Source of the DNA: Microcaldota archaeon | GTDB lineage: Archaea > Micrarchaeota > Micrarchaeia > Norongarragalinales > JACRGE01 | Direction of reading: 5' to 3' | Length of the DNA stretch: 44,252 nucleotides | Assembly: GCA_016212465.1 (NCBI GenBank) | Contig: JACRGE010000020.1 | Coordinates: forward strand, 1-44,252 | Shown here: positions 1 to 44,252 of the stretch, piece by piece | Position numbering within the stretch: the stretch's first letter is position 1 | Layout of the letters: each line of letters starts with the position of its first letter | The notes under the pieces: generated by a model | What the model was told of the DNA's origin: nothing | Database searches by the model: none | What the model saw: the letters and a program-made list of their open reading frames with translations, nothing else | Made by a program: the position numbers and the translations under genes

Positions 1-740
1 TCACCCAATTCCTCGAATTCAATTATTCCTGCCTGTAGTTTGTCTTTCTTGAAGAGATAAACATAGAGAATGCCCACGAATGCACCGAAGACGTGTACGA
101 TGAAGCTGGTTGGAGTTGAAGATTCCCTTTGCTTGCCTTCAACAGAAATCGCTGCCTTCTTTTCAATTACTTGAAGCGTTTGATTCACTTGACTCGCTTC
201 AATGGTTTTGTTTTCCTTTATGAGGTTGGTAATGTTTTGCTTCAATTCCTGGGTCTGGTGAACGAGTTGCTTGGTGTGGGCCTCAGAGAGATAAGAGAAT
301 AAGGGAAAAAACAGAAAGACTAGCAATAACGTGGAAGCTACTAGAAGCAAAAGAGATTTCTTCGGCTTTAAGGCGGTTGCTGCACTCATCAACCCAGAAA
401 TCGCTGCACTAGCGCCAACCAAGTAAGTGTTTGTGTTCAACAAAGAAAACAGAAGGCTTGCGACAACGCCTGAGGAAAAGAATATAAGCAAAACGTCAAA
501 GGATGAAAGCACGGATTCCAGAAGTACAGCGAACAGTATCAGCGGCAAGAGATTGCCTATTAGGTGGAGGATTCCCACGTGAATAAACGTGTGGGAAAAA
601 AAGCCAGCTGGTTTGTTATAAAGCTGAAACCCAAGCTGTTGCACCTCCGCGTTTGATATGTAAAACGTTCCATTCGAGAGAACGTAGTAGGTTCCCACTA
701 CAAGCAAAGACAAAAAAATGGTTGCAAATGGAAGCCGCAT
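1..740 (-). CDS. Rhomboid family intramembrane serine protease, 3' end cut by window edge
   Basis: The reverse strand is open from an ATG at 740 to the window edge (246 codons), so it is absent from the ORF track. The product is a hydrophobic protein with the rhomboid hallmarks: GILHLIGNL in the second helix (HxxxN oxyanion motif), GASAAISG carrying the catalytic Ser, and HVFGAF carrying the catalytic His. Rhomboids cleave transmembrane substrates within the membrane. It is odd that Ser and His lie about 105 residues apart, against about 55 in the second rhomboid of this window. The extra segment holds one hydrophobic helix and then a polar, Gln/Lys/Glu-rich, probably coiled or extracytoplasmic stretch. 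The C-terminus lies outside the window. Family assignment is firm; the substrate is unknown. Confidence 0.85.
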   Translation of the reverse strand, partial: MRLPFATIFLSLLVVGTYYVLSNGTFYISNAEVQQLGFQLYNKPAGFFSHTFIHVGILHLIGNLLPLILFAVLLESVLSSFDVLLIFFSSGVVASLLFSLLNTNTYLVGASAAISGLMSAATALKPKKSLLLLVASTLLLVFLFFPLFSYLSEAHTKQLVHQTQELKQNITNLIKENKTIEASQVNQTLQVIEKKAAISVEGKQRESSTPTSFIVHVFGAFVGILYVYLFKKDKLQAGIIEFEELG

Positions 741-982
741 AAATGAGTAAAGAAAAATCAGTTTATATGAATTTTCCAAATGAAAAAAACCAATATTACT
801 AAGCAATAGAAAAAACCCGGGCAGATAAGTGAGGGTGGTAGAGTGAAGTTTTAAAGAATTAGGCCAGCTCTATGACAGAGCTGGCAGGGCGACCAGTTCA
901 ACCCACCTTCATAGAATCCGCAAAAAGCCTAGGAAAAGCAAGAATAAATACCTTGCTTTTTACTACTCTGGACCAATTAATG
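741..982. other. Non-coding stretch with a strong 9-bp hairpin
   Basis: No convincing gene is seen. At 863-885 lies a perfect inverted repeat, GCCAGCTCT-ATGAC-AGAGCTGGC. It is flanked by GGTGG near 836 and CCACC near 902, which could form an outer stem, so a small structured RNA or a processing or termination element is possible. The ORFs in the track here overlap this hairpin and the tRNA and look like chance. Confidence 0.35.
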
Positions 983-1196
983 CGGGCTCGGCGCGAGTGG
1001 CGGACACTTTTCAAAAATGACTGGAGAAAGCGTCTTTCGAATTCGCGATCCAGACGAACCTACGGTTCTTTCTATTCTCCCTTTCGAGCAAGAGTTCTTT
1101 TCTCTCCCTAGGGTCTCTTTTCTTACAAGAAAAGAGAGGCTACGCGCGACCGTCCGGTTAAGAGCCGGATGCTCTGCCAAGCTGAGCTACGAGCCC
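983..1196 (-). tRNA. tRNA-Lys(CTT), T-loop interrupted by about 140 nt
   Basis: Read on the reverse strand, the 5' part is a normal tRNA: acceptor GGGCTCG, TA, D-stem GCTC/GAGC, anticodon stem TCCGG/CCGGA around CTCTTAA (anticodon CTT), and T-stem strand GCGCG. The matching CGCGC plus CGAGCCC and a G discriminator do not follow at once but lie about 147 nt further on (984-995). All 12 T-stem and acceptor pairs are perfect, so the two parts belong together. The insert contains TTCGAA (1036-1041), which would supply a canonical T-loop if two introns flank a mini-exon: 1042-1142, with CGCG/CGCG as central BHB helix, and 997-1035, whose helix pairs poorly. CCA is not encoded. Identity is sure; the splicing scheme is inference. 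Confidence 0.8.
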
Positions 1197-1222
1197 AAGC
1201 AACATAATGATTGAAAGAAACA

Positions 1223-1239
1223 GGTATAAAATATTTACC
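1223..1239 (-). promoter_or_regulatory. TATA box of tRNA-Lys
   Basis: GGTAAATATTTTATACC on the reverse strand ends about 27 nt before the mature 5' end of the tRNA, the usual archaeal TATA distance for a tRNA with little or no leader. Confidence 0.5.
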
Positions 1240-1578
1240 GCGGGGAAGGAATAGTAATAAAAAAGCGTTTTTGAAAATAGGCGCTAAAACGGCCTTTGTT
1301 GAGAAGCTCAGATTTTTTCTGGAGTTTGACTACGCGGCTTCAAAAAACGCACCTGACGCAGGACTCTGCTTTCGCAAAAACTATAAAGCTGTGGGGTTTT
1401 GTTGAAACTCTTAGTTTTTCTTGGAGGGGAAAATGCAGAAAGTTCAATTTTGGTACAACTAGCCAAAATTTGCGTCCAACGCAGAAATCAACGGTTACAA
1501 AAACTATAAAACCAGGAGGAAAACTTTTTCAACAGAACTCGCGAAAACTATAAATAAGTTCGTAATGTTATTAAGAGT
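1240..1578. other. Gap upstream of tfe with repeated AAAACTATAAA elements
   Basis: No gene is supported. Three similar TATA-like elements occur in the direction of tfe: AAAACTATAAAGC near 1378, AAAACTATAAAACC near 1499 and AAAACTATAAATAAG near 1545. Each is preceded by a related CGCAG- or CAGAA-containing stretch, which suggests degenerate duplicated promoter segments. The last one lies about 25-30 nt before the tfe start and is the likely functional box. Confidence 0.4.
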
Positions 1579-2097
1579 ATGACCCGGAAACGAGCGCCCC
1601 CCTTGATTTTTTTAGAATCATATATTGATGAAATAGCGGGCAAGCGCGGGGTAAAAATCGTTGAATGTATTGGTGATGGTGCAACAGACGAACGAATTGA
1701 ACAAAAAACCAGCATAAAGATTGCTGAAATCCGGTCAATCCTCAACCACCTGCACAGTTATGGAATTGTTGATTATGTAAGGGAAAAAAACCTTTCTAGT
1801 GGATGGTTTACGTATACTTGGCGCCTTTGCCTTGATCGGGCTTTGCAAAACCTATTGCTTGTGAAAAAAAGGGAATACGAGCGATTAAAAAATAAATTGG
1901 ATTTTGGGGTGGGTTACAATATATACTGCTGCAAAAAAGGCTGTATGGAAATTGAATTTGATGCGGCAATGGAGAATAGATTCCGTTGCATGAAGTGTGG
2001 CGGGGTTTTGACACAAATAGATCGACAAGTGGAAATGAAGGAGTTGGAAGAAAAGATAAACATCATCGAAAAGATAATTAACAACAAAACATACTAG
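1579..2097 (+). CDS. tfe: Transcription initiation factor TFE (TFIIE-alpha homologue)
   Basis: The 172-residue protein has the two-domain layout of archaeal TFE: an N-terminal extended winged helix (about residues 10-95, including the SILNHLHSYGIVDYV recognition region) and a C-terminal zinc ribbon with CCKKGC and CMKC cysteine pairs (about 113-142), followed by a short helical tail. TFE binds RNA polymerase and TBP at the promoter and stabilises the open complex. The length is normal for the archaeal family. The start is the ATG at 1579, about 30 nt after the last TATA-like element. The initiator tRNA follows directly downstream. Confidence is high because both domains and the cysteine spacing are visible. 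Confidence 0.9.
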   Translation: MTRKRAPPLIFLESYIDEIAGKRGVKIVECIGDGATDERIEQKTSIKIAEIRSILNHLHSYGIVDYVREKNLSSGWFTYTWRLCLDRALQNLLLVKKREYERLKNKLDFGVGYNIYCCKKGCMEIEFDAAMENRFRCMKCGGVLTQIDRQVEMKELEEKINIIEKIINNKTY

Positions 2098-2106
2098 TTA
2101 TTGTTT

Positions 2107-2213
2107 AGCGGGGTAGGGTAGCTAGGAGTGCCCGCTGGGCTCATAACCCGGAGACCGGTGGTTCAAAGATTCGGCTTTTAATAAGCTCATTGTTGAGAGT
2201 CCACCCCCCGCTA
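2107..2213 (+). tRNA. Initiator tRNA-Met(CAT) with a T-loop intron
   Basis: The mature parts are acceptor AGCGGGG/CCCCGCT with discriminator A, D-stem GGGT/GCCC, anticodon stem CTGGG/CCCGG around CTCATAA (anticodon CAT), and T-stem GGTGG/CCACC. The GGG/CCC pairs in the anticodon stem mark an initiator tRNA. The T-loop is interrupted: excising 2168-2199 (32 nt) restores a canonical TTCAAAT loop. A bulge-helix-bulge fits this cut: helix TTCA (2162-2165) with TGAG (2194-2197), and 3-nt bulges AAG and AGT. That places the intron at tRNA position 59/60. CCA is not encoded. Confidence 0.92.
2168..2199 (+). other. Predicted tRNA intron at position 59/60
   Basis: These 32 nt must be removed for the initiator tRNA to have a normal T-loop. 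The predicted cuts fall after the second base of each 3-nt bulge, as expected for the archaeal tRNA splicing endonuclease. Internally GCTT (2174-2177) can pair with AAGC (2183-2186). The boundary is inferred from structure, and a shift by one base cannot be excluded. Confidence 0.75.
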
Positions 2214-2284
2214 TCTGCTTATCATACAAGGTTTTTGGGTCTGCGGCCGGGTTTTATAAAAGGAGAGTGTAGAAGGAAAGCAAA

Positions 2285-2605
2285 TTATGTTGTGGGTTTT
2301 CTGTACCTATATGAATATGGTAGGGGCTTTTCTGGCTCAGCTTCCACTTCCTCCGTTGGTTGACTCTGTACTGAAGGAGAGATTATCACAATTTTTTCAA
2401 CTGCCTTTACACTTTTGTACATGATTGTTTTTTCCCTGAAAATCCTTTTCGCTTCATCCTTGCTTGCTACCTTGATTGGCTCTAGTGTAAGTCTAATGAT
2501 TTCTCCCTTCTGCAGGTCCAGTATGACATCATAGATTTTTCCTATATACTGTGCGTTATCAGTATAAACATCCATTCCAAGCAATTGTGAGATTCTTGTA
2601 GCCAT
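2285..2605 (-). CDS. PRC-barrel domain protein
   Basis: This 106-residue protein begins MATRISQLLGMDVYTDNAQ and continues with GKIYDVILDLQKGEIIRLTL, the pattern of a PRC-barrel beta domain (residues about 4-80) as found in RimM and photosynthetic reaction-centre H subunits. A short Pro/Glu-rich tail follows. Stand-alone archaeal PRC-barrel proteins are common, but their role is poorly known; RNA- or ribosome-linked functions are usually proposed. The ATG at 2605 has an AGGAGG-type ribosome site (ggaggttgttt) just before it. A second, shorter PRC-barrel gene is at 39400-39660. Confidence 0.8.
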   Translation of the reverse strand: MATRISQLLGMDVYTDNAQYIGKIYDVILDLQKGEIIRLTLEPIKVASKDEAKRIFREKTIMYKSVKAVEKIVIISPSVQSQPTEEVEAEPEKPLPYSYRYRKPTT

Positions 2606-2669
2606 TTAAACAACCTCCTTCCAAAATTGATTGAATTAATTAAAGGTAATGTTTTTTAATTCTTTTCTT

Positions 2670-3071
2670 TCAAACCGCCCTGAGCGCTGTGGTTTTACTG
2701 ACTTCATTCAATACATATCCATAGTCGCGGTAGTGGGATACTACTGAAATTCTTACTTTATAGGTTCCTGGTTCGGTTCTCTGCGTGCTGAAAACCGGGA
2801 TTTTGAGGGTTTTAGACTCGTTGGGCGGCAATTCCCCCAAGCGTATTTCCTTGTGACTGGTTAAAGCTGTTTGGTCAAAACCAAGGGATTTTGGCACCCT
2901 AACCAACACAGATGTAAGCAAACTCCTGTCAAAAACATTTTTGACAGTAATCACTAAATCAACGCTGTCGTTCTTGTGTGAAAGCAGGCGAAGGGGAAAT
3001 ATTTTACTGTCAAGAGCGTAGAACGCTTCTGGTGAATCCCTTCGTTTGCTAAATAAATCAAAAAAGCCCAC
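2670..3071 (-). CDS. Small beta-rich protein, CARDB/Ig-like fold, function unknown
   Basis: I choose the GTG at 3071 (133 residues, MGFFDLFSKRR...) rather than the upstream ATG of the ORF track, because the first 21 residues of the longer form look like translated non-coding DNA while the shorter form opens with a typical Gly-Phe-Phe-Asp-Leu-Phe start. After a short basic N-terminus, residues about 30-130 alternate hydrophobic beta strands (VDLVITVKNVFD, LTSVLVRVP) with a LGELPPNESKTLKIPVF segment and a GTYKVRISV strand. This is the usual pattern of CARDB/NEW3-like immunoglobulin folds. There is no signal peptide, so it is likely cytoplasmic. The fold is inferred and no function is assigned. 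Confidence 0.6.
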   Translation of the reverse strand: MGFFDLFSKRRDSPEAFYALDSKIFPLRLLSHKNDSVDLVITVKNVFDRSLLTSVLVRVPKSLGFDQTALTSHKEIRLGELPPNESKTLKIPVFSTQRTEPGTYKVRISVVSHYRDYGYVLNEVSKTTALRAV

Positions 3072-3153
3072 ATTATCCCCACAGCAAACGGTAAGAGCAC
3101 GCCTATGAAACCTAGTCCCTGAAACATATTCCATGCATTAAAAACTTAAATAA

Positions 3154-3534
3154 TTATGTTTTAAGCCAAGTTTCCCACCAAGACCCGTATTTATTCAGTG
3201 TTTCTGTAAAGGCGGCATCAAGTTTATACTTTTTTGTTTGTTCGTCCTTGAAAATCATTCCCGCCCGTTCCAGCGCTAAACACAACAAATAGAGGGTGCT
3301 CTTGCTCGTGTTCAAATTCGTTAGCAGTTCTCCAAAGGTCTGTGGTTGTTGCTTCAAATTCTCCAAGAGGGAGATGGTAAGTTGTTTTTTAGGGTGTGAG
3401 AAGGTAAAACTGTTATTTATGAAATCAAAGATAGTGAACTGCGCGCTGGTTATTTTTGTAGCGTCCAATAGATCTACCTGAAAGCGTACGCGCGTGTGTT
3501 TCTTTTGCTTCAAATAGTGTCCTTCCAACCCCAC
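3154..3534 (-). CDS. Winged-helix DNA-binding protein
   Basis: This 126-residue basic protein has a clear winged-helix core at about residues 50-115: a first helix (LTISLLENLKQQPQTFGELL), a recognition helix (NTSKSTLYLLCLALERAGMI) and a wing ending in KKYKLD. This matches ArsR/MarR-like transcription regulators, without visible metal-binding cysteines. The N-terminal 45 residues are basic and lineage-specific. It is transcribed away from enolase, leaving a shared intergenic region of about 170 bp, so it could act on that region. The target is unknown. Confidence 0.6.
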   Translation of the reverse strand: MGLEGHYLKQKKHTRVRFQVDLLDATKITSAQFTIFDFINNSFTFSHPKKQLTISLLENLKQQPQTFGELLTNLNTSKSTLYLLCLALERAGMIFKDEQTKKYKLDAAFTETLNKYGSWWETWLKT

Positions 3535-3670
3535 ACGCCCCCCACACTTCCACTATTATCCTTGTATTTTCTATTTCTTAAATTAAAGAGGATAAAATTA
3601 AATAAAAAGTAAACGGCTCACCCAAAAGACATAAATATAAAAATTAATCACTTTATTCTTACGAAATCTG

Positions 3671-3682
3671 GTTTTATTTAAA
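3671..3682 (+). promoter_or_regulatory. Probable TATA box of the enolase operon
   Basis: GTTTTATTTAAA lies about 27-38 nt before the enolase start codons, so the transcript would be nearly leaderless. A second AT-rich element, ATAAATATAAAAATT, sits at 3631-3645 and would give a leader of about 45 nt. Either could be used. Confidence 0.4.
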
Positions 3683-3708
3683 CAAAAATTATTGGAAGTG
3701 TGGTGAGT

Positions 3709-4989
3709 ATGGGCGTTATTTTGTCTATTAAAGCAAGGGAAGTCCTGGACTCGCGCGGGAACCCCACTATTGAGGCGGAAGTATGCACGAAGGAAGGACT
3801 TTTTCGTTCAATGGTGCCCTCGGGTGCAAGTACGGGAGAAAAGGAAGCACTTGAATTAAGGGACGGGGGTTCAAGATATGGCGGGAAGGGGGTTTTGAAG
3901 GCAGTTGAGAACGTTAACAAAACAATTGCTCCAAGACTAATTGGCTTAAACCCCGAAAACCAGGCCGATATAGACGCGTTCATGATTGAGTTGGATGGCA
4001 CAGCCACAAAATCTCGGCTGGGTGCGAACGCCATCCTTTCCGTGAGCATGGCGGTTGCACAAGCAGGCGCTTGCTCCAAGGGCGTTCCATTATATCAACA
4101 CCTAGCGGAATTGGCTGACAACAAAAACCGCATTCTACCAACACCCCAGCTAAATGTGATGAACGGGGGCAAACATGCAGGAAGAGAGGAAGACATTCAG
4201 GAACTAATGCTTGCACCACTTCATTTTACTTCCTATAAAGAGGCGCTGAGGGCCTCAGTTGAAGCGTATTATGTTTTGGGGGGTTTGCTTAAGAAAAAGT
4301 ATGGGGCACAAGGAACCCTTCTCGGAGACGAGGGGGGGTTTGTTCCTCCTGTGAATTCAGCACAGGAGCGAATGGACCTAATGCTCAAAGCAATAGAAGA
4401 AGCCGGTTATGGAGGAAAGATTGAACTCGCAGTTGACTCTGCTTCAAGCGAGTTTTATGAAAACGGCGTTTACAAGTTGTATGGAAAAGCGTATTCAAGC
4501 GCAGAGTTAGTGGACTACTACACGGAATTGGTTGAAGTGTATCCCATCTATTCCTGGGAGGACGGAATGGCGGAAAACGATTGGGTGGGTTGGAAGGGAC
4601 TGACTTCAAAACTGGGTTCCAAAATCCAAATCGTTGGAGACGACGTGTTAGTTACAAACACCCAATTCATCAAACAAGCCATTTCGGAAAAAGCGTGCAA
4701 CGCGTTGTTGCTTAAATTCAACCAAATTGGTTCTGTTTCAGAAGGGATTGGCGCAGCCAACTTGTCGTTCAAGGCGGGTTGGGGGGTTGTAGAATCCCAT
4801 CGCTCGGGCGAAACCGAGGACTCCTTCATCGCGGATGCAGTAGTCGGCCTTGGCGCAGGTCAGTCAAAGTTCGGTGGGCCCGCCAGAAGCTCTAGGAATG
4901 CAAAATACAATCAATTGCTTAGGATAGAAGAAGCTCTAGGAAGCAAGGCGAGGTATGCTGGAAAAAATTTTAGAAAAGGGGGGAACTGA
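3709..4989 (+). CDS. eno: Enolase (phosphopyruvate hydratase)
   Basis: Enolase interconverts 2-phosphoglycerate and phosphoenolpyruvate in the cytoplasm. The signatures are complete: AREVLDSRGNPT at the N-terminus, GANAILSVSMA, the Mg-binding GDEGGFVPP, VGDDVLVTN, catalytic Lys in LLLKFNQIGS, ESHRSGETEDSFIAD, and GQSKFGGPARSSRNAKYNQ at the C-terminus. The length of about 426 residues is normal. GTG codons at 3700 and 3703 precede the ATG at 3709; I prefer the ATG because the distance to AREVLDSRG then matches the family. The stop abuts the GTG start of apgM, so the two successive glycolytic steps are co-transcribed. Confidence 0.97.
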   Translation: MGVILSIKAREVLDSRGNPTIEAEVCTKEGLFRSMVPSGASTGEKEALELRDGGSRYGGKGVLKAVENVNKTIAPRLIGLNPENQADIDAFMIELDGTATKSRLGANAILSVSMAVAQAGACSKGVPLYQHLAELADNKNRILPTPQLNVMNGGKHAGREEDIQELMLAPLHFTSYKEALRASVEAYYVLGGLLKKKYGAQGTLLGDEGGFVPPVNSAQERMDLMLKAIEEAGYGGKIELAVDSASSEFYENGVYKLYGKAYSSAELVDYYTELVEVYPIYSWEDGMAENDWVGWKGLTSKLGSKIQIVGDDVLVTNTQFIKQAISEKACNALLLKFNQIGSVSEGIGAANLSFKAGWGVVESHRSGETEDSFIADAVVGLGAGQSKFGGPARSSRNAKYNQLLRIEEALGSKARYAGKNFRKGGN

Positions 4990-6207
4990 GTGAAAACGCT
5001 TTTGATTATATTGGATGGGTTGGGGGACAGGCCAATAAAGGAACTGAACGGCAAAACCCCGTTGGAGGCAGCTGAGAAACCAAACCTGAATAAACTCGCT
5101 GAAAAAGGCATCTGTGGGATGATGAATTCAGTTGATTTCGGTGTGCGGCCAGGCAGCGATACCTCCCACCTCTCAATATTCGGCTACGACCCGGCCATTT
5201 ATTATACTGGTAGGGGACCAATTGAAGCAGCTGGGGCGGGTATTGAATTAAAACCAGGAGACGTGGCGTTAAGGGCAAACCTCGGAACCGTTGACGAAAA
5301 ACTCACCATACTTGACCGCAGAGCTGGAAGAATTGATTCAGTCAAACCATTTGAAGAGGACTTAAACAACATCAAACTAGCTGGAGTGCAAGTGATTTTT
5401 CGTGCAGGAGTAGAACACAGGGGGGCGGTAGTGCTTCGCGGAAGGAACCTAAGTTCAAGTGTCAGCGATCCCGACCCACACGAAGTCGGTTTGAAAGTAA
5501 AGAAAATTATTCCCTTGGAAAAAACCAAGGCAGCTGAGAACACAGCCAAACTCCTTGAAGAATACTGTTCAAAAGCACACCTCATGCTTAAAAACCACAC
5601 CGTCAACAAGGAGCGTCAAAACAAGGGGCTTCTACCAGCCAACTACCTGCTTGTCAGGGGAGCGGGCATAGTTCCAAACATTCCTTCCTTCAAAGAAAGA
5701 TATGGATTGAATGCCGCGTGCATCGCTGGCGGCGGGTTATATAAAGGAATTGGGAGACTACTCAGCATGAGCATCTTGACCGTTGAGGGAGCAACCGGGG
5801 GGGCGAACACCAACCTAACTGCAAAGTTTAACGCAGTAAAAAAAGCCCTTGAACAATGCGATTTTGTTTTCCTCCACATAAAAGGAACCGACTCCCTCTC
5901 TGAAGACGGTGACTTCATTGGAAAGAAGCATTTTATTGAGCGCGTTGATTCAGCAACCCCAATAATCTCTTCGCTCAATGATTTGCTTATCGTAGTCACC
6001 GGCGATCACTCTACTCCGAGTTATTTAAAACAACATTCTGCAGATCCCGTTCCAATACTATTCTGTGGAGGGGGCGTAAGAACAGACGACGTGCAGGAGT
6101 TTGGAGAACGGGCTTGTGCCAAAGGCGGACTAGGCAGAATCAAAGGCAGCCAACTCATGCCAGAGATAATAAACCTATTGGGCAAATCAAAGCTTTATGG
6201 GGCGTGA
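4990..6207 (+). CDS. apgM: 2,3-bisphosphoglycerate-independent phosphoglycerate mutase, archaeal type
   Basis: This 405-residue protein of the alkaline phosphatase superfamily interconverts 3- and 2-phosphoglycerate. It begins MKTLLIILDGLGDRP, giving the first metal ligand Asp, followed by KTPLEAAEKPNLNKLA and the nucleophile region GVRPGSDTSHLSIFGYDP with the conserved Ser. The C-terminal metal site is VVTGDHSTPSYLKQHS. The length fits the archaeal ApgM family (about 400-410), which is shorter than bacterial GpmI. Translation starts at a GTG directly after the enolase stop, suggesting coupling. The DJ-1/PfpI gene follows within a few bases, so the three probably form one operon. Confidence 0.95.
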   Translation: MKTLLIILDGLGDRPIKELNGKTPLEAAEKPNLNKLAEKGICGMMNSVDFGVRPGSDTSHLSIFGYDPAIYYTGRGPIEAAGAGIELKPGDVALRANLGTVDEKLTILDRRAGRIDSVKPFEEDLNNIKLAGVQVIFRAGVEHRGAVVLRGRNLSSSVSDPDPHEVGLKVKKIIPLEKTKAAENTAKLLEEYCSKAHLMLKNHTVNKERQNKGLLPANYLLVRGAGIVPNIPSFKERYGLNAACIAGGGLYKGIGRLLSMSILTVEGATGGANTNLTAKFNAVKKALEQCDFVFLHIKGTDSLSEDGDFIGKKHFIERVDSATPIISSLNDLLIVVTGDHSTPSYLKQHSADPVPILFCGGGVRTDDVQEFGERACAKGGLGRIKGSQLMPEIINLLGKSKLYGA

Positions 6208-6211
6208 TTTG

Positions 6212-6727
6212 ATGAAACCGTTTTTGTTTTTTATACCCTTAGAAAATTTCCGTGACGAGGAATTGTTTGAGCCAAAAAAAGTTCTTGAAGGAAAAGGAAC
6301 TGAAACAAAAACCGCTAGCACTCTGAAGAAAACCGCGAGTGGGAAACTGGGCGGAGCAGCTACTGTTGATTTTTCTCTCAACGAAATAAAAACCCAAGAC
6401 TTTTCAGGAATCGCTTTTGTGGGTGGGCCGGGAGTCATTCAGTTCAAGCTCTACGAAAACAAGGAATTGCTTTCCCTTGCAACCAGTTTTTATGCTGAAA
6501 ACAAGGTCGTAGCTGCCATCTGCGTTGCACCAAGGATACTAGCAGCGGCGGGTTTGTTGAAAGGAAGAAAAGCCACCGCTTTTCCAGACGATGAAACAAT
6601 TTCCATACTCAAAGAGTGCGGCGCTGTTTTTACGGACAAGGCAGTTGAAGTTGATGGAAGAATTATTACTGCAAATGGCCCAGGAGCAGCAAAAAAATTT
6701 GGCGAAGCAATACTTTCAACTCTCTAG
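6212..6727 (+). CDS. DJ-1/PfpI family protein
   Basis: This 171-residue protein has the DJ-1/PfpI flavodoxin-like fold. The key motif AAICVAPRILAAAGLLKGRKAT (about residues 103-124) places the reactive Cys in the nucleophile elbow, and FVGGPG precedes it. Members act as glyoxalase/deglycase-like enzymes, chaperones or proteases, and the exact activity cannot be read from sequence. The location after enolase and ApgM fits repair of triose-derived glycation, but that is inference. The ORF track starts at 6197 inside apgM; the ATG at 6212, just after the apgM stop, is more likely. The 3' end overlaps that of the convergent glycosylase gene by 12 nt. Confidence 0.85.
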   Translation: MKPFLFFIPLENFRDEELFEPKKVLEGKGTETKTASTLKKTASGKLGGAATVDFSLNEIKTQDFSGIAFVGGPGVIQFKLYENKELLSLATSFYAENKVVAAICVAPRILAAAGLLKGRKATAFPDDETISILKECGAVFTDKAVEVDGRIITANGPGAAKKFGEAILSTL

Positions 6728-7366
6728 CCTTTTCATGCACTCTTTCTCCAAAGGACAGTTTATGCAAGCAGGTGCATTCTTCTTGCAATAGTTCTTACCC
6801 AATCCAACAAGCAACGCATGGAATTCGTTGTATATCTTTGTGTCTTTTGGCAGCCTTTCTTCAAACCATTCTTTAAGCGCATCATAGCCCCTTTTTTCTA
6901 TGCCGAAAAACCTGCTGCAGAACCTGCGGGTATATGCGTCGATCACGAAAACGCGTTTACCCCCCGCATAAAGCAGGATTGAATCGGCTGTTTCCCTTCC
7001 AATTCCGTTCAACCCCAACAACTCAGAACGGATTTCCCAACAATCTCTTTTGAAGAAATCATCCAACGAGCCACCATACTTCTCATATAAATACTTAGCA
7101 ACCCCCCTAATCCTTTTCGCCTTTTGCTTGTAATAACCAGCCGGTCGCACGCAACGCTCAACCTCTTCATATTTTGCTTCAGCCAAGCGTTTCATACTCA
7201 GCAAACCCCCTTCCTCCAAATTGCCGATTGCTTTCTCCACATTCCTCCAAGTGGTTTGTTGAGTCAAGATCGCCCCCACCACTACCTCGAATGGAGTCCG
7301 TGCCGGCCACCAATTTTGTCTGCCAGACTTTCTTAAAAGCGTTTCATAAACCCTAATTAATTCCAT
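6716..7366 (-). CDS. HhH-GPD DNA glycosylase with Fe-S cluster (endonuclease III / MagIII-like)
   Basis: The ATG at 7366 gives a 216-residue protein (MELIRVYETLLRKSG); the longer ORF starts in non-coding DNA. The helix-hairpin-helix is LLGLNGIGRETADSILLYA, followed by VFVIDAYTRRF with the catalytic Asp. A C-terminal 4Fe-4S loop has the C-x6-C-x2-C-x5-C spacing (CKKNAPACINCPLEKEC). The N-terminal WWPARTPFEVVVGAILTQQT is the pattern of endonuclease III relatives, closest in feel to 3-methyladenine glycosylases of the MagIII type. It excises damaged bases in base excision repair; whether alkylated or oxidised bases are preferred is uncertain. It is divergent from the zinc-ribbon gene. Confidence 0.88.
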   Translation of the reverse strand: MELIRVYETLLRKSGRQNWWPARTPFEVVVGAILTQQTTWRNVEKAIGNLEEGGLLSMKRLAEAKYEEVERCVRPAGYYKQKAKRIRGVAKYLYEKYGGSLDDFFKRDCWEIRSELLGLNGIGRETADSILLYAGGKRVFVIDAYTRRFCSRFFGIEKRGYDALKEWFEERLPKDTKIYNEFHALLVGLGKNYCKKNAPACINCPLEKECMKRLES

Positions 7367-7414
7367 AAAACAATTCCAGCAAACAAAAATAAATTCCCTG
7401 CTGCTTAAACAAAC

Positions 7415-7427
7415 CTTTATAATAAAT
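7415..7427 (+). promoter_or_regulatory. TATA box of the zinc-ribbon gene
   Basis: CTTTATAATAAAT lies 26-38 nt before the ATG at 7453, so the mRNA is probably leaderless. No Shine-Dalgarno sequence precedes the ATG, which agrees with that. Confidence 0.5.
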
Positions 7428-7452
7428 TGTTTCCTCTTCTTGTCGTGGAACA

Positions 7453-7779
7453 ATGAGATTCATTTATTTATGCAACAACTGCCGCCACCAATTCGAAGCA
7501 GAAACAGAGGCAGCTATATGCCCAAGGTGCAGCAGCAAACGCACCTCAAGACACGCGGTGATTCGCAGAGAGGAGAGTCCCCAACAGGCTTCCAACGTAC
7601 GGGCACACACGCCCCTCATCTACCGCGAAGGAAAACCGGGCTGGAAGCAATTCCACTCCACTGAATTAAAAACCTGCTTGGAGTGTGGGGGCTCAGAGTT
7701 TGATTTCGACAGGAGAAAGAACGAGAAAACCTGCAGAAAGTGCGGAAACGTTGTGAGAGTTGCAAGACCTACGCAATAG
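7453..7779 (+). CDS. Double zinc-ribbon protein, function unknown
   Basis: This 108-residue protein has two CxxC-CxxC zinc ribbons: CNNCRHQFEAETEAAICPRC at residues 7-26 and CLECGGSEFDFDRRKNEKTCRKC at about 74-96, joined by a basic linker. Such modules bind nucleic acid or act as structural parts of transcription and translation proteins. The first resembles FmdB-type ribbons and the second TFIIB/TFIIS-like ribbons, but neither match is strong enough for a name. It probably has a leaderless mRNA. No partner is evident from the neighbours. Confidence 0.7.
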   Translation: MRFIYLCNNCRHQFEAETEAAICPRCSSKRTSRHAVIRREESPQQASNVRAHTPLIYREGKPGWKQFHSTELKTCLECGGSEFDFDRRKNEKTCRKCGNVVRVARPTQ

Positions 7780-7826
7780 TCTGTTCCAGTCCACCACTAT
7801 TTATTTTTTAACCGTTTTATCTCTTC

Positions 7827-9308
7827 ATGCCCGCGCCACTCCCCAAGCTCAAAACAACGGTTAAACACCCCACGCCCGGCGTCAGTGCGTTCTATTTCTA
7901 TCCAGAAGTTTTTTCTGATTTTGTGGTGAGGCAGAGAAGCGAGTTGCACGTTCGCCTTCCCACGACCTTTCCCCTCTCTGGAAACATTCGCGTAAGGAGA
8001 TGGAATTTCAGAAATGGGGAATTAGAAAAGAAGTGGACGCGAGTAAGGCACTTGGACGAAGCAGTTAGGCAAGCGATCCACGTTCACGGCTCAATCATGG
8101 AAGAGGTTGCTGAAAACCGAGGCATTCTTTTAGCTCTCTCAAAAACCCCGAGTGAGGGTGAGGTATTGCAGCTCGCAAAAAAGCTCGGGAGAGTGAGGCA
8201 CCCGGACCGGATTTCAGCTAGAGACGCACTGCTAACAAAAGACTTTAATGGGGCAAGACAAGCCCTCAAAAAAAGAAACGAAGTCTTGTTGAAGATTGAG
8301 GCGCCTTTCTTTCTGGACAGGGAAAAGCTTTTGCGGGGCCTGTATTTCCGCGTACTGGAACAGAGAGAGAATAACCGAGCCATCCGCGAGATAAACACCA
8401 ACGAGGTTCTTGCAACGGGCCTTGCACCAAACGCTTCTTTCAGAGAACGACGCCAGGCAGCAAATTTTCTTACAGGCATGTACAACAGACTACGCGACAT
8501 TCCATTGACTTACATAGAAAGAGTCAAAACAGAGCTTGCTGCAGCGAAAGCCCGTGGCGAAGCCTATGTCCAAGGACGCGAAATTGACGAATCAACGCTG
8601 ATCAAGCCCGCCCCCCACTCAGTCGCCCAGGCAATTGCCTGCGTCAGAACAGCATCCAAAGAATTCTTGGTTCATCCAGAGGCAGCTCACGCTAGTCTGC
8701 TTCTTGCCAGAGACCTACTCTTGGAGAGAAACAAACAAATTCGGAGGATTCTCTGGAGGCGGCCCCTAAAGAGCCCTGCTCGAATAGCGGACGCGGAATC
8801 TAGGCTCGAACGGGTTGAGAATGAGGGCATTGCACGCACAATAGAACTGAAGATGCTTCCACTTGTTTACAGCTATATCTTCACTCCCCCCAAGTACTTG
8901 AAGGAAAAAACCCTTGCCGAGCTTATGCGGGCTTGCGAAGAACTTTCAAACAAAATCGGTGGTGCAAGACAAATAGCTGCTACCAAAAACAACTTAGCTA
9001 ACGCAAGGACCGCGCTTTCGCAGAATGACCGGGAAACCGCCGTCAGCTTCTTGATCGGCGCCTCAAACCAGTTGCAGCGGCACCTCGTCAATTACTGTGA
9101 TATGTTGTCCAGCAAGCTGAGTGATGCGCGGGTGCGAGAACGCGTGGCCGCCAAGGCGTTGTTGAATGAAGCCAGGTCTGCATTTTCACGCAGAGACCAA
9201 ATAACCGCGATTAACCGCTTGGATAAAGCAGTCCGGCTGCTCTCTGAACGAGCTTTGGATATAAGGCGCAGGCAAGCCTATCTAGCTGCTAAAAGAAGAA
9301 GCCCGTGA
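7827..9308 (+). CDS. Large helical protein of unknown function
   Basis: I do not recognise this 493-residue protein. Residues about 18-70 (FYFYPEVFSDFVVRQR..., RVRRWNFRNGELEKKW) look beta-rich and basic. From about 90 to the end it is almost wholly alpha-helical, Arg/Lys/Glu/Ala-rich, with repeating helical hairpins such as DALLTKDFNGARQALKKRNEVL and NLANARTALSQNDRETAVSFL. These helical pairs resemble TPR- or SpoIIE-like helical repeats but have no consensus I can name. There is no signal or membrane segment. TTTATTTTTTAA about 25 nt before the ATG is a likely TATA box. It is probably a lineage-specific structural or scaffold protein. Confidence 0.6.
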   Translation: MPAPLPKLKTTVKHPTPGVSAFYFYPEVFSDFVVRQRSELHVRLPTTFPLSGNIRVRRWNFRNGELEKKWTRVRHLDEAVRQAIHVHGSIMEEVAENRGILLALSKTPSEGEVLQLAKKLGRVRHPDRISARDALLTKDFNGARQALKKRNEVLLKIEAPFFLDREKLLRGLYFRVLEQRENNRAIREINTNEVLATGLAPNASFRERRQAANFLTGMYNRLRDIPLTYIERVKTELAAAKARGEAYVQGREIDESTLIKPAPHSVAQAIACVRTASKEFLVHPEAAHASLLLARDLLLERNKQIRRILWRRPLKSPARIADAESRLERVENEGIARTIELKMLPLVYSYIFTPPKYLKEKTLAELMRACEELSNKIGGARQIAATKNNLANARTALSQNDRETAVSFLIGASNQLQRHLVNYCDMLSSKLSDARVRERVAAKALLNEARSAFSRRDQITAINRLDKAVRLLSERALDIRRRQAYLAAKRRSP

Positions 9309-9311
9309 CCA

Positions 9312-9677
9312 TCACTTTCTTTTCTTGGGCATTGCTTTTCTGCTGCGGGTTGCTGGTTTGGTTTTTTTCGTTCCCTTTTGCTTCTTGCAAGGAAACTCAA
9401 CTTCTTCTTCAAGGGACTCCATTTCCCGCATCACCATACCACAGTGAACTGGCGGACCCAAGGCGTCCTTCATTTCGTCTTCCTTCACAATCTTTTTCTT
9501 CCCGCATTTGACGCAAGCATAAACCCTTTCAGTCAAACCCGGAGTTTCCCCGGTTGAGCCAACGTTCTCTCCTGCCCGGTCCTCGTATTCGTCCGCGTAC
9601 TTTTGCTCGTCCAAGTAATCCGCATCGTCTTTCTCGTATTCCTCCTCTTCCTTGATTTCTTCGTCCAGGTCTGGCAT
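9312..9677 (-). CDS. Acidic/basic two-ended protein with a small zinc site
   Basis: The 121 residues fall into three parts: a very acidic N-terminus (about 1-50, Glu/Asp/Tyr-rich), a compact zinc-binding core with CVKCGKK and VHCGMVM (about 55-85), and a basic Lys/Arg/Thr-Pro-rich tail. The core pattern, C-x2-C ... H-C-G-x-x-M, resembles short zinc ribbons in archaeal hypothetical proteins. The charge asymmetry suggests nucleic-acid or protein interaction. It is convergent with the 493-residue protein and separated from it by only 3 bp. Function unknown. Confidence 0.6.
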   Translation of the reverse strand: MPDLDEEIKEEEEYEKDDADYLDEQKYADEYEDRAGENVGSTGETPGLTERVYACVKCGKKKIVKEDEMKDALGPPVHCGMVMREMESLEEEVEFPCKKQKGTKKTKPATRSRKAMPKKRK

Positions 9678-9796
9678 GGTCTTCCCCTAGGTTTAAATTA
9701 TGCCCCTTGTTTTTTAAATCCTTTTCCCGCCCATCAAAGAACCGTCTTCACACTATAAAAACAAAAACTTTTTAATCCTTCCAAAGTAATGAACAT

Positions 9797-10831
9797 ATGG
9801 TCTTCAAACCAGTTTCCCGCGAAGAGTTGAGGAGCGAGCATGCCCAAGACATATTGGCGAACATGCACGCTCCGCACGAGCAACGGATTCCCTTGCTTGC
9901 GAGCGTCGTGCACCACTTGGAGGAAGAGCGGAGGCAGGAAGTAAGCAGGGACGCTCCCTATAGATTACGGGATTTGGGCGACGAAAGGCAGAAGACTTTT
10001 TTAAAGGCTCATTCCGCTTTAGAGGATTATATTCGAGACCCGCACAACGGGCAACCAAGCCACGACCCCCACGCGAGGGAAATGGCGTTCAACCACTTCG
10101 AGCAGTTGGGCTTGGCGCACTCCTTATGCAGTTTTACTTTCAGCCCACATCCGGAAATCCACGGCCGAGCTGAACAAAGCTTTATGAAGCTGGTGGAGAA
10201 AGCGTTTACTGCATCTGACTCGGAAATGCCTTACCGCCAAAAAGAGCAAGTGATAACCGCGACTGCAAACACAATCTCGCAACATGCCCGCCCCTCTACT
10301 GCAAGCTGGGTCAGGCACGATTTGAATTTCAGGGGACGGCTCTTGGACAAAATAATTGAATTCGCTTCAAGGCCCGCGCCGGCAACTTCAGAACATTCCA
10401 GGAACCTTGGAGATACTCTGAGGATAGTGGATGCCGTTCTCATGGACGGCGTTATTGGAGTAGGTGATCCCTATAAACGTGAAACCCAGGAATCCGTTGC
10501 CTATCGGCAAGCGTCCGAAGCACAGCTCAGGGAAAAATTGTTCAAGGGATTGGAGAACAGACCGTTTGCCGAGAGAGTGCTTGGGTTATGTGAGAAAAAC
10601 CCTACTTTCCACGCGGGGAGGGGCGCAGATTTCTACTACAGTGAGTTGTTGCCCGAGTTGCTCAGGAAACACCCCGAATTCTCCGAGAGAGCGCGCAAGA
10701 AATATGAAGACCACCTAAGATATATCGGCGCTCCAGCAATGAAGGCAGAGGGCTTTGGGCGCATGGATTGGGAAGAATACAAGAGAAAGCACAACATCAG
10801 TCAGCCCATCAAACGCGCCTTTGAGCTTTGA
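9797..10831 (+). CDS. Helical protein of unknown function
   Basis: The 344-residue protein is unrecognised. It is His/Glu/Arg-rich and predicted almost entirely helical, without signal peptide, membrane helix or metal motif clusters. Many helices of 15-25 residues (for example NHFEQLGLAHSLCSF and FMKLVEKAFTASDSE) suggest a HEAT- or ARM-like repeat array. AACTTTTTAATCC about 25-30 nt upstream of the ATG is a likely TATA region. Neighbours offer no functional hint. Confidence 0.6.
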   Translation: MVFKPVSREELRSEHAQDILANMHAPHEQRIPLLASVVHHLEEERRQEVSRDAPYRLRDLGDERQKTFLKAHSALEDYIRDPHNGQPSHDPHAREMAFNHFEQLGLAHSLCSFTFSPHPEIHGRAEQSFMKLVEKAFTASDSEMPYRQKEQVITATANTISQHARPSTASWVRHDLNFRGRLLDKIIEFASRPAPATSEHSRNLGDTLRIVDAVLMDGVIGVGDPYKRETQESVAYRQASEAQLREKLFKGLENRPFAERVLGLCEKNPTFHAGRGADFYYSELLPELLRKHPEFSERARKKYEDHLRYIGAPAMKAEGFGRMDWEEYKRKHNISQPIKRAFEL

Positions 10832-10915
10832 ATACTCCTTAACCTGCCTTCCTGCATTTAAATCAGCAAAACCATTAAATCCTTTTATTTCCCGCATTCA
10901 TTTGAAGGTGGTTGT

Positions 10916-11206
10916 ATGAGAATCGCTTTAGCACTGGGCGTGTTTTTGCTTGCAACGGGTTTGGTTCAAGCGGGTTACGTTTATTACTATCCTGCGTACT
11001 ATTATTCCTCCTATTACCCTCCTTCATACACTTACACGTGCACTTACTGCTATTCCTATAGCACGCAGTATTACTATCCGACCTATTATTACCCCCAATA
11101 CTATCCACCTACGTATTACTCTCGCTACTATGCTTACGACTATCCATATTATGCTCCGTACTACCACCGCTACTCCCCTTATTACACAACTTACCTAGAT
11201 CCTTGA
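10916..11206 (+). CDS. Secreted tyrosine-rich protein
   Basis: The 96-residue protein has an N-terminal signal peptide (MRIALALGVFLLATGLVQA, cleavage likely after Ala19 or Gly20). The mature region of about 77 residues contains 36 tyrosines with Pro, Ser and Thr, in motifs such as YYYP, YYPP and YYSRYY, and two cysteines (TCTYCYS). I know no enzyme family like it. Tyr/Pro-rich exported proteins elsewhere form surface layers, adhesives or oxidatively cross-linked coats, so a surface structural role is plausible but unproven. The ATG follows a good ribosome site (gaaggtggttgt) and a T/A-rich promoter. The reading frame is not a low-complexity artefact: signal peptide and stop are well placed. 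Confidence 0.75.
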   Translation: MRIALALGVFLLATGLVQAGYVYYYPAYYYSSYYPPSYTYTCTYCYSYSTQYYYPTYYYPQYYPPTYYSRYYAYDYPYYAPYYHRYSPYYTTYLDP

Positions 11207-11472
11207 AGAAGAGCAGACTTACGCTTGAACGAAGTCTTTTTCATTTGCCTTGATAGCGGCAAAGGCGCCGATTGCCGTGAACGCGATTCCGATTATTTTT
11301 ATGGGATGCGTGAGAAAAGAACGCAGGTAATTAATAATCTTTGAGGCCTCAGATTACGAAAAATAAACCGAGAAACCTAGCAGTAATACTGGGCTGGCAG
11401 AACGTCAGAAAAAACGGAGCAGGAAAACATAAAATAAAAGAAGGAAAAGAAAAAACAAAAAACAGTGTCGCC

Positions 11473-11628
11473 TTATTTCCTTGCAAGACCCTTTCTTTTA
11501 ATGAACACCCACAGCTTCTTCGTCATTTCGCTCGGAGTCACTGCTCCTGTTCCAAACACTTCGCCCACAGTGGCGTCCTTGACGCTTGCGAAGCTTATGG
11601 TGTATCCACCAAATGCTTTCTTTGCCAT
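11473..11628 (-). CDS. 51-residue basic protein, SWIB-like half domain
   Basis: This ORF is missing from the track because of its length. It reads MAKKAFGGYTISFASVKDA, then VFGTGAVTPSEMTKKLWVFIKRKGL. The second half resembles the first half of a SWIB/MDM2 domain (PLSRxEVxKKLWxYIKxxGL). SWIB proteins bind chromatin or transcription components; this one is too short for a full domain and may dimerise. The ATG is preceded by agaggtgaaaaatt, a good ribosome site. It lies on the same strand downstream of the accessory operon, 103 bp after the stop at 11731. The region 11207-11472 holds no gene with a usable start. Confidence 0.7.
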   Translation of the reverse strand: MAKKAFGGYTISFASVKDATVGEVFGTGAVTPSEMTKKLWVFIKRKGLARK

Positions 11629-11730
11629 AATTTTTCACCTCTAAAAACCGTCTAAAAACAGACGTTTTAATAAATGCACGAGCGTATTTAAACCTTCTCC
11701 ACGAGGGAAAGTTTAATATTCCCCTTTGTT

Positions 11731-12237
11731 TCACCGCCCCCTTCCCGTTATTGCACCCAAAAGTGCCGCGTAATGGGCCTTTCTTTTTTCTTCAAGGAAC
11801 TTGTTTATCTTTGCCTGCAAAACCGGAAGCGAGCCAGGCTTGTACTCGCGCGGAACAGAAACGCCCATTTCCTGCATATACACGAAAAGGGGTTCGCATT
11901 TTCTAATTATTTTTGGTTCAAGTCTATTCATTTCCGCTTGATTGTAGGCTATTGCTTCCCTGCCCCGCGGGGTGTCGGGGTTGGCGCCGTCCCTCAACTC
12001 CTTTCTTTGCCTGTAGTCTCTTTCATAAACTTCTACGTTAGAAAGTAATTCATTGAATCCTTTCTGGGTAGGTCCAACGAGCTTATCCACTGCGTCGTGA
12101 ATCAACCGGTTGTCAACTTTAATCTCCTGTGCAATAGTGGTGGGGCCGGGTTTTCTCAACTGCCTTTTTACAGCCCCCAATTGACTAAGAAGTTTTTTTC
12201 CCAAACGCAGTTCTGGTTTTCCAACAACTCTTCTCAT
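11731..12237 (-). CDS. Unknown protein, last gene of the accessory operon
   Basis: The ATG at 12237 (MRRVVGKPELRLG, 168 residues) follows a run of G's (gggggggaat) that acts as ribosome site, so I drop the first ten residues of the ORF track. The protein is basic and mostly helical; residues about 35-65 (GPTTIAQEIKVDNRLIHDAVDKLVG) have the shape of a helix-turn-helix or winged-helix start. No catalytic motif is visible. It lies 35 nt after the wHTH gene upstream, in a five-gene same-strand operon. Function unknown. Confidence 0.6.
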   Translation of the reverse strand: MRRVVGKPELRLGKKLLSQLGAVKRQLRKPGPTTIAQEIKVDNRLIHDAVDKLVGPTQKGFNELLSNVEVYERDYRQRKELRDGANPDTPRGREAIAYNQAEMNRLEPKIIRKCEPLFVYMQEMGVSVPREYKPGSLPVLQAKINKFLEEKRKAHYAALLGAITGRGR

Positions 12238-12272
12238 ATTCCCCCCCCCATTTTTTACAGCGCACAAACCCC

Positions 12273-12779
12273 TTAGTCCTTAGCGCTTTTTCTCTTCACC
12301 CTCCAGGTTTCAACAATTGACGTCCATTCTTCTCCAATATGCTTTAATGCATCCCCGAATTTAGTGCTTAATTTCAATATCATGGGCCTCCTTTTATCTT
12401 TTTCAGTCAAACCCGTTGGCGCAACCCTTTCCCTTGCAAGGATTCCAACCCGAATCAGTTTTGGAATCACCAAATTCCTTAAGGTACTATTGGGTATTTG
12501 CTCTTCTTTAGCCCATTCCGCGATCACATTCCCATCCGCTTCTTCTCGCCTGCTAAGTAACAAAACCAGTTTCCCTGCAATCTCATACTGAGCTCTTTGT
12601 GCAACAGGCGGAAACACCAGCTTCAATATGTCTTGGTACTCCCAGCGTGCAGTAGTCGGCATTGGCAGCCTATCGTATTCAAACCAAATCGCCCGCTTGG
12701 CGGGAATGCCCTTCGCCTTCACCCTAGCTACCTTCTCTGCCTCAGCAGACGCCTCCTTTTCAACCACGTTTTCCTCCAT
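12273..12779 (-). CDS. Winged-helix-like protein in the accessory operon
   Basis: The 168-residue protein has an acidic N-terminus and then a helical region with a probable winged helix at about residues 70-145: AGKLVLLLSRREEADGNVIAEWA, the helix NSTLRNLVIPKLIRVGIL, and a wing-like RRPMILKLSTKFGDALKH. The layout resembles archaeal transcription regulators or the DNA-binding half of plasmid-type initiators. It lies 13 nt downstream of the 124-residue gene and 35 nt before the last gene, so it is co-transcribed with them. The regulated target is unknown. Confidence 0.6.
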   Translation of the reverse strand: MEENVVEKEASAEAEKVARVKAKGIPAKRAIWFEYDRLPMPTTARWEYQDILKLVFPPVAQRAQYEIAGKLVLLLSRREEADGNVIAEWAKEEQIPNSTLRNLVIPKLIRVGILARERVAPTGLTEKDKRRPMILKLSTKFGDALKHIGEEWTSIVETWRVKRKSAKD

Positions 12780-12792
12780 TAAATCCCTTTGC

Positions 12793-13167
12793 TTATTTCT
12801 CCTGCGCCCTTCGTTTCTCTACTTCAGCAATGGCTTGATGGGCTGCAAGCAGCATTCGGTGGAGCCGGTCTCCTTCCTTTGGGCCAAGCAAGTCAGAAAG
12901 TCCTTCTCTCGTGGCTTCTGTATTGAGCTTTTTCACCTTGGTTAGAAAATCATTGACTCCCCGCCTTAGATCTGCGTCTTCAATGCCCATTGCGTCCAAA
13001 GCTCGTTGGCGCAGTTGAAATGCAATAACCTGGTTTCTTCTTGTGAGTATGTGGGGTTGAGCGCGCACGTCTTCAAGACGGCCTGCTTTTGCAACCGCTA
13101 TCTTATGCGCTTCATCCAGTATTTTTTCCGCCTCGCCTTCTTTTAAAATTTGTTTAATCTTCGGCAT
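12793..13167 (-). CDS. Helical protein of unknown function in the accessory operon
   Basis: The ATG at 13167 (MPKIKQILKEGEAEKI, 124 residues) lies 4 nt after the stop of the 52-residue gene, with the ribosome site AGGTGAGAAA; I prefer it over the ORF-track start, which lies inside that gene. The protein is highly charged and wholly alpha-helical (ILDEAHKIAVAKAGRLEDV, LRQRALDAMGIEDADLRRGV). No enzyme motif is visible. It may be a structural partner of the neighbouring proteins. Confidence 0.6.
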   Translation of the reverse strand: MPKIKQILKEGEAEKILDEAHKIAVAKAGRLEDVRAQPHILTRRNQVIAFQLRQRALDAMGIEDADLRRGVNDFLTKVKKLNTEATREGLSDLLGPKEGDRLHRMLLAAHQAIAEVEKRRAQEK

Positions 13168-13171
13168 TTTC

Positions 13172-13330
13172 TCACCTCTTCCTAATAGTTTCACCTATTT
13201 CATCAACGCAATCCTTCAATATTGGATGCAACTGCGCGTATGGAACCACGACGTGCTCGTACGGAACGCTTTTCCTGAACCATAATTGCGGTTTTGATTC
13301 GTTTCCACCTCTATTCAAAAAACCACCCAC
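13172..13330 (-). CDS. 52-residue protein in the accessory operon
   Basis: This ORF is too short for the track. It starts with GTG at 13330, overlapping the TAG stop of the methyltransferase-like gene by one base, and ends 4 nt before the next ATG. It reads MGGFLNRGGNESKPQLWFR and ends DCVDEIGETIRKR. The tight packing on both sides and the protein-like composition argue that it is real. An internal AGGTGG could also serve a shorter form. No homology is recognised. Confidence 0.55.
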   Translation of the reverse strand: MGGFLNRGGNESKPQLWFRKSVPYEHVVVPYAQLHPILKDCVDEIGETIRKR

Positions 13331-14187
13331 TAATTCAACTTGATTTTTGCTTGTGCTAAATACTTTTCTTTTTCAAGTGCATATACTTTCTTAGTGAACA
13401 AGCGAATTCTGTTGATGGCTTCTCTAATTTCTGATTCTGTTGCATTCAAGTGCGATAGCTTGCGCATAATGGTTTTAACTGCCGTTTGCCGGCTCACGAC
13501 GCGTTCGTCGCGCTTTCTGGGTTGAAGCAATCCAATAACCTCTAAATCAATTTCCGCCTTCCTCCTCGCCTCGGGGTTCGTGTAAACGCTAAACACGATA
13601 TGCCGTATTTCGCCAACAACCCCGTCACGGTCGCTTGAACGAATTTTGGGGGTCTTTTTCTCAACCCCCACGTCGTAAACGGCCTTTACTGTATTTAATA
13701 ATCGCCTTAAGATTCTCCAGGGCTCTGGAAAAAAGTTTCTTCCACTAGGAGAATAAACAAGTTTCATTCCCTTGCTTTTTACCAACGCCCTCAGCATCGT
13801 TATCGGTAGCGCACGACCGGTTAATGGAACCGGTTCGAAGGAAACCACCCAGTCACATCGCTCCTCTGGCAGCCAAACTGCGTCTTTTGTCCTAACGCTT
13901 GCAACGCCTCCCTTCCGTTTTGAGCGTTTCATCCAGCCGACAACTTGCTTCAACACGTCTGTGTAGTGCACTTCTACTTTCTCATCCGCTATCGCCCGCG
14001 CCCAGTCTCCAAAGCCTCCTGCAAAAAACAAGACTTTTTCTCCAGATCTTATTCCAAGAACCGGACCAACTTTTTGGTGAGGAATCGTATCTTGGCGCTG
14101 AGAAGGATAACAAAAAGGACTCCGTCCAGAAAGTCCCTTTATGACTGAGTAGTTTGGTATCTTGATTATTCTAAATTTGTATGCCAT
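13330..14187 (-). CDS. Rossmann-fold protein, possible SAM-dependent methyltransferase
   Basis: The ATG at 14187 (MAYKFRIIKIPNYSVIK) gives 285 residues; the longer ORF-track start lies in non-coding DNA. Residues about 45-75, GEKVLFFAGGFGDWARAIADEKVEVHYTDV, match class I methyltransferase motif I (hydrophobic strand, Gly-rich turn) and the acidic end of strand 2. A strand-4-like CDWVVSFEPVPLTGRAL follows. The C-terminal 100 residues are helical and basic, perhaps DNA- or RNA-binding. It is first in a five-gene operon. The substrate is unknown, and a plain Rossmann protein without methyltransferase activity is the alternative. Confidence 0.55.
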   Translation of the reverse strand: MAYKFRIIKIPNYSVIKGLSGRSPFCYPSQRQDTIPHQKVGPVLGIRSGEKVLFFAGGFGDWARAIADEKVEVHYTDVLKQVVGWMKRSKRKGGVASVRTKDAVWLPEERCDWVVSFEPVPLTGRALPITMLRALVKSKGMKLVYSPSGRNFFPEPWRILRRLLNTVKAVYDVGVEKKTPKIRSSDRDGVVGEIRHIVFSVYTNPEARRKAEIDLEVIGLLQPRKRDERVVSRQTAVKTIMRKLSHLNATESEIREAINRIRLFTKKVYALEKEKYLAQAKIKLN

Positions 14188-14508
14188 CCCTACAACCTTA
14201 AAACACCATTTCAATGTAATTGCGTTATGCGCTCTAGATATAAAAACATTATTGTGGTGTAACGCTGGCGCGAAAATCGGGGAATTTGGTTCTTTTGGGC
14301 TAAAAAGCTCGCCATCCCATTCCACCGTCACCAAAAAAGCCTCTGTAATAATGAAATAATGTAACGAAGGGCGCCAGGCGGGGTTGTAAGGTATGCTGAA
14401 TGTTTTATTGTTTTGGTGTATTTAGCTTTGTGTTCTCTTTTGTTATACTACAATGGTGTGTGGCGTTCTGATTATTTGGTGCCGGTTTTTTGTTCATAAC
14501 TGCCCGAA
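14188..14508. other. Gene-free spacer
   Basis: No gene is supported on either strand. The part next to 14187 should hold the promoter of the leftward operon (AT-rich blocks near 14215-14255). The rest, 14340-14508, is T-rich and probably contains the transcription end of the coiled-coil gene reading leftward from 14994. Confidence 0.4.
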
Positions 14509-14994
14509 CTATTCGCTTTGGACCTTTATGCTCAATAGCCTTTTTTCAAGCGCCCGTAGAGTTTCTATTCTGTTTTCAAGGAAATTCAGGTGCCCTTTGA
14601 GCAGTCTTGTAGCAGCCGCCGCCTCTGCTTCGGAGAGAACGCGTCTCGTCCACTCGCCATGCTCGTCAGGCAACCTGGTCGCAATAGCATGTCCTTTCCG
14701 TTCAATAGCGCCGGTCAGCTTGAGCAAGTTGTCGTCCGCAGTCCTACGTCGGCTTTCCAAAAACTGGCGCAATTTCTTTGTCTCCAACATCCTGCGTTCT
14801 GTCAACTCCAATGCTGTTGCTTCAACAACATCCGTTTCTTCTCTTTCGAATTTTTTAACAATTAATGGCAAGCTGTTTGCTTCATGAAACAAGGCATCAT
14901 GATCTATTCTATATCCGCTTTTCTGAAGCCGCGTGATTAACTGGTTCATCCTCGACTCATACTCCCTCTCCATCCGACTGAATCCCCTTTGCAT
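14509..14994 (-). CDS. Coiled-coil protein of unknown function
   Basis: The 161-residue protein is almost entirely helical with heptad-like patterns (MEREYESRMNQLITRLQKSGY, LTERRMLETKKLRQFLESRRR, FLENRIETLRALEKRLLSI). The ATG at 14994 is used here; an ATG at 14973 has a better ribosome site (aaggggattcagtcgg) and may be the true start. A perfect palindrome (15018-15035) lies just upstream, suggesting repressor control. The 58-residue gene precedes it on the same strand. No enzymatic motif is visible. Confidence 0.55.
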   Translation of the reverse strand: MQRGFSRMEREYESRMNQLITRLQKSGYRIDHDALFHEANSLPLIVKKFEREETDVVEATALELTERRMLETKKLRQFLESRRRTADDNLLKLTGAIERKGHAIATRLPDEHGEWTRRVLSEAEAAAATRLLKGHLNFLENRIETLRALEKRLLSIKVQSE

Positions 14995-15017
14995 GTGCTC
15001 ACTAGTTTTCTTTGAAC

Positions 15018-15035
15018 GTTCATATCCGTATGAAC
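15018..15035. promoter_or_regulatory. Palindrome GTTCATA-n4-TATGAAC, possible operator
   Basis: GTTCATATCCGTATGAAC is a perfect 7+4+7 inverted repeat, placed 24 nt before the coiled-coil gene and 8 nt after the stop of the 58-residue gene. A near copy lies at 15319-15336. The size and symmetry suit a ribbon-helix-helix or winged-helix dimer. Confidence 0.5.
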
Positions 15036-15042
15036 TTATTTA

Positions 15043-15219
15043 TCAAATTTCTTTGCCTTTGGCTGCTTTAATGTTTTCCCAAGCCACTTTAAGAACCCCC
15101 GTTCCTTTCAACTGCTGGCCCAAAGATAATGCGCTTCCGACGCTTCCCGAAAGCCAGGATGCCTTTCTACCAACGCCCCTCGTCTGGCCTTCACTAAACG
15201 CCCTTAGTTTTTTCTGCAT
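15043..15219 (-). CDS. 58-residue protein of unknown function
   Basis: This ORF is too short for the track. It begins MQKKLRAFSEGQTRGVGRKA and ends ENIKAAKGKEI. The ATG at 15219 has a strong ribosome site (aagggagggcggct), the best argument that it is translated. The middle is Gly/Ser/Ala/Leu-rich (SWLSGSVGSALSLGQQL), giving a weakly amphipathic or membrane-seeking helix between basic ends. It lies 18 nt downstream of the RHH-like gene, so the two are probably co-transcribed. It might be a small toxin or membrane peptide paired with that regulator, but this is speculation. Confidence 0.55.
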   Translation of the reverse strand: MQKKLRAFSEGQTRGVGRKASWLSGSVGSALSLGQQLKGTGVLKVAWENIKAAKGKEI

Positions 15220-15237
15220 AGCCGCCCTCCCTTTTTT

Positions 15238-15480
15238 CTAGAATATTTCCCTTCTGATATGGGGTTGTTTTTGGGCAGATTTTCCTGCTTCGGCAGGCAA
15301 TTCAGGCTGTTTTTGCTGGTTCATATGGGTACGAACTTTTTTAGTGTTTTTCAGCTGCTTGAACATCTCTGCTATCGCTTCGTTCAGGCTAATTGGCCTC
15401 TTTTCCCTCGCCTGCATCCTGCCTGCAAACGCGTGCAACTTTTCATATATTTTTTTTGTAACCCTTATCAATTTTGTCAT
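15238..15480 (-). CDS. Ribbon-helix-helix-like regulator / antitoxin-like protein
   Basis: The ATG at 15480 (MTKLIRVTKKIYEKLHAFA, 80 residues) is preferred over the upstream start of the track. A short beta strand (TKLIRVT) followed by two helices (KIYEKLHAFAGRMQAR and SLNEAIAEMFKQLKN) is the ribbon-helix-helix arrangement of VapB/CopG-like antitoxins. The C-terminal 30 residues are Gln/Lys/Pro-rich and probably disordered. One copy of the GTTCATA palindrome lies inside the coding sequence, another downstream. Autoregulation is plausible. Confidence 0.55.
   Translation of the reverse strand: MTKLIRVTKKIYEKLHAFAGRMQAREKRPISLNEAIAEMFKQLKNTKKVRTHMNQQKQPELPAEAGKSAQKQPHIRREIF
15319..15336. repeat. 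Second copy of the GTTCATA palindrome
   Basis: GTTCATATGGGTACGAAC matches the site at 15018-15035 in both arms except one base per pairing. It lies within the predicted RHH gene, in codons for the disordered tail, so its conservation there is not required by the protein fold. Confidence 0.45.
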
Positions 15481-15526
15481 GGCATTACCTGTTTTTTCAG
15501 AGGTAAATTTCAAGAAAATTTACTTA

Positions 15527-15540
15527 GTATATTATATAAA
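15527..15540 (-). promoter_or_regulatory. Likely TATA box of the RHH-58aa-coiled-coil group
   Basis: TTTATATAATATAC on the reverse strand lies about 50-60 nt before the ATG at 15480. A further TATA-like CTTATAAATTAG sits near 15575-15590. Confidence 0.45.
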
Positions 15541-16390
15541 CAAAATAAACAACATATACAAGAAATGCACCCTAATTTATAAGGTTTTCGGTATTCGCCA
15601 ACAAAAAACGTTAGCCAACCAGTATTTTCTTCAGCTTTTTACTGGCCGTTCTATGAAACCTGCCTGTTCCTGTTCCGAACCGGTCTTCTTAGGCGCCTAC
15701 GCAAAATAATGCTCGCTTTGCAATCTGCCCCGGGTTTTCATGATTTTTTGCAAGATTCTCCCATTTTCCTTGAAATCAGCCCATTGCAGGCGTTTCCCGC
15801 GTTTTTCATGATTTTTTTGAAAAAAAGACCTTCTTTTTTCTTTCCGGCCCAAATGCCACAAACCCCAGTATTTTAGTGGTTTTTTTCTTTCTCTTCACAA
15901 GATCTGCCCATATTAACTAAAAAACACCCAATATTCGTTTAACCGCAGACCTGGAAATCGTACATGCGACTCGTTACGGGCGGGTCTAACTGGCCATTGG
16001 CTTCCTTCGCACCAAATTAATCTTGGGTATAAACGATTATCCCACACCATGTAGCGTGAAAATGAAAGAATTCCCTGATTTTTTGTATTGTTTTTTGAAA
16101 AAATCCCCACACCACCCCCTACGTTTCCTTAAATTCATTTAAACGGGAACTTGGACCCCACTTTTCTTCCTGTGGAGCGCAGTTTACTTTTCGTTTTCTC
16201 TACGCTTTTCGTTATTTTCGTTCCCCCCCTCTGAAAAAACGCTATCTTTTTGCCTCTAATTTCAAATACATGCCCATGCCTCCACCCAGTACCTCTTAAT
16301 CAGCGGTTTACCGAAAAACTCTGGAACCATTTTTAATCAACCCATCGTAATCATACTCGTGCCCCCTTCGATGTTATCCTAGTGATGTAA
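15541..16390. other. 850-bp gene-poor region with a short direct repeat
   Basis: No convincing gene is seen. A direct repeat (reverse strand AAAAAATCATGAAAA followed by a C/G-rich stretch) occurs near 15737-15760 and 15800-15825. An ORF at 15913-16110 (65 codons, reverse) has a protein-like stretch, IWCEGSQWPVRPARNESHV, but no ribosome site or recognisable family. The last 100 bp should contain the helicase promoter (TTTTTAATC near 16331). The region may be a degraded element. Confidence 0.35.
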
Positions 16391-19174
16391 ATGCTTAGAC
16401 CAGAGGTTGTTAAGGCTGCGAAAATGAAGGGCTTCAAGGAATTTACTGAAATCCAACTCAAGGCGATTCCCGAGGTGTTGGCTGGGAAAAACACCTTGAT
16501 CATCGCTCCAGTCGGGTATGGAAAAACCGAGGCAGCTGTCTTGCCTGTTTTTTCAAAGATGCTGGATCTGCGAGAAAAGGGAGAAACGGCGGGTATTCAA
16601 GCCATTTATATTACTCCCCTGCGGGCGCTCAATAGGGACATGCTCTCGCGTTTAGACTTCTGGTGCAGCGAACTTGGTATCTCACTGTCCGTCAGGCACG
16701 GTGATACCCCGCAGAGCCAAAGGCGCAAGCAGAGGGACCAGCCCATGCAGTTCCTTATTACAACCCCCGAAACCCTTTGCAGCGTGTTAGTAGCTCCTGT
16801 ACTCAAAGACTCACTGAAAAACGTGAGGTTTGTCATGATCGATGAAGTGCACGAATTATTTGAGAGCAAGCGAGGAATCCAATTAAGCGTTGCACTCGAG
16901 CGTTTAAAAGAAAAAGCCATCCCCCAGATTCAAATAGTTGGTTTGAGCGCGACAGTCGGAAACGAGCGGGAAGTAGCTTCCTTTCTTTCGCGTGACGCCA
17001 ACGTCGTGAAAATAGGGTTTCGCAGAGAGCTTCAGATTTCTGTGGAGTCGCCCCCCCTGGGCAAGGAGAGCATGCCGTTCAGCATTCTCCATTTTTCTCA
17101 AGAAACCGTTGGAAAACTCCAGAGGATAACCTCTGCAGTATTGGAACACAAGAGAACACTGATTTTCGTGAACACTAGAGCAACAGCAGAGTCCCTTGCT
17201 TCCCGCTTGTTCCAGGTTCCAGAGCTGAAGGAAAAGATTGCAGTCCACCACTCCTCGCTCTCGAAGGAAGTCCGCATTGAAACCGAGGAGAGATTCAAGG
17301 CAGGGGAGTTGAAGGCAATCATCTGCACGTCTTCCCTCGAGCTCGGCATAGATATTGGGGATATTGACTTGGTTATTCAATACATGTCGCCGAGGCAGGT
17401 GACTCGTTTGATTCAACGCGTTGGACGCAGCGGCCACAGAACCCACCTCATTCCAAAAGGGATAGTGCTCTCCTCTAATCCGATGGACTGCGTTGAATCC
17501 GTTGTAATCGCTGAAAAGGCGAAGAAACACGAGTTAGAGCCCCTTGAGATCCAGAAGAACGCGCTTGATGTCTTGGCTCACCAGCTGGCAGGCATGGCGC
17601 TTGATTATGGGATAATTGAATTGGAGAAAGCGTTTCAGATGGTGAGGCGCGCTTATCCTTACGCGAATCTGCAATTCGAGGCGTTCAAGGAGGTGGCGGA
17701 ACAGCTTGCTGGCGAAGGCCTCGTCTTCGTGCGGGACAATCGGCTGACAAAAAACAGCCGCACCCTCCTCTATTATTACGAAAACATTTCCATGATTCCT
17801 GATGAAAAAAAGTTCTTCGTAAAGGATGCGGCAACAAGACGGAATGTTGGAATATTGCACGAAGGGTTTGTGAGCGAATACCTAGCTGAAGGCGTTTCAT
17901 TCATAACCCGCGGGAAACCCTGGAAGGTGTTGTCCATAGAGGAAGATCAGATTCATGTTGAGCGAACAGAAGACCTTGGGGCCGCGATTCCAGACTGGGA
18001 AGGTGAACAAATTCCAGTTACTCACGAAGTAGCTCAAGAAGTTGCCGAACTGTTTAAAGAGTCGCTTGAACTGTCAGAACCAGATTTAAAGGAAAAATAC
18101 AGTTGCAATTCCAGCGCAATAGAGCGAATCAAGGAATTTGCGCTGAAACAAACCGCTTTCTTTCTTCCTGCGCCTAAAAAAGTGTTTTTTGAGCGTCAAG
18201 GACGTTTCCTCCTCATTCACTCCTTTCTGGGAAGCAGAGAGAACGAGACGCTCTCCCGCATCCTCTCCCTCTTCCTCGCTTCAGAGCTTGGCTATCCGGT
18301 ACGCAGCCGTTCTTCGACTTACTCAATCTTGTTTGAGCTTGATAAACCATTTTCTCCAGAGCATTTCTGTAAGCTGCTAAAGGAAATGCCACCCAATAAA
18401 CTAAGGCAGATCTTAGAGCCAGTCCTTCATAACACCTCTTTGTTCAGGTATAAGTTCATAGCAGTAGGGCGGCGATTCGGTTTTCTTAGGCGAGACGTGG
18501 ATTACAAGGAAGTGAGTCTAAAGAGAATCATTGAATCCCAGAAGCACCTGCCAGTCTTCAACGAGGCATTAAACGAACTGTATCATGAGAAATTGCGTTT
18601 AAACGAGGTAAGCGATTTCCTGGAAAGGCTTGGAATGGGTGAAATCGTTTTTGAAGTAGTCGATTCCTTAAAGGGCCTTTCGCCAATCAGCAAGGATTTT
18701 CTTGAGTTCGAGGGATACTCGGAATTGTTTGCGCCTATAGAGCCCACTTCAGAGCTCATTGAAACCTTCAGAGCCAATCTCTTGGAGCGACGCGTTGAGT
18801 TGTTGTGCACCTACTGCAAGAAAACATTTACCCGCCGTATAAATGACTTTAGCCCAAAGATCTTTTGCCCATATTGCTCTTCCAATCAACTGACGTTAGC
18901 CAAGTTTAAGGAAGTATTTGAAAAGGAGGAGCGCAGGAAAGTTAGTGGATTGACTGCTGAGGAAAGAAGAAAGTACCGTGAACTGCTGCGCATCACAGCC
19001 CTCATCTCCTCTTATGGAAAACGGGCGCTCCTTGCCCTGGAAACCTATGGCGTTGGACCAGACGTAGGTGCAAGGATTCTTGCAAGAATGCACAGAACCG
19101 ACGAGGGGTTTTACAAGGATTTGCTGCAGGCGCAGAAGGATTTCATTCGTACGAGGAAATACTGGCGCGTTTAA
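16391..19174 (+). CDS. Lhr-type superfamily 2 ATP-dependent helicase
   Basis: The 927-residue protein carries the SF2 motifs: Q-like FTEIQLKAIP, Walker A APVGYGKTEAA, ITPLRALNRDM, TTPETL, DEVHELF (motif II), GLSATVGN (III), SLELGIDIGDIDLVIQ (V) and RLIQRVGRSGHR (VI). Past the RecA domains come a winged-helix/Lhr core and, near residues 800-830, a zinc ribbon (CTYCKKTFTRRINDFSPKIFCPYC), then a helical end. This fits the archaeal Lhr2/ASH-like branch, helicases that unwind DNA or RNA hybrids with 3'-5' polarity in repair or RNA processing. It converges with the ubiquitin arm, and the stop codons overlap by 2 nt. Confidence 0.9.
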   Translation: MLRPEVVKAAKMKGFKEFTEIQLKAIPEVLAGKNTLIIAPVGYGKTEAAVLPVFSKMLDLREKGETAGIQAIYITPLRALNRDMLSRLDFWCSELGISLSVRHGDTPQSQRRKQRDQPMQFLITTPETLCSVLVAPVLKDSLKNVRFVMIDEVHELFESKRGIQLSVALERLKEKAIPQIQIVGLSATVGNEREVASFLSRDANVVKIGFRRELQISVESPPLGKESMPFSILHFSQETVGKLQRITSAVLEHKRTLIFVNTRATAESLASRLFQVPELKEKIAVHHSSLSKEVRIETEERFKAGELKAIICTSSLELGIDIGDIDLVIQYMSPRQVTRLIQRVGRSGHRTHLIPKGIVLSSNPMDCVESVVIAEKAKKHELEPLEIQKNALDVLAHQLAGMALDYGIIELEKAFQMVRRAYPYANLQFEAFKEVAEQLAGEGLVFVRDNRLTKNSRTLLYYYENISMIPDEKKFFVKDAATRRNVGILHEGFVSEYLAEGVSFITRGKPWKVLSIEEDQIHVERTEDLGAAIPDWEGEQIPVTHEVAQEVAELFKESLELSEPDLKEKYSCNSSAIERIKEFALKQTAFFLPAPKKVFFERQGRFLLIHSFLGSRENETLSRILSLFLASELGYPVRSRSSTYSILFELDKPFSPEHFCKLLKEMPPNKLRQILEPVLHNTSLFRYKFIAVGRRFGFLRRDVDYKEVSLKRIIESQKHLPVFNEALNELYHEKLRLNEVSDFLERLGMGEIVFEVVDSLKGLSPISKDFLEFEGYSELFAPIEPTSELIETFRANLLERRVELLCTYCKKTFTRRINDFSPKIFCPYCSSNQLTLAKFKEVFEKEERRKVSGLTAEERRKYRELLRITALISSYGKRALLALETYGVGPDVGARILARMHRTDEGFYKDLLQAQKDFIRTRKYWRV

Positions 19175-19344
19175 TCCGGTTCCTTCAACCCAAGGATTCT
19201 TTTAATTTTCTCCGTCAATCCTTTCTTTCTTTTTTTCTTTTCTGGCTCGAAGATTTCAATGAAATTGAATTCCGTTTCCGAAGGAGGCTTGCGCTCCTCG
19301 AACTGTTTCTCCTTCACTTCCAGCACGCGCGGTCTTTGATTCAT
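19171..19344 (-). CDS. 57-residue charged protein, last gene of the Ub-E2 arm
   Basis: The ATG at 19344 overlaps the upstream stop in an ATGA, so I start there (MNQRPRVLEVKEKQ) rather than at the ORF-track position. The protein is Lys/Glu/Pro-rich, with a C-terminal amphipathic basic helix (GLTEKIKRILGLKEPD). Its N-terminus, RPRVLEVKEKQFEE, matches KPRVVELREKKKEE at the start of the 136-residue protein in the opposite arm. Both end in a short basic helix. I therefore infer that the two are related accessory proteins of the ubiquitin system, perhaps membrane-associating or substrate-like. No known family. Confidence 0.65.
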   Translation of the reverse strand: MNQRPRVLEVKEKQFEERKPPSETEFNFIEIFEPEKKKRKKGLTEKIKRILGLKEPD

Positions 19345-20009
19345 TTTTTCTCTTCTCTTTCGTCCATCCATATCGGAAGGATTTGTTGAACAATGCACTC
19401 TGCTAGTGTTTTGAGCATGAGTTCACCCATCAAACCCGCTTGTTTTGAAGCCTTTAAGTCTGCAGGGCGCAAACGACCAAGAAGCTTCTGAGCGCGTTCA
19501 TTCGAAATACCCCCAAAAGCTTCACGGATCTCTTGCTGTTTCCTTGCCAAAAGAGTCCCCCGCGAAGGGTCTTTGTAAATCACAGGTATTTCAATAGCAT
19601 ACTGGGGCCTGAAGGAAGGCGGGTATTTTATAGCATATGGGTCCGAAACGATATAATCATTGGGAAACTTAAGTTGATCGTGATCTTTTAGTGTAAAGGA
19701 AAATTTATTTGGTTTGCCCCCCTCTTTTGGTTTGAAACCGCAGTTGTGCAACGCAATAATTAACGCACCAGGATTTTCTTTGTGTAGCCTGCTAACCCAT
19801 CCCTTTTCTTCCTCTGACTGCCCTTCCATCCTCAAGAGTTTTTCAGGGGGGGCGTTCAAGAGGCGATAAAATAGTCCATATTCCCTCGGCAATTGCCTTA
19901 CTTGCACCTTATGGCCCCTTGACTGAAGTTCTCTGACCAAACGTCTGCCGAACAACGTTGCGCTCACTTCATTGGCGTGGGTTTTCGTAACCAAAATTAT
20001 TTTTGACAT
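19341..20009 (-). CDS. Predicted aspartoacylase/M14-like metallohydrolase in the Ub-E2 operon
   Basis: The ATG at 20009 lies one base after the E2 stop, giving 222 residues. Motifs in order: KTHANEVSAT (residues about 8-17), ALHNCGF (about 85-91) and YAIEIPVIY (about 132-140). Aspartoacylase/AstE enzymes have HGNE (zinc ligands His, Glu), DLHN (third ligand) and GIEVGP (catalytic Glu) in the same order. I infer a divergent zinc hydrolase of that fold. It shares all three motifs and a C-terminal DLKAS..AGLMGE with the 219-residue protein encoded beside E1. Possible roles are trimming of the ubiquitin-like tail or removal of a modification. No published family is recognised by me. Confidence 0.55.
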   Translation of the reverse strand: MSKIILVTKTHANEVSATLFGRRLVRELQSRGHKVQVRQLPREYGLFYRLLNAPPEKLLRMEGQSEEEKGWVSRLHKENPGALIIALHNCGFKPKEGGKPNKFSFTLKDHDQLKFPNDYIVSDPYAIKYPPSFRPQYAIEIPVIYKDPSRGTLLARKQQEIREAFGGISNERAQKLLGRLRPADLKASKQAGLMGELMLKTLAECIVQQILPIWMDEREEKK

Positions 20010-20010
20010 T

Positions 20011-20472
20011 TCACACAATCCTAGGCTTTCTTTCAATTGATTTAGGCGTGCCTTTTTCCAGAGAAATGAAATATTCCGCCGCTTCCTTGTTTAAAGGATC
20101 CTTTGGGTTCGGGTTTTCGAGCAGCTGCTTCAAACCATCCGCAATGTTCTTGACGGAAACGGAAGGAGACCATAACTTAAGGAGTTGAATGCACACGAGC
20201 CCTTCCTTGGAAATGTTGGGATGAAAAATAGGGGTGGTCCAATAGACTTCAACGCCCCCAGCATAAGGAAATTCTCTCCTCAAGAGGATTCTTACCTCAT
20301 GCGTAAATCTTTTTTTTATTTCGTTGCCAGAGTTTTCAACCCCTTCTCCAACAAACCTTAGCCTATAATCCGTTTTTTCCTCGTTTACATTAAATGCTAC
20401 GCCGGATTTTTTCATTTCATCAAATTCGCTTTCCAATCTTCTCTTCCAAATCACCTCTGGGAGTTGGGGCAT
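20011..20472 (-). CDS. Ubiquitin-conjugating enzyme E2 homologue
   Basis: The ATG at 20472 gives 153 residues, the usual UBC-fold length; the ORF-track start is a TTG. Residues 81-125 carry the E2 signature: TTPIFHPNI (HPN motif, 84-86), GLVCIQLL with the catalytic Cys94, LWSPSVSVKNIADGLKQLL, and PNPKDPLNKEAA. This is a eukaryote-type E2, not a bacterial degenerate form. It should accept the ubiquitin-like protein from the E1 as a thioester on Cys94. It starts one base after the ubiquitin-like gene's stop and is followed one base later by the metallohydrolase-like gene, so translation is tightly coupled. Confidence 0.92.
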   Translation of the reverse strand: MPQLPEVIWKRRLESEFDEMKKSGVAFNVNEEKTDYRLRFVGEGVENSGNEIKKRFTHEVRILLRREFPYAGGVEVYWTTPIFHPNISKEGLVCIQLLKLWSPSVSVKNIADGLKQLLENPNPKDPLNKEAAEYFISLEKGTPKSIERKPRIV

Positions 20473-20473
20473 T

Positions 20474-20746
20474 TCATTCCCTCGCAATATTGGAAAAATT
20501 ACCCCCCGTTGGGTCGGGCATAAGCAAAAGAGTGTCGCCTTCCTTTAGCCCCGCGTCGCCGACTGTGAGTTCCGGGTTTAGAATCTTCTTATCCTGGGTT
20601 GCAAGCACGTGGCGGTCTTTTAGTTGCAGGCTTTCAGCCACGACTTCCAAAACAGCGCTTATCGTAAACGCGTTTTCTACTGCCACCACGATTTCCTTTC
20701 CTGAAGTAGCGTGGGAAACTATGACCGTGAACTCTCCTTCCTCCAT
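20474..20746 (-). CDS. Ubiquitin-like modifier precursor with Gly-Gly and an 8-residue tail
   Basis: The ATG at 20746 with ribosome site GGGGTGAT gives 90 residues (an in-frame ATG at 20761 would add five). The beta-grasp pattern is clear: FTVIVSHATSGKEIVVAV (two strands), ISAVLEVVAESLQL (helix), RHVLATQDKKILNPELTVGDAGLKEGDTLLLM. The Leu-Asn-Pro/Thr-Val-Gly-Asp stretch parallels ubiquitin's TLSDY region. The sequence then ends DPTGG plus NFSNIARE, so Gly81-Gly82 must be exposed by a peptidase before E1 can use it, as in Caldiarchaeum and in eukaryotic ubiquitin precursors. The JAMM protein in the other arm is the obvious candidate. First gene of its operon. Confidence 0.9.
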   Translation of the reverse strand: MEEGEFTVIVSHATSGKEIVVAVENAFTISAVLEVVAESLQLKDRHVLATQDKKILNPELTVGDAGLKEGDTLLLMPDPTGGNFSNIARE

Positions 20747-20770
20747 CGCATCACCCCACATAATACTCCT

Positions 20771-20786
20771 AAAAAATTATTATAAC
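20771..20786. promoter_or_regulatory. Bidirectional TATA region between the two ubiquitin arms
   Basis: AAAAAATTATTATAAC reads as a TATA box on both strands (TTATTATAAC forward, GTTATAATAATTTTTT reverse). It lies about 25-40 nt before each set of start codons (20746 leftward, 20825 rightward). One site could therefore set the ratio of Ub/E2 to JAMM/RING expression. Confidence 0.55.
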
Positions 20787-20824
20787 TGCTGTTGAGTATA
20801 TCTATTGGCTGCAGTGGTGGTTCA

Positions 20825-21235
20825 GTGGGAGACAAGCCGAGGGTCGTAGAGTTGCGTGAAAAGAAGAAGGAAGAACCGCAGGAATCCCCTAGTGCACCAG
20901 TTGAAGAAAAACTAGAGGAAACACAAGCTCCAGAAGTCCCACCTCCGCCTCAAGAAAAACAAGAGCCACCCAAAAAACCAAAGGTACTCGAGGAACGGGA
21001 AGTTGTAGACTACTCTCTCTTGTTGCCAAAGGGGATTCATGAAGAGCCAGATATAGTTAGGAAGAAGAGGGAACAGGCATCGAAAGACGTTCTCCCCCTT
21101 CAAAGGAAGGAGTGGACTCCCAAAGAAATCGAGGATGCAAAAGAACTTGCTAAAAAGATTCATGCTGAAAAAGAAGAGAAAATGAATCCGCTGGAAAAAA
21201 TTGGAAGAAGAATAAAAGCATTTTTCAAAAGTTGA
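20825..21235 (+). CDS. Disordered Pro/Glu/Lys-rich protein, first gene of the JAMM-RING arm
   Basis: The GTG at 20825 with ggtggttca before it gives 136 residues (MGDKPRVVELREKKKEE...); the ORF-track TTG start adds residues that look like non-coding translation. The middle is Pro/Glu-rich and surely disordered (PPPPQEKQEPPKKPK). Towards the end comes WTPKEIEDAKELAKKIHAEK and a basic amphipathic helix NPLEKIGRRIKAFFKS. The start resembles the 57-residue protein of the other arm (PRV-E-EK-EE), and the end is of the same type. It is rich in lysines and could be a tether, adaptor or the first substrate. No family recognised. Confidence 0.65.
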   Translation: MGDKPRVVELREKKKEEPQESPSAPVEEKLEETQAPEVPPPPQEKQEPPKKPKVLEEREVVDYSLLLPKGIHEEPDIVRKKREQASKDVLPLQRKEWTPKEIEDAKELAKKIHAEKEEKMNPLEKIGRRIKAFFKS

Positions 21236-21256
21236 TTTTGTTTCTTGGGCGACTGC

Positions 21257-21721
21257 ATGTACGACGTTTATTTGGCCAAGGCGGCTATTGAAAAAGCTGA
21301 CGCGCATAGTTTGAGGATGGCGGAAAAAAATTTGGAGGCCCTGGGTTTGTTGGTTGGTGATGCATTCCACTTTGAGGACCGGCAATGGGTCTTGGTAGAG
21401 GATTACCTGACTGCCCCAAACATCTCTTCTCCCGTTTCAGTCAGGTTCACTGAAGAGGCGCTTGCCGAGATAGCTGCCGATATAAGCAATAGGAAAGCAG
21501 GTAAGTTGATTGTGGGATGGTGCCATTCTCATCCAGGATATGGTTGTTTTCTCTCGTTACAGGACCTAGAAACCCAGCAAAAGTATTTTCCAGAGGAATT
21601 CCACATTGCAATGGTCATTGATCCAACCGGATGCGCAGGCAATAAATCACTTAAAAGAATATTCCGTTTAAAGAACGGTGGTTGTCACGAGGTTTCGTTT
21701 GCTGTATTTACAGAGAAGTGA
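21257..21721 (+). CDS. Rpn11-like JAMM/MPN+ metallopeptidase
   Basis: The ATG at 21257 follows gggcgactgc and gives 154 residues; the ORF-track start is a TTG. The JAMM zinc site is complete: Glu27 in LEALGLLVG, and GWCHSHPGYGCFLSLQDLETQ with His-x-His, the conserved Ser and the Asp ligand. The GYGCFLSxxD form and the following TQQ are those of Rpn11/CSN5-type deubiquitinases rather than bacterial RadC or Mec+ proteins. It should cut after Gly-Gly, both maturing the ubiquitin-like precursor and releasing it from conjugates. Its stop overlaps the start of the RING gene (TGATG). Confidence 0.92.
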   Translation: MYDVYLAKAAIEKADAHSLRMAEKNLEALGLLVGDAFHFEDRQWVLVEDYLTAPNISSPVSVRFTEEALAEIAADISNRKAGKLIVGWCHSHPGYGCFLSLQDLETQQKYFPEEFHIAMVIDPTGCAGNKSLKRIFRLKNGGCHEVSFAVFTEK

Positions 21722-22605
21722 TGGAAATGGAAGCTCCACAGCACAACGAGGTTAAACCCATTGGCGAAGCCATTTCAAAAAGTGAAGAAACAAGGTCGGA
21801 AAAAAAGAAGAAAACCAGAGTAGTTGCTCGGGCCAGGAAAAAAGGCGCGAGGATGCGCTTGGACCGCTTCGACAAAGACCTTCTTCACGCACTCTACACT
21901 GGAGAAAAGAATGCTCTGAAGATAGCTGAATGGATGAACGTTGATTTGGCGGAATTCAAGGAGAGGGTTAAAAAACTCATAAACAGAAAGCTCCTTGTTG
22001 AGGACGCCTCAGACTCAACTGTAATCCGGCTTGGGGTCAAGGGATACGATTTTTGTGTGTTAACGTTCAAGAAAAGAGATGAAAAAGCAGGTGCGAGGAC
22101 AGAAGAGGGACGCCAGAAAACACTTGATGTAGTGGCGGAACTCAAAGAAGGAAAGCTAGTTGAAAAAGAACCGGGTCCTGCAGAAACAGGGGTTCAGGAG
22201 GCAGCAAAAGAAACTCGTGAGGTGGCACAGTCTCAAGAGACGAAGGACAGAATAGACGTATTTGAGGCGTTTGAGAAATACGGCCCAAAAGAAACGAAGG
22301 AAACGCCTAAGAAGCAAGAACAAAAACAACCAGAACCGCCCCCGAGTGTTGAGCTCATGAAACCGCTTGTGGTGGATGGAAAGGAAAAATGCGAGTTATG
22401 CAAGACGGAATTCAAGACAACAGTTGGACGGGCCAGTAACCCTAAATACGGCCATTGCTTTTGTGGAGCGGCTTATCACCGGGACTGCTATGAGGCATCG
22501 CTTGATAGTGGAGGTTATTGCGTGCGCTGCGGGAAGAAACTAAAACTGCTTTTAAACAAACAAAGCGAGGAAGCGGTGAAAGACATAAAGCCTCTCTTCG
22601 ATTAA
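21721..22605 (+). CDS. Winged-helix plus RING-type zinc protein, candidate E3
   Basis: The ATG at 21721 overlaps the JAMM stop; the product is 294 residues. Residues about 45-125 form a helix-rich winged-helix-like domain (FDKDLLHALYTGEKNALKIAEW... RKLLVEDASDSTVIRLGVKGY). A long charged, disordered linker follows (about 130-225). The C-terminus has C-x2-C (CELC), HCFCGAAYHRDC and YCVRC, eight or more Cys/His in RING-like order. Caldiarchaeum has a small RING-finger protein in its ubiquitin cluster; here the RING is fused to a putative substrate- or DNA-binding domain. I infer an E3 that recruits E2 by the RING. Confidence 0.75.
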   Translation: MEMEAPQHNEVKPIGEAISKSEETRSEKKKKTRVVARARKKGARMRLDRFDKDLLHALYTGEKNALKIAEWMNVDLAEFKERVKKLINRKLLVEDASDSTVIRLGVKGYDFCVLTFKKRDEKAGARTEEGRQKTLDVVAELKEGKLVEKEPGPAETGVQEAAKETREVAQSQETKDRIDVFEAFEKYGPKETKETPKKQEQKQPEPPPSVELMKPLVVDGKEKCELCKTEFKTTVGRASNPKYGHCFCGAAYHRDCYEASLDSGGYCVRCGKKLKLLLNKQSEEAVKDIKPLFD

Positions 22606-22624
22606 AGCCAGTACTGAATGAGAA

Positions 22625-23236
22625 TTATGCGGGGCAGATTTCAGCAATCTTTTCAGCAAACGCCTTCAATTCGTTGTAAGATATTCGTTTGCTGTCTATC
22701 TCTGTTATGAGGAAGATCATTGCGCTGTCGCAAGGCACGTTCAGTTTCGTGGATTCTGCCGGCGTATCTTCCTCTTCTTTGGAGTAGAATGCTTGCCTTC
22801 CATCAATCTCCAACACGTAACTGCTTGGGAAAATGGCGCCCAAGGACTGTCCCTCGTCTTCTGTAGCTTTTCTTAACGTGAACTTGTAGCTTACGTGCGT
22901 AAGGTTTTCTACCGTGCTAGTCTCCCCCTCATAATACGTTACATATGACGGACTTGTGAATGAAACCTTTTGAAAGACTACTCTATTTTTAAAAACATTT
23001 GCAAAATATTCGTTTACTGTGCGTTCAAACCGTTCCTTGATACCCCCCAAGCCTGCTTCTGTAGTAGTGCTCGTAACAACTTCGGTGGTGGTCGTAGTCT
23101 GTTGGATTGTTGTTGTAGTCAGAATTTCAGTTGTAGTTGTAAATACGGTCGTGGACGTCTGCATCCTCTCGGGTTGTTTCAAGCAACCAAACAGCAACAA
23201 ACTCAAAACCAGGATTCCAAGGAATACTCTCTTCAT
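22625..23236 (-). CDS. Lipoprotein-like exported protein with Thr-rich linker
   Basis: The 203-residue protein starts MKRVFLGILVLSLLLFGCLKQ, a signal peptide with a lipobox-like Leu-Phe-Gly-Cys. Residues about 27-65 are a Thr-rich linker (TTTTEILTTTTIQQTTTTTE), probably O-glycosylated. The C-terminal domain of about 135 residues (from GGIKERFERTVNEYF) has alternating strands and helices (KVSFTSPSYVTYYEGE, SYKFTLRKATEDEG) and is unrecognised. It is an anchored surface protein. Though it lies between the RING and E1 genes, its exported nature argues against a part in ubiquitin chemistry. It lies 204 bp downstream of E1 on the same strand. Confidence 0.7.
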   Translation of the reverse strand: MKRVFLGILVLSLLLFGCLKQPERMQTSTTVFTTTTEILTTTTIQQTTTTTEVVTSTTTEAGLGGIKERFERTVNEYFANVFKNRVVFQKVSFTSPSYVTYYEGETSTVENLTHVSYKFTLRKATEDEGQSLGAIFPSSYVLEIDGRQAFYSKEEEDTPAESTKLNVPCDSAMIFLITEIDSKRISYNELKAFAEKIAEICPA

Positions 23237-23440
23237 TTTCCCGCCCCATTCATCTTTACTTCTATCTTCTTAATAAATATTTTCTACTGGGCTAGGGCGT
23301 CTAATAATTCATCAGATCCCATACTGTTGATTTACGCGCACGTTGGAGATTTTTTGTTTAACTCGTAGGCTTACAACCTCAAACTAAAACAACAAAGCCA
23401 AAGGTGCAAGAAAAACCCATTTACTATACAACCCCCCAGG

Positions 23441-24205
23441 CTATAAATGGACTGGGCAGCCCCTTCTCTTGATCACCTCATAGACTCTAAACTCTTCAGT
23501 CGAGCCGTTGTAGAATAAGTATCGTCCTACCAGCGTGTTTTTTTCAGGCATTCCCAAAGCAAGCTTTACAAACTCGTTTGCTTGGACCCCTGCGATTACG
23601 TTGTTCGTGGTTGAAAGAGCGGGCGTCTTTGGGTCTAGGAAATCAAGGGGTTCACCTTTGCAGGAGTATTTCTTCCACATTCCCTTGTAGTCTTCTTCGC
23701 TTACAGAACATTCAATGCAAGAAGAAGGCGCTTTCGTCACCTGAACTTTTCCCATCAAGCCATTTATGCCTGCGTCGATGAGGGCGGCTTTGGCGTAGCA
23801 GTGTGCGTTCAAGTGAAGCCTAGCACCCAAGCTGTCAAGGCAACTGAATGCAAAGCCGAATCCTTCATAAAATTCTTCAGGTAGTTCCTCAATTTTTTTC
23901 AAGATTGGTGCAATTGTTGCTCGAGGGTTTATCAAGACTGCCTTTTCAGCGATCACTTCCGCCTTCGTTTTTCCTACGTCACTCGCCTCGAAGAAAATGC
24001 ACCTGTTCAGGTTCGCCGCCTCAACTGAATCGAAGTCCACTAACGTGATGTTGTTGACGCCCGCCTGCAGCAACAGTTTTACTACTTCGTTCCCTAAGGC
24101 GCCTGCTCCGACTACTAGAACCCGTTGCTCACTGATTCTTTCTTGGTTCCAACCAGTAATTCTCTTCTGCCTATCGTAAACCTCTTCGTTCAACCTTGAA
24201 ATCAT
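23441..24205 (-). CDS. E1-like ubiquitin-activating enzyme, UBA3-like
   Basis: The 254-residue protein has the ThiF/E1 fold: VLVVGAGALGNEVVK (ATP loop, about 29-43), LVDFDSVEAANLNR (Asp and Arg of the adenylation site) and KTKAEV. The later part matches eukaryotic UBA3 rather than MoeB/ThiF: CIEC (163-166), a single Cys in WKKYSCKG (Cys182) at the place of the catalytic Cys, and TPALSTTNNVIAGVQANEFVK like UBA3's PAVASTNAVIAA..A.E. The C-terminus GCPVHL replaces the usual CPxC, so the zinc site is probably Cys3-His. It adenylates the Gly-Gly end and passes it to E2. Its ATG overlaps the upstream stop by 4 nt. Confidence 0.92.
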   Translation of the reverse strand: MISRLNEEVYDRQKRITGWNQERISEQRVLVVGAGALGNEVVKLLLQAGVNNITLVDFDSVEAANLNRCIFFEASDVGKTKAEVIAEKAVLINPRATIAPILKKIEELPEEFYEGFGFAFSCLDSLGARLHLNAHCYAKAALIDAGINGLMGKVQVTKAPSSCIECSVSEEDYKGMWKKYSCKGEPLDFLDPKTPALSTTNNVIAGVQANEFVKLALGMPEKNTLVGRYLFYNGSTEEFRVYEVIKRRGCPVHL

Positions 24206-24861
24206 TTTCTCCTCCCTTTCAAAAACTTTGGCAAAATATCTTCGTGAATGCCTTCTACAATCGCTTCCTCCATCTTCTCACCCATCAAACCTGCCTCCCG
24301 ACTAGCTTTTATGTCAACCGTTTTCAAATATTCATCAAGTAACGCTTCGGTCTCAATTCTTTCAAAGGAACGAAACCTTGATTTCAATGCCTCAAACAAT
24401 GTCCTTCTTTTCTCTTCAAGTCGTGTAGGAATCCTGTATACTGCAGGAATTTCTATATTTGCATGCACTTCGCCGCGTATTTCTGGTACTCCAAGAAGCC
24501 ACGCGGGGTTTTTTCCAGCTATTGCAGCTATTGTATCGCCTTTCTGTAGTTTTATTTTTCCACCCAGTTTTTCACTTGGTTCAGGAACATAAACAAAATT
24601 GTGGATGCCAATAACAATTGCATCAGGATTATCTTTTTTGATTTTTTCAAACCAATTTCTTTCTCTTTGTGATATATACTTAACATAAGGCCGCCTTGGA
24701 GTTGCAGAAAGCAATCTCTTTAAAACGCTGTGTCTGTAAGGAAATGTTTTAAGTTCAACCTCGTGCCCCCGCTTCTCAAGTCCAGCCACAATCCCCTTGG
24801 AGGATATTGTTGCGCTGGCTTCATTCGGGTGGTTTTTTCGAACGAGGATTATCTTCGCCAT
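24202..24861 (-). CDS. Second aspartoacylase/M14-like protein, coupled to E1
   Basis: This 219-residue protein is a paralogue of the one after E2. Shared motifs are KIILVRKNHPNEASAT, GIHNFVY, ANIEIPAVY and DIKASREAGLMGE, in the same order and spacing. HxNE, the HN pair and the IEIP glutamate mirror the zinc ligands and catalytic Glu of aspartoacylase/AstE enzymes (inference). It overlaps the E1 start as ATGA, so the pair is translated together. Having one copy in the E2 operon and one in the E1 operon argues that both serve the ubiquitin system, perhaps as a heterodimer. Confidence 0.6.
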   Translation of the reverse strand: MAKIILVRKNHPNEASATISSKGIVAGLEKRGHEVELKTFPYRHSVLKRLLSATPRRPYVKYISQRERNWFEKIKKDNPDAIVIGIHNFVYVPEPSEKLGGKIKLQKGDTIAAIAGKNPAWLLGVPEIRGEVHANIEIPAVYRIPTRLEEKRRTLFEALKSRFRSFERIETEALLDEYLKTVDIKASREAGLMGEKMEEAIVEGIHEDILPKFLKGRRK

Positions 24862-24876
24862 TTCAGGAGCCCCCTT

Positions 24877-25583
24877 TCACGACTCACCAAGTTTCACTTT
24901 CAGCCATTTCTCAAACCATTTTATGATGCGAGACTGTCTTTCCTTCTCATGCATTTCATCGGAGAAATTGTGGTCCGCTCCCTTGATTTCAACGAGTTCC
25001 TTGGGTTCGTTGGCTACTTCAAACAATTTTCTAGCATGCTCAATTGGAATGAGCTCGTCGTTGGTTCCGTGGATTATGAGTAGGGGGCAATTTATTTTTT
25101 GATTGCATCCACTGTGCTGGTGTGCTTCGCGTCCTTCACCAAATAATGGAGTGCTCTGTCGGGATCAAAATAGACCACAGGACATACTGCTGCAAGTGCT
25201 TTAATCCTTTTGTCCTTGCTTGCCCCTATTATACAGGTTGCGCCTCCAAGACTGTTTCCTGAAGCTCCGATCCTCTCTCCATCCACCAACGCATCCGCTT
25301 GAATGAAATCAATGGCGTGTTTCAAGTCATCTATTTGTCCTTCAAGCTTTTTTTCCTCAAACCTGCCCTCGCTTTCGCCGCTTCCAGTGAAATCAAACCG
25401 CAGCACGACGAATCCCCTTTCCGCCAGTTTTTCAGCAAGCTTGATTCTTTCAGGCGAGTCTTTGCTGCTGCCGAAGCCATGGCAGAGCACTACAGTCGGG
25501 AACGGACCATTCCTCCTAGGAATATGCAGCACTCCCGCCAGCGTGAGCCCACGGCTGTTTTTAAAAAATACTTTTTTTATCAT
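24877..25583 (-). pseudogene. Alpha/beta hydrolase (serine hydrolase) split by a one-base frameshift
   Basis: From the ATG at 25583 the protein runs MIKKVFFKNSRGLTLAGVLH..., with VVLCHGFGSSKD (oxyanion loop) and GASGNSLGGA (nucleophile Ser). It stops after VDAIKK at 25092. Shifting one base back at the AAAAAA run restores VDAIKK-INCPLLIIHG with the catalytic Asp in HGTNDELIP and His in GADHNFS, ending at 24877. The whole resembles dienelactone-hydrolase or acyl-peptidase-type hydrolases of about 235 residues. Either one A was lost (mutation or sequencing error) or the ribosome slips. It ends 15 nt before the E1-linked gene, so it heads that operon. Confidence 0.8.
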
Positions 25584-25647
25584 TTTACCAAATGTTTTAC
25601 TTTGTGAAATTATTTTATTCCTTCGTTGCCTTTTATATTTGGTTCGC

Positions 25648-26445
25648 ATGCCCATCATATTCTATTCTACTCAGGACGCCGCAGGCTCCAATATAGCTAA
25701 AGCACTGGTGGAAAACCACGGGTTTGAAGAAAGGGAGCTGGAAATGGGTTTTTTTGTTTGGGACGCGAAAGGAATCAAGCTCGTGCAGGTTGAAGATAAA
25801 ACCGTTGATTCTGGAAACCTAAGCCATTTCTTTTCATCCGACTTGTTCGTGTTCGCCTCGAGGCACAGCTCGGAGAGCGGAAAACCGTGTCTTACAGTCC
25901 ACGCGCCAGGAAACTGGAATGCTAACGCGGAAGTGGGAGGAAACCCCAAGGAACTCGCGTTGACGAGCGCGAAGGCAATCAAATGCGCTTTTGTATTCTT
26001 GAGTGAAAACAGGCTTGAGGGATTCGATCCCTTTCTGGAGTGCTCTCACCACGGTCCGACCGCGCTGAAGCATCCATGCATCTTCATCGAAGTGGGCAGT
26101 ACTGAAAAGGAATGGAATAACGAGGCTGCAGTGGAATTGGTTTCGGAAGCAGTTCTTCACGTATGCAGGAATTACGAGCGGGAAGCAGGGAAAGTGTCCT
26201 TGGGATTTGGCGGGGGTCATTACTGTCCCTGCTTTGGAAAACTGGAGGGAGAGTACGCATTTTCGCACGTTGCGCCCAAATATGTTTTGGACGGAATTGA
26301 AAAGGAGCTGGTGGCTCAAGCAGTTGAAAAAACCGTTGAAGATGTGGAGTTGGCAGTGATAGATGGAAAAGGCACCACGAAGGAGCAGAGGAACAAGCTG
26401 GTGCAGGTGTTTGAAGAGCTTGGCTTAAAATGGGAAAAGAGGTGA
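25648..26445 (+). CDS. dtdA: D-aminoacyl-tRNA deacylase, archaeal type
   Basis: The ATG at 25648 gives 265 residues (MPIIFYSTQDAAGSNIAKAL); the longer ORF of the track is read-through upstream. Family motifs: ASRHSSESGKPCLTVHAPGNW, ECSHHGPTALKHPCIFIEVGSTEKEW, and GFGGGHYCPCF...AFSHVAPKY. DtdA is a zinc-dependent enzyme that hydrolyses D-amino acids from mischarged tRNA, a quality-control step. Its length is typical. It is divergent from the hydrolase-E1 operon, with a TATA-like TTTTATATTT just before the start, and its stop is 7 nt before the rhomboid gene. Confidence 0.93.
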   Translation: MPIIFYSTQDAAGSNIAKALVENHGFEERELEMGFFVWDAKGIKLVQVEDKTVDSGNLSHFFSSDLFVFASRHSSESGKPCLTVHAPGNWNANAEVGGNPKELALTSAKAIKCAFVFLSENRLEGFDPFLECSHHGPTALKHPCIFIEVGSTEKEWNNEAAVELVSEAVLHVCRNYEREAGKVSLGFGGGHYCPCFGKLEGEYAFSHVAPKYVLDGIEKELVAQAVEKTVEDVELAVIDGKGTTKEQRNKLVQVFEELGLKWEKR

Positions 26446-26452
26446 GCTGCAA

Positions 26453-27037
26453 ATGGCCGTTTGGCTCGCGTTGCTGGTCTTGAACTTGATCGTATTCCTA
26501 TTGGAAATCATGTTCGGCGGTTCTTTTTTGGCGCTTTTCTCATTTACGCCTGCACACGCTCTTCTGATGCCCTGGACGTTCCTAACTTCGGCCTTCCTCC
26601 ACTATGATTTCACGCACATTTTTTTTAACATGTTTGCTTTGTTCATGTTCGGTCCATTGCTTGAACATAAGCTAGGAAGCAAGAGGTTTCTTCTCCTCTA
26701 TATTGCAGCAGGCATCGCTGGAAACCTCACGTTTTTTCTTACCGCCTACGATCCCTCTGTTGCAGGCTTAGGTGCAAGCGGTGCGATCTTCGGAATACTC
26801 GGTTGCCTTGCGGTTCTGGAGCCGAACCTCCTGGTGTTCTTCTTCGGTCTCATGCCGCTTCCATTGTGGACTGCCGCGTTATTTTGGATCTTCCTCGAGT
26901 ATTCAGCTTCCTTCAACCCCACTTCACCAATAGGGCACTGGGCGCACCTCGGCGGGATTTTCTTCGGGCTCGCCTACGGGTTTTACCTGAAGGGAAGGGT
27001 GAAGGGCCTCATTGAGCAGTATGAAATCAAATACTGA
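26453..27037 (+). CDS. Rhomboid family intramembrane serine protease
   Basis: This 194-residue protein has six hydrophobic segments and the full catalytic set: FTHIFFNMFAL (HxxxN), GASGAIFG with the nucleophile Ser, and GHWAHLGGIFFG with the catalytic His. It is a compact, standard-length rhomboid lacking extra domains. Start at ATG 26453 with gaggtgagctgcaa as ribosome site. It is probably co-transcribed with dtdA. Compared with the left-edge rhomboid it lacks the long Ser-His insertion. Confidence 0.92.
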   Translation: MAVWLALLVLNLIVFLLEIMFGGSFLALFSFTPAHALLMPWTFLTSAFLHYDFTHIFFNMFALFMFGPLLEHKLGSKRFLLLYIAAGIAGNLTFFLTAYDPSVAGLGASGAIFGILGCLAVLEPNLLVFFFGLMPLPLWTAALFWIFLEYSASFNPTSPIGHWAHLGGIFFGLAYGFYLKGRVKGLIEQYEIKY

Positions 27038-27153
27038 CCCCGCACTAATCACGCGTTGAATACGATTACTTCTATGTTCTATGATTACCTGTGCGTCTGA
27101 AATTTGAATGCAGGATTATTTTCACTTGCATAATATTTCTTAGTGCGTCCGCA

Positions 27154-27348
27154 TTATATTTTTTTAAATTCCGAGCTTGCCCACATCAAAAACCCTTGGA
27201 CCGTTTCGAATGCTCTTGAGAAGCCCTCAATTTCACCGCATAGCTTTTCCGCCCCAACATTCTTTCTGAACCTGCCCCCATCATTAATCACCGGCTGGTT
27301 TTGAGCTGTCCCTTCAAATGTTTGCGGTTTCCTTTCCTTCTTCAACAT
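27154..27348 (-). CDS. 64-residue protein of unknown function
   Basis: The ATG at 27348 (MLKKERKPQTFEGTAQNQP) follows caggtgattttcaa, a fair ribosome site; this gives 64 residues ending MWASSEFKKI. It is mixed charged with a helical second half. The gene is divergent from the AAA ATPase and shares with it a region rich in inverted repeats. No family is recognised, and it could be spurious. Confidence 0.4.
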   Translation of the reverse strand: MLKKERKPQTFEGTAQNQPVINDGGRFRKNVGAEKLCGEIEGFSRAFETVQGFLMWASSEFKKI

Positions 27349-27393
27349 TTGAAAATCACCTGAAAACACCCCCTTTACATTGCTTTTACAATA

Positions 27394-27516
27394 CTTTTAC
27401 CTGTAAAAGACATTCGGCTTTTTAGCCGTTTATGAATTTCTTACGGAATTTTACGCGTCTTTTATATTAGTGGAAGAAAGCCGAAATCTTTTTATATGGC
27501 TTTCATGTAATGAAAG
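27394..27516. promoter_or_regulatory. Cluster of inverted repeats upstream of the structured RNA and AAA ATPase
   Basis: Four symmetric elements occur in about 120 bp: CTTTTAC-CT-GTAAAAG (27394-27409), CGGCT-TTTT-AGCCG (about 27415-27428), GAAAGCC/GGCTTTC (27476-27482 with 27498-27504) and CTTTCAT-GTA-ATGAAAG (27500-27516). TTTTAC repeats also precede the first. A TATA-like TTTTTATATGG lies at about 27489-27499. The arrangement suggests operators for a dimeric regulator, or a replication or recombination site. Confidence 0.5.
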
Positions 27517-27519
27517 AGG

Positions 27520-27640
27520 TTTGTGAAGGCGGATTGAAATCGCCTAACCCGTTTGCCTTCGGGCAAAAGCGTTCAGGCTTTTCTTGCGAGAAAACCTGGG
27601 AAAAGAAGCTGACGTCCATCAGCAGTGGGCAAAGCGTTAA
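27520..27640 (+). ncRNA. Candidate structured RNA or mRNA leader with four hairpins
   Basis: About 25 nt after a TATA-like box four stable stems follow in a row: GGCG-g-AT/ATCGCC (27528-27544), TTTGCC-TTCG-GGCAAA (27552-27567, a UUCG tetraloop), CAGG-c-TTTTCT-TGCG-AGAAAACCTG (27574-27598) and GCTGA-CGTCCA-TCAGC (27608-27623). The ATPase start codons are at 27641 and 27659, so this could be a cis-acting leader or a free RNA. I matched it to no known riboswitch, SRP or RNase P signature. Confidence 0.5.
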
Positions 27641-27658
27641 ATGGAAAATGGTGGAAAC

Positions 27659-28828
27659 ATGCCTGAGGGAGCTGCGATCTTCGAAGCAAAGGAAAAGCTT
27701 CTCAGCCAACTGGGTTGGAGCGAAAACCCCTTTGTGAAGGACTTAAGGGTTTATGACAAAGAAAGCTTTATAAAGTACTACTGCCCATTCGAAGCAGCAA
27801 CCATCCTCCAACGACTTGCTTTCGATACGAAGGCGTGCATGTTGCTTGGTCCAAAGGGCGTCGGAAAAACTTCTGCACTCTATTACATCTTGTTTTCTCT
27901 GCCTCCCCAAGAATTTTCTGTTGTATTCTTTAAAGAGGCGCCTCGCAATTTGTACGAATTGGCGAAAGAGGCAGGAGCGGTTAAGGAAAAAAGCTTTTTT
28001 TCCAAGTTGTTTGCGTTTAGGAAAAAGGAAGCGGATATTTCAAGAAAGGAATTGGCTGAAAGGATCAAGGCTTCAGGCAAAAAAACTGTTTTTTTCCTTG
28101 ATGAAGCGCACTTAGCTGATTTGGATATGCACATGGAGTTCAAGTATTTGCTGGATGAGGTTCCCAACCTGCGGCTCGTAATATCTGCTCTAGGCAAGGA
28201 GAATTTCCCTGACTCTCTTCTACAGCTCGTAGGAGAGAACAACATCTTCCACAGAAGCAGTTTTTCAAAAGAAGAAATGACGCAAATCATCTCCCATAGG
28301 CTAAGTGCAGTTGGCGGAAGAGAGAGGCATCCATTTCCACCGGCTTTTCTTCAAAGCATCTACACCGAGCAAAACCTGCTGACTCCACGATATGTCTTCG
28401 ATGAATTGAATAACTATCTCGCAAGCCTGGCACTAGGAAAAGCGAAACCAACTCTCGTAGAAGAGGACCTGATTGTGAAGTCAGCAATTGAATATTCGCA
28501 GGGTGGGAAGGGGGAGGAACAGGAGATGCTTACGAAGCTTCACGCGGACTGGTGGGTCCTGCTTTCTCCCTCGCAGCAAAGAATTATGAGTATTCTACTT
28601 GCAGGCGAAGGGCTTTCCTTGAGCGAGATACTGGAAAAAACCAGCTTTAAGCAAGACACTGCATTCAATGCCTTAAGGCAATTGGAGGGACGGGACAAGG
28701 CAGAGCAGGAGAGAAAGCCAACTGTTCCCTTTCCCCTCATCTCTGTCGAACGGATTCAGGTTGGAAAACGGCCGAAGAACATCTATTACATTAATCAGAA
28801 GATAAAAAACCTTTTCACGCTGCATTAA
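27659..28828 (+). CDS. AAA+ ATPase with C-terminal winged helix
   Basis: The ATG at 27659 has ggtggaaac before it; an in-frame ATG at 27641 is the alternative. The product (about 389 residues) shows Walker A GPKGVGKTSALYYI (about residues 65-78) and Walker B TVFFLDEAHLAD (about 145-156), then an AAA lid with arginines, and a C-terminal winged-helix-like region (LSPSQQRIMSILLAGEGLSLSEILEKTSFKQDTAFNALRQLE). The layout recalls ORC1/Cdc6-like and STAND-type archaeal ATPases that bind DNA, but the ORC-specific motifs are not evident to me. It follows a structured leader and is transcribed with a 51-residue gene and probably the histone. Confidence 0.75.
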   Translation: MPEGAAIFEAKEKLLSQLGWSENPFVKDLRVYDKESFIKYYCPFEAATILQRLAFDTKACMLLGPKGVGKTSALYYILFSLPPQEFSVVFFKEAPRNLYELAKEAGAVKEKSFFSKLFAFRKKEADISRKELAERIKASGKKTVFFLDEAHLADLDMHMEFKYLLDEVPNLRLVISALGKENFPDSLLQLVGENNIFHRSSFSKEEMTQIISHRLSAVGGRERHPFPPAFLQSIYTEQNLLTPRYVFDELNNYLASLALGKAKPTLVEEDLIVKSAIEYSQGGKGEEQEMLTKLHADWWVLLSPSQQRIMSILLAGEGLSLSEILEKTSFKQDTAFNALRQLEGRDKAEQERKPTVPFPLISVERIQVGKRPKNIYYINQKIKNLFTLH

Positions 28829-28842
28829 AGGAGGTGTTTTTC

Positions 28843-28998
28843 ATGGAAGAAGCGGTTGACCGCGAATTTGCAAACAAGACGCTGTTGAAGGACTTGATTG
28901 AAGAATTGGGAAAAAGCACTTCAGCTTTCAAGATCTCTGTGTTGAACGACGAGGTTTTCATAAGCGTTGACAACTACATGTATTCCTTTATTAGGTAA
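28843..28998 (+). CDS. 51-residue protein with strong ribosome site
   Basis: This ORF is too short for the track. The ATG at 28843 follows aaaggaggtgtttttc, the strongest Shine-Dalgarno in the region, 14 nt after the ATPase stop. The protein (MEEAVDREFANKTLLKDLI ... YMYSFIR) has an acidic helix and then two probable strands (AFKISVLNDEVFISVDN). It may be a small partner of the ATPase. The histone gene starts 33 nt further on. Confidence 0.7.
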   Translation: MEEAVDREFANKTLLKDLIEELGKSTSAFKISVLNDEVFISVDNYMYSFIR

Positions 28999-29031
28999 AA
29001 TATTCAGTAGGCGGCAAAAAAAGGTAATAAT

Positions 29032-29259
29032 ATGAAGGGCGTTTTTCCCTTGCTTGACATAGACAAAATCATCCGCGAGGCAGGGGCTGAGAGAGTGGAC
29101 GAGAGGGCTAGCATGAAGCTGAGTGAAATCCTTGAAGACAATGCTAAAGAACTCATCCAGAAAGCTCGGTTGTTCGCCAAGCACGCTGGAAGAAAAAGCA
29201 TCACAAAGAAAGACGTCCTACTTGCAGCCAGCCATATCCTGGAATCCAAATCTCCCTGA
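29032..29259 (+). CDS. Archaeal histone
   Basis: The 75-residue protein is a single histone fold: LDIDKIIREAGAERVDERA (helix 1), SMKLSEILEDNAKELIQKARLFAKHAG (long helix 2), RKSITKKDVLLAASHIL (helix 3). The loops carry the DNA-contacting Arg/Lys and the KxAGRKS/TxKD signature typical of HMf-like histones. Dimers wrap DNA and can stack into longer hypernucleosomes. Length and motif match the family without extension or tail. It lies in line with the AAA ATPase and 51-residue genes and ends in a region with a possible terminator. Confidence 0.93.
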   Translation: MKGVFPLLDIDKIIREAGAERVDERASMKLSEILEDNAKELIQKARLFAKHAGRKSITKKDVLLAASHILESKSP

Positions 29260-29360
29260 GATCACAGGGGTAGTCCCGTTCTCAAAAGGTTGATTTCCTC
29301 TTCTCACTCTTTCTTTATAAAAATAAGTATTTTATCGCACAAAAATTGAATAGACGCGTT

Positions 29361-29387
29361 AAGAGATAGTTTTTTAAATCTCTTTTT
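29361..29387 (+). terminator. Hairpin with T-tract after the histone gene
   Basis: AAGAGAT (29361-29367) pairs with ATCTCTT (29378-29384), followed by T's. The stem is AT-rich, and archaeal termination depends mainly on the T-tracts, several of which lie here (TTTTTTAAA, TCTTTTTAAT). Confidence 0.4.
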
Positions 29388-29437
29388 AATACCTTCTTTA
29401 AGGAATATCATTATATGCTTTTCACGGAGGGATCTTG

Positions 29438-30595
29438 ATGAAATTGTTTGAAAAAAGTGGTCTGCTCTTTTTGCCCTTTCTTTCCGTCGCCGTTGTTCTA
29501 TTAATCCTGAGCGGAAACGTATTTGGAGAAAACTATACAAACGCCACGACCACATCCACATGGAATTATACGCCGACTTCAACTTGGGTTCCCTCTCCCT
29601 CTCCGACTGCCTCTCCTTCCGTTTCGCCGACGCCCTCACCTATACCCTCAAACTGTTCTGATTCCGATGGAGGATACAATGTTTATACCAAAGGCACTTG
29701 CGCTCCTTGGGGCGGCACGGATTACTGCGCTTCCTCAACGGTTTTGCATGAATTTACTTGTGTTGCAGAACCCGGCTGTGTTTCTTATAACACGACCTGC
29801 CCCGTTGGATATAATTGTTTGAATGGCGCGTGCGTTCCTTCAACTAACGTGACGAACTGCACTGATTCAGATGGCGGATACAACATCTATACTCGAGGCT
29901 CCTGTTACTCTAGCGTTTACGGGTACTCTCTGTATGACTACTGCCTCAGCTCTTCTCAGCTCGTGGAGTTCTACTGCTCTGCTGGCGCGTGCAGGAATTC
30001 AACAGTCACTTGTCCATCTGGTTACACCTGCTCTGTCGGCGCGTGCGTCCGCTCTTCAGTTCAATGCAACAAAGCCCCCTCAGTTTCCATTACTCCTTCT
30101 CTTCAGTATGGTTTGCTTGGCCAGACCTTGAATTATACCGTGAATATCCAGAGCATGGACGACAAGGGGTGTAATGCAACGTATTTCAGTATCATGACCC
30201 AGAGCGTTCCCTTCGGTTGGAGGACGTGGCTTTCGACGTATTCAGTAAGGCTTTCTCCAGGCGAGTTGAAGAAGGTTATTGTTTATGTGACTTCGCCTGC
30301 CAACGTCAGGCCATGTGGCGACTACTATTTCGGGGTGAAGGCAACGGCTTCATACTCTGGTGCTTCAAGGAGCGCTTACGCGATGTATGGCTTGGCTGCA
30401 GGTGCAACCACGCCTACCGGGAGTGGTTCAGGCCAAGCAGGTCTTGCAGCCTCATCATCCTTGCCAGGGATGGACGTCATTACTATGCTATTGCAGCTGT
30501 TGATTCTGCTTGGTCTAGTGGTTTTCATATACGATCTCAGAACTAGGAAAGCTCCAGCTAAGGCAGAGTCAAAAGCCCCAGAAAAGAAGAAATAG
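29438..30595 (+). CDS. Cys-rich membrane-anchored surface protein
   Basis: The ATG at 29438 follows cggagggatcttg. The 385-residue protein has an N-terminal signal/anchor (LLFLPFLSVAVVLLILSGNVFG), a Ser/Thr/Pro linker (PSPSPTASPSVSPTPSP), two Cys-rich repeats (CSDSDGGYNVYTKGTC and CTDSDGGYNIYTRGSC, each ending in a CPxGYxC..GAC unit), a beta-rich Ig-like domain (SVSITPSLQYGLLGQTLNY) and a C-terminal membrane helix (ITMLLQLLILLGLVVFIYDL) with a basic tail. The domains face outside, probably glycosylated and disulphide-bonded. A paralogue is encoded at 34750-36000. Confidence 0.8.
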   Translation: MKLFEKSGLLFLPFLSVAVVLLILSGNVFGENYTNATTTSTWNYTPTSTWVPSPSPTASPSVSPTPSPIPSNCSDSDGGYNVYTKGTCAPWGGTDYCASSTVLHEFTCVAEPGCVSYNTTCPVGYNCLNGACVPSTNVTNCTDSDGGYNIYTRGSCYSSVYGYSLYDYCLSSSQLVEFYCSAGACRNSTVTCPSGYTCSVGACVRSSVQCNKAPSVSITPSLQYGLLGQTLNYTVNIQSMDDKGCNATYFSIMTQSVPFGWRTWLSTYSVRLSPGELKKVIVYVTSPANVRPCGDYYFGVKATASYSGASRSAYAMYGLAAGATTPTGSGSGQAGLAASSSLPGMDVITMLLQLLILLGLVVFIYDLRTRKAPAKAESKAPEKKK

Positions 30596-30780
30596 TTCCT
30601 TTTTCACTTTTCAATTTTTTTGGAGAGCATCCGTAATTCAGGTTTTTTGCGAGCTTCATGCACGCTTTGAAATCACAATGCTTCTGGAGACGCATTAAAA
30701 TTTTTCGTCGCAAGCAGAAAGCAATTTCATTAATCGCACTCTTTGAGGCAGTATCTCCCTTTTGAAAGATGCTCAGCCAA

Positions 30781-31404
30781 TTACTCGAATTCAAAGTAGT
30801 CTTCTCTGTTGAACTCATACAAGCTTTTCACGAACTTTCTTCCTTCGTACGTGAACGTCAACAGGATCTCTTCAAGAGGCCCCTGGAAAGTAAATGCAGA
30901 GCATTCCTGCGAGGGATCGAAGAGATACTGTTTTTCAGCAAAAAAGAAGATCAGAACAGGGTGTTTGAAGCCGCCTTCCATCTCCAGCACCCTTATCTTT
31001 GCATTCTTGCAGCCGCCTGCCAAGAGCAGGGAGCATAGAAAGAGTACTTTGTCGAACGAGTCAGCAGCTTTCAGCTCAGCAGTATCCCGGTAACTGAGCC
31101 AAAACGAAACCGAGATGTCCGAGTGAACTGGATGGAATGATTGGACGAGCGAATAGGTCCGTTCGGCGTATTTGAGAAAATCTCTTTCATATGAATAAGA
31201 TGCTTCTTGAACGCCTAGCTGGCCAAGTATCTCCTTCTTGAATTGCGCTATGGTTTCATCAGAGTCGCTTATCATCAGCTTGAGCTCGGGGATGGTTTTC
31301 TCTTCGCTTGAATTAATGAACTCCTCGTATTTTTCGATGATTTTTTTATAAAAAGCCAGTCTTGTCTTGCAAGTCTCCAATTCTCCCGTTTGTTCATTTT
31401 CCAC
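30781..31404 (-). CDS. Transglutaminase-like fold protein with Ser at the Cys position
   Basis: I choose the GTG at 31404 (207 residues, MENEQTGELETCK) with ggaagggggatttgggaa upstream; the ORF-track start lies before the apparent promoter. After a helical N-terminus, residues about 120-190 read AADSFDKVLFLCSLLLAGG, KIRVLEMEGGFKHPVLIFFF and KQYLFDP, the helix-strand-His-strand-Asp pattern of transglutaminase-like cysteine peptidases. The usual Cys before Asp-(x)-Lys/Asp is Ser here (Ser-Phe-Asp), so the protein may be inactive or use another nucleophile. Some archaeal relatives act as peptidases or binding proteins. Fold is a fair inference; function is unknown. Confidence 0.6.
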   Translation of the reverse strand: MENEQTGELETCKTRLAFYKKIIEKYEEFINSSEEKTIPELKLMISDSDETIAQFKKEILGQLGVQEASYSYERDFLKYAERTYSLVQSFHPVHSDISVSFWLSYRDTAELKAADSFDKVLFLCSLLLAGGCKNAKIRVLEMEGGFKHPVLIFFFAEKQYLFDPSQECSAFTFQGPLEEILLTFTYEGRKFVKSLYEFNREDYFEFE

Positions 31405-31625
31405 TTCCCAAATCCCCCTTCCCCATTTTTTAGAATGCAGACGGCCCCCGGGTCTCAGAAAATTAGGGGAGGCAAGTAATAAAAGCGTTAAATTACGAGC
31501 TGAAATCAATTTGAACTGAGAAACGTGCTTTTTTTGAAAAATATGCCGGAGGAACCTCTACTTCATGTTAATTAAATAGAAAACCGATATATTTTAGGAA
31601 ACGCCCTGTTTTTTTGAGTGGTGTA

Positions 31626-32933
31626 ATGTATCTACATTTTCTAGGAGGAGCAAGAGAAGTCGGCAGGAGCGCGGTGCTTGTCGAGGGAAGCAAGAACCTC
31701 CTATTGGATTGCGGAGTCAAATTAGGCGAAAACGAGGAGTACCCTTTGCTGGACAGGAGCATTATCAAAAGAATTAACCGCGTAGTCGTCTCACACGCCC
31801 ACCTGGATCACTCCGGCTACCTGCCTGCCTTGTACGCCTTCGGATACAATGGTAAAATAACCACCACAAAGCCAACTAGGGACCTCATTCAACTGTTGCT
31901 TGCCGACTACCTCAGGCTGAAACAGGATTTCTCGCCTTATTCCCAAGAGGACGTGATAAAGTGCCTTAAACACACTGACATCCTAGAATATGACCGGGGT
32001 ACGGAAATTGTCTTGCGGGAAGCAGGCCACATATTAGGCAGTGCCCTTACCGAGGTAGAAATGGACGGAAAAAAAATTATTTACACCGGCGACATCAACA
32101 CGAGGCCATCAAGGCTCATTGAAGCCGCTCGAACTGACTTGAGTGGAGACGTTCTGATAATGGAAAGCACCTATGGCGGCAAGAGCGACAAACATATCCC
32201 CGCCAAGGAAGCTGGAAGAATGTTGATTGACTCCATCACCCAAACGTTTAATGAGGGCGGCAAGGTGTTGATTCCCACCTTTGCGATAGGCCGAGGACAA
32301 GAAATATTGTTTACCCTTGAAAGCTACCTGCGCTCTGGTGGGCTCGAGAAGACGCCCATTTTTTTGGATGGGATGATAAACAAAGCGCTTAGGATATACA
32401 GGCATAACGCAATCTATTTAAAGGATGAGATAAAGAGAAGGATTCTGACGAGCGAGGACGATCCATTCAAGAGCAAGTATTACCTGGTTCCAAGAACGAA
32501 GAACAAGGAAGAAGTGTTCGAGACCGAGCGAGCGATAATCCTCACGACTTCAGGAATGCTCAACGGAGGACCGGTCCTCGGATACTTGGAAAAGATGGCT
32601 GGTGACCGCAAGAACAAGATTGTACTCGTCGGTTATCAAGTGGAGGGAACGAGGGGCAGGAAACTTCTTGAAGGAGAAAAAAGCGTTCAAATCGACGATC
32701 ATGAAATTGAAGTGAAGATGAAAGTGGACCTAGCTCCTTTTACAGCTCACTCAGACCATTCGGAGCTGGTAAAGTTCGTGCGCTCGACCGATGGTTTGAA
32801 GAAAGTGATTCTCGTGCACGGCGAAGGAAGAAAGCCTTTTGAGTTGGCGGAAGAACTTGAGCTGGTTTCGGAAAAGAGGAGGCACCAGTTTGAGGTCATC
32901 GTGCCGGAGTTGGGTGAGGAAATACGCATATGA
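31626..32933 (+). CDS. Beta-CASP ribonuclease, aCPSF2 type
   Basis: The 435-residue protein is a metallo-beta-lactamase/beta-CASP nuclease without KH domains, as in archaeal CPSF2. Motifs: HAHLDHSGYLPAL (motif 2, zinc ligands), AGHILGSAL, YTGDINTRP, ESTYGG, then beta-CASP IFLDGMINKALRIY, TTSGMLNGGPV, and SAHSDHS-like TAHSDHSELVKF. It degrades or processes RNA, with 5'-3' exonuclease or endonuclease activity reported in the family. I start at ATG 31626 (MYLHFLGGAREVGRS); the ORF-track start is 12 nt earlier. It is convergent with the wHTH gene at 32934. Confidence 0.93.
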   Translation: MYLHFLGGAREVGRSAVLVEGSKNLLLDCGVKLGENEEYPLLDRSIIKRINRVVVSHAHLDHSGYLPALYAFGYNGKITTTKPTRDLIQLLLADYLRLKQDFSPYSQEDVIKCLKHTDILEYDRGTEIVLREAGHILGSALTEVEMDGKKIIYTGDINTRPSRLIEAARTDLSGDVLIMESTYGGKSDKHIPAKEAGRMLIDSITQTFNEGGKVLIPTFAIGRGQEILFTLESYLRSGGLEKTPIFLDGMINKALRIYRHNAIYLKDEIKRRILTSEDDPFKSKYYLVPRTKNKEEVFETERAIILTTSGMLNGGPVLGYLEKMAGDRKNKIVLVGYQVEGTRGRKLLEGEKSVQIDDHEIEVKMKVDLAPFTAHSDHSELVKFVRSTDGLKKVILVHGEGRKPFELAEELELVSEKRRHQFEVIVPELGEEIRI

Positions 32934-33200
32934 TTAGGCTTCATCATATCTTGCCTTTATCTCTTTTCTTAGCTTCCATCGCATCCATTTCGTGTATGAG
33001 ACACCGGAATTGGATTTCTCAAGTCGTTCCACGTACTTCTTTGACTCAAGGAACTTCAGCACCCTTGCAATAAATTCATTGTCCCTTGCCAGCTCGTCAG
33101 CTATCTCAACGGTGCTCATTGAAAGCGGGAATTTATCGTACAACAAGCCGAGTACGCTTTCAGCTATCTTATTGAAGGTCTTCTCGGAGATTTTCGACAC
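32934..33200 (-). CDS. Small winged-helix protein
   Basis: The 88-residue protein has one winged-helix domain: KTFNKIAESVLGLLYDKFPLSM (helix 1), TVEIADELARDN (helix 2), EFIARVLKFLESKKYVERLE (recognition helix and wing) and a basic end (RWKLRKEIKARYDEA). It is a probable DNA-binding regulator or a small transcription accessory protein. It is divergent from the RecJ-like gene, whose start is 93 bp away. No effector domain is present. Confidence 0.7.
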   Translation of the reverse strand: MSKISEKTFNKIAESVLGLLYDKFPLSMSTVEIADELARDNEFIARVLKFLESKKYVERLEKSNSGVSYTKWMRWKLRKEIKARYDEA

Positions 33201-33292
33201 CTGATCACTGAAGTATTAAATCTTTGGAATCTAATAATGTTTTTCCTCAAATTTACTGAATTACTTCTAGTTCCCTGGCAAGCGTGTTTTTT

Positions 33293-34723
33293 ATGGATAG
33301 GCAAAAAGATTTAAATGGATTTTTGAAGCATGCCAGCGAAGTTGGAAAAGCAGTCCTTGAATTCAGAAACCCCCTCCTCGTTGGAGACTATGATGCCGAC
33401 GGAATCTCCAGCACTTCAATAGGCGCACTTGCACTCAAAAGAAAGGGTATTCCCTTCGAGATCAATATCCTTAGAAAACGAGATGAGAAAACAATCAAGG
33501 AAATAGGAAAAAGCAACTGCGAGGAAATTGTTTTTTTTGACTTCGGTTCGGGTATGTTGAACATTATAGAGCAGGAGCTTGTGGGAAAAAAATTTGTAGT
33601 AATAGACCACCACCAGCCTGAAAAGGATTCCAAGAGTGAGTTCCACGCAAACCCCCATCAATTCGGATTCAGTGGTGTGAACGAAGCGTCCGCTTCCACT
33701 GTTTCCTATCTGTGCTTTCGCGAATGCGGTTTTGACCTGAGTGAATACGCAGTAGTTGGTGCAGTCGGTGATATGCAGGACAATTATGGCGGGGAACGCG
33801 GCTTTACGGGGCTGAACAAGTTTGTTTTAGACGAGGCACTTGAAAATGGGATTGTGTTTGTGACGAAAGACTTGAAGATCTTTGGCAGGGTTTCAAGGCC
33901 CCTCGTGTGGTTCCTCAACTACTCTGCTGAACCTTATCTACCTGGACTCACCAACGACGAGAAAGCTTGCGCGGCTTTCCTTGAGAAAAACGGCATTCCC
34001 TTGAGGGAAGAAACCGAAGTGAGTGGGAAAAAGGTTTTTCGTTGGCTGCACTACTATGATTTGAACGTATTCCAGAGAAGGAGGTTCGTAAGCGCGTTGG
34101 TTAACTACTGCTACGAGAAGGGGTTGAGTGAGGACGTGGTCAAGGAGCTCATTGGAAACGTTTATTGTTTTCTGAGGGAAAAGCAGAACACAGAACTCTA
34201 TGATGCATATGAGTTTTCAACTCTCTTGAACGCCTGCGGGAGGCATGGCCAGCCGGAGGTAGGTATTGGAGTCTGCCTTCATGAAAACGGTGCTTTCGAG
34301 GAGGCCAAGAAAATACTCAACACCCATAGAGCATTCATCAGGAACGGCATTTCGCTTGCGAAAAGAAAAACCTCGGATTATGGGGCGTTCTATTTCCTTG
34401 ACGGAAGAGGAAAAGTTCCGCCTACTGTGGTAGGAAGCATTGCAGGAACCTACTTCAACTCGGGGTTGGTGAAGCGCAACAAGCCAATCATCGCCTTCAG
34501 CTTAGACGAGGACAACAACATAAAGGTTTCTGCAAGAGGCAGTAGGGTGTTGGTGGAGCAAGGATTGGATCTGACCACTGCAATGAAGAAAGCAGCTTAT
34601 GGAATCGGTTTCGGTGGCGGTCACACGATAGCAGCAGGAGCATCCATAAAAAAGGGGTCTGAAAAGGAATTTCTCCTGAGATGCAAGAACATAATCTCAT
34701 CGCAGTTGCATCCAAAACAATAA
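33293..34723 (+). CDS. DHH family phosphoesterase, RecJ-like
   Basis: About 476 residues. It shows the DHH motifs: VGDYDADGISST (motif I), FFDFGSG, VVIDHHQPE (DHH), VGAVGDMQDN, and C-terminal DHHA1 with GFGGGHTIAAGASI. Archaeal RecJ-like proteins (including GAN, which binds GINS at the replication fork) are single-strand exonucleases on DNA or RNA. ATG 33293 is preferred over the GTG at 33284. The gene's stop is 26 nt before that of the convergent surface protein. Specific partner assignment is not possible from sequence. Confidence 0.9.
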   Translation: MDRQKDLNGFLKHASEVGKAVLEFRNPLLVGDYDADGISSTSIGALALKRKGIPFEINILRKRDEKTIKEIGKSNCEEIVFFDFGSGMLNIIEQELVGKKFVVIDHHQPEKDSKSEFHANPHQFGFSGVNEASASTVSYLCFRECGFDLSEYAVVGAVGDMQDNYGGERGFTGLNKFVLDEALENGIVFVTKDLKIFGRVSRPLVWFLNYSAEPYLPGLTNDEKACAAFLEKNGIPLREETEVSGKKVFRWLHYYDLNVFQRRRFVSALVNYCYEKGLSEDVVKELIGNVYCFLREKQNTELYDAYEFSTLLNACGRHGQPEVGIGVCLHENGAFEEAKKILNTHRAFIRNGISLAKRKTSDYGAFYFLDGRGKVPPTVVGSIAGTYFNSGLVKRNKPIIAFSLDEDNNIKVSARGSRVLVEQGLDLTTAMKKAAYGIGFGGGHTIAAGASIKKGSEKEFLLRCKNIISSQLHPKQ

Positions 34724-34749
34724 CGCCGTAGGTGATCTACTCTCCAACT

Positions 34750-36000
34750 CTACCTTCTTTTCACTTGTTTTTGAGCCTGTTTTTTGCGTTGTTTTCTTTT
34801 CTGCAGGAAGTAATAGATTATGAAGCAGGCTATGAGGACGATAACCATCACTAGTGCTGTCGTGAATGCGTCCAACTCGGGAAAGTAGATTACAAGACTT
34901 GCTTTTCCTGCGGCATAACCTGACGGAGCCTGGACTGAAGCATTTACTCCGCCGATCTCGTATATCGCATAAGCAGTTTTTGAAGCCCCCATTGAATTAA
35001 CTGCAGTTGCCCCAAAATAGTAGCTGCCACAGGGTTTGATATTCGTTGGTGGGGTCATATACAAGAAAACCCTCCTGAGTTCCCCTGGTGCCATTTTTAG
35101 AGCATAAGCCGAGAGCACAGCTCGCCACCCATAAGGGATGCTTGCAGGCGTAAGGTTGAATACGCTAGGGCTACAGCTGCTGTTGTCCGTGCTTTGGACA
35201 TTCACAATGTACGCGAGACTTCGGCCGAGCGTTCCATACTGAGTTCCAGGATTTATAGAAATAGCTGGAGAGCTATTGCACTGCATCCCCTTTGATGGGG
35301 TTGGTTCGACTGGCGGGTTTATACTGGCGTTCCTTCCCTCGCTTATTATATAATACCCTCTTCCATAGCCCAAAAGGTTGTTTGCAGTTGCGTAGATAAT
35401 AAACAGATGATTCACGTGGGGGGTAGCGTTGGCTGAAGGTAGGACGCTGAAGTTGACTACAGTACTTTGATTCGGCGCGAGATAAACAGTCTTCTCCATT
35501 GAATAGTTTCCCGCATCACCCGCAAGGTGAAAGAGGTTTATCATGCTTGGTGTACAGTATTGCTTGTCATTGTTTTTTATTGCCACCGAATAACTGATGC
35601 CTTGGCGGAAATAACTGTATTGCCGGTAAGGGTATACTGCGACTGAGGGCGGCGCTCGCACGCAGCCCGTTGGATATGCACTCTTTGAGAGACTGCATGC
35701 TCCATTTAAACAGGCTTGCTCAGAAGGACAAGGCACCGTAAGGTAGCTGCAACCGCGCTCGGAGCAATATGCTTCGCGCACTGCACTGGAATTCACGCAG
35801 TAGTCTGTCAAGTAGGTTATAGCCGCGCCGTATGTCAAAGAGTCCGTGGACAAGCAGCTTCCGCGGATACTGGGGTTTTGCTCTCCATCGGAGTCAATGC
35901 AGTTGATTGCTCCGACAATTGCAGCAGTGAATAAAAACAGATAGATGGAAACGAGGACCAAGCGACGATGTAAACTCCTTGCAATCATCCCGGCACCCAT
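34750..36000 (-). CDS. Cys-rich membrane-anchored surface protein, paralogue
   Basis: This 416-residue protein has an N-terminal hydrophobic signal/anchor (LVLVSIYLFLFTAAIVGA), one CIDSDGEQNPSIRGSC repeat with CPSEQACLNGAC, two Ig-like regions (the second AISINPGTQYGTLGRSLAY) and a C-terminal membrane helix (FTTALVMVIVLIACFIIYYFL) with a Lys-rich cytoplasmic tail. The last domain matches the 29438-30595 protein closely in plan (SxxPxGWRAVLSAYALKMAPGELRRV). An in-frame ATG at 35988 is an alternative start. It is probably an envelope protein, glycosylated at Asn-Ser/Thr sites. Confidence 0.8.
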   Translation of the reverse strand: MGAGMIARSLHRRLVLVSIYLFLFTAAIVGAINCIDSDGEQNPSIRGSCLSTDSLTYGAAITYLTDYCVNSSAVREAYCSERGCSYLTVPCPSEQACLNGACSLSKSAYPTGCVRAPPSVAVYPYRQYSYFRQGISYSVAIKNNDKQYCTPSMINLFHLAGDAGNYSMEKTVYLAPNQSTVVNFSVLPSANATPHVNHLFIIYATANNLLGYGRGYYIISEGRNASINPPVEPTPSKGMQCNSSPAISINPGTQYGTLGRSLAYIVNVQSTDNSSCSPSVFNLTPASIPYGWRAVLSAYALKMAPGELRRVFLYMTPPTNIKPCGSYYFGATAVNSMGASKTAYAIYEIGGVNASVQAPSGYAAGKASLVIYFPELDAFTTALVMVIVLIACFIIYYFLQKRKQRKKQAQKQVKRR

Positions 36001-36222
36001 TCAACAAAATCCATTACGGTGTTGCAGTTATTAATTATTTATTTGTTAAAAATATTGAAGTAATCCTTCCTGTTTTGTCTCTGTAAAACTTATTGTACTT
36101 GCTTTAAATAAACCCCTAGTATCCCGCTGTTCTGGTCTAAGTCTGTTGCAAAGTTTTTAGTGCCATGTCATTTTAAATTTTCTTGCATTATCATATTGCT
36201 TCTTTTGCTTGACAGTGGTTAA

Positions 36223-36408
36223 ATGTCTGAGATTGAAAAGTTCAGGCTCGATGAGCGGAAGTGCATCTACTGCGGGGGCTGTGTTTCCGTTTGCCCAGTT
36301 TTGGCGATTACGCTGGAGGAAACCAGGATAATCTGCGACCAAAAGAAATGCACTCGTTGCAGAGCCTGCGAAAAGGTTTGTCCACTGAAGGCAATCACGA
36401 TAATCTGA
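36223..36408 (+). CDS. 2[4Fe-4S] ferredoxin
   Basis: The 61-residue protein has two CxxCxxCxxxCP cluster motifs: CIYCGGCVSVCP and CTRCRACEKVCP, joined by AITLEETRIICDQ. It is a small, low-potential electron carrier. It is transcribed just before, and probably with, the geranylgeranyl-reductase-type flavoprotein, which requires reduced ferredoxin or an equivalent donor; in several archaea the same pair occurs. The ATG is at 36223, after gtggttaa. Confidence 0.9.
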   Translation: MSEIEKFRLDERKCIYCGGCVSVCPVLAITLEETRIICDQKKCTRCRACEKVCPLKAITII

Positions 36409-36419
36409 TTGGTGAGTGA

Positions 36420-37604
36420 ATGAGGCTGATGGAGAGATATGATGCAGTCGTGGTCGGTGCCGGGCCTGCTGGAAGTACCTTCGCCAAAATAGCTGCAGAG
36501 GGCGGCATGGAAGTGCTTCTTTTGGACAAGAAAAAAGAAATTGGCTCGCCGGTGCGCTGCGGCGAAGGCATTGGAGACGCATGGGTTTCAAGAGTCTGGC
36601 CTCAAGGAATTCCTTCAGCGTGCATTGGTGCAAGGATATCTGGAGCAATTGTATTCGCTCCAAATGGCAAGTCCCTCTGCATCCGGGCTTCCCATACAAC
36701 GGGCTTTGTTTTGGAAAGAAAGATTTTCGACAAATACCTTGCAGTTGAAGCAGCTAAGGCAGGTGCGCACGTGCTCGCGCGAACCATGGCAACCTCTCTC
36801 ATAAAGGAAGACGGCAGATTTACTGGAATGCGCTTGAAGCACATGGAAGAGGAATTTGAGGTGAAAACAGATTTGATTGTTTCAGCAGAGGGCATGGAAG
36901 CCAGGATAGCAAGGGAAGCTGGATTTCAGTCTCTTGCAACCCTCTATGATGTGGATACCTGCGTAGAATACGAGATGGCGGACTTGCCTTGTGAGGATTT
37001 GATTGAGCTTTACTTCGGTTCGATTGCACCGAGGGGGTATGCGTGGGTATTCCCTAAAGGAAACCAACTTGCAAACGTTGGAATCGGCGTCGGAGGTTTG
37101 ACTGGAGCAAACCCTAAAAAGTTGTTGGATTCGTTTATTGAGAAAAACGAGCGCTTCAGGAAAGCAGAGGTCATTGAGGTGAAAGGAGGAGTGATAAGCG
37201 TCGGAGAGCCCGTGAAGGAAAAAGTGAAAGACAACCTCATGGTGATTGGGACAGCAGCTCATTTGGTTGACCCAACCCACGGAGGAGGCATTGGTTTGGC
37301 CATGGAGTCTGGTATTATAGCAGGGAGGGTAGCTGTCAAGGCCTTCCAGAAAAAAGATTTTTCCAAGAAGCACCTAATGCATTACGAGATGGCGTGGGAT
37401 GCAAGGGAAGGAAACAAGCTTGAAAAACGCCTCCTGTTGCGAAAAGTGTTAGAGAAACTGAATGACGATGACTACAGCAACATCATTGGAGAAATCTCTG
37501 CAGACGATCTTCAAAAAGTTCTTGATGGAAACTACAAGTCCGTTGTAGCAAAGGTGTTGTTGAAGCACCCAAGCCTCCTTAAGGTACTGAGTGCCCTGTT
37601 GTGA
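36420..37604 (+). CDS. Geranylgeranyl reductase family FAD protein
   Basis: The 394-residue flavoprotein starts with the FAD-binding dinucleotide motif DAVVVGAGPAGSTFAKIAAEGG (about residues 8-29), then SPVRCGEGI with the conserved Cys, the RGYAWVFPKG motif that shapes the lipid pocket, and GTAAHLVDPTHGGGIGLAMESG for the flavin ribityl. The family saturates the isoprenoid chains of archaeal membrane ether lipids. The gene lies 11 nt after the ferredoxin gene, its likely electron donor. An ATG four codons in is a possible alternative start. Length is normal. Confidence 0.9.
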   Translation: MRLMERYDAVVVGAGPAGSTFAKIAAEGGMEVLLLDKKKEIGSPVRCGEGIGDAWVSRVWPQGIPSACIGARISGAIVFAPNGKSLCIRASHTTGFVLERKIFDKYLAVEAAKAGAHVLARTMATSLIKEDGRFTGMRLKHMEEEFEVKTDLIVSAEGMEARIAREAGFQSLATLYDVDTCVEYEMADLPCEDLIELYFGSIAPRGYAWVFPKGNQLANVGIGVGGLTGANPKKLLDSFIEKNERFRKAEVIEVKGGVISVGEPVKEKVKDNLMVIGTAAHLVDPTHGGGIGLAMESGIIAGRVAVKAFQKKDFSKKHLMHYEMAWDAREGNKLEKRLLLRKVLEKLNDDDYSNIIGEISADDLQKVLDGNYKSVVAKVLLKHPSLLKVLSALL

Positions 37605-37607
37605 GCC

Positions 37608-37830
37608 TGCTGGTGCCAGACGAGATTGCCCCAAAAAGTGCGGTTGACGACACACTCCCACACCAAAAAGGGAGGTGCAGGAAACTGTGAGAAGCCCCGT
37701 CAACGCTGTTTGGCTTCTCGCAGTTTGGAACCGCGAGGTTCTTCAGGGCGTGGAAGTGTGAAATTGCTTCAGAGGAAAGTTTTAGGGTGTTTTTTGGGGA
37801 AATGTTCTTCAATTTGAATCCCTGCCAGCA
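37608..37830 (+). ncRNA. Candidate structured RNA between the flavoprotein and rpoK
   Basis: No gene fits this 330-bp gap. TGCTGGTG (37608-37615) can pair with TGCCAGCA (37823-37830), closing a unit of about 220 nt. Inside is a 15-bp stem, AAACTGTGAGAAGCC (37682-37696) with GGCTTCTCGCAGTTT (37712-37726), followed by GAACC-GCGA-GGTTC (37728-37741), a GNRA-capped hairpin, and by CTTC/GAAG elements. GAGGAAAG occurs near 37770, but the order of elements does not fit RNase P RNA, and SRP RNA signatures are absent. Strand is guessed from the neighbours. Confidence 0.5.
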
Positions 37831-37941
37831 CAAAAACCAGAATTATTGGACGCTCTCGATGCCAGATATATGCTTAAAAATCCCAACGACCATAGTATTG
37901 CTACGTTAAAACCCGCTGAATCCATTTGAGGATCTGATTCT

Positions 37942-38130
37942 ATGAGAGTTAAGTTTGGTGATCTAACCAAATATGAGAAAGCACGCTTGATTGGAGCAAG
38001 AGCACTACAACTTTCGATGGGGGCGCCTCCGTTGATAAAGGTTCCAAAAGGCACGATCGGAGCAGTCTCATTAGCGAAAGCAGAGTTTGATCGCAAGGTC
38101 ATCCCCCTACAGGTAATCCGGGCGTCTTGA
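37942..38130 (+). CDS. rpoK: RNA polymerase subunit Rpo6 (RpoK)
   Basis: The 62-residue protein carries the Rpo6/omega core LTKYEKARLIGARALQLSMGAPPLI and a second part with AKAEFDRKVIPLQVIR. Rpo6 is the archaeal counterpart of eukaryotic RPB6 and bacterial omega and helps assemble and hold the polymerase clamp region. The archaeal length is usual. TCTATGAG precedes the start without a strong ribosome site. The neighbours do not include other polymerase subunits. Confidence 0.9.
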   Translation: MRVKFGDLTKYEKARLIGARALQLSMGAPPLIKVPKGTIGAVSLAKAEFDRKVIPLQVIRAS

Positions 38131-38231
38131 GTCCTTCTTTTTAAGGTTTACCTCAGGTATGTTATTCCCGCTTTCTTTATTCCTTTGAATAAATATTTAT
38201 TGCCTATCCATAATATGTTCCGGCGGTCAGC

Positions 38232-39356
38232 ATGCAGACGATGAGCAACCTCGACTATTATCTCCTGGTAAGCGAACTCCAGCACTTGGTTGGAGCCAGG
38301 TTGAACAAGGTTTATGAACTCTCTACAGGACGCTTCCGACTCAAATTCCATAAAACAATTGAATTCAATCTAATCGTGGATTTAGGAAAGAGAATGCACT
38401 TAACAAAATTCATTGAAGAATCCCCCAAGCAGCCTCCGTCATTCGTCATGCTGTTGAGGAAATACCTTGAGAATGCCATTCTGAAAAGAGTGGAGCAACT
38501 GAATTTCGACAGGGTGGTGGTATTTTCTTTTGAAAAAAACGGAAATTACTCTCTTGTTTTTGAGATGCTTGAGGAAGGGAATGTAATTCTATGTGACTGC
38601 AGTTATTCAATCATTCAGCCATATAAGAAAGAGGATTTTTCGGCAAGAAGAATTCGGCCCAGGGAAAAGTACTTGCCTCCCCCTGTTTCCAAAAAAAAAC
38701 CGTTCGAACTCCAAGAAAATGATTTGGTTGAATTGAAGGGAAAACTAGTTCCAGCGCTTTCAAAAACTGTTTCAATCTCCCCCTTTTATCTGGAAGAGGC
38801 TTGCGCCAGGGCCGGCCTGAAATTCGACGCGGATCCAACCAAGCTTGCTGAATCAGGCAAAGCAAACCTTGTTCAGCAAATAAGGGCACTCGTCAACCAA
38901 AAACCCGCCCCAACAGTTTATTACGAAGGCAGTATTCCAGTTGCATACTCCCCTTTCCCTCTCTCCAAACTCTCCCGGCTTTCTGCAAGAAAAGCTCTTT
39001 CTTTCTCTGAAGCATTAGATGAATATTATCGAGCAAAACCTTTGACTGCAGGGAAGCCGAAAGTGATGAATTACGAAGATAAGCTGAAAAAACTAGAATT
39101 TTCTTTGGCTGAGCAAAGCAATGCTCTCGCACTCTTTGAAAAACAAGCCATCGAATCCAGAAAGAAAGGCGATTTTATATATGGGCGTTACCAGTTAGTT
39201 GAAGAGCTTTTGGAGAAAGCAATGGATTTAAAGAAAAAGAAGGTATCTAAAGAAGTAATTGAACGGGAACTGAATGCAATTTCCTCAAGAGGAGGACTCA
39301 AGGTAGTAGTAAAAGAAAACGCATTTGTTCTAAAAACTCCTGAGAATAAAGAATGA
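38232..39356 (+). CDS. NFACT family protein (RqcH/NEMF-like), lacking the NFACT-R domain
   Basis: The 374-residue protein begins with NFACT-N (about residues 5-140: LVSELQHLVGARLNKVYELS, FNLIVDLGKRMHLTKF, RRIRPREKYLPPP). A helix-hairpin-helix-like segment follows (VPALSKTVSISPFYLEEACARAGL), and then a coiled coil (about 275-350: YEDKLKKLEFSLAEQSNALAL... ELLEKAMDLKKKK). It stops there; full-length archaeal NFACT proteins run to 600 residues or more and end in NFACT-R. RqcH/NEMF proteins bind stalled large ribosomal subunits and recruit tRNA for tailing. No second half lies downstream, so the short form seems genuine. Confidence 0.85.
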   Translation: MQTMSNLDYYLLVSELQHLVGARLNKVYELSTGRFRLKFHKTIEFNLIVDLGKRMHLTKFIEESPKQPPSFVMLLRKYLENAILKRVEQLNFDRVVVFSFEKNGNYSLVFEMLEEGNVILCDCSYSIIQPYKKEDFSARRIRPREKYLPPPVSKKKPFELQENDLVELKGKLVPALSKTVSISPFYLEEACARAGLKFDADPTKLAESGKANLVQQIRALVNQKPAPTVYYEGSIPVAYSPFPLSKLSRLSARKALSFSEALDEYYRAKPLTAGKPKVMNYEDKLKKLEFSLAEQSNALALFEKQAIESRKKGDFIYGRYQLVEELLEKAMDLKKKKVSKEVIERELNAISSRGGLKVVVKENAFVLKTPENKE

Positions 39357-39399
39357 CTTGAGAATTGGAGCGCTGAAAAAACTAGAAGAATGTGTGAAT

Positions 39400-39660
39400 T
39401 TATTGTGCAAGGTTTCTCCTGTCTACGACCATCACGTCCTTGACGTTGAGCACCGCAGTGTAGGGAACTGTGATGAGGCCGCCGCCTTCTTTTTTAGCCA
39501 TTGCCGCAAGCGTGGAATCAGGATTAGGCTCAACCAATATGCCCTCTAGTTTTCCGGTTAACTCATTGAAGTATAGGTCAACTACTCTACCCAAGTCCTC
39601 CCCATCGGTCGTTATAATCCTTTTTCCAGACAATTGTTTAGCGATAACGTATTTTACCAT
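39400..39660 (-). CDS. PRC-barrel domain protein
   Basis: The ATG at 39660 with gggtgaaaaac before it gives 86 residues, beginning MVKYVIAKQLSGKRIITTD, then DLGRVVDLYFNELTGKLEGILVEP and a VPYTAVLNVKDVMVV end, a complete PRC-barrel. The ORF track extends upstream through two 14-codon repeats; I regard those as 5' sequence, though an in-frame longer protein cannot be excluded. It is a paralogue, in broad terms, of the gene at 2285-2605. Function unknown. Confidence 0.75.
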   Translation of the reverse strand: MVKYVIAKQLSGKRIITTDGEDLGRVVDLYFNELTGKLEGILVEPNPDSTLAAMAKKEGGGLITVPYTAVLNVKDVMVVDRRNLAQ

Positions 39661-39670
39661 GTTTTTCACC

Positions 39671-39754
39671 CGTATGAGGAACCAAGGTTCCTTCAATCCT
39701 CCTTTTTGCAAACGTGTGAGGAACCAAGGTTCCCTCAACCCTTCTTTTCGCAAG
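39671..39754 (-). repeat. Two tandem 42-bp repeats upstream of the PRC-barrel gene
   Basis: Units 39671-39712 and 39713-39754 share CGTRTGAGGAACCAAGGTTCCYTCAA and a T-rich second half; most positions match. Each contains the inverted repeat GGAACC-AA-GGTTCC. The unit length of 14 codons keeps the upstream frame open, which would encode a GLKEPWFLIR-type peptide repeat. The hairpins could act in the mRNA leader or as operators. Confidence 0.7.
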
Positions 39755-40034
39755 CGAGGCGCTTTTGATTCCTCTTTGTAAACGCGACTTACAATACGTT
39801 CACTTTATAAACGCTTAAATATCTTTTCATTGCATCGCTTTTTATACCTTTTCATTTTTTTTAATATCCTCTCCAGATGCTCGTGGCCGACTGCACTCTG
39901 ACAAAATGTAAGCAATAAAATCGGTCTAAATGTTCTGCGCGCAGCCCACGCACCACGCAATATTTAAATACCCCCAACTTATTGATTTATTGCTGTTTGA
40001 GCAGTTGATGCTTCAAGAGAGGGGGAGGATTCAA

Positions 40035-40304
40035 ATGAAGATAAAGGATGAAGTAATGAAGGTCATTGAAGGATTGAAGAAGCAGGGTTTCAACCCCGTT
40101 GATGCTGTTTTCGAAGGTGCATTAGGTGTAAAAGAGGATGCCACGCTGGCTTTCATGGACAAGCTCAACGACGCGCAGATGGTTTCTGGAGTCATAAGAA
40201 TCATCTACACAACTGAAGGCGACAACGTGCGCTTCGTGGAGATTCCGATCGGCCAGATGCCTGGCGGAGAAGAAATGCCCGAGGCACCCAAGAAAAGGCG
40301 TTAA
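40035..40304 (+). CDS. Small conserved-looking protein of unknown function
   Basis: The ATG at 40035 follows agagggggaggattcaa, an excellent ribosome site, so the longer ORF-track start is rejected. The 89-residue protein opens with a helix (MKIKDEVMKVIEGLKKQG), followed by FNPVDAVFEGALGVKEDATLAFMDKL and two strands (GVIRIIYTTEGDNVRFVEIPIG), and ends in an acidic then basic tail (GGEEMPEAPKKRR). It resembles a small alpha/beta fold; I do not recognise the family. Confidence 0.65.
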   Translation: MKIKDEVMKVIEGLKKQGFNPVDAVFEGALGVKEDATLAFMDKLNDAQMVSGVIRIIYTTEGDNVRFVEIPIGQMPGGEEMPEAPKKRR

Positions 40305-40345
40305 CTTTTCTTATTTTTATTTTTTTTAAATTTTTTATAATTATA
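40305..40345 (+). terminator. T-rich transcription end
   Basis: Right after the stop codon comes a dense T-tract, CTTTTCTTATTTTTATTTTTTTTAAATTTTTTATAATTAT. Runs of T's like this end transcription in archaea without a hairpin. Confidence 0.5.
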
Positions 40346-40379
40346 TTCTTCTCCTTCTAAATTTTTTTAGCTGGTTTTC

Positions 40380-41342
40380 ATGCACGCCCTGATCTCCCCA
40401 GAGGATGCTGTCAGACTCAAGAGAGCGGGTTATGTCATAGTTGGCGGGCACTCTGCAGTGAAAGTCTGCCACTGGACAAAGTTGAGTATCACAGGCAAGG
40501 GCTTTTGCTACAAGCAAAAGTTTTATGGAATACCCTCCCACAGGTGCCTCCAGTTCACTCCCGCGCTCCCCTTCTGCAACCACCGTTGTTTGTTCTGCTG
40601 GAGAAACACCGACATCACGATTCCACGATGGTCTGGGAACGTCGATGAGCCAAACGACCTTCTTGAGAAAGCTGTGCAAGCTCAAAGGAAATTGCTTAAC
40701 GGCTTTCCAGGAAACCCCGAAACCGAGTTGAAGAAGTGGAGGGAAGCCCAAAACCCTTGCCAGGCTGCGGTTTCCCTTGCAGGCGAGCCAACCTTATATC
40801 CCCGTCTTCCTGACCTCCTGCGCGAACTGAACAAGAAGGGAATGACTTCTTTTTTAGTCTCTAATGGAATAAACCCCTCCATGCTGGAAAAGCTTGCGGA
40901 TGAAAAAGCTCTCCCCACCCAACTTTACGTCTCCCTATGCTCTTACAACAAACGAATTTATTCAAGGGTTCACAGACCCTTGGTGAAGGGAGGCTGGGAG
41001 CGGTTGAGCGAGTCTCTGGAACTCTTGGATTCAATCAAAACCAGGAGAACCCTGCGCGTGACTCTCGTAAAGGGATTGAACTTCGAGCATCCTGAGGAGT
41101 ATGCGGAGCTGATAGAAAGAAGTGGAGTGGATTACGTTGAGGTAAAAGCATACATGCACGTTGGCTCATCCATTCGCCGGCTTGCGGAAGAGGTCATGCC
41201 TTCGCACGAGGAAATAAATGCTTTTGCAACCGAGCTTGCAGGTGAATGCGGTTACTTGGTTTCCGACGACCATCCTGTTTCAAGGGTTGTTTTGCTGTCA
41301 AAGGATAAGCGTGCTGAAAAAAATAGGGGGATAAAAAGGTGA
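40380..41342 (+). CDS. taw1: 4-demethylwyosine synthase, radical SAM
   Basis: The 320-residue radical SAM enzyme is homologous to Taw1/TYW1. It has CLQFTPALPFCNHRCLFCW: the CxxxCxxC cluster binding the radical 4Fe-4S and the preceding Cys of the second cluster region. SLAGEPTLYPRLPDLL (GEP motif) and VEVKAYMHVGSS are also typical. It condenses N1-methylguanosine-37 of tRNA-Phe with a two-carbon unit from pyruvate, making the wyosine tricycle. The archaeal form lacks the flavodoxin domain of eukaryotic TYW1, as here. The ATG is at 40380. No Trm5 or Taw2 gene is adjacent in the window. Confidence 0.9.
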   Translation: MHALISPEDAVRLKRAGYVIVGGHSAVKVCHWTKLSITGKGFCYKQKFYGIPSHRCLQFTPALPFCNHRCLFCWRNTDITIPRWSGNVDEPNDLLEKAVQAQRKLLNGFPGNPETELKKWREAQNPCQAAVSLAGEPTLYPRLPDLLRELNKKGMTSFLVSNGINPSMLEKLADEKALPTQLYVSLCSYNKRIYSRVHRPLVKGGWERLSESLELLDSIKTRRTLRVTLVKGLNFEHPEEYAELIERSGVDYVEVKAYMHVGSSIRRLAEEVMPSHEEINAFATELAGECGYLVSDDHPVSRVVLLSKDKRAEKNRGIKR

Positions 41343-41346
41343 GAAA

Positions 41347-41775
41347 ATGATTTCGAAAAGTGAGGGGCGGCGTATCATGATAAGGTTTGAGGACGGAGAT
41401 GAGTTCTTCCAAAAACTGGGTGAAGCAGTCGCAGAGCACGAAATTTCATCTGGAATCATTCTGTGCTCTATTGGGATGATGCGTCAGGTTACCCTCGAAT
41501 TCTATATGGGACGGGAAAAAGGCTATTTGAGGAATCAAATCGGCGGGCCTCTTGAAGTGGTTTCATTGCAAGGCAACATCGGACTAAAAGCTGGAAAGCC
41601 AATTTTTCACGTGCACGCCTGCTTAGCTGATTCTGCGGGAAAAGTAGTAGGAGGCCATTTGAAGCAAGCGACAGTTCACTTTACAAATGAAATGCTTGTT
41701 ATGAGATTTGACGAGATTAAACTCTTGAGAAAATTTGAGGAATCAAGTGGTTTGAACGGGCTTTTCTTCAGCTAG
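41347..41775 (+). CDS. PPC/DUF296 domain protein
   Basis: The 142-residue protein is a single PPC (plants and prokaryotes conserved, DUF296) domain: GRRIMIRFEDGDEFFQKL, SSGIILCSIGMMRQVTLEFY, LEVVSLQGNIG, FHVHACLADSAGKVVGGHL. The His-x-His-Ala and GGHL residues form a putative metal site. Members trimerise and may bind DNA or act as small-molecule or metal proteins. It starts 5 nt after taw1 and is probably co-transcribed. Its end overlaps that of the convergent YjbQ gene by 4 nt. Confidence 0.85.
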   Translation: MISKSEGRRIMIRFEDGDEFFQKLGEAVAEHEISSGIILCSIGMMRQVTLEFYMGREKGYLRNQIGGPLEVVSLQGNIGLKAGKPIFHVHACLADSAGKVVGGHLKQATVHFTNEMLVMRFDEIKLLRKFEESSGLNGLFFS

Positions 41776-42167
41776 TTCACTGAAACGAACTTCAACAGTA
41801 TCCTTCTCCTCCTTGGTCCGTCAAGTTCCATCAAAATTATTCGCTGCCACGTCCCAAGGATGAGCTTCCCTCCTTGCACGAAAACGAATTTTTGTTCTCC
41901 CATGACTGCATTTCCGATATGTGCAGCTGCGTTGTCGTCAATCTCGTTGTGCTTCCAATCCGTTTTTTCTAATTCAGTGAAATACTTCTCGTAATCTTCC
42001 TTTATGTTCGGCTCGAACTCGTTGATGAAGAGGGCAGCGGTGCAGTGAGGTAAATAAATGAACAGGATTCCTTCTCTCCACTTGTTTTTTTCAACCACTT
42101 TTTCAATTTCCTCCGTTATGTCCACCGCTTCTGCCTTCTTTTTTGAGGTAACTGCGATTTCTTCCAT
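41772..42167 (-). CDS. YjbQ/UPF0047 family protein
   Basis: The 131-residue protein matches YjbQ/UPF0047: PHCTAALFINEFEPNIKEDY, WKHNEIDDNAAAHIGNAVMG and GKLILGTWQRIILMELDGPRRR. The conserved His, Asn, Glu and Asp form the putative active site. YjbQ relatives have weak thiamine phosphate synthase activity. Here it lies in a leftward run with DUF63 and ThiL, next to a ThiE gene, which makes a link to thiamine more than chance. It follows the DUF63 gene without a gap. Confidence 0.9.
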   Translation of the reverse strand: MEEIAVTSKKKAEAVDITEEIEKVVEKNKWREGILFIYLPHCTAALFINEFEPNIKEDYEKYFTELEKTDWKHNEIDDNAAAHIGNAVMGEQKFVFVQGGKLILGTWQRIILMELDGPRRRRILLKFVSVN

Positions 42168-43010
42168 TTAAACCCCTAAAACTATCCTAAGGAAATCCCT
42201 GAGGCCCGGTGCAAGCCCAAAAACAGTTATAATCAAGAGGATGTATCCCCGGGTTTCCCTTTCTCTGCTTTCCTTCAGCTCCCTTCCAACTATTTCAACA
42301 AGCAATATTGCAAAAGCTACCTTGATCAAGAAGAAGAAAACAGGACCGATTGAGCCAAAAATGAAATTCTCAACAACGTGTTGCCCTGCGTAACCACCGA
42401 ACTGAACTCCAATAAAGCTGGCTGCTCCATCAAATCCTTGGGAAAGCACAGTCATTCTCTCCAGATTCCCGCTTGTTTTTTTCCTCACTCTGTTCAAGAG
42501 CTCAAGGGTCCCAACCCCAACAAGCGCCAGTGCAATAATCATGACACCATACCTAACGTTTGGTAAACTAAAGCCAGTCTTTATCAACAAGAAAAAAAGT
42601 GCAGTGAGCGCCAGCATCACTCCAATGGCCTTCACTGTTTTGGCCAAATGCACGCCCTTTTTTTTCTGGAGCGCCAGTGCAAACAGAATTGAGGAAATGG
42701 TTGCGATGAATACAGTAACATAAATCCCTGGCGTGATTAGATAAAGCTCGCGCGGAAGCACTTTCGCATCCACGCACACCCTGATCGTGCTGCCAAGAAA
42801 AACAAATGGGATTATGGAGTAGAAGAATTGTTCGTTTATTTCAATGCCCAGCTGCCTGATGAGCCTGTAGATAAGGTAGATCGCGGCGAGTGCGATCGCA
42901 GCATAAGCCAGGGTATTCACGGGGTTAAACGGCCCATACTTCTGAGGGTCCTCCAACGGATTGAGGAAGTAATTCCTGACGAACTCTGTGATTGCAGAAA
43001 ACAAATCCAC
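42168..43010 (-). CDS. DUF63 family membrane protein
   Basis: The 280-residue protein has about seven or eight hydrophobic helices and the DUF63 hallmarks: YGPFNPVNTLAYAAIAL near the start, INEQFFYSIIPFVFLGSTIRVCVDAKVL, and YLITPGIYVTVFIAT. DUF63 is nearly confined to archaea; its function is unknown, though an intramembrane enzyme or transporter role is possible. Translation starts with GTG at 43010. It is flanked by thiL upstream (80 bp) and by yjbQ downstream with no spacer. Confidence 0.85.
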   Translation of the reverse strand: MDLFSAITEFVRNYFLNPLEDPQKYGPFNPVNTLAYAAIALAAIYLIYRLIRQLGIEINEQFFYSIIPFVFLGSTIRVCVDAKVLPRELYLITPGIYVTVFIATISSILFALALQKKKGVHLAKTVKAIGVMLALTALFFLLIKTGFSLPNVRYGVMIIALALVGVGTLELLNRVRKKTSGNLERMTVLSQGFDGAASFIGVQFGGYAGQHVVENFIFGSIGPVFFFLIKVAFAILLVEIVGRELKESRERETRGYILLIITVFGLAPGLRDFLRIVLGV

Positions 43011-43090
43011 TCGCTCACCAGCATTTGAATAAAATTAATCATGCTTAGTCATTACTGCTTTTCCACATAAATTGTTTTCCAATGCTCCAC

Positions 43091-44023
43091 TCAGTTGGAA
43101 ACAAAGTGTTCGTAACCCTTTGCCGCCAGTTTCCTTTGTTTGTTGCCTCTCTCCAGGAAAATACCTTCGCCTTCCTCTACCCTACCTGCCACGATGCCTT
43201 CAGTGGGCTGTGGTGTCGTAAAAATTATCTGATAGTCTTCCCCGTAATGGAGCGCCAGCTCTTCAGGATCAAAGCCGTTTGCTTCACAAAAATGCAGGAA
43301 CTCTTTGTCAATAGGGATTCTCTCCCACTCAATTGTTATCCTCTTTTTGCTCAACCGCGCGATTTCTCCAAGCTCGAATGCCAGCCCGTCCGAGACATCT
43401 ATGCCGGCATTCGCATGCGGCCAAATTCTTTTGCACAACTCGAAATCGATTTGAGGGTTTTGTTGCGCTTCGATGAATTTTTGAGGACCGCTTAGTTTGT
43501 TTTTCAGCATCAGATAGCCGGCTGCTGCATTCCCAATAGGGCCAGTCAAAACAATACAATCGCCTTCCTGCGCGCCGTTGCGCAGAATGGGTCTTCCCTC
43601 AATTTCGCCGAGGAAAGCGGTTGAATAAAAAAACTCGGGGCTCTTGTTCGTGTCGCCCCCAATCAGATGTGCGGAATATTTTTGCAGTTCATTACTCATC
43701 GCGCCATACATTTTTTCCAAAATATCCATTTCAAGCTCTGCAGGAGCGCCGATATTCAACAGCAGGTACTTTGGGAGAGCGCCTTTCGCGAGCAAATCCG
43801 TTACTGAGGAAGTGACTATCTTTCGCCCAATGCTTTCTGCATCCTCTACGAGCAAATGGGTTTTGAAAAAGCCCATGTCTGTCGTTATGGCCATCTTTTT
43901 TCCACCGAATTCGAAAATGGCTGCGTCTTCGTCGAAGTCCGAGATAAAATTGTCTTTTCTGGTTGCCATAAGGTTTTTAACCGCTTCAATAACTTTTCTC
44001 TCACCCAGCTCTCTAAGTTGCAT
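43091..44023 (-). CDS. thiL: Thiamine-monophosphate kinase
   Basis: The 310-residue protein is a PurM/ThiL-fold kinase that phosphorylates thiamine monophosphate to the active diphosphate. Motifs: DFDEDAAIFEFGGKKMAITTDM with the first metal-binding Asp residues, VTSSVTDLLAKGALPKYLLL, LIGGDTNKSP, VLTGPIGNAAAGYL, ANAGIDVSDGLAFEL (Mg site) and HYGEDYQIIF. The length is normal. It is divergent from thiE, so one intergenic region of 55 bp controls both; no TPP riboswitch is evident there. Confidence 0.93.
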   Translation of the reverse strand: MQLRELGERKVIEAVKNLMATRKDNFISDFDEDAAIFEFGGKKMAITTDMGFFKTHLLVEDAESIGRKIVTSSVTDLLAKGALPKYLLLNIGAPAELEMDILEKMYGAMSNELQKYSAHLIGGDTNKSPEFFYSTAFLGEIEGRPILRNGAQEGDCIVLTGPIGNAAAGYLMLKNKLSGPQKFIEAQQNPQIDFELCKRIWPHANAGIDVSDGLAFELGEIARLSKKRITIEWERIPIDKEFLHFCEANGFDPEELALHYGEDYQIIFTTPQPTEGIVAGRVEEGEGIFLERGNKQRKLAAKGYEHFVSN

Positions 44024-44078
44024 AAAGTAGTTTAAGAACCAAAACTAAATAATGATATTTGGTGGGGGGAGTGTTACG

Positions 44079-44252
44079 ATGGAAGAACTGAAGACGCTGC
44101 ACGTAATCACGGATTCATCGCGTGGTCATCGTGAAATGACCCGTGCTGCTTTGAGGGGAGGCGTGAAAGTAATTCAGTTCCGGGACAAGAATGCGAGCGA
44201 CGAGGAAATGATTTTAATCGGGAGGAGGCTGCGCGAGATAACGAAAGGAAAA
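44079..44252 (+). CDS. thiE: Thiamine-phosphate synthase, 3' end cut by window edge
   Basis: The ATG at 44079 follows ggtggggggagtgttacg and the frame is open to the edge (58 codons). MEELKTLHVITDSSRG is strand 1 of the ThiE TIM barrel, and GGVKVIQFRDKNASDEEM is the conserved strand-2 motif (usually ..vQlReK..) that binds pyrophosphate. ThiE joins the pyrimidine and thiazole halves of thiamine. Only the first quarter of the protein is inside the window, and the neighbouring thiL supports the assignment. Confidence 0.85.
   Translation, partial: MEELKTLHVITDSSRGHREMTRAALRGGVKVIQFRDKNASDEEMILIGRRLREITKGK

Follow-up and report, generated by a model that had tools for sequence, protein, structure and literature searches.

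Precursors of eukaryotic ubiquitin-type modifiers are processed mostly by cysteine proteases, which act on conserved precursors or on fusions. In archaea, processing of a precursor by an Rpn11 homologue is already known. The operon of Caldiarchaeum subterraneum (Hennell James 2017, PMC5654768; Fuchs 2018, PMC6043591) encodes a ubiquitin-like modifier (Ubl) with Gly-Gly, an E1, an E2 and a RING-type protein. The nine-residue tail of its modifier (CGEPIRRAA) is cut after Gly-Gly by a divergent Rpn11-type JAMM, and the E1 does not activate the uncut modifier (PMC5654768, PMC6043591). This enzyme, CsRpn11, also cleaves isopeptide-type conjugates (PMC5654768, PMC6043591), and its cleavage is blocked by a bulky residue at the second tail position (Gly80Trp) or by Glu at the first (PMC6043591).

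The window analysed here, a stretch of 44,252 nucleotides from an uncultured archaeon, carries a gene cluster of this kind (Table 1). As in C. subterraneum, it encodes a Gly-Gly-bearing Ubl, an E1, an E2 and, as a candidate, a RING-type protein, the Rpn11-type JAMM is transcribed divergently, and the modifier has a tail of 8-9 residues. It differs in its lineage, Micrarchaeota (DPANN); furthermore, most orthologues of the modifier in this group are tail-less, helices form the front part of the RING-like protein and are followed by a long middle, and two extra conserved accessory proteins share the motif KPR[IV][IV] with the C-terminus of the E2. With the precursors of eukaryotic ubiquitin, NEDD8 and SUMO, the tailed lineages have in common a Gly-Gly exposed by removal of the C-terminus, but the tail here is sporadic and the sole candidate enzyme is a JAMM. 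The SAMP/UbaA/HvJAMM1 desampylase system is similar in its Ubl, E1-like and JAMM parts, whereas the cluster described here adds an E2 and a RING-like protein; its identity with that system was rejected, as NCBIfam scores were far under the cut-off (84 vs 450 bits for UbaA, 18 vs 130 for the desampylase). Bacterial anti-phage E1-E2 systems (Bil / 6A-6E type) were rejected as well, PADLOC giving only partial E1 adenylation matches and a weak JAB match.

Judging from the genes present, the conservation of active-site residues, the distribution of tails and the DNA context, we consider it quite likely that the gene product is the modifier of an E1-E2-RING-Rpn11/JAMM conjugation system similar to that of C. 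subterraneum, that the usual form of this tag in the order ends at Gly-Gly and would need no maturation, and that the tail in the window lineage results from loss of the stop codon.

Table 1 Features of the ubiquitin-like cluster in the window
Feature	Length	Position	Strand	Remarks
Small conserved protein downstream of E2		19171..19344	(-)	Same motif as the E2 C-terminus; RPRVLEVKEKxxEERxPPSExEFxFIE
HANE...LHN...EIP protein		19341..20009	(-)	Between E2 and small protein; 'M14-like' in the original prediction
E2 (UBC) enzyme	153 aa	20011..20472	(-)	HPN...C(IQ)..W active-site region; C-terminus ..ERKPRIV
Ubl modifier	90 aa	20474..20746	(-)	Core residues 1-82 to DPTGG, then 8-residue tail NFSNIARE
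Tail codons		20474..20500	(-)	AAT TTT TCC AAT ATT GCG AGG GAA + TGA; translated Ubl-E2 spacer
G6 run (C6 on + strand)		20502..20507	(-)	Encodes most of Gly-Gly
Accessory protein between Ubl and JAMM		20825..21235 (about)	(+)	N-terminal KPRVV; C-terminal amphipathic-looking stretch; GTG start
Rpn11-type JAMM isopeptidase (predicted)	154 aa	21257..21721	(+)	E27, H90, H92, S100, D103 invariant in aligned orthologues
RING-like protein, candidate E3		21721..22605	(+)	C-terminal zinc module CxLC...HCFCGxxYHxDC...CxRCG
E1 (ThiF fold)	254 aa	23441..24205	(-)	GAGALGNE nucleotide loop; conserved Cys in KYSCxGE
Paralogue, HPNE...IHN...EIP		24202..24861	(-)	Adjoins E1

The order carrying the cluster is probably Norongarragalinales. 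Named relatives are Candidatus Micrarchaeota MAGs, of which NC_groundwater_1324 and _395 have been treated alongside Norongarragalinales (PMC12892359). Among 117 genomes searched, the E2 family was found in 26, all in the order of the window and none outside it. The Ubl profile matched 26 of the 29 genomes of the order, the remaining three being 61-79% complete; in a sample of 295 genomes, it matched no Micrarchaeota from outside the order. In the open-licence literature, we found no report of this ubiquitin system in connection with Norongarragalinales, Micrarchaeota or DPANN, and as far as the searched literature shows, its presence in this order is new.

The Ubl had been predicted as an open reading frame ending DPTGG-NFSNIARE, and translation of the minus strand gives exactly that end (MEEGEFTVIV...LLLMPDPTGGNFSNIARE, with the stop TGA at 20476-20474). 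An alternative in-frame ATG 15 nt upstream would yield a 95 aa product, whereas the start at 20746 agrees with the MAEF/MSEF starts of relatives. That this is a real gene follows from its 51-78% identity to orthologues, from the single copy of this type in the genome and from its best fold match: for the AlphaFold2 model (pLDDT 81, tail disordered), the top PDB match was 6FNO, C. subterraneum ubiquitin with its Rpn11 (E 1.3e-6). Orthologue alignment and fold match thus place a ubiquitin-fold modifier with Gly-Gly in the cluster. Pfam ubiquitin-type matches were all below cut-off, as they were for other family members. A profile of the Ubl and its relatives matched polyubiquitin chains at 1e-27 to 1e-13, values inflated through the repeated domains, and single ubiquitin at about 0.003.

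The E2 matches UQ_con (Pfam, 2.6e-18), HPN...VC is present in 26 of 26 sequences, and its hits are ubiquitin E2s. The E1 matches ThiF (1.5e-49) and resembles both ubiquitin E1 and MoeB; GAGALGNE, ANLNR and the Cys of KYSCxGE, the candidate catalytic Cys, are conserved in 19 aligned sequences, and CxEC/CPVH are likely zinc pairs. In the RING-like protein, an N-terminal helical/wHTH-like part and a low-complexity middle precede an eight-ligand pattern, CxLC..HCxCG..HxxC..CxxCG, found in the complete alignment rows, while Pfam RING was matched only below cut-off (E 0.19). The gene order is seen repeatedly in genomes across the order (E1 > / < RING < JAMM / Ubl > E2 >). In the L045/L019 genome the cluster is split, with the Ubl about 11 kb from the E2. 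A Thr-rich lipoprotein-like ORF (22625-23236, minus strand) lies between the RING-like gene and the E1 in the window genome only, among those compared. Two 20S proteasome-fold subunits were also found in the window genome.

The original prediction held that the tail demands a processing protease and marks a maturation step like that in eukaryotes. A comparison of orthologues bears this out only in part. Gly-Gly is kept in all 26 (DPTGG in 25, DSEGG in one), so that no homologue lacking it at this place was found. In 19 of them a stop codon follows Gly-Gly directly. The other seven carry 1-18 extra residues that differ in length and sequence: NFSNIARE (window), YEKGLAQSSKSTRGKYSS, YQRSPRTPNAANGC, SA, LN (L052), N and F. 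In the divergent relative L014 (Ubl 1921-2178), DPTGG is replaced by DSEGG and one Phe follows. On a tree of concatenated Ubl, E2, JAMM and E1, the tail trait needs six changes, compared with a mean of 6.3 for shuffled labels, and 255 of 500 shuffles were as low; tails are no more clustered on the tree than shuffled labels. Four-fold silent sites are saturated between genomes of the order: their median identity is 0.30, where chance would give 0.27. A stop codon free to change would therefore have been lost almost everywhere, and its retention at exactly this place suggests selection for a protein that ends at Gly-Gly.

These data also bear on the possibility that the tail is a true propeptide whose cleavage by the JAMM is obligatory, as in eukaryotic pro-ubiquitin and in the pro-Ub of C. 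subterraneum. The combination of Gly-Gly and tail with a divergent Rpn11-type JAMM, the occurrence of tails in seven of 26 orthologues and the precedent of a 9-aa tail that blocks the E1 (PMC5654768) would all fit. On the other hand, the prevalence of tail-less orthologues and the unalike, scattered tails led us to reject a conserved propeptide as the rule for the order, and the window tail opens with Asn-Phe: as the bulky Gly80Trp at the second position stopped CsRpn11 (PMC6043591), a Phe there does not look like part of a tuned propeptide. We therefore regard an obligatory propeptide as unlikely. The tail resembles an accident of one lineage rather than a maturation step built into the system. 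Even so, six independent changes in otherwise intact-looking clusters indicate that tails are tolerated, and hence that some processing probably exists. A maturation step could also be older and have been lost in most of the order, the C. subterraneum tail being of similar length (9 aa).

The DNA at Gly-Gly suggests how the tail may have come about. The window reads CCA ACG GGG GGT, followed by the tail codons, the TGA, a single A and the ATG of the E2, which thus begins 1 nt past the tail stop. The tail overlaps the leader of the E2 and includes GAGGG, its likely ribosome-binding stretch. One added G would turn ACG GGG GGT AAT into ACG GGG GGG TAA, the usual end of the family (TGG-stop). The simplest, though not proven, account is therefore that one G was lost from the run before the TAA; read-through of the spacer to the next stop would then have added eight residues and left Gly-Gly unspoiled, since GGT also codes for glycine. 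By our estimate, a random sequence following Gly-Gly would be a single insertion from a stop in about 5% of cases, and for this reason the one-G explanation is statistically not strong. With the nearest relative only 56% identical over the concatenated proteins, the ancestral base at this end is unreadable. In four of the six other tails, the first codon (TAT, TAC, TCA or TTA) is one substitution from a stop.

That a single extra G in a homopolymer restores the family end exactly would equally be expected if the G had been dropped from a G7 run in assembly or base calling and the true protein ended at Gly-Gly. Yet the window has no fewer than 14 further G/C runs of six or more (6-9) within long, uninterrupted ORFs, which speaks against base errors of a systematic kind, and the tails of other relatives arose without a G run. 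We think such an artefact improbable and retain stop-codon loss as the preferred origin of the tail.

The candidate for removing the tail is the JAMM, which had been placed in the opposite arm of the promoter region shared with the Ubl; this arrangement is confirmed, with the addition that a small conserved gene, which the original prediction did not mention, comes first in that arm and the JAMM second. Its HSHP...S..D motif is intact, among solved structures it is closest to Rpn11 (9e-14) and to 6FJV, the Rpn11 homologue of C. subterraneum (1.8e-13), and no other JAMM was found in the window genome. The active site is kept in all 25 JAMMs found, from tailed and tail-less genomes alike. Because the presence of a tail makes no difference to this site, the conserved job of the enzyme is probably deconjugation, and the JAMM has probably been retained for removing the tag from conjugates rather than for maturation of the tail. 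By analogy with C. subterraneum, the window JAMM, if the tail is made, would probably cut behind Gly-Gly ahead of adenylation by the E1; aided by the RING-like protein, the E2 would then transfer the tag to lysines, and the same JAMM would remove it again. A tail behind Gly-Gly, the described precedent and, close by, the only JAMM found in the genome lend partial support to a eukaryote-like maturation step in the window lineage. As a general feature of the family it is contradicted, and as a designed step of this system it is not supported, given the 19 orthologues that stop at Gly-Gly, the dissimilar tails and a JAMM active site that is intact regardless.

Two further flanking genes, with 37% identity between their products, had been labelled 'M14-like'. 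This label did not stand: it rests on an HxxE...H...E pattern, and the proteins had no match in Pfam, NCBIfam or PDB sequences, nor was M14 among the best hits of a Foldseek search of the model against the PDB (pLDDT 71.5, moderate). M14 or AspA-AstE identity was consequently rejected. The family has four copies in the window genome and few in the order, and two of the examined clusters carry such genes. Most members keep HxxE, HN and EIP/EVP, the putative zinc ligands and Glu; HxxE is lost in L055 and in L058, the latter being a window-genome copy (family set L054-L059). These proteins might act as carboxypeptidases, trimming the tail or editing the modifier's end in tailed lineages, given that in both clusters with such a gene (the window and L012/L043) the tail starts with Asn and that HxxE, HN and EIP are retained in the three cluster members. 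However, such a gene is missing from the cluster in five other tailed genomes, members of the family also occur away from the cluster, including in a tail-less genome, and neither the sequence searches nor the fold search, with a model of only moderate confidence, point to a peptidase of this type. We consider a carboxypeptidase role very improbable. A link between tail and 'M14-like' gene, suggestive in two clusters, was likewise discarded in view of the other tailed genomes and the tail-less genome with a distant copy.

A feature that is possibly new is a short motif shared by three proteins of the cluster. The C-terminus of the E2 is [KRG]P[RK][ILV][ILV] in 25 of 26 genomes (20011-20031, minus strand, in the window), and the same motif opens the small protein downstream of the E2 and, in many genomes, the protein encoded between JAMM and Ubl, a gene that recurs at this position in relatives. 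Within the ATG-start gene set of the window, the E2 and the small protein are its only carriers, with the GTG-started accessory gene as the third instance. The JAMM, the E1, the RING-like protein and the Ubl lack it. An amphipathic-looking stretch is often present at the C-terminus of both accessory proteins. Across the window and L029-L051, the motif is often followed by EERxPPSExEYEFVE or by EEDYSLML. Tentatively, the system of this order may be a new variant of archaeal ubiquitylation in which the motif docks the E2 and the two accessory proteins on a shared partner. We know of no such scaffold arrangement via a shared docking motif in other ubiquitin systems.

The presence of an E1-E2-RING-JAMM cluster in a DPANN order with small genomes, confined to this one order within the sampled Micrarchaeota, bears on the origin of ubiquitylation and on its movement between archaea. 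The scattered tails imply that a 'pro' form of the modifier arises easily through loss of a stop codon, by which a maturation step like those of C. subterraneum and eukaryotes could be reached at little cost. If true, the repeated loss or gain of a tail after Gly-Gly in a single order would be a natural test of how such a maturation step originates.
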